Part shown: positions 1 to 64,000 of the stretch, in pieces
How the letters are laid out: every line of letters begins with the position of its first letter
Position numbering within the stretch: position 1 is the stretch's first letter
DNA from: Caldalkalibacillus uzonensis
GTDB lineage: Bacteria > Bacillota > Bacilli > Caldalkalibacillales > Caldalkalibacillaceae
Direction of reading: 5' to 3'
NCBI RefSeq assembly: GCF_030814135.1
Contig: NZ_JAUSUQ010000002.1
Location: 1-64,000, forward strand
DNA length: 64,000 bases
Notes under the pieces: model-generated
What the model saw: only the letters and a program-made list of their open reading frames with translations
Databases searched by the model: none
What the model was told of the DNA's origin: nothing
Program-made: the position numbers and the translations under genes

Positions 1-596
1 TAGCCTGTGACAACATCCACAACCGTTAATGTGTAGGCGAAGTGACCGATGGCTGAACCTCCATTGTGTTCGACCAGATCGATTTCAAGGGCACCAGGCT
101 TTTGTTCATCCCAGTGGTAGGTCTCTATTGGCACTTGTGAACGCAAGTGAGATAACGCCTTGGATTGAGAGAACGTTTTCTTCTTGGGCTTAGGCGAACG
201 CCATATTTTAATTCGTCGGGCGAGTGTGGCACGGCTAATGCGTCTCAACTCTTCACGGATTTGATCAGAAAGCACCAGTTCACCATGTCGAGCCAGATGT
301 TCTGCCGTGGCCAAAAGGACAGGGTGTAGTCGTTCGGCACACGGGTAATCTAGGGCTTCCCACACTTTTTGAATGATAGGCATGGACTGTTGATATTGTT
401 TAGGGTTTGCCCGTTTGATGACCTTAGGATGGAACAAGGTGGTTTTACTGTTCAAGACTTGAAGGGCATGTTTGCGGTGATACCCTGTCATCTTGACCAC
501 TTCATCTAGAATCTGAGATTTTTCCTTTCGTGTTTTCGCTTTTAAATAGCGTTCTCGCATGTTAAACATATACTCTTTACGTGTAGCTAATGACAT
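1..596 (-). CDS. Integrase-core (DDE) transposase, 5' part only
   Basis: Reading the minus strand from ATG at 596 gives an open frame of about 198 codons that runs off the left edge of the window. The N-terminal half is basic and helix-rich and looks DNA-binding (YHRKHALQVL near residue 40). It is followed by the start of an RNase H-like integrase core: WDEQKPGALEIDLVEHNGG, then FAYTLTVVDVVTG, where the first catalytic Asp would be in EIDLVEH. The layout fits integrase-type transposases such as IS481-like elements. The exact IS family cannot be named from this part. The gene points away from the neighbouring regulator, so the element's right end should lie between 597 and about 720. Confidence 0.75.
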   Translation of the reverse strand, partial: MSLATRKEYMFNMRERYLKAKTRKEKSQILDEVVKMTGYHRKHALQVLNSKTTLFHPKVIKRANPKQYQQSMPIIQKVWEALDYPCAERLHPVLLATAEHLARHGELVLSDQIREELRRISRATLARRIKIWRSPKPKKKTFSQSKALSHLRSQVPIETYHWDEQKPGALEIDLVEHNGGSAIGHFAYTLTVVDVVTG

Positions 597-600
597 TCTA

Positions 601-748
601 ACATCAATCCCCTCAGTAAGATTTAGATGTGAGTGATCAAAAATCCTTTCGGTAATATTTTAACTGAGTGATTGCGCTATATTTACAAACTTTTTGCCGC
701 AGTATATCATATTCCCAAACTTAGTTTAAATTAAAAAAATATATAACA
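601..748. mobile_element. Possible right end of the IS element
   Basis: This AT-rich stretch between the transposase start and the sigma-54 regulator contains the octamer TGAGTGAT twice in direct orientation, at 630-637 and 665-672 (35 bp apart). Repeated short sites just outside a transposase gene may be transposase-binding sites. No target-site duplication or terminal inverted repeat can be fixed, because the other end of the element is outside the window. Confidence 0.25.
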
Positions 749-784
749 GTGAGACAATATTGGAGGGAAGGGAGTGACAACACA

Positions 785-2917
785 TTGTTTCCCATACCAC
801 CAGGCATTATCCGCCCAATTGTGAAACTATCCTTGGATCAACCAGAGATTGATTGGCAGGGTCAAAGGCCAAATATAAAAGAACCTTTAATTTTTCTAGA
901 GGAAAAAGGAACCATTGTTGCCTACGTACATTTAAAAGACTTGCCAGTTTCACTTGTGGAAGAATCCCGGATTACAGTCAATCAACTAAAGAAACATGCA
1001 CGTTCCATTGCAGAACTGTATATTCTGACTGAGACACTTCATTTCCCGGCTTTATTCCAAACACTAGGCAAAGAATTGGCCTTATTCAAAGATGAACGGG
1101 GTAAGATAACCGGTTACGTGTTGCGGGAAGATTTACTTTTGGAATTGTTTAAACAAGAAAATCGTGAAACAAACTTTTTAAGAGTGTTGCTTGCCTCTAT
1201 CCCAATGGGAATATTTATCATAGACAGCCGGGGCACAATTGTTAATTATAATGAAACGGGGCTGAAGATGATTCGTGCCTCAGCTGCGCAAGTGTCGAAT
1301 AAACCCGCAGACATGATCTTTGATGCTAAGCATTTGAACAAAGTCTTCTTAACTGGCGAACCGATCTTAAACCAGATCCATATCACAAACGATTTTGGCA
1401 TTCTTGTCGACTACAGTCCCATTATTAATAACGGTAAAGATGTGGAAGGTTTAATTATTATTGTTCAGGATTTGCCTGCGGTAGAACAAATGGCTATGGA
1501 ACTGGAGGCGGTTAAGAGCATTAATAAAGATCTGAACGCCGTGTTGTCAAGCATTTATGATGAAATTTTAGTCGTCGATGCAAAAGGGACTATTCTCCGT
1601 CACAGCGACAGCCTCATTCCCCGGTTTAGGGACGCTAACTTGAGCGGCAAACTCATTGGAAAAAATATTATTGATCTTGAAAACAAGGGGTTGTTGGCTC
1701 CCTCCGTAACAAAGGCTGTAATGGAGAAAAAGGAACGGGTGTCAGTCGTTCAGGAAACACCAAGCGGGAAAAAGGTGCTGGCTGTCGGTAATCCAATCAT
1801 TGATGACAACGGAAATATCGAACGCATCATCATTGCTTCACGGGATATTACAGAGACGACACGCTTGCGCAGTGAACTGCGTGAGATGAAAAAGCTTTCT
1901 GCCCGCTACAAGCGGGAATTAGAGCAGATGAAAATGAGAGAACAGTTAAACAAAAAGCTGATCTACTGTAGTAAAAAGATGGAGGAAGTTGTCGCACAGG
2001 TTCAGAAAGTCGCAAAATTTTCATCTACTGTCCTTATCCAAGGGGAATCAGGGGTCGGCAAAGAAGTGATTGCCCAGGTCATCCATCAGCTTGGCCCACG
2101 AAAAGAAAAGCCGTTTTTAAAAATAAACTGCGGCGCCATCCCCGAGACGTTATTGGAGAGTGAGTTATTCGGCTATGTCAAGGGAGCGTTTACGGGTGCA
2201 GACCCCAAAGGAAAGGATGGCTATTTCAAGCAAGCTGACCAAGGGGTCTTATTCCTGGATGAAATTGGGGAGCTGCCTTTACACCTGCAGGTGAAATTGT
2301 TGCGCGTTTTGCAAGAGCGGGAAGTTACTCCCATTGGAAGTACGGAAACTTATCCAGTAGACGTTCAAATTATTGCCGCTACTAACACCGATTTAAAAGC
2401 GTTGGTAGCCAAAGGCAAGTTCCGTGAAGATCTGTTTTACAGACTGAATGTGATTCCAATTTACGTGCCGCCTCTCAGAGAACGCCTTGAGGATATTCCG
2501 CTGTTGGCATTTCACTTTTTACGCCAGTTAAATAAGCGGTATCATACCTATTATCACCTGACGCCGGACGCCCTCAATTTGTTGGAAGCATACACCTGGC
2601 CCGGAAATATACGTGAATTACAAAACATTATTGAAAGACTTGTCGTTACTGCTGACGATGAAGAAATTGACGCAGAAGTCGTCAGTCAGGTGTTGAAACT
2701 GAACGAGTCCGCAGTTAATGTTAAGCCCGTCATTACCAATATTATGCCTCTCAAAGAAGCGTTCGACGCGGTTGAAGAACAACTAATTACGCAGGCCATG
2801 AAATTATATAAAACGACAACAAAAGCAGCAAAAGTGCTGGGGATAAGCCAATCTTCCGTCAGCCGTAAGTACCAAAAAATATTGGAAAAAAGCTTTGTTG
2901 AAAGAAGCGGTGAATAA
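785..2917 (+). CDS. Sigma-54-dependent transcriptional activator with CBS-like and PAS input domains
   Basis: This is an enhancer-binding protein that would open promoters held by RNA polymerase-sigma-54. Order of domains: a CBS-like pair (about residues 15-125), a PAS domain (about 135-240), a second PAS (about 250-355), an AAA+ domain with Walker A GESGVGKE, the sigma-54 contact loop GAFTGA and Walker B GVLFLDEIGE, then a Fis/TyrR-type helix-turn-helix at the C-terminus (TKAAKVLGISQSSVSRKYQ). I place the start at TTG 785, because the SD GGAGGGAAGGGAG (762-774) precedes it by 10 bases. The upstream in-frame GTG at 749 has no SD. A well-matched sigma-54 promoter lies 6 kb away before the C45 operon (8676-8693), making that operon the natural target. 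The ligand is unknown. Confidence 0.9.
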   Translation: MFPIPPGIIRPIVKLSLDQPEIDWQGQRPNIKEPLIFLEEKGTIVAYVHLKDLPVSLVEESRITVNQLKKHARSIAELYILTETLHFPALFQTLGKELALFKDERGKITGYVLREDLLLELFKQENRETNFLRVLLASIPMGIFIIDSRGTIVNYNETGLKMIRASAAQVSNKPADMIFDAKHLNKVFLTGEPILNQIHITNDFGILVDYSPIINNGKDVEGLIIIVQDLPAVEQMAMELEAVKSINKDLNAVLSSIYDEILVVDAKGTILRHSDSLIPRFRDANLSGKLIGKNIIDLENKGLLAPSVTKAVMEKKERVSVVQETPSGKKVLAVGNPIIDDNGNIERIIIASRDITETTRLRSELREMKKLSARYKRELEQMKMREQLNKKLIYCSKKMEEVVAQVQKVAKFSSTVLIQGESGVGKEVIAQVIHQLGPRKEKPFLKINCGAIPETLLESELFGYVKGAFTGADPKGKDGYFKQADQGVLFLDEIGELPLHLQVKLLRVLQEREVTPIGSTETYPVDVQIIAATNTDLKALVAKGKFREDLFYRLNVIPIYVPPLRERLEDIPLLAFHFLRQLNKRYHTYYHLTPDALNLLEAYTWPGNIRELQNIIERLVVTADDEEIDAEVVSQVLKLNESAVNVKPVITNIMPLKEAFDAVEEQLITQAMKLYKTTTKAAKVLGISQSSVSRKYQKILEKSFVERSGE

Positions 2918-2986
2918 AGAGCAGACGATCACATTCCACGGTCATGCTACACTTGTAACGTTTGGAAAGTAGGAATATTGTCTAAC

Positions 2987-3026
2987 CCCCTTTGGATGTG
3001 ACAGGATTGTGTTCATCCCAAAGGGG
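2987..3026. terminator. Hairpin between convergent genes
   Basis: A stem CCCCTTTGGATG pairs with CATCCCAAAGGGG, with one bulged base, across a 14-base loop. It lies between the ends of the sigma-54 regulator (plus) and nhaC (minus). There is no clear U-tract on either side, so its efficiency as a terminator is uncertain. Confidence 0.45.
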
Positions 3027-3042
3027 AGATGTTGCATGTCAT

Positions 3043-4494
3043 TTATTTCGCCTGAACCAGCTCATTACTGTCGGCCAGCACCGTTCCTTCTTCAGCCCCT
3101 GCTGGAAGCCGGTCAATTTTAATATTCAAATAGCCGTAAACAAGAGCAATCAGCGGACTAATGTAGGCCAGAAAAGCATAAGGTGCATAGGCAAAAGCGT
3201 GGACACCAAGCACGGCAAACATAAACATTCCACATGTGGTCCAAGGAATGAGAGGAGAGGTCATCGTCCCGGCGTCTTCTAACGTACGGGAAAGCACCTT
3301 CGGGTGCAGCCCTCTCTGTTTATACTCATTTAAATACATGCGCCCTGGAATGACAAGGGACATATACTGTTCACAGCCAACGCAATTGGATGCAAAACAA
3401 GTGGCTACTGTGGAAGCGATTAAACTACCCGTCTTTCGCACCCCTCTTAACACAAACTTCACAATCACTTCTAATATCTTGGCTTTCTCCAGAACCCCGC
3501 CGAATGACATGGCAATCAGCACGAGCGCAATGGTGCTCATCATGCTCTCTATTCCACCCTGATTTAACAGCTCATCTGTCATATCAAGTCCTGTCTGTAT
3601 CGTGAAACCGGTGTGCATGGCGGCAATCGCTTCTTCCACGGGGATTCCCTGAACGAAGACAGCACAAAGGGCACCAACAATCGAACCCGCCATTAAACCG
3701 GGAATGGCCGGAATTTTGAAAACAAGCATGGCCACAACCAACAAGGGGGGAATTAACAAGAATGGCGATATGACAAATTCTTCTGAGAGAACACCCTGAA
3801 TCAAGGCCACGTTAGATAAATCTGAACCTTGTCCGAAATACTTAAAGCCAAGAAACCAGTACAACAGGAGGGCTATTACCAGAGCCGGAACCGTTGTATA
3901 GACCATGTTGCGGATATGATCAAAGAGTTCTACTCCCACCACGGCTGGTGCTAAATTGGTTGTCTCGGAAAGGGGGGACATCTTGTCCCCAAAATAGACT
4001 CCAGAGATGATCGCTCCAGCCACCATGGGTAAGGGAATCCCCAAACCTTGCCCAATGCCCATCAATGCGATGCCGATCGTCCCGGCAGCAGACCATGCAT
4101 TGCCAGCTGCCAAACTGACCACACAACTAATCACACAAGCAGCCAACAGATAGTATACGGGAGAAACAATCTCCAGTCCGTAATAGATCATGGTGGGAAC
4201 GATTCCTCCGGCTATCCATGACCCTATGATGCTCCCGATAATCATGAGGATAAGGACCGCTTGAAGAGCTAAGCCGATGGTTTTGATCATGCTTGCTTCA
4301 ATGGACTTCCAGCTGTGACCCAGTCTCACAGCTATAATGGCTGCCACGATAGTGCTTAACAAGAGCGGAACATGCGGATCGGCATCATAAACTGCGATAC
4401 CAACGGCAAGGGATACAATCATAAATAGAACAGGAACCAACGCCATCCCTATGGACGGCTTTTTTACCCTTTCACTACTTCCCTTCTCGTTCAT
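3043..4494 (-). CDS. nhaC: NhaC-family Na+/H+ (or substrate) antiporter
   Basis: This is an integral membrane protein of about 483 residues with many hydrophobic segments. It has conserved NhaC-type stretches such as GVYFGDKMSPLSETTNLAP and SNCVGCEQYMSLVIPGRMY. The family includes Na+/H+ antiporters and malate/lactate exchangers (MleN), so it may move a substrate of the operon rather than only sodium. The ATG at 4494 is chosen because GGGAGG precedes it at good distance. The GTG at 4518, overlapping the aminotransferase stop, lacks an SD. It is the last gene of the four-gene operon. Confidence 0.85.
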   Translation of the reverse strand: MNEKGSSERVKKPSIGMALVPVLFMIVSLAVGIAVYDADPHVPLLLSTIVAAIIAVRLGHSWKSIEASMIKTIGLALQAVLILMIIGSIIGSWIAGGIVPTMIYYGLEIVSPVYYLLAACVISCVVSLAAGNAWSAAGTIGIALMGIGQGLGIPLPMVAGAIISGVYFGDKMSPLSETTNLAPAVVGVELFDHIRNMVYTTVPALVIALLLYWFLGFKYFGQGSDLSNVALIQGVLSEEFVISPFLLIPPLLVVAMLVFKIPAIPGLMAGSIVGALCAVFVQGIPVEEAIAAMHTGFTIQTGLDMTDELLNQGGIESMMSTIALVLIAMSFGGVLEKAKILEVIVKFVLRGVRKTGSLIASTVATCFASNCVGCEQYMSLVIPGRMYLNEYKQRGLHPKVLSRTLEDAGTMTSPLIPWTTCGMFMFAVLGVHAFAYAPYAFLAYISPLIALVYGYLNIKIDRLPAGAEEGTVLADSNELVQAK

Positions 4495-4514
4495 GACATG
4501 ATTCCTCCCTTCCT

Positions 4515-5900
4515 TCACATCAAATCCTGTTTGCAGGCAGCGATCGAATCATCTATGATCTGAATCATGGTTTCGATTTCATCTTTGTTAATCGTCAGCG
4601 GCGGGGAAATGGCGATGATATTGTGGCCTTCATTTGCACGCAGTGCTCTGAGGATCAGCTTGCGGTTGAAACATTCTTCAACAACTTTCACCGCGGCCTT
4701 GACAGTTGGATCAAAAGGTGTCTCGCTGTCCCTGTCGGCAAAAAGCTCAAAACCAGCCAACAAACCAATGACCCTAGATTTGGCAACAATAGTGTGTTTA
4801 TCTTCCAAATATTTCAACCCTTTTTTCAGCTCCTGCTCCATATTTTTTACATTCTGCACAATCTGCTCGCGTTCAAGAATCTCAATGTTTTTTAAACCCA
4901 CTGCACAGGCGGTAGAATGGCCGCTGTAGGTAAACCCGTGGGCCAGAACATCATCATACTCGACTAGCGTATCCCTGATGCTTTGCTTGATCAGCACCCC
5001 TCCTAATTGGGCATAGCCACTGGTGACACCTTTGGCAAATGTCATCAGATCAGGAACAACGCCCCAGTGTTCGACACCAAACATGGTCCCGGTGCGTCCA
5101 AAACCGCATATCACTTCATCGGCAATGAAGAGAATATTGTATTCATCACACAGTTTGCACACAGCTTGTAAATATCCTTCCGGAGGAATATAAACACCAC
5201 CCGAACCTTGAACGGGTTCCAAAATGACAGCGGCAATGGTATCAGCGCCTTCCTTTTCCACAATATACCGAATACATCCCTCATAGTTGGGATCGCTTCT
5301 CTCCCCTAATTCACAATGGGTCAAATGGGGCTTGGCGTGGAAAACACCAGAAATCTGTGAACCTGAGAACTCATGGAAGGCTGGCACGTTCGTCGCCGTC
5401 TGGGCAGCGATGGTGACACCGTGATAACTGCGTTCTAAGGCAATGATTTTTGTTTTTTCAGGTTTTCCTTTTAACTGCCAATAGAACCGGGCCAGTTTAA
5501 AAGCGGTATCATTTGATTCTGATCCGCCTGAAGTATAGAAGACTGCATTTAAATCACCGGGGGAGAGTGAAACAAGCTTTTCAGCCAACCGGATTGCGGG
5601 CTCATTGGAATAACTGACAAACGATGAGCTAAAGGCTAATTTGGACATTTGTTCTTTGGCGGCCTCAGCCAGTTCTTTTTGGCCATGCCCCAAATTAACA
5701 TTCCAAAGCATAGAGATGCCGTCGATATATGACTCACCCCTGATATCAGTGACGTATATCCCATTTCCCTCGGAGAAAATTAGTTTCGGCCCTTGTTCCA
5801 CATGCGTTTTTGGCACTGTTGTGGGATGAAGAAAATACTTTTTGTCCCATTCAACCAATTCTTGGTATATCGTTTGTTTAAGGGAAAATTGGTCAGTCAT
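4515..5900 (-). CDS. yhxA: Class III PLP-dependent aminotransferase (YhxA-like)
   Basis: This 461-residue fold-type I aminotransferase would move an amino group, typically from an omega-amino acid or amine, to a keto acid. Visible features are YTSGGSESNDTAFKLAR, SYHGVT, the cofactor-binding DEVICGFGRTG, and FAKGVTSGY containing the Schiff-base lysine (Lys290). An SD GGAGGT lies 9 bases before ATG 5900. It sits downstream of a YhcX-like gene. As I recall, B. subtilis also carries yhcX and yhxA side by side, so the pair looks conserved. The substrate cannot be read from the sequence. Putrescine, beta-alanine or similar omega-amines are possible. Confidence 0.85.
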   Translation of the reverse strand: MTDQFSLKQTIYQELVEWDKKYFLHPTTVPKTHVEQGPKLIFSEGNGIYVTDIRGESYIDGISMLWNVNLGHGQKELAEAAKEQMSKLAFSSSFVSYSNEPAIRLAEKLVSLSPGDLNAVFYTSGGSESNDTAFKLARFYWQLKGKPEKTKIIALERSYHGVTIAAQTATNVPAFHEFSGSQISGVFHAKPHLTHCELGERSDPNYEGCIRYIVEKEGADTIAAVILEPVQGSGGVYIPPEGYLQAVCKLCDEYNILFIADEVICGFGRTGTMFGVEHWGVVPDLMTFAKGVTSGYAQLGGVLIKQSIRDTLVEYDDVLAHGFTYSGHSTACAVGLKNIEILEREQIVQNVKNMEQELKKGLKYLEDKHTIVAKSRVIGLLAGFELFADRDSETPFDPTVKAAVKVVEECFNRKLILRALRANEGHNIIAISPPLTINKDEIETMIQIIDDSIAACKQDLM

Positions 5901-5992
5901 ATGAAAAAGACCTCCTTAATAAAAAATGAAGTGTAGAAAGATGAAAAAATTTCCTTGTAACCGGCCAGACAAATCTCCCGCCACTTTTTTTC

Positions 5993-7537
5993 TCACCTGG
6001 TATAAACTTCATAAATTTGTATCCGCCGGTCTTTTAACGGTGTGACGGAGCCGATTTCACGGTTACGGCGCAGTATCTCCAAATCCACTTCCCCTGTGAC
6101 CATTGTTTTTGTATTGGGCTCACATTCTGCGACAATACCTGTGCTGGGAAAGGAAAAATCACACGGTGAATAAATGCCAGATTGCCCGTATTGTTCTTGC
6201 ACCTGAGGAATGTAGTTGAGATTCCCCACGGCTGCTGATGTGACAACAAATACTTGATTTTCTATGGCCCGTGCCTGAGCACAGTAGCGTATACGCCAAT
6301 AACTTTGCTGATTATCGGCAGCAAAAGGAGTGAAGATCATTTGCGCTCCTTGTTCAGCAGCGATACGGCCCAACTCTGGAAAGTGAATATCATAACCGAT
6401 TAAAATCGCTATTTTACCGCAATCCGTATCAAATACACGGGCATCATCTCCACCTTGAACCCCCTGCCATTTGCGTTCAGCTGACGGGATATGCAGTTTG
6501 TATTGTTTGTCAATTGTACCGTCGCGCCGGAAAAGAAAAGCCACATTATAAAGGGAATCTTTTTCTAAAAGATAATGGGAACCCCCGATAATATTGACAC
6601 TAAACTTCACGGCCAGTTCTGAGAATAATGCGATATATGCCGCCGTATGCTCCGAAAGTCTCTCAACTTGCTTGCTCCAATTTTTTTCCTGCGAACAGGA
6701 AGCTAATTGCATGGTAAACCCCTCAGGAAAGACTATAAAATCAGAGCGAATATGAGAAGCGGCGCGAATATGATATTCACATTGTATTGCAAATTCATCA
6801 AACGAACTGACCGGCTTCATGAGGTATTGGACACTGGAAATGCGCACCGGCAAAGAACGTCTGTAATTTCCTGCTTGATAGGTTGACCGTGGCAGATAGT
6901 CCTCATTATGCCATTCCATCAAGGTCGCATTTTGACAAGATTCATGGTCAGCAGGCAAGTAGTTGGGCATCACTTTTCTAAATACAAAGCCGTTCATCAG
7001 TTGAAAGGTGATCACAGGGTCATATATTTTTTTCTTTATCACTTGTTCCACATATTCCTCTGGTGTCAATTTATCGGCATACTTATGGTAATTGGGCATA
7101 CGCCCGCCAAACACAATGCTTTTCAAGTTCAATTTCCGGCAAAGTTTGCGGCGTGCTTCATAAAGACGACGACCGATTTTCATATGCCGGTACTCTGGGT
7201 GGACAACCACCTCAATTCCGTATAAATTGATTCCGTTGGGATTATGATTCCGAATAAAACCATCCCCTGAGATTTCTGCTAAGGTGTGATCCTCGCCATA
7301 TTCATCAAAATTAACAATAAGGCTTGAACAGGAACCAACAATTTTTCCATCATACTCAACACAAAACTGCCCTTCAGGAAAAATGCGTACCTGGCTTTCA
7401 TATTGCTCTTTTCTAAACGCTACACCCGGAATGCCATAGGCTAAGTTAGCAAGCTCCACAATCTCGTCCACATCGTCAAGTCTCATATTGCGGACAATGA
7501 TTTTTTTCTCAAGCCTGGACAAGTCAATTTCCGTCAT
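5993..7537 (-). CDS. yhcX: YhcX-like fusion: GNAT acetyltransferase plus nitrilase-superfamily domain lacking the catalytic Cys
   Basis: This 514-residue protein has two domains. Residues about 12-190 form a GNAT domain (VHPEYRHMKIGRRLYEARR is the acetyl-CoA loop). Residues about 232-500 form a carbon-nitrogen hydrolase domain. The nitrilase triad is Glu-Lys-Cys. Glu (FPEGF, 272) and Lys (YKLHIP, 347) are present, but the Cys of the usual ICYD motif is Gly381 (LIGYDIHFPE). The codon is GGT where TGT would be expected, a one-base change. The domain may therefore be inactive or altered. The start overlaps the C45 gene by 14 bases, which fits translational coupling. Confidence 0.88.
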   Translation of the reverse strand: MTEIDLSRLEKKIIVRNMRLDDVDEIVELANLAYGIPGVAFRKEQYESQVRIFPEGQFCVEYDGKIVGSCSSLIVNFDEYGEDHTLAEISGDGFIRNHNPNGINLYGIEVVVHPEYRHMKIGRRLYEARRKLCRKLNLKSIVFGGRMPNYHKYADKLTPEEYVEQVIKKKIYDPVITFQLMNGFVFRKVMPNYLPADHESCQNATLMEWHNEDYLPRSTYQAGNYRRSLPVRISSVQYLMKPVSSFDEFAIQCEYHIRAASHIRSDFIVFPEGFTMQLASCSQEKNWSKQVERLSEHTAAYIALFSELAVKFSVNIIGGSHYLLEKDSLYNVAFLFRRDGTIDKQYKLHIPSAERKWQGVQGGDDARVFDTDCGKIAILIGYDIHFPELGRIAAEQGAQMIFTPFAADNQQSYWRIRYCAQARAIENQVFVVTSAAVGNLNYIPQVQEQYGQSGIYSPCDFSFPSTGIVAECEPNTKTMVTGEVDLEILRRNREIGSVTPLKDRRIQIYEVYTR

Positions 7538-8624
7538 GCTGTGATACCTCCTTATAGCGGTCTATAGCTGGGTTACCGACACAAAGCAGCATTCTCTTCT
7601 TGGTGAGATTCATGATAATGGAAAAAACAGTTTGTGTACGGCGGTGCTCAGGGGCTCGTTCATTGGCATAGTGATTGATTGAGTTGGGATAATTGAACAG
7701 ATCAGAAAACCAAACTTTAAAACATTCCTCATCAATCCTGTCTTTGTTTGTCAGAGTCATGCGAATGAGCTGCTCGGCACGGCTTTTACGAATCAGGGAA
7801 TCTTCGTGCTTAAATTCATTCAGATCGGCCAGATGTTGTTTTAAAGTGGGTGTGCAAATGTGATTGGTATGGACAAGTGTTCCGTCAGGGTTTGTTATCA
7901 CTTCAATGCCGAAAGGTGAGACTTCGATGTTGGCTGCCATTGTTTTTCCGCCGCCTTCATCGATAGCGATAAGGAAGTTTGCAGCAGAGGCCATTTGTCC
8001 GCCTTTAATGTTGGCTATTGCTTCATGCAATGACCAGGAATTTAACACAGCCCTTAATCCTAGGTGAATGGGAACTTGTTCAGATTTTTTGTCAGTGATA
8101 AGTGCATTTAAACACACACCAATCCCCGCCGAATTGCAGCCGATCTTGCCTATGATCCCCCCTTCCGTGACCATGGTAATGTCCGGCTTTCCTTCTTGCT
8201 TGATGTGAAGCAACAACAGACTCTCTTTCTGGCTGGATTTCCAGTCCCAATTCTGACCGAGCAGCGTTTGATCAGCAGCAGGCGGTGTGACGGCAACCGC
8301 TGTACATCCATCTGCAAAACTTAAATCTTTTCTTCCTGTCAGCGCAATTTCACTGCGTGCATTGAGCGCTAAAATGTCTTCAAAATCAACACCTGCCCCA
8401 ATGGCCACTCCTTCCATTTCCTCCAGTAACTGCCGGTCATATTTTTCAATGGCAGCGAGATGAGCAAGGGCTCGCGCTCTTGCTTCCTGCCAACTGATAC
8501 GGTGATAGCCGTAAAACAGTTTTTCATATGTTTGCAGACTTTGCTGAATTTGTTTGGCTCCTTCACGCCCATGCTTCTCCCCGATTTCCCGTGGAGTTCC
8601 TTTTAATTCCAAACGCTTAATCAT
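7524..8624 (-). CDS. C45 family N-terminal nucleophile hydrolase (acyl-CoA:6-APA acyltransferase-like)
   Basis: This Ntn-hydrolase of about 366 residues hydrolyses or transfers N-acyl groups. Family members mature by self-cleavage before a Cys. Here that residue is probably Cys107 in FADGCTAVAV, followed by LLGQNWDW, typical of the family. ATG 8624 is chosen because AAAGGA lies 11-12 bases before it. The longer frame from 8693 is rejected because its first codons overlap the sigma-54 promoter (8676-8693). It is the first gene of the operon that continues into the GNAT-nitrilase, aminotransferase and NhaC genes. The acyl substrate is unknown. Confidence 0.85.
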   Translation of the reverse strand: MIKRLELKGTPREIGEKHGREGAKQIQQSLQTYEKLFYGYHRISWQEARARALAHLAAIEKYDRQLLEEMEGVAIGAGVDFEDILALNARSEIALTGRKDLSFADGCTAVAVTPPAADQTLLGQNWDWKSSQKESLLLLHIKQEGKPDITMVTEGGIIGKIGCNSAGIGVCLNALITDKKSEQVPIHLGLRAVLNSWSLHEAIANIKGGQMASAANFLIAIDEGGGKTMAANIEVSPFGIEVITNPDGTLVHTNHICTPTLKQHLADLNEFKHEDSLIRKSRAEQLIRMTLTNKDRIDEECFKVWFSDLFNYPNSINHYANERAPEHRRTQTVFSIIMNLTKKRMLLCVGNPAIDRYKEVSQHDGN

Positions 8625-8675
8625 AATTAATAAACGTCCTTTCTGATCATGTTTAATTTGTTTTTTGTGAGTTAC

Positions 8676-8693
8676 TTGCATTTTTTGTGCCAA
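8676..8693 (-). promoter_or_regulatory. Sigma-54 (-24/-12) promoter of the C45-yhcX-yhxA-nhaC operon
   Basis: The minus strand reads TTGGCAC-AAAAA-ATGCAA. The GG and GC dinucleotides are separated by exactly 10 bases, as the sigma-54 consensus TGGCAC-N5-TTGCW requires. Transcription would start near 8667, about 43 bases before ATG 8624. A sigma-54 activator gene is encoded at 785-2917. This was seen by eye and the match is strong. Confidence 0.8.
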
Positions 8694-8754
8694 CTTAATT
8701 CACCACGGCAATAAAAGAAAAAAGAGGAGATGAACCCCTCCCTGACCGAATAAA

Positions 8755-8792
8755 TTATGCAAAAATTCATAAGTTATGCGACTATGAATAAC
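8755..8792. promoter_or_regulatory. Candidate enhancer sites for the sigma-54 activator
   Basis: Two adjacent dyads lie 70-110 bp upstream of the sigma-54 promoter: TTATG-N8-CATAA (8755-8772) and GTTAT-N10-ATAAC (8773-8792). The hexamer TTATGC recurs at a 19-bp interval. This is the distance at which sigma-54 activators usually bind. The assignment is inference from position and symmetry. Confidence 0.4.
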
Positions 8793-8956
8793 ATCACACT
8801 TCCATCTTTTTACATAGATAAATGACAGGGGTTAGTCTTCCTGTCCTCTTTTAAATTACTTCCCTCAAAAATCACTCTATTTTGACGATTAATCTTATTA
8901 GATACCAAAGACTTTATATAGGCTTCAGTGTTCAAATCTCACCAAAGGGAGCGTGA

Positions 8957-9706
8957 GTGATGATGAGGTTTGATGTGACCGTATTAAACTTTGATGGTAC
9001 GTATCACGATCAACCTCATCTTCTACAAAACAAGCATCGTTGGATTGACTTAAGTGACCTTACACAAACCAACATGTATTGTCCACAAGAAACATTAGCA
9101 GAGATCGCTAAACGTATGGACCTAGAAAATCAGTCCTGTCTGACATTTATCGGTAGCGGCAATTATCATTATGTCACATACCTTTTCCTGCAAAACATGA
9201 AAGAGCCCTGTGACCTTGTTTTGTTTGACCATCACCCGGATACTGGCCGCCCCTACCCTCTCCTATCTTGTGGCTCATGGGTAAGCAAAGCACTGTCTCA
9301 ACTTCCGCTATTGCAACGAGTAGTCATTATCGGCCTACATCCTAAGTACAGCACCTTTATCCCACCTCAATATTTTAACCGAGTGCGTGTCGTGTCTACC
9401 GCTAACCTCTTTAAGAGTTCTGAAGCCAAAATACTACAGTGGATTAAAACAGATAAAGTTTATATCAGCATTGACAAAGATGTTTTGGATCCGGCTTTTG
9501 CTGCAACCAATTGGGACCAGGGGAATATGAGCTTATCTTCCTTGCTCGAGATGCTGGAAACGATCAGTCGTTACAAACAGATCTTGGGTATCGATGTTTG
9601 CGGCGAACTGCCCTATAACCCACTGGGTGATATGGCCTATACACAGGCGGTACGCAAAAATGAACGAGCCAATCAAGCCATCATGGACATCGCCTCCAGC
9701 TTCTAA
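8957..9706 (+). CDS. Arginase/agmatinase family (ureohydrolase) protein
   Basis: This protein of about 249 residues has the binuclear metal motifs of the ureohydrolase family: FIGSGNYHYVT in place of the usual GGDHS loop, LFDHHPDTG (DxHxD), SIDKDVLDP (DxD) and GIDVCGELP. Members hydrolyse guanidino compounds such as arginine, agmatine or guanidinobutyrate, or formiminoglutamate. It is shorter than arginase (about 300). The SD AAAGGGA is at 8944-8950. GTG 8957, ATG 8960 and ATG 8963 are all possible starts. It is divergent from the C45 operon and shares its control region, so a linked role in guanidino or amine breakdown is plausible. The substrate is not determined. Confidence 0.75.
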   Translation: MMMRFDVTVLNFDGTYHDQPHLLQNKHRWIDLSDLTQTNMYCPQETLAEIAKRMDLENQSCLTFIGSGNYHYVTYLFLQNMKEPCDLVLFDHHPDTGRPYPLLSCGSWVSKALSQLPLLQRVVIIGLHPKYSTFIPPQYFNRVRVVSTANLFKSSEAKILQWIKTDKVYISIDKDVLDPAFAATNWDQGNMSLSSLLEMLETISRYKQILGIDVCGELPYNPLGDMAYTQAVRKNERANQAIMDIASSF

Positions 9707-9789
9707 GCAATCTATTTTTTAAATTGACCAGCGCACTCTGGAGATGAAAAATAGAGTTGGTTGAGTTCAAAAAAGAACTGAACCGATTA

Positions 9790-9830
9790 AAAGACAAATA
9801 GCGCAACCCGATGATCATTCAGGTTGCGCT
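9790..9830 (-). terminator. Terminator of the infC-rpmI-rplT operon
   Basis: Arms AGCGCAACC (9800-9808) and GGTTGCGCT (9822-9830) form a 9-bp stem with a 13-base loop. On the minus strand the stem is followed by ATTTGTCTTTT. Confidence 0.8.
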
Positions 9831-9861
9831 GTTAACACCTCTAAAGGGATTATGGTTGTTT

Positions 9862-10212
9862 TTACTCTCCTTTGGCCTTGCTGACCAGTTGGGCAAAGGC
9901 TTCCTTGTCGTTTACGGCAAGGTCAGCCAGCATTTTGCGGTTAATGTCAATGCCAGCCTGCTTCAGTCCATGCATAAAGCGGCTGTAAGACAAACCGTGT
10001 TGGCGAGCCGCCGCATTGATACGCGTAATCCACAATTTGCGGAAGTCACGCTTTCTTTGGCGACGGTCACGGTAAGCATACATTAAAGATTTCATCACTT
10101 GTTGGTTAGCTGTTCTAAATAAACGGTGTTTGGAACCGAAGTAACCTTTGGCTAATTTTAAGATCTTTTTACGACGACGACGGGTAGTATATCCACCTTT
10201 TACTCTTGGCAT
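9862..10212 (-). CDS. rplT: 50S ribosomal protein L20
   Basis: This 116-residue, highly basic protein starts [20 protein letters not shown] and contains [20 protein letters not shown], typical of L20. It binds 23S rRNA early in 50S assembly. In Bacillus it also represses its own operon by binding the infC leader RNA. It is the last gene of infC-rpmI-rplT, followed by a strong terminator. Confidence 0.97.
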
Positions 10213-10322
10213 CGTCCATTCCCTCCTTAATTACACTCAAGTCTTATATACGAATCACGGGTTCTGACGTATATGCTTTGTGACTTATATTAAAGTGAAT
10301 AAGATTGATCAACGCCGCTCTC

Positions 10323-10520
10323 CTACAGGTTGTAAAGCACATCTTTCAACCGTTTGTAGTCACCTTTGCTAACCAGGGCAGGTTTGCGCAGCTGGCGCTT
10401 GCGCTTCTGTGTTTTACTGGCAAAAAGGTGGCTGGTATAAGCGTGGGAACGCTTCAGTTTACCCGTTCCGGTTCTTTTAAAACGCTTGGCAGCGGCACGT
10501 TTGGTTTTCATTTTTGGCAT
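10323..10520 (-). CDS. rpmI: 50S ribosomal protein L35
   Basis: This 65-residue basic protein starts [20 protein letters not shown] and contains [16 protein letters not shown], diagnostic for L35. It sits between infC (16 bases upstream) and rplT, in the order usual for Firmicutes. Confidence 0.97.
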
Positions 10521-10536
10521 GATAAAATCCTCCTTC

Positions 10537-11052
10537 TTATTTCTCAGTCTTGGGGGCCAAGAACATAATCATGTTGCGGCCATCCATGGAAGGCTTTTTC
10601 TCAACAACCCCCACATCGGCAATATCTTCAGCCAGGCGCTCCAACAGCTCGCGTCCCAGTTCCGCATGGGTAATTTGACGTCCGCGAAAGCGGATCGTAC
10701 ACTTCACTTTATCCCCTTTACTCAAGAACTTTTGTACATTGCGCATTTTGGTGTTGTAATCGTGTTCTTCAATATTGGGGCTAAAGCGTACCTCTTTAAC
10801 ATTGATCACCTTTTGTTTTTTACGCGCTTCCCGCTCCCGTTTTTGTTGTTCAAATTTATATTTGCCGTAATCCATAATCCGGCAGACAGGGGGCTTGGCC
10901 TGAGGCGCGACATTTACCAGATCAAGGTTGGCGTCCTGAGCCATTTGCAGTGCTTTTTTAATTGGTACAATCCCCACTTGATTCCCATCCACGTCAATGA
11001 GACGCACTTCACGCGCGCGAATGTTCTCATTCACTAAATGTTCCTTGCTAAT
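10537..11052 (-). CDS. infC: Translation initiation factor IF-3, ATT start
   Basis: IF-3 keeps 30S subunits free and proofreads the start codon. The 171-residue protein begins (M)[17 protein letters not shown] and has the usual N-domain, basic linker ([15 protein letters not shown]) and C-domain. The start is ATT at 11052-11050, nine bases after the SD GGAGGT. Non-standard starts are a known feature of infC and let IF-3 limit its own synthesis. The longer frame from ATG 11166 is rejected because it runs through the leader terminator and adds 38 residues unlike IF-3. Confidence 0.95.
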
Positions 11053-11250
11053 AACCCTCACACCTCCATCAAGATTCAAGGACCAAACAGCTTGCTCCAT
11101 GCCCATTAAAAAATGCGGGTACAAGTCACCCGCATTTAATCTTCTCAACGCTAATCGGTCGTTCATGAACCTGCCAACATTTCCAGTCGATCAGGTGAGA
11201 AGCGGGTCGCTTCTGCTTGTTGTGTCCATATATCGTTACAAATGAGATAT
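11053..11250 (-). promoter_or_regulatory. infC leader (L20-type autoregulatory leader)
   Basis: The roughly 200-base untranslated stretch before infC contains an intrinsic terminator (11105-11137) ahead of the SD. Bacilli regulate infC-rpmI-rplT by L20 binding to such a leader and causing early termination. Position and terminator support this. I did not fold the L20-binding junction. Confidence 0.6.
11105..11137 (-). terminator. Attenuator in the infC leader
   Basis: Arms AAATGCGGGT (11111-11120) and ACCCGCATTT (11128-11137) form a 10-bp stem with a 7-base loop, followed on the minus strand by a run of U residues. It lies upstream of the infC SD, so it acts inside the leader. Confidence 0.8.
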
Positions 11251-11290
11251 TACCATGTTTGCCTGGCACCTGTCAAGGTTTTTGGCTGGT

Positions 11291-13228
11291 CTATCTTTTG
11301 TTCTTAATCTCGTCCGCCAGCATGTCAATCACTTCTTCAACAGGGCGGGCACCAATGTCCCCTTCGGCACGCTTGCGAACAGCCAACGTTTTGTTTTCAA
11401 TTTCCCTGTCACCGATCACAAACATGTAGGGAATCTTTTGCAGCTGGGCTTCCCTGATTTTATAGCCGATCTTTTCGTCCCGGGCGTCCACTTCAGTGCG
11501 GATGCCTGCTTCCCTTAATTGCTCTGCCACTTTTTCAGCATAGTCCACGTGGAAAGAAGCAATAGGTAACAGTTTAGCCTGTACGGGAGCCAGCCACAAG
11601 GGGAAGGCCCCTTTATAATACTCCAGCAGAAAGGCCACAAAACGCTCCATTGTACCGACCACCCCACGGTGAATCACCACAGGGCGATGAGGCTGGCCAT
11701 CCTCACCGATATACTCCAGTTCAAACCGGTTGGGGAGATGGAAGTCAAGCTGAATGGTGGATAATGTTTCATCTTTTCCTAAAGCTGTGCGTACCTGAAC
11801 ATCTAATTTGGGGCCGTAAAACGCAGCTTCCCCTTCAGCCTCCACATACTCATAACCCAGCTCGTCCATTGCTTCTTTCAGCATTTTTTGTGCCTTTTCC
11901 CACATTTCATCATTCTGAACATATTTTTCTTTGTTTTCCGGATCACGGTAGGAAAGGCGGAAATAATAGTCCTTTATGCCAAAGTCAGCATAAACCTGGT
12001 TCATGAGCTGAACGACCCGGGTAAACTCAGATTTGATCTGGTCGGGACGGCAGAAAATGTGGGCATCGTTCAGAGTCATGGAGCGAACCCGCTGCAAGCC
12101 CGTCAAAGCTCCTGACATTTCGTAGCGGTGCATGGTTCCCAGTTCGGCAATGCGCAACGGCAATTGACGATAACTGCGTAACTCCTCTTTGTACACCATC
12201 ATGTGATGAGGACAGTTCATTGGTCTTAACACCAATTCCTCATGGTCCATCTGCATCGGCGGATACATATCTTCTTGATAGTGATCCCAATGGCCTGAAA
12301 TCTTGTACAACTCCACATTGGCCAGGTGGGGAGTGTAGACATGCTTGTAACCCCATTTTTCTTCCAAGTCCACAATATAACGTTCAATAATGCGCCGAAC
12401 CGTGGCACCATTAGGCAGCCATAAGGGCAACCCTTGTCCTACTTCCTGGGACATGGTAAAAATCTTCAACTGTTTACCTAATTTACGGTGATCCCGTTCT
12501 TTAGCCTCTTCAAGTTGTTTAAGGTACTCTTCCAATTGTGTTTGTTTAGGCCAGGCCGTGCCATAAACCCGCTGCAGCATGGGATTATCGGCATCTCCAC
12601 GCCAGTAAGCGCCCGAAACACTTAACAGCTTAAAAACCTTCAACTTGCCGGTAGAAGGCACGTGCGGTCCCCGGCACAGGTCAAAAAATTCCCCTTGCTC
12701 GTAAATAGTGATTTCCTCATCCTCGGGAAGATCCCGGATCAGCTCCAGCTTATACTGATCGCCAATCTGTTCATACAAACGCAAAGCTTCTTCCCGGGAC
12801 ACGACGCGCCGCTTGACAGGGAGGTCTTCCTGTACAATTTTCTTCATTTCGGCTTCAATTTTGGCAAAATCATCCTGTGAGAGAGATTCTGGGAGATCCA
12901 TATCATAGTAAAAACCGTTGTCAATCACAGGACCGACACCCAGTTTAACCCTGTCGGATCCGTAGAGGCGCTTCACTGCTTGAGCCATCAGGTGAGCCGT
13001 GCTGTGCCGCAAGACTTCCAATCCCTCTTCAGAGTCAACGGTAACAACTTCAACTTGATCCCCCTCTTGAACTGGGGTGTACAGATCAACCAGCTTGCCG
13101 TTCACTTTGCCGGCAATGGCCTTCTTTTTTAAACCAGGGCTGATCGCAGCAGCCACATCTTCAATGGTGCTGCCCTGTTCCACTTCCTTTTGTGCACCAT
13201 CTGGCAAAACGACAGATACTGCAGACAC
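11291..13228 (-). CDS. thrS: Threonyl-tRNA synthetase
   Basis: This class II aminoacyl-tRNA synthetase charges tRNA-Thr. The 645 residues cover an N-terminal TGS domain (about 1-63), the editing domain with [16 protein letters not shown] (the HxxxH motif), the catalytic core with motif 2 around [19 protein letters not shown], and a C-terminal anticodon-binding domain. The length is normal for Bacillus ThrS. Expression is under a T-box leader with its own sigma-A promoter directly upstream. Confidence 0.97.
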
Positions 13229-13287
13229 TACCCTTCACTCCTCACTTTAATTTGTTAGACTTGATCCGCTATGACCACAAATCCGGG

Positions 13288-13324
13288 TGCAAACAAAAAA
13301 CTCGCCCCCTCTCAAAGGGACGAG
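13288..13324 (-). terminator. T-box terminator before thrS
   Basis: On the minus strand CTCGTCCCTTT pairs with the downstream AGAGGGGGCGAG, and the stem is followed by TTTTTTG. It is the alternative to the T-box antiterminator. Confidence 0.85.
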
Positions 13325-13630
13325 TGCTGGTCGTGGTTCCACCCTAATTCCATGAAACAAGCCCAGCTTATGTACGACTGACCGCTGATCTGCCAAATCT
13401 TTACTAAGGCTGTGTTTCATGCTCTTCATCATAACGGGATGGCCCGGCTGCAGTTACTCTGACCCACTTAGGTCATTTCTCCACAGCAGCTCCGGAGGGG
13501 GTAAACCATTCTGTTCTCTTAGGAGCTTCCAGCCGTGGCTCCATTCTCTGGCAAGAGAGGGGAGAATGATTCATGTCCTCCTCATCGCTGTTCAGTTGAT
13601 CAAACGCTGAGGCATAACGTTCAATTTAAT
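13290..13630 (-). promoter_or_regulatory. T-box leader of thrS
   Basis: The minus strand carries the T-box core AGGGTGGAACCACG at 13332-13345, which pairs with the acceptor end of uncharged tRNA. It is followed by the terminator at 13296-13324. About 250 bases of Stem I sequence lie upstream. A possible Thr specifier ACC lies at 13500-13502, but I could not place it firmly in a specifier loop. Uncharged tRNA-Thr would favour read-through into thrS. Confidence 0.93.
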
Positions 13631-13635
13631 TCAAT

Positions 13636-13664
13636 ATTATAAAGGTCCCTCAGGAGAACGTCAA
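13636..13664 (-). promoter_or_regulatory. Sigma-A promoter of thrS
   Basis: The minus strand has TTGACG (13664-13659), a 17-base spacer and a perfect TATAAT (13641-13636). It lies just upstream of the T-box leader. Confidence 0.85.
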
Positions 13665-13698
13665 GCTTTGGGCCTTGAATCATATTATAGGTCGTCAA

Positions 13699-14628
13699 TT
13701 AACCCTGGGTGTAGCGTTGCGTCTCCCTTTTCCACCGTTCACACTGTTCACAACCTGTGCAGACCCTTATCCGCTCACCAAAAATGTGCTGTAAGGTGCG
13801 GATCACCGCTTGGTCAGGATGCAGGGTGTGCAAAACGATGCGACGGGGCAGATAACTCATAAGAGCACTGATAATTAATTCATCCTGGTTGGTAAAAGAG
13901 CCCGTCCATTCCGCCAGGCGCTCCATCAGCTCCTCCTGGGTTACGAGCTTCCCTTCGTCATCAAATACATGAAAGTGACGCTGGCCGGTATGCACCACAT
14001 GTAACAGGGCACATTTGGGCATTTGGGAAGTCACAAACAAGCGCAACAATTGGATAAAGCGCTCATACTCCTGGTCAAGCACATATTCATCAATGGCGTA
14101 TTCAACAGCTTCCTGCAATTGCTGGTGGTAGGCCTTCAATCTAAACTGGAAAAAGCCTTGCAGATGAAGTGTATCCGCCTCGCTCAGATAGATATAGACC
14201 TGCTGGTAAATCAGTTGTTTGCGTTCCTCAACTTTGACTTCATGAGGCCATTCTAACTGTTCCTCTTCCTCAGCTGTATTTAACACTTGATCACAGTAGA
14301 GATAAAGACGGCTGAGCTCTTCCAACTGCCGATATCCGTATGTATGCTGAATAAGGTCTACAAGTAAGTAATCCTCCATTTTATCAACTAAAAAATCGGA
14401 CACAAGAGAACTAAACACGTGCTGCCACACCCGGCGGGCTTCCTCAGCAGACAATGTCTCCGGCAACTTACAGCAATGTATGGTCAGATCTTGTTGCGTA
14501 TAGTCAAACTGCACGTCAAACTCCAGCTGCTCCAACCACCTGACCGACTGGTACATATCCTCCACAAACAACATCCATTCCTTTTTCCAAAGGGATTGAT
14601 GTCCGGATTCAAATCGGATTGAAAACAC
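13699..14628 (-). CDS. ytxC: YtxC-like protein (putative sporulation protein)
   Basis: This 309-residue soluble protein has no signal peptide. It resembles the YtxC family, which in Bacillus lies between dnaI and thrS. The C-terminal region has HVVHTGQRHFHVFDDEGKLVT and ends with a Cys pair (CTGCEQCERW). The molecular function is unknown. The start is GTG 14628 after GAGGGGGTG. That SD is the 3' arm of a long hairpin (14630-14689), so translation may be held down. Its stop is just ahead of the thrS promoter. Confidence 0.7.
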   Translation of the reverse strand: MFSIRFESGHQSLWKKEWMLFVEDMYQSVRWLEQLEFDVQFDYTQQDLTIHCCKLPETLSAEEARRVWQHVFSSLVSDFLVDKMEDYLLVDLIQHTYGYRQLEELSRLYLYCDQVLNTAEEEEQLEWPHEVKVEERKQLIYQQVYIYLSEADTLHLQGFFQFRLKAYHQQLQEAVEYAIDEYVLDQEYERFIQLLRLFVTSQMPKCALLHVVHTGQRHFHVFDDEGKLVTQEELMERLAEWTGSFTNQDELIISALMSYLPRRIVLHTLHPDQAVIRTLQHIFGERIRVCTGCEQCERWKRETQRYTQG

Positions 14629-14629
14629 C

Positions 14630-14689
14630 AGTTCACCCCCTCACCAATACACTTGTTTCTACCTAGTGTATGGTTAGAGGGGGTGAACT
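14630..14689 (-). promoter_or_regulatory. Long hairpin covering the ytxC ribosome-binding site
   Basis: Perfect 13-base arms AGTTCACCCCCTC (14630-14642 on the plus strand) and GAGGGGGTGAACT (14677-14689) enclose a second stem, CCAATACACT with AGTGTATGG. On the minus strand the 3' arm contains the SD of ytxC. The hairpin starts a few bases after the leuD stop. No U-tract follows, so sequestration of the SD in read-through RNA is more likely than simple termination. Confidence 0.65.
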
Positions 14690-14695
14690 ATACAT

Positions 14696-15310
14696 CTAAA
14701 GTCCGTGGATCAATTGGTAAGGTTTACGTTTGGTTTGTTCATAGTGTGCAATCTGTTCGGCATATAACTCCGTTACACCTATGTCATCCAATCCTTTTAG
14801 CAACATCTCGCGGCGGTAGGGATCTGTGGTGAACGAAGTTTTCCATCCCGCTTCATCGCTGATCTCCTGCTTCTCCAAGTCGACGGTCAAGGTGTAGCCT
14901 TCTGTGTCCAGTGCCCGCTTAAACAAAAGATCAACTTCCTGTTCATCCAAAGCAATAGGCAAAATCCCGTTTTTAAAGCAGTTGTTGTAGAAGATATCCG
15001 CAAAGGACGGTGCAATAATCACCTTAAACCCGTAGTCAAGGAGAGCCCAGGGAGCATGCTCCCGGGACGATCCGCAACCAAAATTGTGACGGGTCAGCAA
15101 AATGCTGGCCCCCTCATATCTCGGTTCATTCAAGGTGAAGTTGGGATTGGGCGATCCGTCATCCAAGTAGCGCCAATCATAGAACAGGAACTGGCCAAAT
15201 CCGGTGCGTTCGATCCGTTTTAAAAATTGTTTCGGAATGATCTGGTCCGTATCCACATTCACTTTATCCAATGGTGCCACTAAACCCTTATGCCGAATGA
15301 GGGGCTCCAT
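14696..15310 (-). CDS. leuD: 3-isopropylmalate dehydratase, small subunit
   Basis: This is the swivel domain partner of LeuC in leucine synthesis, isomerising 2- to 3-isopropylmalate. The 204 residues begin [20 protein letters not shown] and contain [12 protein letters not shown] and [15 protein letters not shown], the hallmark loop. An SD AAGGAGG precedes ATG 15310. The gene overlaps the leuC end by 23 bases. It is the last gene of the ilv-leu operon. Confidence 0.96.
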
Positions 15311-16727
15311 GGCGATCCCTCCTTCTTAAATCTAGTTCACGCACATCCACAAAATGGCCGAAAACAGCCGCTGCTGCCGCCATGGCCGGGCTGACCAAAT
15401 GAGTTCGTGCCCCTCTTCCCTGGCGGCCCTCGAAATTACGGTTAGAGGTGGAGGCACACCGTTTGCCAGGTGGTACCACATCGGGGTTCATACTTAAGCA
15501 CATGCTGCAGCCCGCTTCTCTCCACTCAAAACCGGCCTCGATAAAAATATGGTGCAATCCTTCTTCCTCTGCTTGCCGCTTCACTTTTTTGGAACCCGGG
15601 ACGACCAGCGCCGTCACACCTGGTGCCACCTTGCGTCCTTTGACAATGTGGGCCGCTTCTCTTAAATCCTCAATACGGGAGTTGGTACACGAACCGATAA
15701 ACACATAATCAATGGGGATCTCGGTGATTTTTGTTCCCGGCTGAAGCCCCATGTATTCTAAAGCCTGAGCGGCGGCCCGCTGCTGAACTTCACTCTCAAA
15801 ATCGCTGGGATCAGGAACAACACCGCTGATCCCTGTGCCCATACCCGGGTTAGTGCCCCAGGTGACTTGCGGCTCAAGGTTACTCACATCAAAGGTCACT
15901 TCTTTGTCAAACACGGCTCCGTCGTCGGTGGCTAATGCTTTCCATTCCTCCACGGCTTGTTCAAAAGCCTCTCCTTTTGGTGCATACAAGCGTCCATGAA
16001 GATATTCAAAAGTGGTTTGATCAGGAGCGATCAAGCCGGCTCTGGCGCCAAATTCAATGGACATGTTACAGATGGTCATGCGCTCTTCCATGGTCATGTT
16101 TTCAATCACAGGCCCCGCGTATTCCACTACATAACCGGTGCCAAAGTCAACCCCATACCTGGCAATCAGTCCTAAAATGACATCCTTGGCCATCACACCC
16201 AGTCCCCGTTCGCCTGTAAAATTGATTCTCATCGTCTTGGGGCGCTTTTGCCACAAACATTGAGTGGCCAATACATGCTCCACTTCACTGGTACCAATGC
16301 CGAAAGCCAAGGCACCAAAAGCACCGTGGGTGGAGGTGTGGCTGTCCCCGCAGACAATGGTTTTACCCGGCAAGGTGAGGCCCAGCTCAGGTCCGATCAC
16401 ATGCACTATGCCTTGCTCTTCACTGTGCAAATCGGCCAAAGGAATGCCAAACTCCTTACAGTTCTCTGTTAATGTTTTCATTTGTTTAACAGCAATTTCA
16501 TCCCTGGTGGAAAAGGGATCATCGGTCGGCACATTGTGGTCCATGGTGGCAAAAGTCTGCTCAGGCCGGCGTACGCGTCGCCCGGCCAGACGCAATCCTT
16601 CAAAGGCCTGGGGTGATGTCACTTCATGGATCAAATGCAAATCTATATAGATCAAACTGGGTTTATTCTCTTCTTCCACAACCACATGCTGTTCCCAAAT
16701 TTTATCGATCATTGTTTTGGGACTCAA
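15288..16727 (-). CDS. leuC: 3-isopropylmalate dehydratase, large subunit
   Basis: This aconitase-family enzyme (479 residues) carries the [4Fe-4S] cluster. Cluster cysteines are visible in FIGSCTNSR and in [10 protein letters not shown]. The start is TTG 16727, with GAGGTG seven bases before it. ATG 16712 (residue 6) is the alternative. The C-terminal tail after GHFVDVREL (about 14 residues) is extra, because the frame reads on into the overlapping leuD start. Confidence 0.96.
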
Positions 16728-16803
16728 CTCTGTTCACCTCTCTTGACAGTCATTTTCATCCGTTCCTTTTCGAACCGTTCCCTTCATCACGGATATATTT
16801 CTA

Positions 16804-17892
16804 TCAGACCGAAATTTCCTGTTTCAGATAGGCACGCACTTTTTCGCCCATTTCAGTTGTGCTCAAGGCAGGCTCTCCTTCTTGAGCCAAATCACGGGTG
16901 CGGTAACCATCATCCAATACCTTGCGGATGGCCTGTTCGACAGCCTGAGCTTCCTTCTCCAAATGAAAAGAGTATTTTAACATCATCGCGACTGATAAAA
17001 AAGTTGCCAGCGGATTGGCCAGATTTTGCCCGGCGATGTCCGGAGCCGAGCCGTGTACCGGTTCGTACAAGCCCGGTCCATCTTCACTCAGACTGGCTGA
17101 AGGGAGCATGCCCAATGACCCGCTTAACATAGCCGCTTCATCACTTAAAATGTCTCCGAACATATTCTCTGTGACCACGGTGTCAAACTGGCTCGGTTTT
17201 CTGACCAGCTGCATGGCCGCATTATCAACCAGCATATGCTCCAGTTTAACATCGGGATATTCCTTTCCGATCCGATCGGCGGTTTCTCTCCACAAGCGAC
17301 TGCTATCCAATACATTGGCTTTATCCACTGAGACCAAATGTTTCTTTCTGACACGGGCAATTTCAAATGCTTTTCTCAGCACACGTTCGATCTCAGCCTC
17401 GGTGTAATACAAGGTATCTACGACGGCCAGCCCCTGATCTGTTTGTTTGCGTCCTCTGGGCTGACCGAAATAGAGCCCTCCCGTTAATTCACGAATAATC
17501 ATCAGGTCGACGCCTTCCAGCACTTCCGCTTTCAGGGATGAGGCATTGGCCAGAGCCGGGAAAACAATCACGGGGCGCAGATTGGCATATAACTGCAGTT
17601 CTTTGCGCAAACCCAACAGACCGGCTTCAGGTCTTTTCTCACCGGGGCCATGGTCCCACTTGGGTCCACCCACAGCACCAAGCAAGATGGCGTCACTTTC
17701 CCGGCAAAGTTGGAGTGTTTCTTCAGGCAGGGGCGTGCCCGTTTTATCCAGGGCACACCCTCCAATATCGGCATACTGGAAATGGAAAGTATGGCCGAAC
17801 TGTATACCCACTTCTTCGAGAAGTTGAACAGCTTCCCCGGTCACTTCAGGTCCTATTCCGTCTCCTGGCAGAACGGCGATTTGCTTGATCAA
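16804..17892 (-). CDS. leuB: 3-isopropylmalate dehydrogenase
   Basis: This NAD-dependent oxidative decarboxylase makes 2-ketoisocaproate for leucine synthesis. The 362 residues start [17 protein letters not shown] and contain [14 protein letters not shown] and the metal-site stretch [14 protein letters not shown]. The leuA stop overlaps the start by 4 bases (ATGA type). Confidence 0.97.
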
Positions 17893-19457
17893 AGGGCTTT
17901 CACTCCTTTTGTCTCTTCCCGTTGTTCAGTACGGTATTGCATATATTGTTCTTTGAACAGGATGCGGTTGACAGCATCCAGATAAGCTTTTGCTGAAGCT
18001 TCCAGCACATCGTGCGCAATACCCCGGCCGCTGGATGTTTGCCCATGATAATTCACTTTGACATATACTTCAGCCAGCGAATCGATGCCACTGGTCGTAG
18101 ACTGGATGCGGTAATCTAGCAGCTTAACTTCATTGTCCAACACCCGTTCAATGGCATTGTACAGGGATTCAACGCTGCCTTTGCCTGTAGCTGACTCCTG
18201 CACGACCTCACCACTGGGCAATTTGATGCCTACCGTGGTGGTGGGTACCACATGAGAACCATAGGCCACTTGTAAAAATTGCAGCTCATATCTTTCTTCT
18301 TTGCCCTGTACATTGGTATTCATCACCAGGGTGAGGATATCGTCCTCAGTCACTTCTTTCTTTTTGGCCGTCAAATCTTTGAAGGCTTTAAACAGCTTCT
18401 GGAACGCTTCCTCGGACAATTGAAGCCCCATTTCCTTACACTTCTCTTTAAAAGCGTGACGGCCGGAGTGTTTGCCCAGCACCATCCGGTTGGAGGATAA
18501 ACCGACCAATTCAGGTTCAATAATTTCATAGGTTAACTTATTCTTCAGCACACCATCCTGATGAATCCCCGACTCATGGGCAAAGGCATTGGCTCCAACC
18601 ACTGCCTTGTTGGGCGGGACAGGCATACCGGTCAGTTTGCTGACCAGCTGGCTGGTGCGGATTGTTTGAGCCAGATCTAAGCTGGTCTCGGCTTGATAAT
18701 GGTCTCGCCGGGTATACAAAGCAACGCCAATTTCTTCTAAAGAGGCATTACCAGCCCGTTCCCCAATGCCGTTGATCGTGCCTTCAATTTGCTGTACACC
18801 CTGTTCAATGGCGGCCAGCGAGTTGGCTACAGCCATACCAAGATCATCATGGCAGTGGGCAGACAACTTCACCCTGTCAATATTGGGTACATTGTCCCGA
18901 ATATACCGGAACATAGCTCCGTACTCCTGGGGGTGCATGTAACCCACTGTATCCGGCAGATTGATCACACAGGCTCCAGCATCAATCACCTTAGTAATAA
19001 TCTCAACCAAAAAGTCCCAATCACTGCGGGTGGCATCTTCGGCGGACCATTGCACTTTGGGGAAGAAGCGCTTGGCATACTTTACGGCCGAAACAGCTGT
19101 TTCGATCAATTCGTCCTCCGTCATGTTCAGTTTGTATTTCATATGGATGGGGGAAGTGGCAATAAAGACATGCAAGCGAGGATCCACACCATCCTTCAGC
19201 GCTTCCCAGGCAGCATCAATGTCACTTTGAACAGAGCGGGCCAACCCTGTCACGGAACAATTTTTGATTTCCCTGGCAATATGCTGTACTGCTCGAAAAT
19301 CTCCTTCGGAGGAGGCTGGATAACCAGCCTCCATAATATTGACACCATAACGTTCCAGCTGATAGGCAATCTCCAGTTTTTCATTAAAATGAAGATTGAC
19401 TCCGGCAGACTGTTCACCGTCTCTCAATGTGGTGTCAAAAATATCAATTTTTCGCAC
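17889..19457 (-). CDS. leuA: 2-isopropylmalate synthase
   Basis: This enzyme condenses acetyl-CoA with 2-ketoisovalerate, the first committed step to leucine. The 522 residues include [13 protein letters not shown], metal-binding [13 protein letters not shown], and a C-terminal regulatory LeuA dimer domain that binds leucine. It starts with GTG 19457 and overlaps the end of ilvC by 14 bases. Confidence 0.97.
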
Positions 19458-20472
19458 TCGTCACCACATCCTTCAACACACCTTTTCCTTTAACAAAAGG
19501 CATTTTCTCCCTCAACTGGCGTCCCACCTGCTCAATAAGATGTTCATTTTCACGACGGGTTAAAGCATTAAACATGGGGCGGTTGGCCTGATTTTCAAGT
19601 ACCCAGCCCTTGGCAAACTGACCAGACTGGATTTCTTCCAAAAGCTTTTTCATTTCCTGTTTGGTTTGCTCATTAATGATGCGCGGTCCGGCTGTCAAAT
19701 CTCCCCACTGGGCGGTGTCAGAGACAGAGTAGCGCATCCCTGCCAACCCCTCTTCATATATCAGGTCAACGATCAATTTCATTTCATGCAAGCATTCGAA
19801 ATAGACAACCTCGGGCTGATATCCTGCTTCTGTCAATGTTTCAAACCCAGCTTTGATGAGGGCCGCTAAACCTCCGCACAGCACGGCCTGCTCACCAAAC
19901 AAATCGGTTTCTGTCTCTTCCCGGAAGGTGGTTTCAATCACCGCGGCCCGGGTACAGCCAATCCCTTTGCTGTAAGCCAAGGCAATCTCTTTCGCTTGAC
20001 CGGTCACATCCTGATAAACGGCAATCAGACCGGGAACCCCGCCGCCTTCCTGGAACACGCGGCGCACCACGTGGCCGGGACCTTTAGGAGCAACCAAAAA
20101 GACATCCACATTGTCAGGCGGAACCACCTGATTAAAGTGAACATTAAATCCATGAGCAAAAGCAAGCGCCTGATTTTCTCTTAAGTAAGGTTTGATCTCC
20201 TGTTCGTAAACCTGAGGCTGGCTTTCATCAGGCAGAAGCAGCATGACAATATCGGCTTGTTGGGTTGCTTCAGAGACGGAATAAACTTGGAAGCCATCTT
20301 CTTCCGCCTTTTCCCAAGATTTACCTCTGCGCAAACCAATGACCACATTGATCCCATTATCCCTCAAGTTTTGAGCGTGGGCATGCCCCTGGGAACCATA
20401 GCCAATAACGGCTACTGTTTTTCCTTGTAATACATCCAATTGAACATCTTGATCATAATACATCTTTGCCAT
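19444..20472 (-). CDS. ilvC: Ketol-acid reductoisomerase
   Basis: The second common enzyme of valine and isoleucine synthesis (342 residues). The Rossmann motif [15 protein letters not shown] and the following LRRGKSW, whose Arg and Ser contact the NADPH phosphate, are present. The C-terminal knotted domain contains [17 protein letters not shown]. The gene sits between ilvH and leuA. Confidence 0.97.
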
Positions 20473-20538
20473 TTGTCATCTCTCCTTTTTGTTCATTTTT
20501 CCTCTTCAAACATGTATGTGAATGAAGTAATAGAACCA

Positions 20539-21069
20539 CTAAATCAGGGAAAGGGCATCATGCTTGATGCGGGTCACTTCCCGCTCCCGTTCTCCGCCCC
20601 GTTTAAAGGCGGTCACCCCAGTGCGGGCCAGTTCCTTAATGCCATAGGGTCGCAATAACTCGATCAATGCTTCGATTTTTTCCGGGTTGCCTGTGGCCTG
20701 GATGGTCACACTTTCCAGGCTGACATCGATGATCGAAGCGCGGAACGGTTCGATTAGGTTGGTCAGCTCAGTTCTTTTCTGCAAAGGACTGAGCACCTTG
20801 ATCATGACCAATTCCCGCTCCACAGAAGGTTCATTGGTAATGTCGATCACTTTAATCACATCAATTTGCTTGTGCAATTGCTTGATGATTTGTTCATTTG
20901 TGCGTTCATCTTCCACATTGACCACAATGGTCATCCGGGATAGTCCTTCTGTCTCCGTCTTGCCCACGGTAATACTGTCAATGTTAAAACCGCGGCGTAA
21001 AAACAAGCCTGTAATCCGGTTCAACACACCCAAATGATCATTGACAATGACACTTAAAATGCGTCTCAT
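20539..21069 (-). CDS. ilvH: Acetolactate synthase, small (regulatory) subunit
   Basis: A 176-residue regulatory subunit with an N-terminal ACT domain ([19 protein letters not shown]) that senses valine, and the C-terminal ALS_ss domain ending in [11 protein letters not shown]. Its start overlaps the ilvB stop by 4 bases, as expected for subunits made in fixed ratio. Confidence 0.96.
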
Positions 21070-22790
21070 GGCTTAATCCCCTCCATTTCATGGATCCCTT
21101 TGCCCGGTGCTATCATGGGATATACATTTTCATCAGGTGTCACCCGGCAATCAACCAACACAGGACCAGGAGTGTTCAAAGCCTCTTCAATGGCTGCCCT
21201 GGCTTCTGCTTCCGTTTCAGCTCTAAGCCCTTTGATCTGATAAGATTCGGCCAGCTTCACATAGTCAGGCTGATTGGGGATAAGTGACTCAGAGTAACGT
21301 TCCTTGTAGAAAAGTTGCTGCCATTGTCTGACCATTCCTAAAGCGTAATTGTTGACAATGATCACTTTGACAGGCAGATCATAATCGGTGAGGACGGAGA
21401 GCTCTTGCAAGGTCATCTGAAAACCGGCATCACCAACCACGGCCAAAACAGTTTTATCACGCATCCCCAGCTGTGCGCCGATCGCTGCTGGAAAACCAAA
21501 GCCCATGGTGCCCAGTCCGCCTGAAGTAACCCAGCGATGGGGCTCCTTGAAGGTGTAGTATTGAGCCGTCCACATCTGATGCTGGCCCACATCTGTGGTC
21601 ACCACCGCCTCGCCTCCGGTCAGTTCATGAATCATTTCTATTAACCGCTGGGGTTTTAATGTTTTATGGTCTTCGGTATACCATAAGGGATATTCTTTTT
21701 TCATTTGGTTCAGATGCTGCCACCACTGGGCGGTGTCTCCGGGGGCCAAATCTTCCTCTAGTAGCATCTTAAGGGTTTCCCTGGCATCCCCTACTACCGG
21801 AATATCGGTCTCAACCACCTTGCCGATTTCGGCCGGGTCAATATCCACATGGGCCACTTTGGCAAACTTGGCAAAATGTTTCGGATTGCCTGTTAAGCGG
21901 TCGTCAAAGCGGGCTCCGAAATTGATAATCAAATCGGCTTCATACAAAGCCATATTGGCCACGTAAGTGCCATGCATGCCGCCCATCCCCAGGAACAAGG
22001 GATGATCGCCCGGGAAAGATCCTAGTCCTAAGAGTGTATTGACAACCGGCATGTTAACCCGTTCGGCAAAACTTCTCAGCTCTTGATGAGCCTTGGCATG
22101 AAGAACGCCAGCCCCAGCCAGGATAACTGGTTTTTTAGCCTGCTTGATGGCCGCCACAATTTTTTGAATCTGCAGCCGGTTAGGGCTTACTGTCGGTTGA
22201 TACCCTCTGAGAGACACCTCTTCGGGATAGTTAAACAGCCCTTCCTGATTGGAGATGTCCTTGGGGATATCAATGAGCACTGGTCCCGGCCGTCCCGTGC
22301 CGGCGATATGAAAAGCTTCCTTGATGATCCGCGGCAGGTCATCAATCGATTTCACTTGGTAATTATGCTTAGTAATCGGCATGGTAATCCCAACAGTCGG
22401 TGCTTCCTGAAAAGCATCTGTACCCATTACAGTAGTGTTGACCTGCCCGGCAATCACCACAATAGGCAGTGAGTCCATCATGGCATCGGTCAAACCAGTG
22501 ACCATATTGGTAATTCCAGGACCGGAGGTAGCAATGACCACAGCCGTTTTACCAGTTACCCGGGCATATCCTTCGGCAGCATGAATAGCACCCTGCTCAT
22601 GCCGGGTCAAAATATGACGGATTCCCGCATCATACAAGGCGTCATAAATGGTTAAGACGGCCCCTCCGGGATAACCAAAAATAACCTCCACTCCCTCTTT
22701 TTTTAAGGCCTCAACCAGCATAAGTGCCCCTGACATCCTCTTTTGGCTGCTATGAGCAGCCGCCTCTTCCGCTTGCAACTTTACGCTCAT
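21066..22790 (-). CDS. ilvB: Acetolactate synthase, large (catalytic) subunit
   Basis: This ThDP- and FAD-dependent enzyme makes acetolactate or acetohydroxybutyrate. The 574 residues include [14 protein letters not shown] with the following catalytic-Glu region ([17 protein letters not shown]) and the ThDP motif [31 protein letters not shown] (split: GDAGFQM to NN). I place the start at ATG 22790, six bases after AGAGGGG. The longer frame back to 22898 runs through the T-box terminator and is rejected. It is the first gene after the leucine T-box. Confidence 0.96.
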
Positions 22791-23125
22791 ATTCATCCCC
22801 TCTAATCTGTTTTTGACGAATAAAAAAACCTTTTCCTCCCCACAGCAAGACCATACGGTCAGGCAAGGGATGAAAAGATTTCCTTTCCATGGTACCACCC
22901 TTCTTCACATTGCCCTTGCGGACAATGCCTCATGAACGGAAGATCCAATTGCTCCGTCCCTTTTAGTAACGAGTGCAGTGCACCCGGCCTCACCTACTCT
23001 CTGTTCAGTGAGACGCTCAGAGGTGAGTTCATCCTAAGTGTGTACCACCGGTTTTCAGCTGCCCCGGCTCTCTGTAGATACACGGCCTTAAGACTACTTT
23101 TCCCCTTCAACGCTTTACATTATAA
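22791..23125 (-). promoter_or_regulatory. Leucine T-box leader before ilvB
   Basis: The T-box core AAGGGTGGTACCA lies at about 22890-22903 on the minus strand, followed by an intrinsic terminator (22822-22880). In Stem I the sequence GAACTCACC contains a candidate leucine specifier CUC (23027-23025), the codon I recall for the B. subtilis ilv-leu T-box. A perfect TATAAT lies at 23124-23119 but has no good -35 box. Transcription may therefore come mostly from ilvE read-through. Confidence 0.9.
22822..22880 (-). terminator. T-box terminator before ilvB
   Basis: On the minus strand AATCTTTTCATCCC pairs imperfectly with GGGGAGGAAAAGG, followed by TTTTTTTA. It would be prevented when uncharged tRNA-Leu stabilises the antiterminator. 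Confidence 0.8.
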
Positions 23126-23140
23126 AGTTATCATAAGTGT

Positions 23141-24049
23141 TTATCCTACCTGGTATTTTTGCTGTGGATAAACCTTAACGCCATCAGTGACCACTAACTC
23201 ACGGAAGGCTTGCAACAGGGTCTGAGTATGTGGCCCAGGCTGACCATCTCCAATGACCCGGCCATCAACCTTGACAACTGCAATCACCTCAGCTGCGGTT
23301 CCGGTCAAGAAAACTTCATCAGCGGTATAAACATCATACTGGGTAAAAGGCTCTTCCTTAACCACATAGCCTTTTTCCCTGGCCAACTCAATGATGGCAT
23401 TGCGGGTAATTCCTTCTAATGCCCCCAGATAGGTTGGCGGTGTGTACAGCACCCCATTTTTGACCAAAAAGATGTTGTCACCGGAACACTCCACCACATA
23501 CCCTTCTGTATTGAGCATCATCGCTTCTTTGACCCCGGCCAGATGAGCTTCAATTTTAACGAGAATGTTGTTTAAATAGTTGAGTGACTTTATCTTGGGG
23601 CTTAAAACATCGGGACGGTTGCGGCGGGTAGCCACTGTCACAATTTCCAGTCCTTTTTCATAATATTCCTTAGGATATAAAGCCAACGCTTCAGCAATGA
23701 CAATGACCTGGGGCCTGCCACAGGTGAAAGGGTCCAAACCGAGATTGCCTTTCCCCCTGGAGACAACAAGGCGTATATAAGCATCCTCCAGTTGGTTTTT
23801 GCGTAACGTTTCGCAGATGATCTGCTCCATCTCTTCCATGGTGTAGGGAATCTCCAGCATAATCACCTTAGCCGAATTGTACAAACGCTCAAGATGCTCC
23901 TTCAGCTTAAACACATTGCCAGAGTAGGCTCTTATTCCTTCAAACACACCATCGCCATATAAAAAAGCATGATCATAAACCGATACCTTAGCGTCTTCTT
24001 TGGTGACAAACTCACCGTCCATAAAGATCCACTGACCCACTTTTGGCAC
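23141..24049 (-). CDS. ilvE: Branched-chain amino acid aminotransferase
   Basis: This fold-type IV PLP enzyme performs the last step of valine, leucine and isoleucine synthesis. The 302 residues include YGDGVFEGIRAY, the lysine region PKIKSLNYLNNILVKIEA and the ECSGDNIFLVKNG loop. It heads the ilv-leu block, with its own promoter, a cre site and a ykkC-class riboswitch upstream. The leucine T-box separates it from ilvB. Confidence 0.95.
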   Translation of the reverse strand: MPKVGQWIFMDGEFVTKEDAKVSVYDHAFLYGDGVFEGIRAYSGNVFKLKEHLERLYNSAKVIMLEIPYTMEEMEQIICETLRKNQLEDAYIRLVVSRGKGNLGLDPFTCGRPQVIVIAEALALYPKEYYEKGLEIVTVATRRNRPDVLSPKIKSLNYLNNILVKIEAHLAGVKEAMMLNTEGYVVECSGDNIFLVKNGVLYTPPTYLGALEGITRNAIIELAREKGYVVKEEPFTQYDVYTADEVFLTGTAAEVIAVVKVDGRVIGDGQPGPHTQTLLQAFRELVVTDGVKVYPQQKYQVG

Positions 24050-24111
24050 ACTCCCTTTGAGGAAATTTTTTGAACTGTCATGTTGTATAAAGATTGCTGC
24101 AACGACGTTTC

Positions 24112-24180
24112 AAAAAAAGACAAAAACCCTGCAAATAAGTCATAACGTCCCTCCCGCTACGTCAGAACCTATCCGCAGAG
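24112..24180 (-). terminator. Expression-platform terminator of the ilvE riboswitch
   Basis: CTCTGC (24180-24175, minus) pairs with GCAGGG (24132-24127), helped by an inner GTTCTGACGT/ACGTTATGAC pairing. The stem is followed by TTTTTGTCTTTTTTT. CTCTGC also lies in the aptamer's 3' part, where it can face GCGGGAGG. Ligand binding would therefore block the terminator and switch ilvE on. Confidence 0.7.
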
Positions 24181-24300
24181 GCTTTTGTCCTCACGGTGTA
24201 CACCATGTTCCATGGTGCTGATATCGCTTGGACCAGACCTGTAAACTTATCTGACACATCGAGGCATCAGACAAACTTACAGCGGAACCCTAGATATCCT
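24112..24300 (-). promoter_or_regulatory. ykkC-class riboswitch before ilvE (probably the ppGpp subtype)
   Basis: The minus strand contains the conserved ykkC segments TCTAGGGTTCCGC and CTGGTCCAAGCGATATC, closed by a P1 stem GATATC (24298-24293) with GATATC (24225-24220). The 3' part follows: the hairpin CACCATG-GAA-CATGGTG, GAGGACAAAAGCC and GCGGGAGGGACG. The ykkC family senses guanidine (subtype 1), ppGpp (2a) or PRPP (2b). Placement before a branched-chain amino acid gene fits subtype 2a. The subtype is inferred from context, not from diagnostic bases. Confidence 0.85.
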
Positions 24301-24345
24301 CCTGACCATTCTATATCAGTGCTTTGTTTTTTAATTTTGATAGCT

Positions 24346-24374
24346 ATTTTAATACCAGGTGATAGTGGAGTCAA
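24346..24374 (-). promoter_or_regulatory. Sigma-A promoter of ilvE
   Basis: TTGACT (24374-24369), a 17-base spacer and TAAAAT (24351-24346) on the minus strand. Transcription would start near 24338, about 40 bases before the riboswitch aptamer. Confidence 0.8.
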
Positions 24375-24410
24375 GACTATTTTTTTGACTTTTTCGATTT
24401 AATCAAAAAC

Positions 24411-24425
24411 TTGAAAACGCTTACT
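24411..24425. promoter_or_regulatory. CcpA binding site (cre) upstream of the ilvE promoter
   Basis: TTGAAAACGCTTACT matches the cre consensus WTGNAANCGNWNNCW at every position. It is about 73-87 bp upstream of the predicted start. In B. subtilis CcpA activates ilv-leu from an upstream cre, so activation in carbon-rich conditions is the likely role. Nothing else was recognised between 24375 and 24535. Confidence 0.7.
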
Positions 24426-24531
24426 CCTTTGTGGGGCTTGCGATTATGGAATTATAAACTTTTTGTAAAACATAAAAAAACTGATGCATCACCGCTCAAC
24501 CACCGAGTGAATGGCCAACTAAAGCTATGTT

Positions 24532-24563
24532 AAAAAGGGCTGTCCCCTCTGTAGACAGCCCTT
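24532..24563 (-). terminator. Terminator of the nucleoside transporter gene
   Basis: Arms AAGGGCTGT (24535-24543) and ACAGCCCTT (24555-24563) are followed on the minus strand by TTTTTAAC. Confidence 0.85.
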
Positions 24564-24588
24564 GTTCACTATGTTTCAGTTTAAATTA

Positions 24589-25806
24589 CTATCCAATCAG
24601 CATGCCGGCAATAGCCCCGCTCAACAATGAAGCCAGCGTACCGGCCAAAATGGCCCTGAGCCCCAGACGGGCAATATCCGGACGACGGTTGGGAGCTAGT
24701 CCACCAATCCCGCCCAGCAAAATACCAAGCGAGCTCAGATTGGCAAATCCACATAAAGCAAAACTTAGAATGGCCACTGTTTTCGGTGTCAGTTCCGCCA
24801 TCACTTCTGAAAAGCTGACGTAGGCGACAAATTCATTAAGCACAATTTTTTGTCCGAGAAATGAACCGGCTGATACCGCTTCAGCCCAAGGAACACCAAT
24901 AGCAAAGGCAATGGGGGCAAAAACATAACCCAAGATCAGTTCCAAGGTAAGCACTGGAAAACCAACCCAACCGCCAATGGTCCCCAAGATCCCGTTAACT
25001 AAGGCAATTAAGGCAATGAAGGCCAACAGCATAGCCCCCACATTCAAAGCCAGTTTTAAACCAACAGAAGCTCCCCGGGCAGCCGCGTCAATCACATTGG
25101 CAGACTCCTTGTCTTTTTCCAAATCCACTTTATCGTCGGAAATCTGCTGCTTGTTCACTTCCGGCATCACCATTTTGGCCATGATCAGGCCCGCAGGCGC
25201 AGCCATGAAACTGGCCGCCAGCAAATATTCCAGGGGGATGCCCAAGGCGGCATAGCCGAACAGAACGGACCCGGCAACAGAGGCCAGTCCGCCGGTCATC
25301 ACCGCAAACAGCTCAGATTGGGTCATTTTTTCAATATAGGGCCTAACCACCAGCGGTGCTTCCGTTTGTCCCACAAAAATATTAGCCGCCGCACACAGGG
25401 ATTCGGGACGGCTGGTCCCCAGCACTTTGGCCAAAGCACCCCCGATAATTTTGATAAACCACTGCATGACACCCAGGTAATACAACACAGAGATTAAGGA
25501 AGAGAAGAAAATGATAATGGTCAGTACTTCAAAGGCAAAAACAAATCCGTTGTATTCGTTAAACAAGCCGCCAAACAAAAACTCCGATCCTTCCCGGGCA
25601 AAATCCATAATGTTGGAGACCCACTCCGTAATCCCCAAAAAGATTGCCCGGCCAAATTCCCATTTTAAGACAATAAAAGCAAATGAAATTTGGATGGCTA
25701 ATCCACCCAAGATGGTGCGCAGGTTAATGCGCGTCCTGTTAGCAGAAAACAGGAAAGCGATTGCAAAAATAACAATAATACCAAGTAAACCCCAAATATA
25801 GTTCAC
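24589..25806 (-). CDS. nupC: Concentrative nucleoside transporter (NupC family)
   Basis: This 405-residue inner-membrane symporter imports nucleosides with H+ or Na+. Family features are [48 protein letters not shown], and [19 protein letters not shown] place the start at GTG 25806 (VNYIWGLLG) after AAAGGG. The longer frame from 25890 adds 28 hydrophilic residues without an SD. It is a single-gene unit with its own terminator. Confidence 0.9.
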
Positions 25807-25909
25807 ACAAAACACCCTTTCGGTAATAATAAGTGGGACAACATTTATTTTTCCATATTTAGCATCAGTTATGCAATACTTTTTCTGCAATCATCGGGAA
25901 ATTGCTCCA

Positions 25910-25944
25910 CAGAAAAAGCGAAGACCCTGGCCAAGGTTCTTCGC
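25910..25944 (-). terminator. Terminator of the ABC exporter operon
   Basis: Arms GCGAAGA (25918-25924) and TCTTCGC (25938-25944) form a stem with an internal pairing around CCTTGGCCAGG. It is followed on the minus strand by TTTTTCTG. It lies just after the permease gene. Confidence 0.8.
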
Positions 25945-25989
25945 CAAAGAGACTTTTTTGCTAATCTGCTATGGATGCCTTGCCACATG

Positions 25990-27060
25990 CTATCTAGCAC
26001 GGATGTCTTGCCTCATAAATGAAACATACGAGAAGGCAAAGCAGAGCATGGTCACCGCGATCAATGCGGTCACCTGTGGCCAAACCAGCATTAAACTTTG
26101 CCCCAGCGGAAGGGGTGTGGGCAGGGCGCCGTACACTTGTTCCATGGTGAGCGGCCCCAGGCTGCGAATGGAAGGCACCAGCAGGGTCGTTGTTGCTTCA
26201 CTAAACAGGTGATTGGGAGATAATCGTAACAAGGCTTGCACCAACTGAATTTGTTGGGCAGTAGCAGACGCCTCCGGTGCCAGGCCAGTGCTGCCCCGGG
26301 CTAAGCCGATCATATTGACAATCAGTTGGTAAAACACAGAGAAAAACAGCCATACGGCAATACTGGCCAAGGCAGAAGTGGCCGCCTGTCTGAAACGGAT
26401 GGAAAACAGAATGGCCAAATTTAACCAGAAGGCCACATAGACCACACTGAGAATGAGGAAAGCAAGCATGCGTAAAAATTCCTCTGGTGTGGGCGGAATG
26501 CCAATCATCATTAATCCCAAGCCCATGACCAGGAAGCCCAGTCCGAAGAACAGAAGGCCAATCATCATTAACGCTCCGACAAATTTGGCATTAATGACAT
26601 AATCTCTGGGAACCGGCTGAGCCAAAATGCGAATTAATGTCCGTTTGTTTAGCTCTGAATTGACCGCATCAAAGCCCAAGGTAATTCCTAGCAAGGGGCC
26701 TAAAAACCCAACAAAAGTAATAAACGGGGGCAATGTGCCATCAGAGACTGTGAACAATTTCAGAAAAACAAATCCCACATCAGAGCCTTCCCCGGATACC
26801 GCATCCCTGATGCTCATCAAAGCGGTATATAACGAACCCATGCAGGTTAACAAGAGAATCGCCAGTAAAATGACATACCTCCAGCTGCGCATATGATCTG
26901 TCACTTCTTTTTGAACCAATACCCAAAAGGGATGGGGCGTCTCTTTGTCAAGCTGCGGTTTTATACCCATTTCTTCTTTCTCTGTTTCGTTACCCCTTCT
27001 AAACGATTTTAAGAATATCATCTTATCAGCTAACCACTGTTTAAGGTTGGGGCGAGTCAC
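25990..27060 (-). CDS. ABC-2 type transporter permease
   Basis: This 356-residue membrane protein has a cytosolic N-terminal segment (about 60 residues) and about six hydrophobic spans. LGITLGFDAVNSELNKRTLIRILAQPVPR (split: LGITLGFDAVNSE and LIRILAQPVPRD) is the conserved ABC-2 loop. It lies 14 bases after the ATPase gene, and the pair forms an exporter. A large extracytoplasmic loop before the last span is rich in LSPNHLFSEA-type sequence seen in NosY/CopY-like permeases. The substrate is unknown. Confidence 0.85.
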   Translation of the reverse strand: MTRPNLKQWLADKMIFLKSFRRGNETEKEEMGIKPQLDKETPHPFWVLVQKEVTDHMRSWRYVILLAILLLTCMGSLYTALMSIRDAVSGEGSDVGFVFLKLFTVSDGTLPPFITFVGFLGPLLGITLGFDAVNSELNKRTLIRILAQPVPRDYVINAKFVGALMMIGLLFFGLGFLVMGLGLMMIGIPPTPEEFLRMLAFLILSVVYVAFWLNLAILFSIRFRQAATSALASIAVWLFFSVFYQLIVNMIGLARGSTGLAPEASATAQQIQLVQALLRLSPNHLFSEATTTLLVPSIRSLGPLTMEQVYGALPTPLPLGQSLMLVWPQVTALIAVTMLCFAFSYVSFMRQDIRAR

Positions 27061-27074
27061 TCGTATCCCCTCCC

Positions 27075-27995
27075 TTAAAAATAGCGGCGGTAAATCTCAT
27101 CAAGGCCATAATCCTTGGTAAAGAGATGCTGCAGTCGGGCGCCGTTCTCCACAACAGTCCTGGCGATCTCAGCGCTGACATCCCGTTCACAGGTCACTTC
27201 CCACTGGTCTCCCTCCGTTTCTGCACTGATGACGCCTGGTACTGACAGCACCTCTTCCCGGAGCTGATCGGATGCTGGTGAACATCTGAGAAAGACAACC
27301 AGCGGTTCATCCTTAAACATCTCTCGAGCCAGTTGATCAATGGGACCAACCGCCATCAGGCGCCCGCCCACAAACAAGCCCACCCGGTCACAAATCTGCT
27401 GCACCTGATACAAATGGTGTGAGGACAAAAGGACCGTCATATTTTCATTCCGGCTTAAAGACTGGATTAAGGCCAGCAGTTCTTGCATCCCCTCCGGGTC
27501 AAGCCCCAATGTGGGCTCATCAAGCACAATCACTTCCGGTTTTTTCATTAACACATCGGCCAATCCCAGCCGCTGTCTCATTCCCCGGGAGTAAGTACCC
27601 GCTTTTTGATGGGCTGCGTGGGCCAACCCTACTCTGTCTAGCAGGATTTCCGCTCTTGAGCGGGCCTCCTTGAGCGGGATGCCGTTTAATTGGGCGGTGA
27701 GGAGCAGGTTTTCCAGCCCTGTCCGCTCATCGTAAAAGCCAAGATCATCGGGTAAGTAGCCCACTCGCTGTTTCACTTCCATGGGATAGCGGATTGAATC
27801 AATCTGACAGACACGTACGGAACCGGAAGTGGGTTCGATTAAACCCAGCATCATCAAAATAGTAGTCGTTTTTCCGGCTCCGTTTGGCCCCAAGAGGCCA
27901 AAGATTTCCCCCTGTTCCACAGACAGATCAATATGGTCAACAGCTGTATAATCGTCATATATTTTCGTCAATCCTTCAAGTTCAATCACACCCAT
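27075..27995 (-). CDS. ABC transporter ATP-binding protein
   Basis: A 306-residue ATPase with Walker A GPNGAGKTT, signature YSRGMRQRLGLADVL, Walker B VIVLDEPTLGLDP and the switch His in LLSSHHLYQV. The C-terminal 70 residues form the extra domain usual for ABC-2 exporters. It lies 3 bases after the NEW3-protein gene and 14 before the permease gene, so the three are one operon. Confidence 0.93.
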   Translation of the reverse strand: MGVIELEGLTKIYDDYTAVDHIDLSVEQGEIFGLLGPNGAGKTTTILMMLGLIEPTSGSVRVCQIDSIRYPMEVKQRVGYLPDDLGFYDERTGLENLLLTAQLNGIPLKEARSRAEILLDRVGLAHAAHQKAGTYSRGMRQRLGLADVLMKKPEVIVLDEPTLGLDPEGMQELLALIQSLSRNENMTVLLSSHHLYQVQQICDRVGLFVGGRLMAVGPIDQLAREMFKDEPLVVFLRCSPASDQLREEVLSVPGVISAETEGDQWEVTCERDVSAEIARTVVENGARLQHLFTKDYGLDEIYRRYF

Positions 27996-27998
27996 GGG

Positions 27999-29183
27999 TT
28001 ATCGCCTCCCGTATGTTTTAAACAGATAACCAATACCCCCGATAACCCCGGCTATAATTAAAATGCCAATCCAACCCCACAACAATGGTGTTTTAACCGT
28101 TGCCCTGAAGGATGCAGAGTTGGACACTTCCGGTGCGCTGGCATCAATATTTAGCACATAGTCCCCGGCCAAGGCATTTTGATCTGCTGTCACCGTTGCC
28201 CGCACCCGGGCTGACTCTCCTGGCGGCAACACATCAATGCGTTCCGGTTCAAAGCTGACCTCCCAGTTGACCGGAGCAGATGCCTCCAAGCTGATATCTC
28301 TCAAATCAGCCGTACCCTGGTTGGTCACTTCCAGTTCAATTGTTTTGCTTCTGCCAGCCGTGATATCAAAATTTAACCGTTCACTTGGCGTGCTGACCAC
28401 CAGATCATATGTCCCCGTAATGACCACTTCCAATTCCAAAGTGGCTTTTGTGCCACTGGTGGCCGCCGTGATTGGAATAGTGTAAGTGCCATCTGTGATA
28501 CCCTCAGGCGGATTCACCTCAATGTTAATATCTTGCACTCCATTGGGATCTACATTGACTGAGGTGACATGCTGGCCCCCTGACTCAAAGCGCACCTGCC
28601 ATCCCCGGGGCGCGTCTGCCGATAAGGAATAAAGCTGCTCACTTGCCGTCCGGTTACGCAAGCTGGCTTTAAACGTAAAGTTGGAATCGGCATGTCCTTC
28701 CATATTAGGCTGCTCACTGGTTAGTTCTGTCCGATAAGTCCCTTCTTCGGTCACATCCACCGTAATGGGCAACACGGCTCGCACATTGCCGGAGCCTGAA
28801 CCCACCAAACGGAATTCATACTCCCCCTTGTCAATTTGCAGCGGCACATCCACTTGCAAATAGACCGTTTCACTTTGACCGGGACGCACAGACAGTCGCT
28901 TAATATCCCGTCCGTCCGCGGTCAAATGATAGTTCCAATCATCAGCTAACCCTTCAATTCGGAAGGTCACAAACTGAATACCGGAGCCATTGTTAATCAC
29001 CTCAATCTCATAGTTGAGCGACTCTCCAGGAGTCACCGACACCCCTGGGTAAGGCGTAAACAGTTCCAGTGCCGGCTGTGCCAAAGCACTCATCTGGCCC
29101 AGCCCAATCAGGCTCACCCCCAGCACCGTGATCAGCAACAAGCGTAAGCCACGTCTGTTATTCACTCTTCTCGCCCAATGCAT
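27999..29183 (-). CDS. Secreted, membrane-anchored NEW3/Ig-like repeat protein
   Basis: This 394-residue protein has a signal peptide (RRGLRLLLITVLGVSLIGLG, then ALAQP). Three Ig-like NEW3-type repeats follow (about 38-145, 150-255 and 265-365), each with PGxS and SV/VxPxG-type strands. It ends in a transmembrane segment (WGWIGILIIAGVIGGIGYLF) and a basic tail. It is the first gene of the ABC exporter operon and is probably its extracytoplasmic partner. The exact role is unknown. Confidence 0.8.
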   Translation of the reverse strand: MHWARRVNNRRGLRLLLITVLGVSLIGLGQMSALAQPALELFTPYPGVSVTPGESLNYEIEVINNGSGIQFVTFRIEGLADDWNYHLTADGRDIKRLSVRPGQSETVYLQVDVPLQIDKGEYEFRLVGSGSGNVRAVLPITVDVTEEGTYRTELTSEQPNMEGHADSNFTFKASLRNRTASEQLYSLSADAPRGWQVRFESGGQHVTSVNVDPNGVQDINIEVNPPEGITDGTYTIPITAATSGTKATLELEVVITGTYDLVVSTPSERLNFDITAGRSKTIELEVTNQGTADLRDISLEASAPVNWEVSFEPERIDVLPPGESARVRATVTADQNALAGDYVLNIDASAPEVSNSASFRATVKTPLLWGWIGILIIAGVIGGIGYLFKTYGRR

Positions 29184-29351
29184 CGTACGTTCCCCCCTGT
29201 GTCAATTTCATTTATCACTATAACTACGAACAAAACTGGCTAATGGATTTGTCTAAAAGCATATTTTCGTGAGAAAAAATGTTCTATTTTCAAACCACAG
29301 CAAATTTGGTACATAAAAAATAGAGAGGCTGAAAGCTTTGGGGGGAAGGAC

Positions 29352-29939
29352 ATGGGGAAAACAAAGCACGAACTGCTATTATTAATTAAGCGGGTCAACA
29401 GGGGCTCGGAAGAAGCATTTGATTTTCTATACGAAAAATACCTCCCGCTGATCTTTCGCATTGCCATGACCATGTTAAAAAACAGACATGAAGCTGAAGA
29501 TGTGTGCCATGATATATTTTTGGAACTTTTAAACCAACCTGAGCGCTACGATCCCTGTCGCGGCTCATTGGAAGCATGGCTCGCAGTGAAAACAAAGAGC
29601 AAGTGCCTGGACCGGTTGAGAGCCCAAAAGAAACACTTGACAGGGCTGGCAGAACAAGCGGAGATTGGCGGAGCTGCTAATGATGATCCGACTGTGCAGC
29701 ACACCTTATCCAAAGAATTAAAAGAAACCCTGGCCAAAGCTTTACAACAGATTCCAGCCCCTCAGCGGCAAGTGCTTCAGCATGCCTATTTCAGGGAAGA
29801 GAGCCACCGTTCCATAGCCAGACAAATGAAGCGACCGCTAGGTACGGTCAAATCCATGATCCGTTACGGGTTAAAAAACATGAGAAAACAACTTGAAGAA
29901 TGGCATTGGCAAGGTCCCGGAGGAGAGGATAGCCGGTGA
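29352..29939 (+). CDS. ECF RNA polymerase sigma factor (SigK-like)
   Basis: 195 residues with sigma region 2 (FDFLYEKYLPLIFRIAMTML, then HEAEDVCHDIFLEL) and region 4 (QQIPAPQRQVLQHAYFREE, HRSIARQMKRPLGTVKSMI). The start ATG follows GGGGGGAAGGAC. The anti-sigma gene overlaps its end by 4 bases. It is divergent from the NEW3/ABC operon with only about 170 bases between, so that operon is a likely target. No ECF-type promoter was convincingly identified there. Confidence 0.92.
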   Translation: MGKTKHELLLLIKRVNRGSEEAFDFLYEKYLPLIFRIAMTMLKNRHEAEDVCHDIFLELLNQPERYDPCRGSLEAWLAVKTKSKCLDRLRAQKKHLTGLAEQAEIGGAANDDPTVQHTLSKELKETLAKALQQIPAPQRQVLQHAYFREESHRSIARQMKRPLGTVKSMIRYGLKNMRKQLEEWHWQGPGGEDSR

Positions 29940-30733
29940 GTCATGCAAACCGCTGCTTAAGTGATGAAATGATTGTTGATACGTTATTAAATCAATTGCC
30001 CGAGCAACAGATGGAACAGGTTGAAGCGCATCTCAAGCACTGCGCACACTGTCACAAGCGCTTGGAAGAATGGGCCGTACTTCTGGGGACACACTCCCAC
30101 CCCGAATGTGAAAGGGAGATAGCCACCTCCTTTCCCCGGATAGAGAAGCGTTTAAAGAAAACGATCGGTTTTTCCAAACGACGTTCCAAGCCTCTGGGAC
30201 CAAAACCAGCTGTGTTATCTCTGATTAGTGGCTTGCTCGTCTGTTTCAGTTTGGTCACCGGATGGTGGGCCAGCCAAGACAGTAATCACGAGCCCTCCCA
30301 CATGCAGAGTGACCTCATCCAGGAATCCCAATTTTTGATTGACCCCCAAACCCTGCATTACCGCATTGGCTTGGCCAACAACCCCCATTCACAGCAATGG
30401 GGAGTATTGGCTTACAGTGTCAAAGGTAATCTATGGGTGAACCATGCCAGTCAGGAAGTGATTATCTTTCTGGAAGGACTAGAACCCCTCGACGATCGGG
30501 ATTACCAGGTCTGGATTAATACCGGCCATGCGGAAAATAACGCGGGGGTCGTCCAAATGGAAACAGACAAGGCCTATTTGTATTGGAGTGGAGAGGAGAC
30601 AACAGGCATTGAATTTATCCGGATCAGTGTTGAACCCAAAGGAGGCAGCCAGGTTCCCACAGGTCCTGAAGCGCTGTTTATCCGTTTAAATCAATCTTCT
30701 TTAAATTACAACCCAGTTGGTGAACACCCCTGA
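29936..30733 (+). CDS. Membrane anti-sigma factor with zinc finger and RskA C-terminal domain
   Basis: 265 residues. An N-terminal zf-HC2 motif (HLKHCAHCHKRL) holds the sigma factor. One transmembrane segment at about residues 85-105 (LSLISGLLVCFSLVTGWW) follows. The extracytoplasmic part is an RskA-like domain (VIIFLEGLEPLDDRDYQVWI, and EPKGGSQVPTGPEALFIRL). It is the partner of the preceding ECF sigma factor. A stimulus would cause its proteolysis and release sigma. Confidence 0.9.
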   Translation: MSHANRCLSDEMIVDTLLNQLPEQQMEQVEAHLKHCAHCHKRLEEWAVLLGTHSHPECEREIATSFPRIEKRLKKTIGFSKRRSKPLGPKPAVLSLISGLLVCFSLVTGWWASQDSNHEPSHMQSDLIQESQFLIDPQTLHYRIGLANNPHSQQWGVLAYSVKGNLWVNHASQEVIIFLEGLEPLDDRDYQVWINTGHAENNAGVVQMETDKAYLYWSGEETTGIEFIRISVEPKGGSQVPTGPEALFIRLNQSSLNYNPVGEHP

Positions 30734-30762
30734 AGCATCTGTAACGCTTCAGGGGTATTTAA
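30726..30762 (+). terminator. Terminator of the sigma/anti-sigma operon
   Basis: Arms ACCCCTGAAGC (30726-30736) and GCTTCAGGGGT (30746-30756) form an 11-bp stem with a 9-base loop, followed by ATTTAAAA. Confidence 0.85.
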
Positions 30763-30859
30763 AACTATAGATATAGGACTTTGGTACTATTAATATATAC
30801 CTGATAATGTCGAAAATTAATATAAAATCAGTATGAGCATAGACAAAGGAGGTTTTTTT

Positions 30860-32731
30860 TTGAGCAGGAAACTATTTGATTCAAATTATTTCTATCTTTT
30901 ATCAAAAAAATTCACTCGAGGATTTAATAAACTGCTCTCGTTCCGGCCTCGCTTTAAGTTTAGGTCTGGTTCTAATGGTCAACATGAGCAACGCCAAAGT
31001 CTTCTTGGACGGTTAAAGCTCTCCCACAGGCTCTATCTTTCATTTTCTCTTATATTTATCGTACTGATACTTGTGGGCGGTATGGGGCTTTATACAGCTG
31101 ACCAGCTTAAAGATTCTACTGAAGAAATATATGAGGAGCATTTGCTAGCTGTAGTCGATATGATGGAACTGGCCCGGTTGTTTGAATCCCTCAACAGCAA
31201 TGTTGGCGCTGCCTTATTGGGCAGAGAAGAAGAAATGGAACAACAACTGGATGTCATTAGGGAAATCAGGCAGGATTTACAATCTCTCTTGGATGAGTTA
31301 ATTGTTGTATGGGAAGCAGAAGGGAAAGAAGAAGTTGGTACATTTATCACTTTATGGGAATACTATTCTGAACGTTTGGACCGGATTATGATTTGGTTGG
31401 GTGGCGGAGGGGATATAAGATCAGACATAAGCCAACGGGATGTAGCCATTTCATATTACAACAGTACTCTCTTACCGCAAGTAAATTCTCTTAATAGATT
31501 TATTCAAAGTTGGGTAGAAGAGAGAAGTCAACTTGCCCAGCAAAGTTACATGGAAGCTTCACAATCGCAAGAACGGCTGTTTTTTGCTATGCTCGGTTTT
31601 ATGGGAGGAGCTCTGGTTTTGATCATTAACTTGTCCGTCATGCTCCCGCGCTCTATCCGCATCCCCCTTTCAATACTGGCGAACCGCTTAAATCGTCTGG
31701 CCCAGGGGGATTTAACGGGAGATAAACTCATTGTCTCAAGCAATGACGAAATAGGTCAGCTGTCCCACTCATTTAATGAGATGAATGACTCCCTCGAAAA
31801 GCTGATTCGTGAAGTTTATGAGAGTGCGGAACAGGTTTCAGCTACTGCCCAGCAGCTGACAAACCATACCAGGGAAATTTCATCCGTGACAGAGGAAGTG
31901 ACTCTGTCCATTCAACACATTGCAAGTGGAGCAGAAGCACAGGTGAGCGGTGCTGAAAAAAGTGCCGATGGTATGAGTCAGATCAGTTCAGGAATAGGAA
32001 CGATCTCTCAAACAGTCACAGAAGTTGAACAAAGCGCCCGCAACATGGCGGACCGAGCCGAGCAAGGAGATGGATCAATCGAAAAGATAAGCCAGCAAAT
32101 GTCCATGATTGGCCACTCTGTCCAGAACGCAGCAAAGGTGATAGAAGCGTTAACAAAAAGCGCAGCTCAAATCAGCCAAATCTCAGCAGCTATTTCGGAT
32201 ATATCCGATCAAACGAATCTCTTGGCACTTAATGCCTCGATTGAAGCAGCAAGAGCTGGGGAATACGGCCGTGGCTTTGCTGTTGTAGCTAATGAAGTGA
32301 AAAAGTTAGCCGATCAGTCAGCCCGTTCCGCTGAAGAAGTGACCCGCCTGATCACACATATGCAAGAGAATACTGATCAAGTTGTACGGGAAATGAATAA
32401 GGTAACGGAGGATTTTCAAGCTGGCCAATCAATCGTTGAAATGGCTCGCGAGCAGTTTAGTAACATACTGAACGCTGCCCGTTATGTCAGTCAACAAGTG
32501 GAGGACATTTCAAGAGCCACTCAGGAAATTGCCACAAATTCGACACACGTTGTTGAGCGAATTAAAGAAACTGAACATATTGCTAAAGAAGCTTCCAGCA
32601 ATATCCAGAATGTGTCTGCATCATCCGAGGAGCAATTGGCCTTTATGCAAGAAATTCAGTCTTCGGCGGATGCGCTAAGCGAAATGGCTACAAACCTTTA
32701 TCAATTGCTTGGCCGTTTCCGAACGTCTTAA
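30860..32731 (+). CDS. Methyl-accepting chemotaxis protein (4HB sensor)
   Basis: This transmembrane chemoreceptor has 623 residues. Order: TM1 ([21 protein letters not shown]), an external four-helix-bundle domain, TM2 ([21 protein letters not shown]), a HAMP domain, and a long coiled-coil signalling domain with the hairpin tip [20 protein letters not shown], which docks CheA/CheW. The start is TTG 30860, seven bases after the perfect SD AAAGGAGG. That SD lies inside the longer frame from ATG 30833, so the longer start is unlikely. The ligand is unknown. Confidence 0.92.
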
Positions 32732-32741
32732 ACACGAATTA

Positions 32742-32784
32742 AGAGGGTGTCCCAAAAATTTAATATGGGACACCCTCTCTTTTA
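32742..32784. terminator. Bidirectional terminator between the chemoreceptor and glutamate dehydrogenase genes
   Basis: Arms AGAGGGTGTCCC (32742-32753) and GGGACACCCTCT (32767-32778) form a 12-bp stem. CTTTTA follows on the plus strand. The genes on either side converge here. Confidence 0.85.
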
Positions 32785-32841
32785 CGCATATGATAACCTG
32801 GACCAAGGGCTGCCGCCAAAAGGTCGTTACATAAAAACCTT

Positions 32842-34113
32842 TTAGATCCAGCCCCGTGCTTCCATTGCTTCCTTGACACGCAAGATGGAGAGCATAAATG
32901 CCGCGGTGCGCATATCAGTTCCATACTCCTTTGCCATTCTACTGACTTTGGCATAGGAGCTGACCATGACCTGCTCCAATTTTGAATTAACTTCCTCTTC
33001 ACTCCAATAATAATTCATCACGTTTTGAACCCCTTCAAAATAAGAGACCGTGACGCCCCCCGCATTGGCCAATATATCAGGAATAACCAGAATCCCCTTG
33101 CTCGCCAGTATGCGGTCCGCTTCAGGTGTCGTTGGGCCGTTGGCCGCTTCAGCAATGATGCTGGCCTGAACATCACCGGCGTTCTGGGCAGTAATCACAT
33201 TCTCAAGGGCTGCAGGAATCAAAACATCCACGTTCAAAGCCAACAACTCATCTTGAGAGATCAGCGTGGCTCCATTATAGTGAACCAAAGAAGCTTCATC
33301 TTTTAAACGTTCTAGAAGGGAGACATCCAGACCATCTTGCTTATAGATGGCACATTTGGAATCAGAGACGGCTACAATCCTGCAGCCCATCTCACTGAGC
33401 AACCGGGCCGCAATCCGCCCTGCATTGCCAAACCCTTGTATGGCTACAGTAGCGCCAGCCAGTGGCTTGTGCATCTCTTTCATCGCTTCCCTGACTGTCA
33501 GCACACAACCGCGGGCAGTGGCTTCATGACGTCCTAAAGAGCCGCCAATAATAACAGGTTTGCCAGTAATAACTCCAGGAACAAAAGATTTATTCATACG
33601 GCAGTACGTATCCATCATCCAGCCCATAACCTGTGGATTGGTATAGACATCTGGAGCCGGAACATCTTTATCGGGGCCAACGAACTCTGCGATGGCCTCC
33701 ATAAAGGCGCGGCTGATTCTCTCCAATTCACCTGCACTCAACTGCGTCGGATCACAGTTGACTCCACCTTTTCCTCCTCCCAGAGGAAGCCCCACAACAC
33801 CGCACTTAAAAGTCATCCACATGGAGAGTGCTATCACTTCATCCCTGTTCACGCTGGGATGAAAACGAATTCCCCCTTTGGCAGGACCAATGGCGTCGTT
33901 ATGCTGAGAACGATATCCCTCAAAAACTCGGACGGAACCGTCATCCATCTTAACAGGGAATGTAACCGTAATCACCCGTTTTGGTTTCTTCAGGATATTA
34001 ATCACGTGCTCTCCTATGCTCAATTTCTTTGCTGCAGTTTCAATTTGGGTCTGCACAATTTCATACGGATTTAACTTTTCTTCGTTTTTTTGAACCACTT
34101 TGACTCTTTTCAT
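32842..34113 (-). CDS. gudB: NAD(P)-dependent glutamate dehydrogenase (GudB/RocG type)
   Basis: This enzyme interconverts glutamate and 2-oxoglutarate plus ammonia. The 423 residues match Bacillus GudB/RocG in length. GPAKGGIRFHP (substrate lysine), GGGKGGVNCDP and AIQGFGNAGRIAARLLSE (dinucleotide fold) are visible. The start is ATG 34113. The longer frame from 34194 would begin inside the predicted promoter. I cannot decide between gudB and rocG. No sigma-54 promoter, as rocG has, was seen. Confidence 0.92.
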   Translation of the reverse strand: MKRVKVVQKNEEKLNPYEIVQTQIETAAKKLSIGEHVINILKKPKRVITVTFPVKMDDGSVRVFEGYRSQHNDAIGPAKGGIRFHPSVNRDEVIALSMWMTFKCGVVGLPLGGGKGGVNCDPTQLSAGELERISRAFMEAIAEFVGPDKDVPAPDVYTNPQVMGWMMDTYCRMNKSFVPGVITGKPVIIGGSLGRHEATARGCVLTVREAMKEMHKPLAGATVAIQGFGNAGRIAARLLSEMGCRIVAVSDSKCAIYKQDGLDVSLLERLKDEASLVHYNGATLISQDELLALNVDVLIPAALENVITAQNAGDVQASIIAEAANGPTTPEADRILASKGILVIPDILANAGGVTVSYFEGVQNVMNYYWSEEEVNSKLEQVMVSSYAKVSRMAKEYGTDMRTAAFMLSILRVKEAMEARGWI

Positions 34114-34165
34114 ATACACCCCTACCCTGTATACTATTCTTTGTTTTTTTAAAATTACACTAAAA

Positions 34166-34194
34166 ATTTTGACACAGTAAAATAAAATTAGCAA
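34166..34194 (-). promoter_or_regulatory. Possible sigma-A promoter of glutamate dehydrogenase
   Basis: TTGCTA (34194-34189), a 17-base spacer and CAAAAT (34171-34166) on the minus strand, in very AT-rich DNA. The match is moderate. Confidence 0.4.
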
Positions 34195-34249
34195 GTGTAT
34201 ATTTAATCAAAAAATATTAAATTCTATTCTGGTGGAGTTGACATAACCT

Positions 34250-34285
34250 AAAAAGCACGATATCCGGTCAATGGATATCGTGCTT
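34250..34285 (-). terminator. Terminator after tRNA-Ala
   Basis: Perfect 13-base arms AAGCACGATATCC (34253-34265) and GGATATCGTGCTT (34273-34285) are followed on the minus strand by TTTTAGG. Confidence 0.85.
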
Positions 34286-34300
34286 GGATTCGTTTATGTA

Positions 34301-34376
34301 TGGTGGAGCATAGCGGGCTCGAACCGCTGACCTCCACGCTGCCAGCGTGGCGCTCTCCCAACTGAGCTAATGCCCC
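34301..34376 (-). tRNA. tRNA-Ala (anticodon GGC)
   Basis: The minus strand folds as a 76-base cloverleaf. The acceptor GGGGCAT pairs with ATGCTCC, including the G3-U70 pair that identifies alanine tRNAs. The anticodon stem-loop is CCACG-CTGGCAG-CGTGG (anticodon GGC, reading GCC/GCU), and the T arm is AGCGG-TTCGAGC-CCGCT. The 3' CCA is encoded (34303-34301). It is a lone gene with its own terminator. Confidence 0.97.
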
Positions 34377-34473
34377 ATGTCATCGCCGACAATGAGTATT
34401 ATAGCAGGTCCATGTTGGCAATGCAAGGGGCGTTGTAAATTTTTTTCTAGAAAAATCATCCTGGTCTTTATGA

Positions 34474-35412
34474 TCATGCTTGTTTGCGCCGGTTGGGCCC
34501 TTCCATAAAACAGGGCCGGGTATAGTGACGGATACGTTCCATAATACGCTTAGCCTTCATCTGTTCAATGCCCCCTTTTTGGGAATAGGCCAGATGTTCC
34601 TCCAACTGGTCATAGTCATAATTGGAGGTATATAAAGTGGGCAGTTTATGGGTGACCCGGTATTGTAAAATAGGCCCCAGCACTTCATCTCTGGCCCAGG
34701 CTGACATTGTTTCTGCACCGATATCATCTAAAATAAGCACTGGCACTGATTGTAAGGCTTCAATCTTCTCTTCCACTTTCTGTTCAGCAATGGCCCCTTT
34801 CACTTCTCTGAAGAATTCAGGCGTGTATACCATATATGAGGCGATGTCACGTTCCGCCAATTTGTTGGCCGCAGCACCTAGCAAATAACTTTTCCCCACT
34901 CCCAGTGGGCCATACAGATAAATGCCCATGGGGCTTTTTCCCGGCTGAGCACTCATGCAGAAATCGAGGACAGCCTGAAAAGCATCCAACCGCCCGCCAT
35001 CTCCCTGGTCGAAGTGACGGAAGCTGCCTTGCAGGATATCGGCGGCAATGTGGTGACTCTTAATTAATTTTGCTCTTCTGGCTTGCTGGTCCGCCTGCTT
35101 TAGATAATGGCAGGGGGTGTAGGTGACATCTAGCATGCCGCTGTAGGCCAAAAGCCGGGCATAATGCCCTTTGAGCAAGTTGGGGCACTTGGCCAGCCCC
35201 TGGCACCTCCGGCAGTTTTCTTCCTCACGCACGTAGTGCTTCACTTTGATGGCAAAGCGTTCTAACTGCTCCTTTGTCCACTGTGGGTGACGGGCCAGCC
35301 ACTCCTCAACCAATGGATGTTCCAGTACATCTGAAAGATTGATCTTTATTTTACCGTCCAGATTTCGCGCTTTAACAAAAGCCTCCAGTGACCGGTTGAT
35401 GGCTTGCATCAC
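34474..35412 (-). CDS. dnaI: Primosomal protein DnaI (helicase loader)
   Basis: This AAA+ ATPase loads the DnaC helicase at origins and restart sites. The 312 residues have an N-terminal zinc-binding domain (CRRCQGLAKCPNL and later TYTPCHYLK), Walker A GPLGVGKSYLLGA and Walker B VLILDDIGAE. It directly follows dnaB with no gap, as in Bacillus. Confidence 0.95.
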   Translation of the reverse strand: MMQAINRSLEAFVKARNLDGKIKINLSDVLEHPLVEEWLARHPQWTKEQLERFAIKVKHYVREEENCRRCQGLAKCPNLLKGHYARLLAYSGMLDVTYTPCHYLKQADQQARRAKLIKSHHIAADILQGSFRHFDQGDGGRLDAFQAVLDFCMSAQPGKSPMGIYLYGPLGVGKSYLLGAAANKLAERDIASYMVYTPEFFREVKGAIAEQKVEEKIEALQSVPVLILDDIGAETMSAWARDEVLGPILQYRVTHKLPTLYTSNYDYDQLEEHLAYSQKGGIEQMKAKRIMERIRHYTRPCFMEGPNRRKQA

Positions 35413-36984
35413 CTATTCCTCCCACTCTCCCAATGCCTTTAACAGAGACTTAATGCGCTCTCGTTTCTGCTCTTCACTCAGTGCCTGTGTCTGAGTGGCT
35501 GCTGCTAGCTCTTGGTCTGTTTTGTTTTGTATAGACTTCCGGTTTGCCTGCGGGCTAGAGTGATACTTATCTTGTTCCGCCACCCAGGCGGGAATAACAT
35601 CTTTACGCACGCCTGTCCTTTTGCCCCCGCGTGTCGCCTTGTTCAGCGGAGATCCCTGCCGTGCGCTTTGACCTTCCCCATGCTGTCGTTTTTCTTGCCA
35701 TTTTTTATACTGCTGGTGCTCTTTTTTAGCCACTTCAAGGGCCTGTCTCATGTCAGTGATCTTTAATCTTTTCCAATGGGCCGCCACCTTGGTCACCAAG
35801 CTGCGAGGGAGCCTGAACTGATTAGTCAGCAGAATATACTCGATCAGCACATTGACCACACTGGGTTCCAGCTGATAATCAAAGATCAGTTCTTCCACCA
35901 GCTTAACATCGGCTTCAGCTACTTTTCCCCCATCTTGATAGGCACCCAAAAGCTGCAGCGGACTCATCGTTTGCAAAACCTGTAAATGACGCTCCTCGTC
36001 CGAAAGTATACGCCCCTCTTCTGCTGTACCACCGCTCCCTGCTTGCTGCTCTTTGGCTCTCCTTTTGGGTTCCCCTTCCTCTCCGTTTTCAGGGATGATC
36101 ATGCGCACCCGGGGCGGATTCCCGTATTGGGCATGGTAATGCCATTTAGCCTGACGCCGTAACTCAGCCACATCAAGACAGTCGTCTATCGTCAAGCTGT
36201 CCTGGATCAGTTGGCTCAGGCGCCTTTCATCCAGCTGATAAAAAAAAGCCACCTTTTTGATCTCTTGGACATTTTCCGGTGTGAAAATTTGATCCCGGTC
36301 AAGCCCCTTCATCATAAAGCTTTTCACCAAATCAAGGTCCAGTTCATAATCGTCAAAGCGAAGGGCTTGTCCCTTTCGCCCGCTGTACTTAGGAAGCGGA
36401 TAAGCTTGTGCCGCTTCCTGCAAATCTTGCTGGGTTTGGCTCCCTGCCTGAGTCGTCAATTCAGAGGGATGGATAGAAGTAAAGACCTCATGGAACGGCT
36501 TGGTCAGCTCTTCTGCCTGCTCAGGTTCCTCTGCTTCTCCCAAATAATGAGCAAAGCGGGCACGCAGCTGTTTAAAATGGACCGGTCCAACCTGATTATA
36601 CAGCCAAATACTGAGCACATCGTCCGCAAAAAATTGTTCCGCTGAGAGCGGGGGATGCAGCTCATAGTGAAACAACGCACCTTCGCCTGTTTGTAAACGG
36701 TAGGTTCTTAATAAGCCGACCGCTTCCAGACGCAAGCGGGCATAATAAATCCGGTCCAGGGGAAGCGCCATCACCTTCATCAGCCACTGATGTTTTTTCT
36801 CATTGGAATAGTGGCGGTCCCCTTCTGTTTCACTAAACAAGGTAACATAAAGGGACAATGATTCTGCCCCGATCAACGGCTGATATAATTGATATAATAT
36901 TTTTAGCTGAAAAAGACCAGGCTGTTCAGTCACCCTCACCTTATAACCGTCCATGGGGCGCACATATTTCCATGTTGTGGTCAT
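35413..36984 (-). CDS. dnaB: Replication initiation and membrane attachment protein DnaB
   Basis: This Firmicute-specific DnaB is not the helicase. It helps load the helicase with DnaD and DnaI. The roughly 523 residues have an N-terminal winged-helix part (LFQLKILYQLYQPLIGAESL) and C-terminal DDBH2-type domains (QLLGAYQDGGKVAEADVKLV), with a polar, charged tail. The start ATG 36984 (MTTTWKYVRPMDGY) follows GGAGTGG. It comes between nrdR and dnaI in the usual order. Confidence 0.93.
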   Translation of the reverse strand: MTTTWKYVRPMDGYKVRVTEQPGLFQLKILYQLYQPLIGAESLSLYVTLFSETEGDRHYSNEKKHQWLMKVMALPLDRIYYARLRLEAVGLLRTYRLQTGEGALFHYELHPPLSAEQFFADDVLSIWLYNQVGPVHFKQLRARFAHYLGEAEEPEQAEELTKPFHEVFTSIHPSELTTQAGSQTQQDLQEAAQAYPLPKYSGRKGQALRFDDYELDLDLVKSFMMKGLDRDQIFTPENVQEIKKVAFFYQLDERRLSQLIQDSLTIDDCLDVAELRRQAKWHYHAQYGNPPRVRMIIPENGEEGEPKRRAKEQQAGSGGTAEEGRILSDEERHLQVLQTMSPLQLLGAYQDGGKVAEADVKLVEELIFDYQLEPSVVNVLIEYILLTNQFRLPRSLVTKVAAHWKRLKITDMRQALEVAKKEHQQYKKWQEKRQHGEGQSARQGSPLNKATRGGKRTGVRKDVIPAWVAEQDKYHSSPQANRKSIQNKTDQELAAATQTQALSEEQKRERIKSLLKALGEWEE

Positions 36985-37021
36985 ATTACCACTCCGTCTT
37001 AAGCATAACATCTTGATGTGC

Positions 37022-37480
37022 TTAGCGTGATTTACGCAACAGATCGGTCAGCTCTTTGACAAATACATTAATATCTTTAAACTGACGATATACGGAAGCG
37101 AAGCGGACATAGGCCACTTCATCCACATGATACAGCTTATCCATCACTTTTTCACCAATTTCTTTGCTGGGGTATTCCTGTTTTCCCCCGTTACGCAACT
37201 CTGTTTCTATCTCGTTAACCATATTCTCCAGTGTTTCCATTGACACATGACGTTTCTCGCAGGCTCTGATTAGCCCACGCAGCACTTTCTCCCTGCTAAA
37301 CTCTTCCCGTGTCCCATCCTTTTTGATCACCATAATGGGACTTTCTTCGACTATTTCAAAGGTGGTAAAGCGGCGCTGGCACTGTTCACATTCCCGTCTG
37401 CGCCGAATGGAACGGTGTTCATTGGAAGGTCGTGAGTCTAGGACCCGGGTTCCCAGATGAGAGCAGTATGGACAGCGCAT
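37022..37480 (-). CDS. nrdR: Transcriptional repressor NrdR
   Basis: This protein represses ribonucleotide reductase genes in response to ATP/dATP. The 152 residues have an N-terminal zinc ribbon ([19 protein letters not shown] ... [12 protein letters not shown]) and an ATP-cone ([20 protein letters not shown]). The start ATG 37480 follows GGAG and gives the family's usual MRCP start. It is the first gene of nrdR-dnaB-dnaI. Confidence 0.95.
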
Positions 37481-37636
37481 CCCTATCATCTCCACTTTAT
37501 TGTTACCTTTAGTGTGGCTTATTCTCCCCTATCCGTCAAGTAAGAGAAAAGTGGGTTCCCATTCATATACAGATTGGCTATAATGATGTCGAATGTGCAA
37601 TTTTTTGTCGAACAGATAAGGGGGCGCACACATCAC

Positions 37637-39250
37637 ATGGAATGGCAGTACATTCTGTTTCATTTTATCGGGGGCTTAGGGCTGTTTTTATTTGGCATCA
37701 AATTTATGTCGGACGGCCTGCAAAAAACGGCAGGCAGCAAAATGCGCAAGTTACTAGAAAAATATACCTCAAATCCGGTCAAAGGGGTCTTGGTTGGCAT
37801 TGTGGTGACGATCCTTTTAGCCACATCAACTGGAACCACCGTGATGGCCATCGGGCTGGTCAATGCCGGGCTGATGACGCTTAGACAAGCGATCGGAGTG
37901 ATTATGGGGGCCAACATTGGCACAACGATGACAGCCTTTATTGTAGGGATCAAAATCGAAAACTATGCTCTGCCTATTATTGCTGCAGGGGCCTTTTTTC
38001 TTTTTTTCCTGAAGAAAAAAGTGTATCAGTACATTGGACAAGTGATCTTTGGTTTTGGCATGCTCTTTTTAGGGTTACGTACCATGAGTGACGCTTTAAA
38101 GCCTTTACGTGAAGTGCAGCTGTTTTATGATTTGACGGTGGAATTGTCCCACAATCCCGTGCTAGGTGTGCTGGTAGGCACCATCTTTACGGTAATCGTA
38201 CAAAGTTCAAGTGCCACCATCGGTATCTTGCAATCCTTGGCTGATGAGGGGCTGATTCCGCTAAGAGCTGCCTTGCCTGTCTTGTTTGGCGACAACATTG
38301 GCACCACCATTACAGCGGTTTTGGCCTCTATCGGAGCCAGTGTCGCAGCCAAGCGGGCAGCCCTGGTGCACGTCATTTTTAATGTGGTAGGCACTATTAT
38401 TTTCGTCATCGCTTTACCTCTGGTTTATCACGTGGTCTTATGGATGGGCTCAGACGTAAATATCCGCATGCAAATTGCCTATGCCCACGGTTTGTTCAAC
38501 ACCACCAACACGCTGCTTTTTTTACCGCTTGTTTCGGTTTTGGCCTTTATCGTTACCAAGCTGATCCCAGGCGAAATGAAAGAGCTGGAGTTTCGTCCTA
38601 AATATCTGGACTCCCGCCTGCTGAATACACCGTCTGTGGCCTTAGGACAAGCCAAACATGAAATTTTGCGCATGGGTGGTATTGCGCGGGAAATCTTAAA
38701 CGATGCGGTCAACTTTTTCTTCTCCCGGGACGAAAAACTGGCCAACCTGGCCTTACAAAAGGAAGAGCTGGTTAATGAACTGGATAAAAAAATCACTGAG
38801 TACCTGGTCAAAATTCAACAAAATGCCCTAAATAGCCAGGACTCTGAAAAAGCTTCTATTTTGATGCAGACACTTAATGATCTGGAGCGCATCGGGGATC
38901 ATGCTGAAAACCTTGTAGAGCTGGCCAACTACTCTATTTCCCATAAGGTGGTATTTTCCGAAGAGGCGTTAAATGAAATGAAACAGATGATCAGTCTGAC
39001 TGATCAAGTGATTCATAAAGCAGTTACAGCGCTGGAAAAGGATGATGAAGAGCTGGCCCGGGAAGTGTTAACCTTAGAAAGCGAACTGGACCGCCTGGAG
39101 CACGAATATCGCAAAAACCATATTGCCCGACTCAACCATAACCTGTGCAACGGCAATGCCGGTGCTGTATTTCTGGATGTGCTCAGAAATCTGGAACGCA
39201 TGGGAGACCATTCCAAAAATATTGCCCAATATGTACTCTATGGGGATTGA
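37637..39250 (+). CDS. Na+/phosphate cotransporter family protein (NptA/YjbB-like) with PhoU-like domain
   Basis: About 537 residues. The N-terminal half has two Na_Pi_cotrans repeats with the paired motifs GIVVTILLATSTGTTVMAIG and GTIFTVIVQSSSATIGILQS. The C-terminal half (about 340-530) is a helical PhoU-like domain (LNDLERIGDHAENLVELA and LRNLERMGDHSKNIAQY). It imports or exports phosphate. I prefer ATG 37637 (MEWQYILFHF) because a TATAAT at 37579-37584 overlaps the earlier in-frame start at 37574. Confidence 0.88.
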   Translation: MEWQYILFHFIGGLGLFLFGIKFMSDGLQKTAGSKMRKLLEKYTSNPVKGVLVGIVVTILLATSTGTTVMAIGLVNAGLMTLRQAIGVIMGANIGTTMTAFIVGIKIENYALPIIAAGAFFLFFLKKKVYQYIGQVIFGFGMLFLGLRTMSDALKPLREVQLFYDLTVELSHNPVLGVLVGTIFTVIVQSSSATIGILQSLADEGLIPLRAALPVLFGDNIGTTITAVLASIGASVAAKRAALVHVIFNVVGTIIFVIALPLVYHVVLWMGSDVNIRMQIAYAHGLFNTTNTLLFLPLVSVLAFIVTKLIPGEMKELEFRPKYLDSRLLNTPSVALGQAKHEILRMGGIAREILNDAVNFFFSRDEKLANLALQKEELVNELDKKITEYLVKIQQNALNSQDSEKASILMQTLNDLERIGDHAENLVELANYSISHKVVFSEEALNEMKQMISLTDQVIHKAVTALEKDDEELAREVLTLESELDRLEHEYRKNHIARLNHNLCNGNAGAVFLDVLRNLERMGDHSKNIAQYVLYGD

Positions 39251-39433
39251 ACAGCTTAAAGGATAACCTGCTTGCTGGACGGAGCCCATAAATTAACAGT
39301 GCGATTCTCTCCATTATCCGGTATGATGATAGATAGGTTTAATTTTCTGTTACGTTAAGACGATTGTCCCCCTCAACATGGGTTCCAAGCGGACGAACGA
39401 TGGATAAGAGAGCCCAAAAGGAGAGAATCAAAC

Positions 39434-40291
39434 ATGTTGTTAACCAGTGCACTCACCCTGGGTGGATTATGCCTGCTGTCCAAAGGATACTGGAATACCT
39501 TTCACCCAAAGGTGAAACACATTCATTTGCAAACCAAACAAAACCTTGGTGCATGCCCGCTCTCCATTTTGCACCTGACTGATATACACATTGAAAAACT
39601 ATCTGTCACGCCTGAAAAAGTCGTACAGATTGCCGGGTCAGACACTTATGATTTAATCGCCTTAACAGGGGATTATTTGGATAAAGTGAAAAGTATCGAA
39701 CGCTTTGTCCACTTTCTTAAACGGATCTGTCGGCTTCGCTCCCGCTATGGGATTTATGCGGTGTGGGGCAACCATGACTGGGTCATTGGGCCACACCTTC
39801 CCCGTCTGAAAAAGGAAATGGAGGCCCTTGGTGTCAAGGTGTTATGTAATGAAACGGTGACGATTGGCCACGATGAAGGACAGGTGCACATTATTGGCAT
39901 TGATGACCACCATTCAGGTCACAGTGACATTGAACAAGCATTTCAAGGTGTAAGCGAGGACGGCTTCCGGTTAGTCCTCACCCATGACCCTTTGATCGTT
40001 AAACACATGCCATACCGATTTGACTATTTGTTATGTGGTCATCTTCATTCCGGCCAAATCTACTATCCATTACCCATCCATTCTCTGACCTGGGGCATCA
40101 AGCCGTTCCGCAAGCATTTGTGCGGACTGCATTACTGTGAACAAGGCCCCTATTATATCAGTGGTGGATTAGGGCAGACAGGGGCCAATCTGCGAATTGG
40201 CTGCCGTCCGGAGATTACCATCCACCACATTGAGCAGGTATCTTCGGAAAAACAAGCTATCGAAGCCAGAAGGGCAGCCTGTGCAGGATGA
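39434..40291 (+). CDS. Metallophosphoesterase
   Basis: 285 residues. The calcineurin-like metal motifs appear in order: LHLTDIHIEK, LTGDYLD, VWGNHDW, LTHDP and CGHLHSGQI. The N-terminus is hydrophobic (LTSALTLGGLCLLSKGYW) and may anchor it to the membrane, as in YkuE/YpbG-like lipid A or phospholipid diesterases. ATG 39434 follows AAAGGAGAG. The substrate is unknown. Confidence 0.88.
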   Translation: MLLTSALTLGGLCLLSKGYWNTFHPKVKHIHLQTKQNLGACPLSILHLTDIHIEKLSVTPEKVVQIAGSDTYDLIALTGDYLDKVKSIERFVHFLKRICRLRSRYGIYAVWGNHDWVIGPHLPRLKKEMEALGVKVLCNETVTIGHDEGQVHIIGIDDHHSGHSDIEQAFQGVSEDGFRLVLTHDPLIVKHMPYRFDYLLCGHLHSGQIYYPLPIHSLTWGIKPFRKHLCGLHYCEQGPYYISGGLGQTGANLRIGCRPEITIHHIEQVSSEKQAIEARRAACAG

Positions 40292-40315
40292 ACGTGCCTG
40301 TGCAAGATAAATGTT

Positions 40316-40708
40316 TTAGCTCTTTTTCTCCCCCAGCCCCGTTCCGGCAAACTCAAAGCGCTCATCTAATTTGCGGTAAAAAAATTGGACCTGTTTGCGG
40401 CTGAACCCAAAATCCGTGGGCCATACCGTCTGAGTGGAGATGGTCAAGTCAACGGCCGTGCGGTAAGGAAATACCATAATCACACTCACGACCACAAACG
40501 CTTTTTTGGGTTTAATGTATTCAGCCGTTATTTCAGCATGTTCTTCCGAATAACTGAGCAAACGCAGTCGGGGGTCCTGTTCAATCACGTCTCTTAAAAA
40601 CTTCATCGCTTGCTGTCCTGTGGTTTTGTAATACCGCGTCTGTAAAGCCTGATTAGGATGTGTGTCACTCGTCTCTGCTCTGTTAGTAAAAAAGTCTCGC
40701 AAGCCCAT
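40316..40708 (-). CDS. Conserved hypothetical cytosolic protein
   Basis: 130 residues with no signal or membrane segment. The sequence has MKFLRDVIEQDPRLRLLSYS followed by beta-rich EITAEYIKPKKAFVVVSVIMVFPYRTAVDLT (split here at VVVSVIMVFPYRTAVD). The pattern of one helix and a beta-meander resembles DUF1499-type proteins, but I do not recognise it firmly. ATG 40708 follows AGGAGGG at good spacing, so it is a real gene. Confidence 0.65.
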   Translation of the reverse strand: MGLRDFFTNRAETSDTHPNQALQTRYYKTTGQQAMKFLRDVIEQDPRLRLLSYSEEHAEITAEYIKPKKAFVVVSVIMVFPYRTAVDLTISTQTVWPTDFGFSRKQVQFFYRKLDERFEFAGTGLGEKKS

Positions 40709-40732
40709 TCTTTGCCCTCCTACTTTAAACGT

Positions 40733-40761
40733 CAAAAGGGAGACAGATTCACTGTCTCCCC
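40733..40761 (-). terminator. Terminator of gapB
   Basis: Arms GGGAGACAG (40738-40746) and CTGTCTCCC (40752-40760) form a tight 9-bp stem with a 5-base loop. It is followed on the minus strand by TTTTGACG. Confidence 0.85.
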
Positions 40762-40877
40762 TAAGTTTACCATATTCCAGAGGTTCGTCCTACTCTCCAG
40801 GTTAATTTAAATTAAAAACACTGCAAGCAAATCAGAGCGCTGTAGACACAGGACTTGGGTGAAGCCGGACAGCACTA

Positions 40878-41915
40878 CTACAGTACGGCAGCAGAATAGT
40901 CCGGTTGAACCCCCAACGTCTGCCCCACATGTTTGACAAGATCAACCACGCGGCAAGAATAACCCCATTCATTATCATACCAGGCCAACACTTTTAATTG
41001 TTTGTTGCCCATCACCATCGTTGACAGACCGTCAACGATGGCTGAATGCTCATTGCCGACAAAATCAATGGATACCAGCGGTTCTTCCGTAAACTGGATA
41101 ATGCCCCGTAACTCCCCTTCACTGGCCTCTTTCAAAGCCTGGTTCACCTTCTCCACACTGACAGTTTCCCGCACGTCAACCACCAGGTCTACAATAGAAA
41201 CATTAGGCGTTGGCACACGCAGAGCCAGACCATTTAACTTGCCAGCCAGATGGGGAAGCACTTTACCTACTGCTTTGGCGGCACCTGTTGTAGTCGGGAT
41301 AATGGACTGGGCACAAGCCCGGGCCCGGCGCAGATCTTTATGTGGGTTATCCAGATTGCGCTGGTCATTAGTATAAGAGTGAACAGTGGTCATCAGCCCC
41401 TGCTCAATGCCAAAATGCTGGTCGACCACTTTGGCAATAGGAGCCAGGCAGTTCGTCGTACATGAAGCATTGGAGATAAAATGATGCTCTTCAGGCCGAT
41501 AAACCTGTTCATTAACGCCCATGACAATGGTCACATCTTCGTCTTTCCCAGGAGCAGTCAAGACCACTTTTCGGGCTCCGCTGGCAAAATGCTTTGCTGC
41601 TCCTTCCCGGTCTCTAAATTTTCCAGTGGCTTCAATAACGACATCAACCCCCAGTTCACCCCAGGGTAATTCCAGCGGATTACGGGAAGCCAAGAGCTGG
41701 ACACGTTGGCCAGCCACGATCAGAGCTTTCTCTTCAATCTTTATGTCAACATTAAAAAATCCTTGGACTGAATCATATTTAATTAAGTGAGCCAGTGTTT
41801 CGGCAGGATAGGTGGCATTGATTGCCACAACGTCAATTTCGGGGTCCATAATGGCTTTTCTAAACACCATGCGTCCGATGCGTCCAAAGCCATTAATGCC
41901 TATTTTAGTTGTCAT
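40878..41915 (-). CDS. gapB: Glyceraldehyde-3-phosphate dehydrogenase, gluconeogenic type (GapB)
   Basis: 345 residues with GINGFGRIGR and catalytic Cys152 in SNASCTTNCLAP. After the second strand the sequence is INATYPAET, lacking the Asp that glycolytic GapA uses to bind NAD (there INDLT). This suggests NADP use, as in B. subtilis GapB. Position near coaE and nrdR/dnaB matches gapB of Bacillus. Its promoter carries two CcpN-like sites, so glucose would repress it. Confidence 0.93.
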   Translation of the reverse strand: MTTKIGINGFGRIGRMVFRKAIMDPEIDVVAINATYPAETLAHLIKYDSVQGFFNVDIKIEEKALIVAGQRVQLLASRNPLELPWGELGVDVVIEATGKFRDREGAAKHFASGARKVVLTAPGKDEDVTIVMGVNEQVYRPEEHHFISNASCTTNCLAPIAKVVDQHFGIEQGLMTTVHSYTNDQRNLDNPHKDLRRARACAQSIIPTTTGAAKAVGKVLPHLAGKLNGLALRVPTPNVSIVDLVVDVRETVSVEKVNQALKEASEGELRGIIQFTEEPLVSIDFVGNEHSAIVDGLSTMVMGNKQLKVLAWYDNEWGYSCRVVDLVKHVGQTLGVQPDYSAAVL

Positions 41916-41935
41916 ATTCGCGCCTCCTCAACAAA

Positions 41936-41946
41936 TATGCCATACT
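41936..41946 (+). promoter_or_regulatory. CcpN-like operator of gapB, downstream site
   Basis: TATGCCATACT matches the CcpN consensus I recall (TRTGHYATAYW) at all 11 positions on the plus strand. It lies between the promoter and the gapB start. Confidence 0.6.
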
Positions 41947-41959
41947 ATATCCTATTACT

Positions 41960-41987
41960 ATTATATTCAGTATAACATATTTAGCAA
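41960..41987 (-). promoter_or_regulatory. Sigma-A promoter of gapB
   Basis: TTGCTA (41987-41982), a 16-base spacer and perfect TATAAT (41965-41960) on the minus strand. Confidence 0.7.
41969..41979 (-). promoter_or_regulatory. CcpN-like operator of gapB, promoter site
   Basis: TATGTTATACT on the minus strand matches TRTGHYATAYW fully. It lies inside the -35/-10 spacer of the gapB promoter, inverted relative to the site at 41936, 33 bp away. Confidence 0.6.
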
Positions 41988-42019
41988 GCGCATCAGGGTA
42001 TTTTTTATATCACAATTAT

Positions 42020-42598
42020 TTAAAAGTGTTCCTCATAAATCTTTTTATAGCGGTCATAGTAAAACAAGGCGCGTTTGACATAATGCCGTGTTTCCCCGAA
42101 AGGCACTTGATCAATGGTATATTCCCGCCCGTCCCACACCCCTTCTGCCAGCCAGCGGTCCACATTGCCTTGTCCGGCATTATAAGCGACCAGTGTTTTG
42201 ACATAGTCCCCCTGATACTTGTCCAACAGATAAGATAGGTACCACGTCCCCAGCAGGATATTGTCCCGGGGATCATGACGGTAAGCATGAGGGGCTTTAT
42301 TTAAACCGCTTTTTTCATTAATCCACTCAGCGGTTTCGGGCATGAGCTGCATCAAGCCTTCGGCCCCTTTTTTAGAGGCCCGCTCCTGCTTAAAGCCGCT
42401 CTCGATTTTCATGACAGCCAAAATCAGAAACGGGTCCACATTGAAGTGTTCGGCTGCTTCCTGCACATCCTCTTCATACTGAATGGGATACATCAGCTTC
42501 CAAAAGGTATGGCTGTTGAGGGTGAGGAAAACAAGAAACAGCAAAAAGGCACACAGCCATTGCTTTTTTGTAAAACGTATGACAATCCCCACCTTCAT
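42020..42598 (-). CDS. Lytic transglycosylase (SLT domain)
   Basis: 192 residues. An N-terminal membrane anchor (WLCAFLLFLVFLTL) is followed by an SLT domain that cleaves the glycan strand of peptidoglycan: AVMKIESGFK (catalytic Glu), GLMQLMPETAEWI, DNILLGTWYLSYLL and TLVAYNAGQGNVDRWL. Its start overlaps the coaE stop by 4 bases. The coaE-SLT pair occurs in other Bacilli. Confidence 0.93.
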   Translation of the reverse strand: MKVGIVIRFTKKQWLCAFLLFLVFLTLNSHTFWKLMYPIQYEEDVQEAAEHFNVDPFLILAVMKIESGFKQERASKKGAEGLMQLMPETAEWINEKSGLNKAPHAYRHDPRDNILLGTWYLSYLLDKYQGDYVKTLVAYNAGQGNVDRWLAEGVWDGREYTIDQVPFGETRHYVKRALFYYDRYKKIYEEHF

Positions 42599-43197
42599 CG
42601 CTTGCTGTTAATCCCCCACTCTTGTAAAATTCGCACCAGCTGGGCCCGAGTCTCATCCCTGCTGCCGGAGTTGTCAATATAGGCATGTCCCTTCTCTTTT
42701 TTGGTTTCCAGGGGCATTTGGCTGCCGATTTTTTGCAAGGCGTAATCCCGGTCAATTTGATCCCGCTCCATCAGACGCTGAATTTGAACTTCTTGAGGCA
42801 CATACACTACCAGGATTTTATCCACCATATGCTCCAGCTCACTTTCAAATAAGAGGGGAATATCCATCACAATCAGGTCTTGTCCCCTGTTTAACGCTGC
42901 TTCTTTTTCCTCCAGCATCTTTTTTCTGATCGCTGGATGCACAATCCCGTTCAGTCTCCGTCGCTGTTCCGGATCATGAAAGATGATCTTTGCCAATTTA
43001 GCCCGGTCGAGGCGTCCATCCGCTTTAAGCACTTCTTCTCCAAATACCTCTTTGATCTGTTGCCAGGCAGGTTGTCCAGGTTCCACCACTTTCCGTGCAA
43101 TTTTATCCGCATCGATAAGCACAGCCCCGAGGTCGGCCAGCATCCTCGAGACTGTTGATTTGCCACTGGCAATGCCTCCTGTTAATCCGATAACCAT
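42595..43197 (-). CDS. coaE: Dephospho-CoA kinase
   Basis: The last enzyme of coenzyme A synthesis, 200 residues. It has P-loop GLTGGIASGKSTVSRML, DADKIARKVVEPG and the lid region (HPAIRKKMLEE). The order mutM-ytaF-coaE is that of Bacillus. Confidence 0.96.
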   Translation of the reverse strand: MVIGLTGGIASGKSTVSRMLADLGAVLIDADKIARKVVEPGQPAWQQIKEVFGEEVLKADGRLDRAKLAKIIFHDPEQRRRLNGIVHPAIRKKMLEEKEAALNRGQDLIVMDIPLLFESELEHMVDKILVVYVPQEVQIQRLMERDQIDRDYALQKIGSQMPLETKKEKGHAYIDNSGSRDETRAQLVRILQEWGINSKR

Positions 43198-43240
43198 AGC
43201 TACCCTTCCTTTTGCACCCAGTGTTGATTGTTCTAAGCAT

Positions 43241-43897
43241 TTAAAGCAGTTTGATCAAACCAAACGAAATGAGAATAATGGCAGGCAGGTAGATTAAACG
43301 GTTAACCCATTTCAGATCAGCAAACAGGGTCCCGAATCTCATGCCCAAGAAGACAAACAAACTGCTCATCACCCCGATACAAACCGCCGTCAGCCAGGGG
43401 ATATAGCCCATAAGGGCCGCGCCAAGTCCGGCACCGAAAGCATCCAGGGAAAGAGCAAAACCCAATATAAGGGCTTCACTACCTGATATGACACCAGAAC
43501 GATCCATATCGGCCACCATCGGCTTGCGCAACACTTGAATAACAATGCCGATCTTGTTTAATTCCAGAGTCCAAATGGTCTTGTCATGTGGTTCTTCGCT
43601 GACCGTCACAAGGCTGTGTCCGTGGTCTTTTGACTTGGAAACATGATAGAGTGCCCACAACCCTAAGCCAATTAAAATGATGCCACCTAACCACTCGGCC
43701 CACCGGGGAGAGAGAAAGATCATGATCCCTTGAGCCACGCCCGTAGCCACAAAGATCATACTGAAAGAACACAAAGCAATAATCAAGATAGAACGAACGG
43801 GAATATGCACTTTGCGCAGCCCGTAAGTCATACCGACGCCAAAGCTGTCCAAGCTGACTGCAAATGCTAAGACGATTAAAGAGACGAACTGAACCAC
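43241..43897 (-). CDS. ytaF: Sporulation membrane protein YtaF (MntP-like)
   Basis: 218 residues with six hydrophobic segments in two inverted halves. Each half contains the paired motif SLDSFGVGMTYGLR / SLDAFGAGLGAALMGY, seen in putative manganese efflux (MntP) and YtaF proteins. It sits between mutM and coaE as in Bacillus. Confidence 0.92.
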   Translation of the reverse strand: MVQFVSLIVLAFAVSLDSFGVGMTYGLRKVHIPVRSILIIALCSFSMIFVATGVAQGIMIFLSPRWAEWLGGIILIGLGLWALYHVSKSKDHGHSLVTVSEEPHDKTIWTLELNKIGIVIQVLRKPMVADMDRSGVISGSEALILGFALSLDAFGAGLGAALMGYIPWLTAVCIGVMSSLFVFLGMRFGTLFADLKWVNRLIYLPAIILISFGLIKLL

Positions 43898-43971
43898 CGT
43901 TTTTCCTCCTCCATATCAATGCTTTGCTAGTATATGATATGGAAGAAGATCAAAAGGGTGACATCCGCCTA

Positions 43972-44820
43972 TCAGATTGAGACAGGCTGGCAGATGGGAC
44001 AGAAGTGGGAAGATCTCCCCGCCACCGTTTCCCTTTTGATAGGTGACCCGCAATTAAAACACGGTTCACCTTCACGGGCATACACTTTCAGCATTTGCTT
44101 AAATTCGCCTTTAACACCATTCCCATACGAGAAGTCGCGGAAGCTGTTGCCTCCCAGGCGAATGGAATGGTGAATCACGTCCAGCATTCTGCGGTACATC
44201 CCTTCCATTTCCCGTTCGTTCAACTCATTGCTCAGCCTGGCAGGATGAACCCCTTGTTCAGCGGGGAACCACAGCAGCTCATCACACAAATAGTTGCCCA
44301 GTCCGGCAATCACCGATTGATCCAGGAGCAAGGCTTTCACCTGGCGCTTTCTTGCTTGCAGGAGAGCACGAAAGCGCTCATAGGTAAACGCCCCATCCAA
44401 AGGGTCCACACCTGAGTGAAACAAACCTTTGATCACGCGATAATCCCCTTTGGGGACCAAAAAAAAGTCACCAAATTTCCGAACATCATGATAGGCCAGA
44501 CCTTCTTTTTCCCCTTGAAAATGAAAGAAGAGATGAATATGTTTTTGGAAACGTTCCTCCCGCGGTAAAAGTATAAACTTTCCAGTCATGCGGAAATGAA
44601 CCACCAGCTCATGATGCTCACCTATGGCGATAATCAAATATTTTCCTTTGCGGCCAATCTTCCCGATTTTCTGCCCCGCCAGAAGCAGCTTGAACTCATC
44701 CTGGTTCTCAGGGTAAGTAATGATCCGGGGCCAAAACACATCAACCTGTTCAATCACTTTCTGTGTAATTTCCTTGGTAATCGTTCGTCTGACAACTTCA
44801 ACTTCCGGCAATTCAGGCAT
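43972..44820 (-). CDS. mutM: Formamidopyrimidine-DNA glycosylase
   Basis: This enzyme removes 8-oxoguanine and formamidopyrimidines. 282 residues with the N-terminal catalytic Pro after Met (MPELPEVEVVRR), GRKGKYLI, and a C-terminal zinc finger (CFNCGSPIKRETVAGRSSHF followed by CPICQ). It lies 11 bases after polA. Confidence 0.96.
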   Translation of the reverse strand: MPELPEVEVVRRTITKEITQKVIEQVDVFWPRIITYPENQDEFKLLLAGQKIGKIGRKGKYLIIAIGEHHELVVHFRMTGKFILLPREERFQKHIHLFFHFQGEKEGLAYHDVRKFGDFFLVPKGDYRVIKGLFHSGVDPLDGAFTYERFRALLQARKRQVKALLLDQSVIAGLGNYLCDELLWFPAEQGVHPARLSNELNEREMEGMYRRMLDVIHHSIRLGGNSFRDFSYGNGVKGEFKQMLKVYAREGEPCFNCGSPIKRETVAGRSSHFCPICQPVSI

Positions 44821-44831
44821 CGCTTCTCCCC

Positions 44832-47474
44832 CTATTTGGCATCGTACCAGGTGGGGCCGTAGGCCACATCCACCTTGAGGGGCACGGCAAGTGTAATGGT
44901 GGACTCCATGACCTGCGGCACCAGCTTCATCATCGTTTCCAGCTCATCTTGGGGCACTTCAAAAATTAATTCGTCATGGACCTGCAGGAGCAGCTTGGAA
45001 GACAGCTGTTCTTCCTTCAGCCGTTCGGCAATCTCAATCATCGCTTTCTTAATGATGTCTGCGGCTGTGCCCTGAATGGGGGTGTTCATGGCGGTCCGTT
45101 CCGCAAAACTGCGCAAGTTAAAGTTACGACTATTAATTTCCGGCAAGTAGCGGCGACGTTGGAGCAATGTGGTCACATAGCCGTCTTCCCGGGCCTTTTT
45201 AATAATATTGTCCATGTACGCTTTCACCCCGGGGAAAGATTCAAAATAACGTTCAATAAAGTCTTTCGCTTCTTTGCGGGTGATGTTTAAGTTTTGGCTC
45301 AATCCATAGTCACTAATCCCATAGATAATGCCAAAGTTAACTGCCTTGGCCTGGCGCCGCATGAGAGATGTCACTTCGTCACGGTCAACATGAAAGACAT
45401 CCATCGCTGTTTTGGTATGAATGTCCTCTCCTTGGCGGAACGCTTCGACCAGCCCCTTATCTTCAGACAAATGAGCCAAAATCCTCAACTCAATTTGAGA
45501 GTAGTCAGCGGCCAAGATGACTTGATCGTCGCTGGAAGGGACAAATGCTTGGCGAATTTTGCGCCCTTCCTCCAAGCGAATAGGAATGTTTTGTAAGTTA
45601 GGTTCTGTTGAACTCAGCCTGCCAGTGGCTGTAATCGTTTGTTGGAAGGTGGTATGCACCTTGCCTGTATGCTTATTGATCTCCTTCAATAAGCCCTCAA
45701 TATAGGTGGTCTGCAGTTTAACCAACTGCCGGTAATCCAAAATTTTACTGACGATTTCGTGCTGAGGTGCCAGTTTTTCCAGTACATCGGCACTGGTAGA
45801 ATATCCTGTTTTGGTCTTTTTAATGACTGGCAGCCCCAATTTATCAAACAAGATCTCCCCTAATTGTTTGGGTGAGTTAATATTAAACTCTACTCCGCCG
45901 GCCAACTCATAAATTTCCCGGGTTAATGCTTCAATGCGCGCTTTCAAGTCTTCCCCCATCTTTTGCAATCGATTGGGGTCCACCTTAATGCCGTGTAGCT
46001 CCATATCTCCAAGGATGTGGCTTAAGGGCAGCTCCAAATCTTCAAACAAAGACAAGAGATGGTGCTTTGCCAACTCCTCCCTGAGCGCATGGCAGGAGTC
46101 ATACACAGCTTTGGCCTTGGCCGCCAGGTGTTGGATCAGTGTCTCCTGGTCTGGGTCTTTCCGTTTGGCCCCTTTGCCGTATACCTGTTCATCACTCTGG
46201 ATAGACAGATGGGCATACTTGTGGGCAATCTCCGCCAGACTGTGGTTGGACTCTGTTGGGTTGAGCAGATAGGAGGCCAGGAAGGCATCAAAACGAATAC
46301 CATTCAGGTTAACATCGTGCCACATTAAGGCCACGCGGGTTCTTTTAGCTCCATACACCCATTTCTCCTGCCTGTCATCGGCCAACCAGGCCCGGAAAGC
46401 CTCTGTCTGGAAAGCTGTTTCTGTATCGATAAAAAACAGTCCGTTTGCATTGCACACGCTAAAGCCCTTAACAGGGGCTTGATGGTACCGTTCCCCTACT
46501 AGCTCCACAACCAGTGCACTGGGGGAGACAAGGGCCTCTTCCCACAACTGATCCTTAGTGCTGGTGATTGGAGTCACGCTCAGTTCCAGCTGATCTGATT
46601 CTGCCTTAGCCTCATCTTCACCCAATCGCTCCATCAGGGACTGAAACTGCAATTCTTTAAACAACGGGATCACCTGTTGCTTGTCAAACCCGTCGTAGGC
46701 AAGGTCATCAAGCTTGATCTCAAGGGGTGCCTCCTTGTGAATGGTGGCCAGTTCTTTGCTCAACAGGGCTTGTTCCTTGTGAAGAGTCAGCTTCTCTCTC
46801 AGCTTGTTGCCGCTCACCTCATCCAGATGGTCGTAGATCTTTTCAATGGAACCAAACTGGTGCAAAAGTTTTAAAGCTGTTTTCTCCCCTACTCCCGGCA
46901 CACCGGGAATGTTATCGGAGCTGTCCCCCATTAAACCTTTCAGGTCAATAATTTGACCGGGCTGCAGTGCATATTTGTCACGCAGCTTATCCAAGTCATA
47001 GTATTCAACTTCACTGATCCCTTTGCGGGTGAGCATGACATGCACATGGTCAGTAATGAGTTGCAACAAGTCCTTGTCTCCTGTTACGATCCGGGTGGGC
47101 ACGCCCTGCTGGTCAGCTTCTTTGGCCAGGGTGCCGATGATGTCATCCGCTTCATAGTTGGCCAATTCATAATGAGGGATGGAAAACGCATCAAGCAAAC
47201 GGCGAATCAGCGGAAATTGTTCAGCCAGTTCATTGGGGGTTTTTTGCCGCTTGCCTTTGTATTCCTTGTATTCCTGATGGCGAAATGTTTCTTTGCCTGC
47301 GTCAAAAGCCACCAGCATATGGGTGGGCTGTTCTTCTTCCAACAGCCTTAGCAGCATGGTTGTAAAGCCGTATACGGCATTGGTGTAAATCCCATGGTCG
47401 TTATTTAAAAGTGGCAGGGCGTAAAAAGCCCGGTTAGCAATGCTGTTCCCATCGATTAAGATCATTTTAGTCAA
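44832..47474 (-). CDS. polA: DNA polymerase I
   Basis: 880 residues. There is an N-terminal 5'-3' exonuclease domain (ILIDGNSIANRAFYALP, GDKDLLQLI, LMGDSSDNIPGVPGVGEKTA), a central 3'-5' exonuclease-like domain that appears degenerate as in Bacillus PolI, and a family A polymerase domain (AADYSQIELRILAHLS, RRQAKAVNFGIIYGIS, LLLQVHDELIFEVP). The gene order phoR-polA-mutM is typical. Confidence 0.97.
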   Translation of the reverse strand: MTKMILIDGNSIANRAFYALPLLNNDHGIYTNAVYGFTTMLLRLLEEEQPTHMLVAFDAGKETFRHQEYKEYKGKRQKTPNELAEQFPLIRRLLDAFSIPHYELANYEADDIIGTLAKEADQQGVPTRIVTGDKDLLQLITDHVHVMLTRKGISEVEYYDLDKLRDKYALQPGQIIDLKGLMGDSSDNIPGVPGVGEKTALKLLHQFGSIEKIYDHLDEVSGNKLREKLTLHKEQALLSKELATIHKEAPLEIKLDDLAYDGFDKQQVIPLFKELQFQSLMERLGEDEAKAESDQLELSVTPITSTKDQLWEEALVSPSALVVELVGERYHQAPVKGFSVCNANGLFFIDTETAFQTEAFRAWLADDRQEKWVYGAKRTRVALMWHDVNLNGIRFDAFLASYLLNPTESNHSLAEIAHKYAHLSIQSDEQVYGKGAKRKDPDQETLIQHLAAKAKAVYDSCHALREELAKHHLLSLFEDLELPLSHILGDMELHGIKVDPNRLQKMGEDLKARIEALTREIYELAGGVEFNINSPKQLGEILFDKLGLPVIKKTKTGYSTSADVLEKLAPQHEIVSKILDYRQLVKLQTTYIEGLLKEINKHTGKVHTTFQQTITATGRLSSTEPNLQNIPIRLEEGRKIRQAFVPSSDDQVILAADYSQIELRILAHLSEDKGLVEAFRQGEDIHTKTAMDVFHVDRDEVTSLMRRQAKAVNFGIIYGISDYGLSQNLNITRKEAKDFIERYFESFPGVKAYMDNIIKKAREDGYVTTLLQRRRYLPEINSRNFNLRSFAERTAMNTPIQGTAADIIKKAMIEIAERLKEEQLSSKLLLQVHDELIFEVPQDELETMMKLVPQVMESTITLAVPLKVDVAYGPTWYDAK

Positions 47475-47498
47475 TGTCTCTCACCTGTCTTTATCATT

Positions 47499-48929
47499 TT
47501 ACCTGTTTTTCTGTTTATTATCTTGTTTGTTTCTTTGGCGATGAAGATAAACACAAAAGGTACTTCCTTTCCCAGGTTCACTTTCCACTGTTATTTCACC
47601 CTGATGGGCTTCAACCAAGTGTTTGACAATGGCCAAACCCAGACCGGTTCCTCCGGAAGCCCGGCTGCGGGCCCGGTCTACCCGGTAGAAACGTTCAAAA
47701 ATACGGGTGATTTCTTCTTTGTGTATGCCAATTCCCGTATCGCTTACACAAATACGGTACCCTTTTTCAGCCCATGGGTCAATGCTAAGCCGGACTTCTC
47801 CCTTTTCCGGGGTGTATTGAATGGCGTTACTCAACAGGTTGATCACTATTTGTTGCAAACGGTCAGGGTCTGCCTCAACAAACGTTGATTCTACAGGTGG
47901 AGTATACTCAAGCTTGATCTCTTTGGCTTCCGCTTTAGCTTCAATAACCCTCAAGCTGTTGTTCATTACTTCCGCCAGATTCACCTTTTGCCAATTGAGC
48001 TCAAATTGTCGCTGCTCAATTTGAGAGAGCTGCAGTAAATCCTCCACTAGCCGGTGCAGACGTTCAGCTTCCTGGCTGATAATAGATAAAAATTGTTTTA
48101 AATGTTCTTCCCGGTACATGGCCCCGTCCAGCAATGTTTCGGAAAAACCTTTGATGGATGTAATCGGTGTTTTTAATTCGTGGGACACATTGGCCACAAA
48201 ATCCTGTCTTACCCTTTCCAACTTTTTCAGCTGTGTAATGTCGTGAAACACAATGACAATCCCCTTGTTATGTCCCTCCAAGTCAAGAACAGGAGCCACA
48301 AGCACATTGAGGTCGATGCGCCTGATCCCCACCTCAATGGTCACTTCTTGCTGCTGTTCCTTTTCAAAGGTGAAAGTGTTTTGAATCATCTCGATAACCG
48401 GTTCAGGAAGGGGTGACTCATAATAAAGCTCTTGGTGATGATGGTCGTTCCACTTGAGAAGCTCCAACAGTTTATTATTGGTCAGCACGATGCGTCCTTT
48501 TTCATTGATGAACAAGAGTCCACTGGCCATGTGCTTAATGATGGCCTGCAACCGATCAGCATGGACATGCTGGTGTTCGGTAACCGCCTGCAGCTGTTCT
48601 GCCAGCCGATTAGCGTAAACGGCCAGCTCTTTGACCATCCCGGAGGCAATAGGGGGGTATATGCGCCGCCAGTAATGTCCGTTGCTTAAATCTTTGACCA
48701 TGGCCCGTATGTCATGCACAGGTTTGAGATGACGGCGCAAATAAGTGACAATCCACAAAGCCATCAGTAGGTAGATCACGGATAGGCCCATGGCCAGCGT
48801 TGCCATGTTGCTCGTCAGCTGGGGGAGTTGATATAAAAAGTAGCCAAAAATAAACATAATGAGCCCGGTCATGCCCAAAATGGGAAAGACAAAGCGGACA
48901 AACCATCTATTCATGACGATCAGGCCCAT
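47499..48929 (-). CDS. phoR: Phosphate-responsive sensor histidine kinase PhoR
   Basis: 476 residues. Two membrane spans near the N-terminus (FVFPILGMTGLIMFIFGYFL and MATLAMGLSVIYLLMALWIV), HAMP-like and PAS regions, then the kinase core: H-box FVANVSHELKTPITSIKGF, N-box QIVINLLSNAIQYTP, and G-boxes DTGIGI and GGTGLGLAIVKHLV. It overlaps phoP. ATG 48929 or 48914 may be the start, and neither has a clear SD. It is a short-loop PhoR with little extracytoplasmic sequence. Confidence 0.92.
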   Translation of the reverse strand: MGLIVMNRWFVRFVFPILGMTGLIMFIFGYFLYQLPQLTSNMATLAMGLSVIYLLMALWIVTYLRRHLKPVHDIRAMVKDLSNGHYWRRIYPPIASGMVKELAVYANRLAEQLQAVTEHQHVHADRLQAIIKHMASGLLFINEKGRIVLTNNKLLELLKWNDHHHQELYYESPLPEPVIEMIQNTFTFEKEQQQEVTIEVGIRRIDLNVLVAPVLDLEGHNKGIVIVFHDITQLKKLERVRQDFVANVSHELKTPITSIKGFSETLLDGAMYREEHLKQFLSIISQEAERLHRLVEDLLQLSQIEQRQFELNWQKVNLAEVMNNSLRVIEAKAEAKEIKLEYTPPVESTFVEADPDRLQQIVINLLSNAIQYTPEKGEVRLSIDPWAEKGYRICVSDTGIGIHKEEITRIFERFYRVDRARSRASGGTGLGLAIVKHLVEAHQGEITVESEPGKGSTFCVYLHRQRNKQDNKQKNR

Positions 48930-49602
48930 CCAGTTTGTAACCCAGTCCCCGGATTGTTTTGATGTATCCCGTTTTGATCTTATCCCTCAAATGGGAAATG
49001 TGCACGTCAACGATACGTGTATCACCGATATAATCATAATTCCAGATCGCATTTAACAGTTGTTCACGGGTCAGTACACGGCCTTTGTGCCGAGCCAGAT
49101 ACAGCAGTAATTCAAACTCTTTTGGCGTCAGTTCCACTTTTTTACCATTGACAACCACTTCAAACTGGTTAGGGTCAATCGTTAGATCTCCAATCACAAT
49201 TTGCTGGTCTGGAGGAGAGTCTTTCTCCCTGTTCTGATCGGCTCGTCTTAAAATAGCTTTGACTCTGGCCACCACTTCACGGGGACTAAACGGTTTGGTC
49301 AAGTAATCGTCGGCCCCCAGTTCCAGCCCCAAAATTTTGTCCAACTCGTCATCTTTGGCCGTCAGCATTAGAATGGGGGTCATGTTGTTGCGGCCGCGCA
49401 AAGTTTTACATAGTTCCAATCCGTCTATATGGGGAAGCATCAAGTCCAAGATGATTAAATCAGGTGCTTCTTTTTGAGCCAAGTACAGAGCCGTTTTCCC
49501 ATCCAATGCGGTGACAACAGTATAACCGGCTTGTTCCAGATTAAATTGGAGCAATGTGACAATTGATTGTTCATCGTCCACCACAAGAATTTTTTTGGTC
49601 AT
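48907..49602 (-). CDS. phoP: Response regulator PhoP
   Basis: An OmpR-family regulator of about 231 residues. The receiver domain has phospho-acceptor Asp in DLIILDLMLPHIDG, with KPFSPREVV. The C-terminal winged helix is ELTPKEFELLLYLARHKGRV to TIRGLGYKLD. The start ATG 49602 follows GGAGGTTG. With PhoR it controls the phosphate-starvation response. A Na/Pi transporter gene lies 10 kb away. Confidence 0.95.
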   Translation of the reverse strand: MTKKILVVDDEQSIVTLLQFNLEQAGYTVVTALDGKTALYLAQKEAPDLIILDLMLPHIDGLELCKTLRGRNNMTPILMLTAKDDELDKILGLELGADDYLTKPFSPREVVARVKAILRRADQNREKDSPPDQQIVIGDLTIDPNQFEVVVNGKKVELTPKEFELLLYLARHKGRVLTREQLLNAIWNYDYIGDTRIVDVHISHLRDKIKTGYIKTIRGLGYKLDGPDRHE

Positions 49603-49710
49603 GTGCCAACCTCCACTCCAAGCTTCTTCTACCATTACTATACAACAAACACTACCCTTTAGTACAACTTAAGCATTCACGTTAGAAGCCAGACATCACT
49701 TGCACATAAG

Positions 49711-49737
49711 AAAAAGGGGGCTCTCTGCCCCCTTGGG
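49711..49737 (-). terminator. Terminator of citZ-icd-mdh
   Basis: Arms AAGGGGGC (49714-49721) and GCCCCCTT (49727-49734) with a 5-base loop are followed by TTTTCTT on the minus strand. Confidence 0.88.
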
Positions 49738-49768
49738 ATTGGTCTGTCTTTGGGTAATGATTGTCATT

Positions 49769-52026
<2,258 letters not shown>

Positions 52027-52108
52027 GTTTCATACCTCCACCTTTATTTTTTCTGGTTTGTCTTTCTCTGTCACGAAAAGAAGCGCCATCACAAACATAT
52101 CATTCGGC

Positions 52109-53218
52109 TTAACGGGCTTCAAGGGGCACGTACTCCTGTTTCTGCGGTCCAACATATTCAGCACGCGGACGAATTAAACGGTTATTGGAATACTGTTCCA
52201 AAATGTGTGCAATCCATCCGGACGTCCTAGCAACAGCAAAGATGGGGGTAAACAGGTCACGTGGAATGCCCAGACTGTGATAAACCGATGCAGAGTAGAA
52301 GTCAACGTTGGGCAGCAACCCTTTTTCCCGCTGAACCACTTCATCAATTTTAACAGACATATCAAACCATTTGGGTTCACCGGTCAGCTGGGTCAATTGG
52401 CGGGACATCTCACGCAAGTGTTTAGCCCGGGGATCACCGTTTTTATAAACGCGATGACCAAAGCCCATAATTTTCTCTTTGTTGGCCAGCTTGTTTAATA
52501 TATATGCTTCGGCCTTGTCCACCTCACCAATTTCTTCCAACATGGCCATCACTTGTTCGTTGGCACCCCCATGAAGAGGCCCTTTCAGAGCACCGATGGC
52601 AGACGTCAGACCAGAGTAGATATCAGACAGAGTAGCCACTGTTACACGGGCCGTAAACGTGGACGCATTAAATTCATGATCGGCATGCAAGACCAATGCT
52701 TTGTTAAAGGCCCTTTCTTGAATCTCGTCGGGCTCTTGACCTGTTAACATGTACAGGAAATTTGCGGCAAAACTTAAATCAGTACGGGGAGCAACAGGTT
52801 CTTTTCCTTCACGCAACCGTGCAAAAGCGGCAACGATGGTGCCGATCTTGGCCTGCAGACGCACAGCCTTGCGCAAGTTGGCTGCTTTGTCCATCACGTC
52901 CGCCTCGTCATCATACAGGCTGAGCGCAGACACGGCTGTACGCAGGGCAGCCATGGGATGGACCGTTTTGGGCATTAGACGCAGATGCTCAATCAATTCA
53001 CCGGGGAGATGGGCATTTTCTGCCAGATCTTTTTTTAGTTGATCAAGCTCGGCCTGGTTAGGCAGTTTACCGTACCAGAGCAGGTAGATGACTTCTTCAA
53101 AACTGGCGTGATCGGCCAAGTCATCAATATTTATGCCCCGGTAAGTGAGGACTCCGTCAATGATGGAGCTGATGGATGACTCAGCTGCCACAACACCCTC
53201 CAATCCTCGCGTTGTCAT
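52109..53218 (-). CDS. citZ: Citrate synthase
   Basis: 369 residues with catalytic residues in LHADHEFNASTFTAR, GPLHGGANEQVM and GFGHRVYKNGDPRAKHL. It is the short (type I/Bacillus) form and the first gene of the TCA operon citZ-icd-mdh. Confidence 0.96.
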   Translation of the reverse strand: MTTRGLEGVVAAESSISSIIDGVLTYRGINIDDLADHASFEEVIYLLWYGKLPNQAELDQLKKDLAENAHLPGELIEHLRLMPKTVHPMAALRTAVSALSLYDDEADVMDKAANLRKAVRLQAKIGTIVAAFARLREGKEPVAPRTDLSFAANFLYMLTGQEPDEIQERAFNKALVLHADHEFNASTFTARVTVATLSDIYSGLTSAIGALKGPLHGGANEQVMAMLEEIGEVDKAEAYILNKLANKEKIMGFGHRVYKNGDPRAKHLREMSRQLTQLTGEPKWFDMSVKIDEVVQREKGLLPNVDFYSASVYHSLGIPRDLFTPIFAVARTSGWIAHILEQYSNNRLIRPRAEYVGPQKQEYVPLEAR

Positions 53219-53524
53219 GTGGCATCTCTCCTTTGTCTATAATTTAAAGAAAATATAAAAACCACAAAAATAGTGAAGCAACATAATCATCATATAATCA
53301 TGAATATTAAACTCTACCAATAAGTATAAAGTATCTCCCTATGTTTGTGAACGATTACATAATCCTTCACTATTGTAGCATATATCCGCCAAGTTGTCTT
53401 TAATTCCATCTAGATTGTTATATTCCTTGACTGATTGGTCATACATTGTCCTAACGAATAAAAAAAGGTAAAATTTAGCTAAGAAGATCTTTGTTCACTA
53501 TCTCAAATCTGGGGGGTTTCCTGT
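53219..53524. promoter_or_regulatory. Divergent control region of citZ and ytvI
   Basis: This roughly 300-base AT-rich region contains two direct copies of ATAATCAT (53283-53290 and 53294-53301). It also has a 24-bp inverted repeat with arms GTGAA-C-GATTA and TAATC-C-TTCAC (53347-53370). A weak citZ promoter (TTGCTT, 18-base spacer, TATATT) may lie close to the gene. The repeats could be repressor sites (citZ is under CcpC/CcpA control in Bacillus), but neither matches a consensus I can name. Confidence 0.4.
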
Positions 53525-54637
53525 TTGGAACGTTCACTATTACTGGCTTCCGCCCGGGGCCTATTTGTCATTATCGCCATTATGACCTTGATTGTTGCCA
53601 TTTACCTCATCTTTCCATTAATTTATCCATTCTTGTTCGGGTTACTTTTAGCCCTGGTGATGAACCCCGTGGTCAATTGGTTGGAGAAAAAGGCCCGCTT
53701 CCCAAGATGGCTGGCTGTTCTGTCTACTATTTTACTGCTCTTAGCGGTGCTGGCCGCTCTCATCACCTTGGTTGTGGTGGAAATTGTGTCTGAGCTGAAC
53801 CGGCTGCAGGAGCACCTGCCTTATCTGTTTGAGGACTACATGGCGCAAGTGGAATTTTTCATTTTAAACCAGCTCTTTCCGGTTTATGACCGGATCATCT
53901 CCCTTTACGGCACCTTGGACGAAGAAGTTCAGCGCAACATTGAACATCAAGTGGAGAATTTCTCCAGCCAAATGGCCAGCGCCTTAACGGAAGCAGGAAG
54001 AGGTTTGATTAACGGTATTCTTTCCTTTCTCCGTTCTATTCCCATGATTGCAACCGCGTTTATTATTTCCCTTTTGGCCTTTTTCTTCCTTAGCAAAGAC
54101 TGGCCAAAATGGCAGGCATTTTTCACACGTATCGTTCCTGAGCGGGTACAGATCAGCAGCCGCTCCGTGATCCAGGATTTAAAAAGCGCTTTAGTTGGTT
54201 TCGTTCGCGCCCAACTCACCCTGATGTCCATTACGTTTCTGATCGTGTTAATCGGCTTCTGGATTCTGCGGGTGGAATACGCCTTAACCATCGCCTTGTT
54301 TATTGGTTTGGTGGATCTGATTCCCTATCTGGGTCCCGGTCTGATCTTCGTTCCCTGGATTATTTATCTGTTTATCAGCGGTAATTATTTTCTGGTCATC
54401 GGCCTCTCCGTTTTGTACGGGATCGTCATTATCCAACGGCAAATGATTGAACCCAAAATATTGGGAGACAATGTGGGACTTGATCCTTTGGTGACCCTCT
54501 TTTCCCTGTTTGTGGGCTTCAAGCTGTTCGGCATGATCGGACTGATCATTGGTCCTGTCAGCATGGTGATCCTTGGTGCCTTGCACCGGGCCGGAATCTT
54601 CCGGGATTTATGGCACTATGTCAAAGGAACGGCTTAA
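53525..54637 (+). CDS. ytvI: AI-2E family membrane protein YtvI
   Basis: 370 residues with about seven membrane segments and the UPF0118/AI-2E pattern: paired N-terminal spans, a long amphipathic region (EIVSELNRLQEHLPYLFEDY), then LTLMSITFLIVLIGFWILRV and GLVDLIPYLGPGLIFVPW. Bacillus YtvI (sporulation integral membrane protein) lies next to citZ. The start is TTG 53525, eight bases after GGGGGG. Confidence 0.85.
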   Translation: MERSLLLASARGLFVIIAIMTLIVAIYLIFPLIYPFLFGLLLALVMNPVVNWLEKKARFPRWLAVLSTILLLLAVLAALITLVVVEIVSELNRLQEHLPYLFEDYMAQVEFFILNQLFPVYDRIISLYGTLDEEVQRNIEHQVENFSSQMASALTEAGRGLINGILSFLRSIPMIATAFIISLLAFFFLSKDWPKWQAFFTRIVPERVQISSRSVIQDLKSALVGFVRAQLTLMSITFLIVLIGFWILRVEYALTIALFIGLVDLIPYLGPGLIFVPWIIYLFISGNYFLVIGLSVLYGIVIIQRQMIEPKILGDNVGLDPLVTLFSLFVGFKLFGMIGLIIGPVSMVILGALHRAGIFRDLWHYVKGTA

Positions 54638-54704
54638 AAAGAAAGTAATTGGCTTCAATGTTAAGAAAAACAGGAAAAGATACTAATCATGAGATCTTAT
54701 AGGT

Positions 54705-54746
54705 GGCTGGTCAGTTTGGCATTCATTGACCAGTCATCTTCTTTTA
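54705..54746 (+). terminator. Terminator of ytvI
   Basis: GCTGGTCA (54706-54713) pairs with TGACCAGT (54727-54734), followed by CATCTTCTTTT. Confidence 0.6.
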
Positions 54747-54796
54747 TAAATTTTATAGCATTACTAAAAAATAAGCCATATATGCCGAAATTATAA

Positions 54797-54823
54797 ATAT
54801 ATGATAATAATTTATTATTATTT
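54797..54823. promoter_or_regulatory. Operator-like element before the truncated chemoreceptor
   Basis: TGATAATA (54802-54809) and TATTATTA (54813-54820) form an imperfect dyad inside a 27-base stretch. By eye, 24 of the 27 positions match the element at 58182-58208 before the urocanase paralogue. It lies 58-84 bp before the GTG start at 54881. Confidence 0.5.
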
Positions 54824-54880
54824 GCGAAAATAATATGTGGATACTTAGTGTCAAATATTTTGGAAAGGAAGGAATGTAAG

Positions 54881-56128
54881 GTGCAAAAGGCAAGCATAAA
54901 AACCAAATTAATATTAACCTTTTGTTTGGTAGCCTTAATACCTTTGATTGTTGTCACTGTTCTCCTTGACAGGTTCATCTTAACAAAGGTGGAAAATGAC
55001 TATTTCATACGCAGTGAACGGGAATTGCTGCACATTGACTACGCCCTGACTTCCTATTTCAAATCGATCCATGAAGATGTCACGATGTTAGCAACCCATC
55101 CGGCCATTCTCACAGCGGATGATTCTATTACAAGTTATATGGAGTTTGAAGGGGAGGAAGAATATATTGAGATGACACCTTCCCAAAACGGGGGGATCGA
55201 AACTGAGATTTTCCATGTCTTCCGCCATTACGCGGAGTCCCATCACCATGCTGCCTATGTTTACATGGGCACGGAACATGGCGGGTATATCCAATACCCG
55301 GAAATGTTAACACTTGCCGGTTATGACCCCAGAGAACGCCCCTTTTATCAGTCAGCAGTCGAAAATCCTGGGGAAACTGTTATGACAGGTGCTTACCCTT
55401 ATTCTGAAGGATCAAGCACGGTCATTGTCAGCTCAGTCAGATCCATTGAAGACAATGGCCAATTGATCGGCGTGGTCGGTGTGGATGTGAGTCTGGAAGG
55501 ATTAACAGATATGATTGGTGAGGTTACCATTGGAGAGAACGGATATGTTATTCTTGTAGAAGATAATGGAACCATCCTTGCCCATCCAAGAAATCCTGAA
55601 GCCAATTTTAATCCCATTTCTTCTCTGGAACTTCCTAACTTAGAAGAACTGCGCCAGACAGCATTTTACAGCGCGGAAATCAATGATCAGCCCTACATTC
55701 TTCATACATATGTTTCACCAGAGTTAGACTGGCATTACATCGCAGTTATCGACAGAAATGAAATACTTCAGTCTGCTTTTCAAGTAAGAAAAGTCCTTTT
55801 AATTACAGGTGTTATCTTTGTCGCTTTTATCGGTCTGACAGCCTTCTTGCTGAGTTCGAGAGTAACCAAACGCCTCAACCGTATTAGCGCCTTAACAATA
55901 TCCATGGCTCAAGGAGATCTAAGCCAAAAAGCTGAGATCAGCGGCGAAGACGAGATCGGACAAATGGCCAGCAACTTCAATAAAATGGCAAACGGATTAA
56001 AAGAAATGATCTCCCATATATCCAAAGAAGCCCCATGGACCCCATTTTTCCAGTGGGATGGGCCCTTATGTCCCCAGTGGCATCGACTACAACTAAGCCC
56101 AGTGCAGCTGCCGGGAGCCAGCCATTGA
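54881..56128 (+). pseudogene. Truncated methyl-accepting chemotaxis protein (dCache sensor, signalling domain lost)
   Basis: The start is GTG 54881, seven bases after GGAAGGA. TM1 (LILTFCLVALIPLIVVTVLL), a dCache-type ligand domain (YDPRERPFYQSAVENPGETV, SVRSIEDNGQLIGVVGVDVS, GYVILVEDNGTILAHP), TM2 (VLLITGVIFVAFIGLTAFLL) and HAMP are intact. After LKEMISHISKEA (about 56030) the frame continues as unrelated sequence for about 33 codons, which is antisense to the neighbouring DUF917 gene. The cytoplasmic signalling domain (about 250 residues) is gone, so it cannot signal to CheA. The gene is broken by a rearrangement, not by a point mutation. Confidence 0.85.
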
Positions 56129-56450
56129 TACTGCTGGACATGCCGTTCTGAGGGGTCATGAGTCCAGTCACTTTTCCATCATAGTGATCCATAAGCAGTT
56201 TAACAGCTTTAATATAATCATTGCCAAGCATTTGCCAATCCGTTGTTCCCGCAGGAGCCCCAATGGCGGTTGCTGTGACTATAATCGCATCATCTGGGAG
56301 TTCATCGACCGAAACCAGCTTTGGTTTGCCTAATGTAATAGCAGCAGTACCGATTTCCAAACCATGGTCGACCCATCCCCCCCCACCAGAGGCAAACACG
56401 GATCCTCCTTTAACTGCGGCAACAACATCCTGTTTCGTTAGTTCTCTCAT
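55977..56450 (-). pseudogene. Truncated DUF917 family protein (S-methylthiohydantoin desulfurase-like)
   Basis: The first 140 residues are typical DUF917: MRELTKQDVVAAVKGGSVFA, SGGGGWVDHGLEIGTAA, NGMSSSINGWLPAAALGLVV and VDATGDIRAHPTGKMGSMGL. After GSMGL (about 56031) the frame enters sequence antisense to the chemoreceptor and stops at 55977. The family is normally about 360 residues, so the C-terminal 60% is missing. Family members act on thiohydantoin- or hydantoin-like rings. It lies 63 bases downstream of the urocanase paralogue. Confidence 0.85.
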
Positions 56451-56513
56451 GCTAATCCCCCTTACTTTGGTCAGTTTGTTTTCTTTGATTGACGCGATAA
56501 AAGCTGTGTAGGT

Positions 56514-58154
56514 TTATGTGGTTTGGATGCGCTTAATACCTTTCTTATCAACTTCATCCAAGGCCTCGCTATAACCCGCATCAGCATAACGCAATACACC
56601 AAGTCCTGTATCATTGTCCAAGGTATGTTTTAAGCGTAACTCGGTTTCTTGGGTACCATCAGCCACAACCGTTACACCTGCGCTGGTCATGTACCCTGTG
56701 TAACCGCCTCCCCCGGAGTGAATCGCAACCAAATCCGCCATGGAAGAACAGTTGAGCATGGCGTTTAAAAGGGGCCAGTCCGCAATGGCATCACTGCTGT
56801 CTTTCATTCTCTCTGTCATAATGTTGGGATGGGTCATGGCAGCTGCGTCCAAATGGTCGCGGGAGAAGGCGATGGGACCACTTAAGCTTCCTTCTCTGAC
56901 CATCTGATTGACAGCCAGGGCCAATTTACTGCGCTCTCCATGCCCAAACCAGGCGATGCGGGCCGGCAAGCCTTCTACCGGAATATACCGGTGAGCCAAG
57001 CGGATCCAATTGGTGATAATCTCATTCTCTTTAAATTCATCCAGAATAAACTGGTCGATTTTCTTGATGTCTTCTACATCGCCTGAAAGCGCCACCCAGC
57101 GGAACGGCCCAATGGCCCGGCAAAACAAGGGTCTGAGGAAGGCCTCGGTAAAAATATCAATCTCAAAGGCCTCTTTTACCCCATGCTGATAGGCCTGGGT
57201 GCGAATATTATTTCCGTTGTCAAAAACAACAGATCCTTTTTGTTTAAATGCCAGCATCGCTTTAACTTCTTTGGCAATGGAAGCCCGGGCATCTTGCTCC
57301 AACTGTTTGGGATTGTTGATTCTGGCTTGCTTAACCTCTTCTAACGTGTATCCTTCTGGAACATAGCCGTAAACTAAATCATGGGCGGAAGTTTGATCGG
57401 TGACAATGTCAGGCACTATGCCCCTTTCCAGAATCTTGGTATAAATGTCAGCAGCATTACCGACCAGGCCAACAGAAATGCTTTCTTTTTTGGCCACCGC
57501 CTGTTCGATCCAATGCAAAGCTTCGTCCAAATCACGGGTTTTCTTTTGCAAATACCCCACTGACAGACGTTTGTCGACACGGGCCTCATCCACTTCAACA
57601 CAGAGAATGGCAGCATTGGCCATGACACCAGCCAACGTTTGCGCGCCACCCATACCTCCAAGACCTGCCGTCAGAATAAAACGACCCGTCAAATCACCAT
57701 CAAAATATTTACGGGCAATAGCAGAAAAAATTTCATAGGTACCCTGAATGACACCCTGTGAGCCAATATATTGCCAAGCTCCTGCCGTCAGACCTCCCCA
57801 CATAATGAGGCCTTTCTGCTCCAACTCATAAAAATTGTCGCTAGTGGCCCACTTTCCGACCAGATTACAATTGGCCATAATGACAATGGGGGCAAAACGA
57901 TGAGTTTTAAAGACACCGATCGGCTTACCCGATTGGATGACCAAGGTCTCATCTTCATCTAGTGTTTTCAAAGCATCCACGATGGCCCGGTAAGATGGCC
58001 AGTTGCGAGCGGCTTTTCCTAAAGCGGCATAGACAACAAGCTCTTTTTGATTCTCTCCGTTTTCCAGTACGTTTTCCAACATGCGCAGCAATGCTTCCTG
58101 CCTCCATCCCTTACAACGCAGGGTTGAACCTCGTGCCGCTTTTATTTGTTCCAT
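56514..58154 (-). CDS. Urocanate hydratase family protein, divergent paralogue
   Basis: 546 residues, close to urocanase length (about 552-557). NAD-binding TAGLGGMGGAQTLAG, KAARNWPSYRAIV, RDHLD and KDSSDAIADWPLLNA are conserved. But the urocanase signature FQGLPARICW reads VEGLPARIAW, with Ala401 for the Cys reported as essential in the Pseudomonas enzyme. HHGGGVGMGYS also reads HSGGGGYTGYM. No hutH, hutI or hutG lies nearby. The neighbours are DUF917 and an IclR regulator. It probably hydrates a urocanate-like compound such as thiourocanate. This is inference. Confidence 0.85.
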   Translation of the reverse strand: MEQIKAARGSTLRCKGWRQEALLRMLENVLENGENQKELVVYAALGKAARNWPSYRAIVDALKTLDEDETLVIQSGKPIGVFKTHRFAPIVIMANCNLVGKWATSDNFYELEQKGLIMWGGLTAGAWQYIGSQGVIQGTYEIFSAIARKYFDGDLTGRFILTAGLGGMGGAQTLAGVMANAAILCVEVDEARVDKRLSVGYLQKKTRDLDEALHWIEQAVAKKESISVGLVGNAADIYTKILERGIVPDIVTDQTSAHDLVYGYVPEGYTLEEVKQARINNPKQLEQDARASIAKEVKAMLAFKQKGSVVFDNGNNIRTQAYQHGVKEAFEIDIFTEAFLRPLFCRAIGPFRWVALSGDVEDIKKIDQFILDEFKENEIITNWIRLAHRYIPVEGLPARIAWFGHGERSKLALAVNQMVREGSLSGPIAFSRDHLDAAAMTHPNIMTERMKDSSDAIADWPLLNAMLNCSSMADLVAIHSGGGGYTGYMTSAGVTVVADGTQETELRLKHTLDNDTGLGVLRYADAGYSEALDEVDKKGIKRIQTT

Positions 58155-58173
58155 GGAAGCCTGATCCTCCTTT

Positions 58174-58208
58174 TATTATCAATATATGATAATATATTAT
58201 CATTATTT
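58174..58208. promoter_or_regulatory. Operator before the urocanase paralogue (three half-sites)
   Basis: TATTATCA (58174-58181), TGATAATA (58187-58194) and TATTATCA (58195-58202) alternate in orientation. The central part ATGATAATATATTATCAT is a perfect 18-bp palindrome. It lies 20-54 bp before the urocanase start, between it and the divergent IclR gene, where IclR regulators usually bind. Confidence 0.65.
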
Positions 58209-58438
58209 AATGTCTATTTAACAAAATCTTAAATAAAAAGTCAATATTATTAGACTAAAAAAAATATCTTAATCCGCAAGCATTGATTAAATTCTAAAGA
58301 TTTGCTGCTCTCGTTAGATATACCCGGGTGATAAAATATGTGTACTAAAACAGATATAGAAAAAACACAGGACAAATGATTAAAGCATTTGCTGGTTGAT
58401 AGTAAGGAATAATAACTTCCCCTGGCCAATCTGTCATA
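58209..58438. other. Intergenic region between the urocanase paralogue and iclR-type gene
   Basis: AT-rich non-coding DNA. Apart from the operator on its left and the promoter on its right, I recognise no structure in it. The 123-codon antisense frame across it is not supported by an SD or by family resemblance. Confidence 0.5.
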
Positions 58439-58467
58439 TTGATTTGTCGTTAAAGCTTTAATATACT
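58439..58467 (+). promoter_or_regulatory. Sigma-A promoter of the IclR regulator
   Basis: TTGATT (58439-58444), a 17-base spacer and TATACT (58462-58467), followed 38 bases later by the ATG at 58506. Confidence 0.7.
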
Positions 58468-58505
58468 GTGGAAATGGAGATGACAATAAAATGAGGTGTC
58501 GGCCG

Positions 58506-59255
58506 ATGAACGGATCACAGACCCTAATACGGGCGTTAGATATTTTATTTGTGCTTGCTGAAGCTGATTCGACTCTCTCAGTCAGTGAGATTGCAGAAAA
58601 AGTATCTATACCCGAAAGCACAGCTTACCGCTTGTTGCATACACTAGAACAAAATGGGATTGTTGAGCGGAAAGGGAAAGGGAAAATAGGACTTGGATTG
58701 CGCATATTAGATCTGGCCCGGGGACTTCAACAGCAAATTGACCGGGAACTGTATGTGATTGCCCGTCCTTTTATGGAACAACTAACGAAAGTGATCAATG
58801 AAACTTCGATTTTAGCCGTCCGTACCGGTTTCCGGGCGATTTGTATTCAAAACGTTGAAAGTCAACGTTTAATCCGTTTGGCCATAGAGAACGGAAGAAC
58901 GCTTCCCTTACATCAAGGTGCCTCAGGAAAAGCGATTCTGGCCTTTGAAAGCAAAAAAGTATTACATAATGTGCTGTCCATGCTTCCTACAAATCAAGAA
59001 CAAGAAAAATTATTAAAAGATTTAGATGATATCAGGGCCAAGGGGTATTGTATCACTCTAGGTGAGGTTGACAAAGATGTATTCGGCATTGCAGCCCCGA
59101 TATTTGATTATTATAAACGTGTGATAGCCAGTTTAACCATCGCCGGACCAGCCAATAGACTGGCTAAAGAGGAGATGGGCACTTTAATTAATCAGGTGAC
59201 AACTACCGCCCAACAGATATCAGAAAAAATCAGCCGGTTACATCTGGAACAGTGA
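58506..59255 (+). CDS. IclR family transcriptional regulator
   Basis: 249 residues. The N-terminal winged helix (LSVSEIAEKVSIPESTAYRL, LHTLEQNGIVERKGKGK) is followed by the IclR effector domain (LPLHQGASGKAILAF, ITLGEVDKDVFGIAAPIFDY, ASLTIAGPANRL). ATG 58506 is preferred over 58491 because GAGGTG lies seven bases before it. It is divergent from the urocanase paralogue and probably regulates it. The effector may be the pathway's substrate. Confidence 0.92.
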   Translation: MNGSQTLIRALDILFVLAEADSTLSVSEIAEKVSIPESTAYRLLHTLEQNGIVERKGKGKIGLGLRILDLARGLQQQIDRELYVIARPFMEQLTKVINETSILAVRTGFRAICIQNVESQRLIRLAIENGRTLPLHQGASGKAILAFESKKVLHNVLSMLPTNQEQEKLLKDLDDIRAKGYCITLGEVDKDVFGIAAPIFDYYKRVIASLTIAGPANRLAKEEMGTLINQVTTTAQQISEKISRLHLEQ

Positions 59256-59318
59256 CAGCACGGACATGAGAATATCTCAACCGGCCTTTCGGTTCGAAAC
59301 AGGTTTTTGCCTAGTTGA

Positions 59319-59347
59319 AATGGCCTGCTCCTACAGAGCAGGCCATT
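59319..59347. terminator. Hairpin between the iclR-type gene and fxsA
   Basis: Perfect 12-base arms AATGGCCTGCTC and GAGCAGGCCATT with a 5-base loop. The genes converge here. The flanking U-tracts are short, so it may serve both directions weakly. Confidence 0.65.
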
Positions 59348-59405
59348 ACTGCCATAATCAAAAGTGCTGGTAAAATAGGAAGCGCTAATTCTAGGATGTA
59401 AATGG

Positions 59406-59798
59406 TTATTTTTTAATAATGATCAACTTTCCGCTCTTGATCCACCTTTCAAATAAACGGCGCAACCAGGCTTTAAAGATGTTGCGGGTGTTGGGCACAA
59501 GCAGCAAAAATCCGACGGTGTCTGTAATAAAACCCGGGGTGAGCAGAGTGGCCCCGCCCACCAGGATACAGGCTCCGTCAATAAGAGCGGAACCCGGCAT
59601 TTGGCCTTGCGATAGTTGGATGCGGATCAGTTGCAGGGTATGGAGGCCCTCCCGCTTAGCCAGCCACGCCCCTATCACGCCGGTTAAAATGACCAGCCCA
59701 ACCGTATACCAGGCTCCTATCCATTTCCCTACAGATAGGAGCACCCACAGCTCAATAACAGGGACAACGATCATCAGTAAAGCTAAGATACGAAACAT
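59406..59798 (-). CDS. fxsA: FxsA family membrane protein
   Basis: 130 residues with hydrophobic segments MFRILALLMIVVPVIELWVL and WYTVGLVILTGVIGAWLAKR, and GACILVGGATLLTPGFITDT, typical of FxsA. In E. coli it lets phage T7 growth escape F-plasmid exclusion. Its own role is unknown. The start ATG 59798 follows AAAGGAG, and the longer frame to 59867 overlaps the thioesterase gene. The pyk-fxsA neighbourhood is common in Bacilli. Confidence 0.9.
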   Translation of the reverse strand: MFRILALLMIVVPVIELWVLLSVGKWIGAWYTVGLVILTGVIGAWLAKREGLHTLQLIRIQLSQGQMPGSALIDGACILVGGATLLTPGFITDTVGFLLLVPNTRNIFKAWLRRLFERWIKSGKLIIIKK

Positions 59799-59847
59799 AG
59801 AGTCAACTCCTTTTATGGGGAACTCCTTTGCTGTGACCGGTATTAGT

Positions 59848-60264
59848 TTAACCGATGCAGCTGGCAATCAGCTGATGCAACTCCGGCCACGCTTTTTTCA
59901 AGTTAACCGGTTTTAACTGGGGGGTTGTCCAACAATGGGCAGTCGTCCCTGTTACTAGCAATTCCTCTCCTCGATACACCTCGTAAGCAAATGTCAGTTT
60001 AACTCCCGTATAGTCACTTACAGTAGTGATGATATGAATCTCATCATCATAGAGAGCAGGTTTTTTATATTGACAAGTGACTTCTATGACTGGCAACAAC
60101 AACCCCTGTTCTTCCACCCTCCGGTAGTCTGTGCCTAATTGACGTAACAATTCGGTTCGTCCGATTTCAAACCATTTGATGTAATTGGCATGATGAACAA
60201 CACCCATCTGGTCAGTTTCTTGGTACCTGACACGTAAGCAGGCTTTTGAGCGTTTACCCATCAT
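59848..60264 (-). CDS. Acyl-CoA thioesterase (YbgC/FadM type, hotdog fold)
   Basis: 138 residues. LRVRYQETDQMGVVHHANYIKWFE is the hotdog active-site stretch (catalytic Asp in QETDQMG), followed by ELLRQLG and VTCQYKKPALYDDEIHI. It starts at ATG 60264 after AAAGGGG, 10 bases past the pyk stop. The longer frame reaching into pyk is rejected. The physiological acyl-CoA is unknown. Confidence 0.88.
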   Translation of the reverse strand: MMGKRSKACLRVRYQETDQMGVVHHANYIKWFEIGRTELLRQLGTDYRRVEEQGLLLPVIEVTCQYKKPALYDDEIHIITTVSDYTGVKLTFAYEVYRGEELLVTGTTAHCWTTPQLKPVNLKKAWPELHQLIASCIG

Positions 60265-60274
60265 TGACGCCCCT

Positions 60275-62038
60275 TTATAAAATCTTGGCATGTCCAGTGT
60301 AAATATGTCCCCGGACAGCGTCAACCGTGATTTCCATGCCGTCTTTAAAATGTTTTGTTGCCTCTTCCACTCCAACGATGACAGGGATGCCCAGACTGAG
60401 TCCCACCACCGCAGCATGGGAGGTGAGTCCACCTTCTTCTGTGACGACGGCGGCCGCTTTCTCAAAAGCAGAGATCATATCCTTATCTGTGGCTGTGGTA
60501 ACCAGGATGGCACCCTCTTCCATTTTTTGAACGGCTTCCTCTCCGTTTTGGGCCACAATCACTTGGGCTGTAACCACTTTTTTGCCAATACCTTGACCCT
60601 TGGCCACAACATCCCCAACCACATGGATCTTCATCAGGTTGGTTGTGCCGGTTTCACGTACAGGAACGCCAGCCGTAATCACCACCAGATCGCCATAATG
60701 AATGAGCCCCGCTTTTAAGGCAGCAGCAACAGAGGTCTCCAGCATTTCATCTGTTGTGTGAGCTTCACGGGCCAAAATGGGGTACACCCCCCAGGACAAG
60801 GCTAATTTGCGCACCACCTGTTCATGGGGTGTGACGGCGATAATGGGGGCTTTGGGACGGTATTTAGAAATCAGCCGGGCCGTATAGCCACTTTCCGTTG
60901 CAGTTAGGATGGCAGAAGCATTCAGGTCCAAAGCCGCATTGGAAACAGCCTGACTGATGGCACCAGCGATGGTTTTTTGCTGGTCAGTGCGGCGGTGATA
61001 CAGCCATTCCCGGTACTCAATGGCTTCTTCTGTTCGTTTTGCAATGCGGGCCATTGTTTTGACAGACTCCACCGGATATTTCCCTGCTGCTGTTTCCCCG
61101 GAAAGCATGATGGCATCGGTTCCGTCAAAAATAGCATTGGCTACATCGGTCACCTCAGCCCGTGTGGGACGAGGATTGCGCTGCATGGAATCGAGCATCT
61201 GTGTGGCTGTTATCACCACTTTGCCCATTTGGTTACATTTGGAGATCATCATTTTTTGAATCAGCGGGACCTCTTCAGCAGGTACTTCCACCCCCAAATC
61301 ACCACGGGCCACCATAATTCCGTCAGCCACCTCTAATATTTCATCCAAATTGTCAATACCTTCCTGATTTTCAATCTTAGCAATGATCTGCACGTCACTG
61401 TGTCCGGTAGCCTCCAAAATCTCCCTTATCTCCAGCACATCGCTGGCTTTACGAACGAAAGATGCGGCAATAAAGTCAACCCCTTGTTCCAGTCCGAAAC
61501 GAATATCATTGGCATCTTTCTCTGTAATACCGGGAAGGTTGATCGAGACTCCCGGCACATTAACTCCTTTGCGGCTTTTTAATTCGCCCCCATTTAAAAT
61601 GCGGGTTATAATCTCGTGCCCTTCTATCCTTTCCACTTCCACTTCGATCAGGCCGTCATCAATCAAAATTTTACTGCCCGGATGCACATCGTGGGGAAGA
61701 CCGGCATAGGTGACTGAGATTTTTTGGGCATCTCCTGCAATGTCCTCTGTCGTCAGAACCAAGGTTTCTCCTTCTCTTAATTCGACCGGCTCTTCCTTCA
61801 ACACGCCAGTGCGGATTTCCGGTCCTTTGGTATCCAGCAGAATAGCCACCGTTTTTCCTGTTTCCTGCATGGCTTGGCGCACATTCTTGATGCGTTGGCC
61901 GTGTTCTTCAAAGTTCCCGTGTGAAAAATTAAGACGCACCACATCCAGGCCAGCATTCAAGAGTTGCTTCAGCGTGTCCACAGATTCACTGGCCGGGCCA
62001 ATGGTAGCCACAATTTTGGTTTTTCTCATCCCCAACAC
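60275..62038 (-). CDS. pyk: Pyruvate kinase with C-terminal PEP-utiliser domain
   Basis: 587 residues, the long Bacillus form. The kinase core has [20 protein letters not shown] and TATQMLDSM, and [13 protein letters not shown] at the N-terminus. The extra C-terminal domain (about 475-587) has [20 protein letters not shown], like the phosphohistidine domain of PEP-utilising enzymes. It follows pfkA by 49 bases. Confidence 0.97.
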
Positions 62039-62087
62039 TCCTCTATCTGATTTTTATCCGCTCCATGATTGCAGTACAGATCTATGT

Positions 62088-63077
<990 letters not shown>

Positions 63078-63107
63078 TCATATAGCTTTTTTTTGGTCAA
63101 GCATCCA

Positions 63108-63141
63108 TATAAAAAGTGCTTCTGCGCAAAAACAGAAGCAC
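63108..63141 (-). terminator. Terminator between accA and pfkA
   Basis: GTGCTTCTG (63116-63124) and CAGAAGCAC (63133-63141) form a 9-bp stem. It is followed on the minus strand by TTTTTATATGG. The pfkA-pyk genes then probably have a promoter of their own. Confidence 0.8.
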
Positions 63142-63147
63142 ACACAA

Positions 63148-64000
63148 CTAGCTGTTGGAACCGGTTACAAAGCCATATTCCCCGATAGCTTTGTACTTTT
63201 CATAACGCTGCTCAACCAGTGCGGCTCCATCCAAGCTGTTCAGCTCTTCTAATCCTTTCAACAGAAACGCTTTAATTCTCTTGGCTTGCTCATGCATATT
63301 GTGATGAGCGCCTCCCCGCGGCTCAGGAATAATCTGATCGATAATCTTCAACTGGTATAAATCCTGGGCCGTAATTTTCATGGTTTCTGCAGCCCGCTTG
63401 GCCAGCCCGGCATCCTTCCATAACAGTGCCGCTGCCCCTTCGGGAGATATCACAGAGTAGATGGCATTCTCCAGCATGTAGATATGATTACCCACACCCA
63501 GGGCCAGTGCCCCGCCGCTGCCCCCTTCTCCTGTGACCACACAGATGATGGGCACTTCAAAGCGGGCCATTTCTCTTAAATTGCGGGCGATCGCTTCACT
63601 TTGCCCCCGCTCTTCAGCCGCTTTGCCCGGATAGGCTCCGGGAGTGTCAATAAAACAGATAATCGGCCGGGAAAATTTGTGCGCTTGCTCCATGGCCCGC
63701 AAAGCCTTCCGATAACCTTCAGGATGGGGCATGCCAAAATTGCGGGCGATGTTTTCTTTCGTATCTTTTCCCTTTTGATGGCCGACAATAGTCACCGGTT
63801 GACCGTCCAGCTTGGCGATCCCGGCCACGATAGCCGGGTCATCTCCATACAGGCGGTCACCGTGAATTTCCACAAAGGTGTCAAAGATCAGATTTATGTA
63901 ATCCAAAGTGGTTGGCCGGTCAGGATGGCGGGCAATTTGGACCCGCTGCCAAGGTGTTAAATTGCTGTAGATCTCCTCTTCCAGGCGTCTTGCTTTTTCC
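63148..64000 (-). CDS. accA: Acetyl-CoA carboxylase carboxyltransferase subunit alpha (5' end outside window)
   Basis: This subunit transfers the carboxyl group from biotin to acetyl-CoA for fatty acid synthesis. The open frame continues upstream of ATG 63906 to the window edge and reads [16 protein letters not shown], then [20 protein letters not shown], so the gene starts beyond 64000. About 284 codons are present of the usual roughly 325. [20 protein letters not shown] and [17 protein letters not shown] are the CoA/carboxybiotin sites. Normal order before pfkA-pyk. Confidence 0.96.

Follow-up and report, generated by a model that had tools for sequence, protein, structure and literature searches.

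A predicted ppGpp riboswitch of ykkC subtype 2a heads the ilv-leu operon of Caldalkalibacillus uzonensis

Riboswitches for ppGpp are established upstream of branched-chain amino acid (BCAA) genes (PMC5912903, PMC10687018), and the leader described here, from a window of 64,000 nucleotides, is a well-supported new example of that known class, not a new kind of element. It resembles the described ppGpp riboswitches (subtype 2a), such as that of Clostridiales bacterium oral taxon 876 (PMC10687018), in its four-way junction, its P0-type closing helix, its pocket bases, the absence of G at position 96, an overlapping terminator and the BCAA genes that follow; one hairpin of the window (P2 in the Nat Commun naming) is longer than in most relatives, and there is otherwise no notable difference. 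With the PRPP riboswitch (subtype 2b) of Thermoanaerobacter mathranii (PMC6031431), the window has in common the fold, P0, the GGATAGG segment and a pyrimidine at position 49, but it has U rather than G at position 96 and precedes an ilv-leu operon rather than purine genes. In a PRPP aptamer, the single change G96A is enough to switch the specificity to ppGpp (PMC6031431). Guanidine-I riboswitches (RF00442) have the CTAGGGTTCCG and CTGGTCC core in common with the window, which differs from them in having C instead of A at position 49, an added P0 and a score under the gathering threshold. Pairs of a ppGpp riboswitch and a leucine T-box (T box-Leu), the same two RNA sensors that we find on this operon, are also known (PMC5912903, PMC9481103); they share a single 5' UTR, in which either may come first, have separate terminators and are described as AND gates (PMC9481103), whereas in the present operon the two are separated by ilvE.

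A complete ykkC-family aptamer lies upstream of ilvE on the minus strand (24306-24161). RF00442 (Guanidine-I), the sole ykkC model in Rfam, matches it at 24304-24172 (-) with 58.4 bits (E 1.2e-9, whole genome), below the gathering score of 63, and the aptamer is absent from the listing at that threshold; we attribute the low score to the aptamer being a variant. The whole-genome search found no second RF00442 copy. No Rfam model of the ppGpp or PRPP subtypes matched at the aptamer and the subtype was therefore settled by other means. Residue numbers follow the T. mathranii RNA as crystallised (PMC6031431), whose 3' end is given by its primers. The features of the aptamer are as follows.

24161..24306, minus strand: predicted ykkC subtype 2a (ppGpp-type) aptamer, from the P0 5' strand to the P0 3' strand (RF00442, R1/R2/R3 scores, MFE four-way junction)
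24300..24306, minus strand: P0 helix 5' strand, GTCAGGA, pairing with 24167-24161 (24300 is the A5 equivalent and 24299 the G6 equivalent; covariation)
24298-24293 with 24225-24220, minus strand: P1 closing stem, GATATC/GATATC (sequence)
start 24293, minus strand: CTAGGGTTCCG (sequence)
24236-24230, minus strand: CTGGTCC (sequence)
24226..24227, minus strand: G48-C49 equivalents, G24227-C24226; a pyrimidine at 49 marks the PRPP and ppGpp types and A guanidine-I (sequence; PMC6031431)
24198, minus strand: C75 equivalent, expected to form a Watson-Crick pair with the ppGpp guanine (sequence ACACC; PMC6031431, PMC10687018)
24168..24190, minus strand: conserved 3' aptamer segment, GGACAAAAGCC TCTGC GGATAGG, P3 and ligand pocket (sequence, alignment A1)
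24177, minus strand: position 96 equivalent, U; G would indicate the PRPP type (sequence; PMC6031431)
G24169-G24168, minus strand: G104-G105 equivalents (T. mathranii numbering)
24161..24167, minus strand: P0 helix 3' strand, TTCTGAC, which the terminator hairpin also uses (folding, covariation)

The ykkC core (CTAGGGTTCCG, CTGGTCC and GGAnAAAAGCC) is present, and the original prediction had correctly picked out the first two segments together with the GATATC closing stem. The conserved 3' part of the aptamer is GGACAAAAGCC...GCGGATAGG; the segment previously assigned this role, GCGGGAGGGACG, sits at 24157-24146 (-), beyond the P0 3' strand, and makes up mostly the apical, loop part of the terminator. 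The span first proposed was 24112 to 24300, but the aptamer starts six bases further out, at 24306, the 5' strand of P0 having been missed. The unconstrained minimum free energy structure of 24313-24161 is the full four-way junction (P0, P1, P2 and P3) at -57.3 kcal/mol (z = -3.8 against shuffles), in which P0 forms 7 bp from the ends of the aptamer. The published pocket is matched at all bases checked, namely the equivalents of A5, G6, G48, C49, C75, C77, A101, G104 and G105; C75 is available as the C at 24198, and the TACACCGTG column block is invariant in alignment A1.

The diagnostic positions were evaluated in two surveys. The first searched RF00442 through the order and through 398 genomes of the phylum and took about 80 regions with their downstream genes, the neighbours being identified by tblastn with the Ilv/Leu proteins of the window and the purine proteins of the same genome as queries. 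It gave 104 distinct aptamers, 8 BCAA-linked and 57 purine-linked, one of the latter (L014, which is of guanidine type and has a distant match to PurN) being unscorable. At position 96, G is found in none of the 8 BCAA-linked aptamers (T in 5, A in 3) and in all 56 scorable purine-linked ones (Fisher p = 2e-10, uncorrected for relatedness). A49 occurs in 25 of the 39 aptamers with neither ilv nor pur neighbours, a group that includes the guanidine set, versus 0 of the 8. A pattern scan of named genomes added copies before ilvE in Desulfofundulus, Lihuaxuella and Paenactinomyces. The second survey took 60 more regions ranked by the 2a model and is for that reason not independent of it, as the first survey is; it yielded 35 further BCAA-linked copies (a few from the pattern-scan genomes again), 33 of them without G96, a number of the 60 regions having been excluded from these counts as holding no aptamer by the core regex. 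Pooled, G96 is absent from 42 of 44 BCAA-linked copies (the 8, the Desulfofundulus copy and the 35). The two remaining copies, L144 and L152, both before ilvE, carry G at the aligned position and are either exceptions or one-base length variants, the alignment there being uncertain by one base; the marker is therefore not absolute. Apart from these two BCAA-linked exceptions, P0 together with positions 49 and 96 separates the ykkC subtypes well across a broad sample of genomes.

Covariance models were built for subtype 2a (R1, from 9 BCAA-linked relatives, window and congener excluded), for 2b (R2, 22 purine-linked aptamers) and for the guanidine type (R3, 25 aptamers). The window scores 94.4 bits with R1, 75.8 with R2 and 47.0 with R3, and every held-out purine-linked or guanidine control scored highest with its own model. 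In the MAFFT alignment A1, part of the P0 3' strand is one column out of phase, which should only weaken R1. P0 itself, which distinguishes 2a and 2b from guanidine-I, is supported by covariation among 51 distinct relatives: 82.9% of cells are paired, compared with 68.7% (maximum 74.2%) when the 3' strands are dealt anew, and there are 69 double-sided changes, compared with at most 44. RNAalifold recovers P0 for R1 and R2, but not for R3. The best match is thus neither subtype 1 nor 2b, and the original assignment to subtype 2a is supported by model score, bases 49 and 96, P0 and gene context. For this lineage, in which Rfam yields either no annotation or the misleading label Guanidine-I, the locus adds a clean and correctly subtyped predicted ppGpp riboswitch.

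Among other ligands, nucleoside diphosphates, as sensed by the further nucleotide-binding variant 2c, are very unlikely, as are pGpp or pppGpp as the naturally preferred ligand. Small sequence changes do switch ligands within the family (PMC6031431), and the consensus of 2c comes closest to those of the PRPP and ppGpp types (PMC5912903); 2c is found, however, with NUDIX hydrolases rather than BCAA operons (PMC5912903), and C75 and the non-G residue at 96 are of the 2a type. That a PRPP riboswitch (2b) stands before ilvE by chance is less probable again: the common fold with P0, the pyrimidine at 49 and the R2 score would fit such an RNA, but the U at 24177 sets the window apart from every scorable purine-linked aptamer, the 2a model is better by 18.6 bits and the neighbours serve BCAA rather than purine synthesis. 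We give almost no credence to a guanidine-I riboswitch (subtype 1), the label suggested by the only credible family match in Rfam, given that the score falls short of gathering, position 49 is C, P0 is present, held-out guanidine aptamers reach 91-96 bits with the guanidine model, far from the value for the window, and no guanidine gene was noticed nearby. Both the PRPP and the guanidine subtypes were rejected on models and diagnostic bases. A degenerate, non-switching aptamer that leaves a constitutive terminator or a functionless leader can be dismissed with similar firmness, as nothing direct speaks for it beyond the Rfam score under the cut-off, the checked pocket bases are intact, every base of P0 and P1 is paired, and the congener (L042) keeps the 5' side, the core and the terminator.

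Between the aptamer and ilvE lies the element through which a ppGpp riboswitch would act.

24112..24192, minus strand: strong intrinsic terminator, long hairpin and T run, incompatible with P0 and P3 (folding energy, z)

The hairpin runs from 24192 to about 24116 and the T run to 24112 (-41.4 kcal/mol, z = -7.9). A short hairpin at 24161-24141, picked up by a pattern scan, is just the tip of the real terminator. The 3' third of the aptamer doubles as the 5' arm of the terminator, an overlap that the original prediction had recognised. As the terminator uses P3 and the 3' strand of P0, aptamer and terminator are mutually exclusive; since they have these bases in common, ligand binding should give antitermination (ON). 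Over the entire leader, the calculated energy is -82.7 kcal/mol in the terminator state and -67.8 kcal/mol in the aptamer-compatible state, so that the default should be OFF and the ligand would have to act during transcription. This has been reported for another ppGpp riboswitch, in which the closing helix (P1 there, P0 here) is stabilised by ppGpp against the terminator (PMC10687018). Overlapping terminators are predicted in most of the BCAA-linked relatives examined; a simple terminator search found no convincing P3-overlapping terminator in L043 and L044. We are confident that the leader is a ppGpp-sensing riboswitch of subtype 2a working by antitermination, and the overlap favours the ON direction proposed originally.

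We suggest that, without ppGpp, the nascent leader would refold into the hairpin, which takes up the P0 3' strand together with the whole of P3. RNA polymerase would then halt some 60 nt short of ilvE, at the T run. Upon amino acid starvation, ppGpp would rise and its guanine would pair with C75, the place taken by G96 in PRPP aptamers, while its 5' pyrophosphate would contact A5, G6, G104 and G105. With P0 locked by ppGpp, the terminator could not nucleate and ilvE would be transcribed. Transcripts that extend beyond ilvE would then meet a second sensor, a leucine-type T-box.

24346..24374, minus strand: candidate sigma-A promoter, TTGACT-17-TAAAAT (consensus scan, 10/12 matches)
23141..24049, minus strand: ilvE, branched-chain aminotransferase (TIGR01122, 357.5 bits, cut-off 245.55)
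22863..23119, minus strand: T-box leader, specifier CUC (Leu) (RF00230, 104.4 bits, gathering 93)
21066..22898, minus strand: ilvB frame, the true start lying inside the open frame, downstream of the T-box (TIGR00118, 852.4 bits)
14696..21069, minus strand: ilvN, ilvC, leuA, leuB, leuC and leuD (profile matches for ilvN, ilvC and leuA; leuB, leuC and leuD are open reading frames named from sequence)

The order after the riboswitch is ilvE, T-box, ilvB-ilvN-ilvC-leuA-leuB-leuC-leuD, which agrees with the BCAA, glutamate synthase or related genes expected behind subtype 2a. The start of ilvE is probably the GTG at 24040, which is better spaced from GGGAG. The T-box begins about 20 nt past the ilvE stop and, read by eye, carries its CUC specifier in the usual GAA-CUC-ACC position; the very short gap leaves little space for a second promoter. 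The candidate promoter directly upstream of the aptamer is the only promoter-like site on the minus strand in 23000-24600, which is weak evidence, the number of sites not being above chance. The original prediction, that the riboswitch controls ilvE, was too narrow in scope, for the leader appears from the gene arrangement to head an ilv-leu operon with a T-box after ilvE.

We lean towards a split two-gate operon with one promoter, in which the ppGpp riboswitch alone controls ilvE, and the leucine T-box after it makes ilvBNC-leuABCD require ppGpp and uncharged tRNA-Leu together. If this is true, the aminotransferase common to three pathways answers general starvation, and the remaining enzymes also leucine shortage. 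With this arrangement, graded control of a single transcript by two signals could be tested in a simple, natural setting. Among the relatives examined, ilvE stands between ppGpp switch and T-box only in the window and in the congener L042, whose T-box (1744-2005) has the same placement relative to ilvE and ilvB. The T-box directly precedes the riboswitch in L107, L122, L170 and L172 and directly follows it, before ilvB, in L146; in others none was detected. In L189, a loose regex pointed to a T-box after ilvE, which the Rfam model does not support at E 1e-6, and the split arrangement is therefore seen only in the genus of the window. It is a variation in gene order, not a new mechanism.

With a full-length Rel protein (851.6 bits) encoded in its genome, the organism can make ppGpp. 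CodY is encoded too; ppGpp could therefore act on the operon mainly via GTP and CodY, with the riboswitch as a second layer. Elsewhere in the genome, a possible small alarmone synthetase (L131, C9:72688-73269) matches part of the RelA/SpoT model, the matching region containing one in-frame TGA. An ordinary L20 leader (11101-11224, minus strand, 67.3 bits) also lies in the window, ahead of translation factor and ribosomal protein genes.

Some relatives are unusual in score or context. A ykkC variant before a glutamate synthase-like gene (L118, 450-559) is a near tie between models (R1 79.5, R2 78.0 bits). Two 2a-like aptamers from one genome (G056), L086 and L099, score 92.3 and 91.2 bits with R1 and 89.0 and 80.9 bits with R2; in both, a shift of one base in the alignment leaves the residue at position 96 ambiguous, which makes the ligand type uncertain. 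L086 and another 2a-like aptamer, L175, precede oligopeptide ABC transporter genes. In Tepidibacillus decaturensis (L124, 5719-7360), a 2a-type aptamer with U at position 96 (R1 86.9, R2 62.6 bits) precedes two GNAT-type acetyltransferase genes, which are followed by valS with a T-box in front of it; such genes are unusual behind a ppGpp riboswitch. L168 has the same arrangement and L157 is possibly similar.
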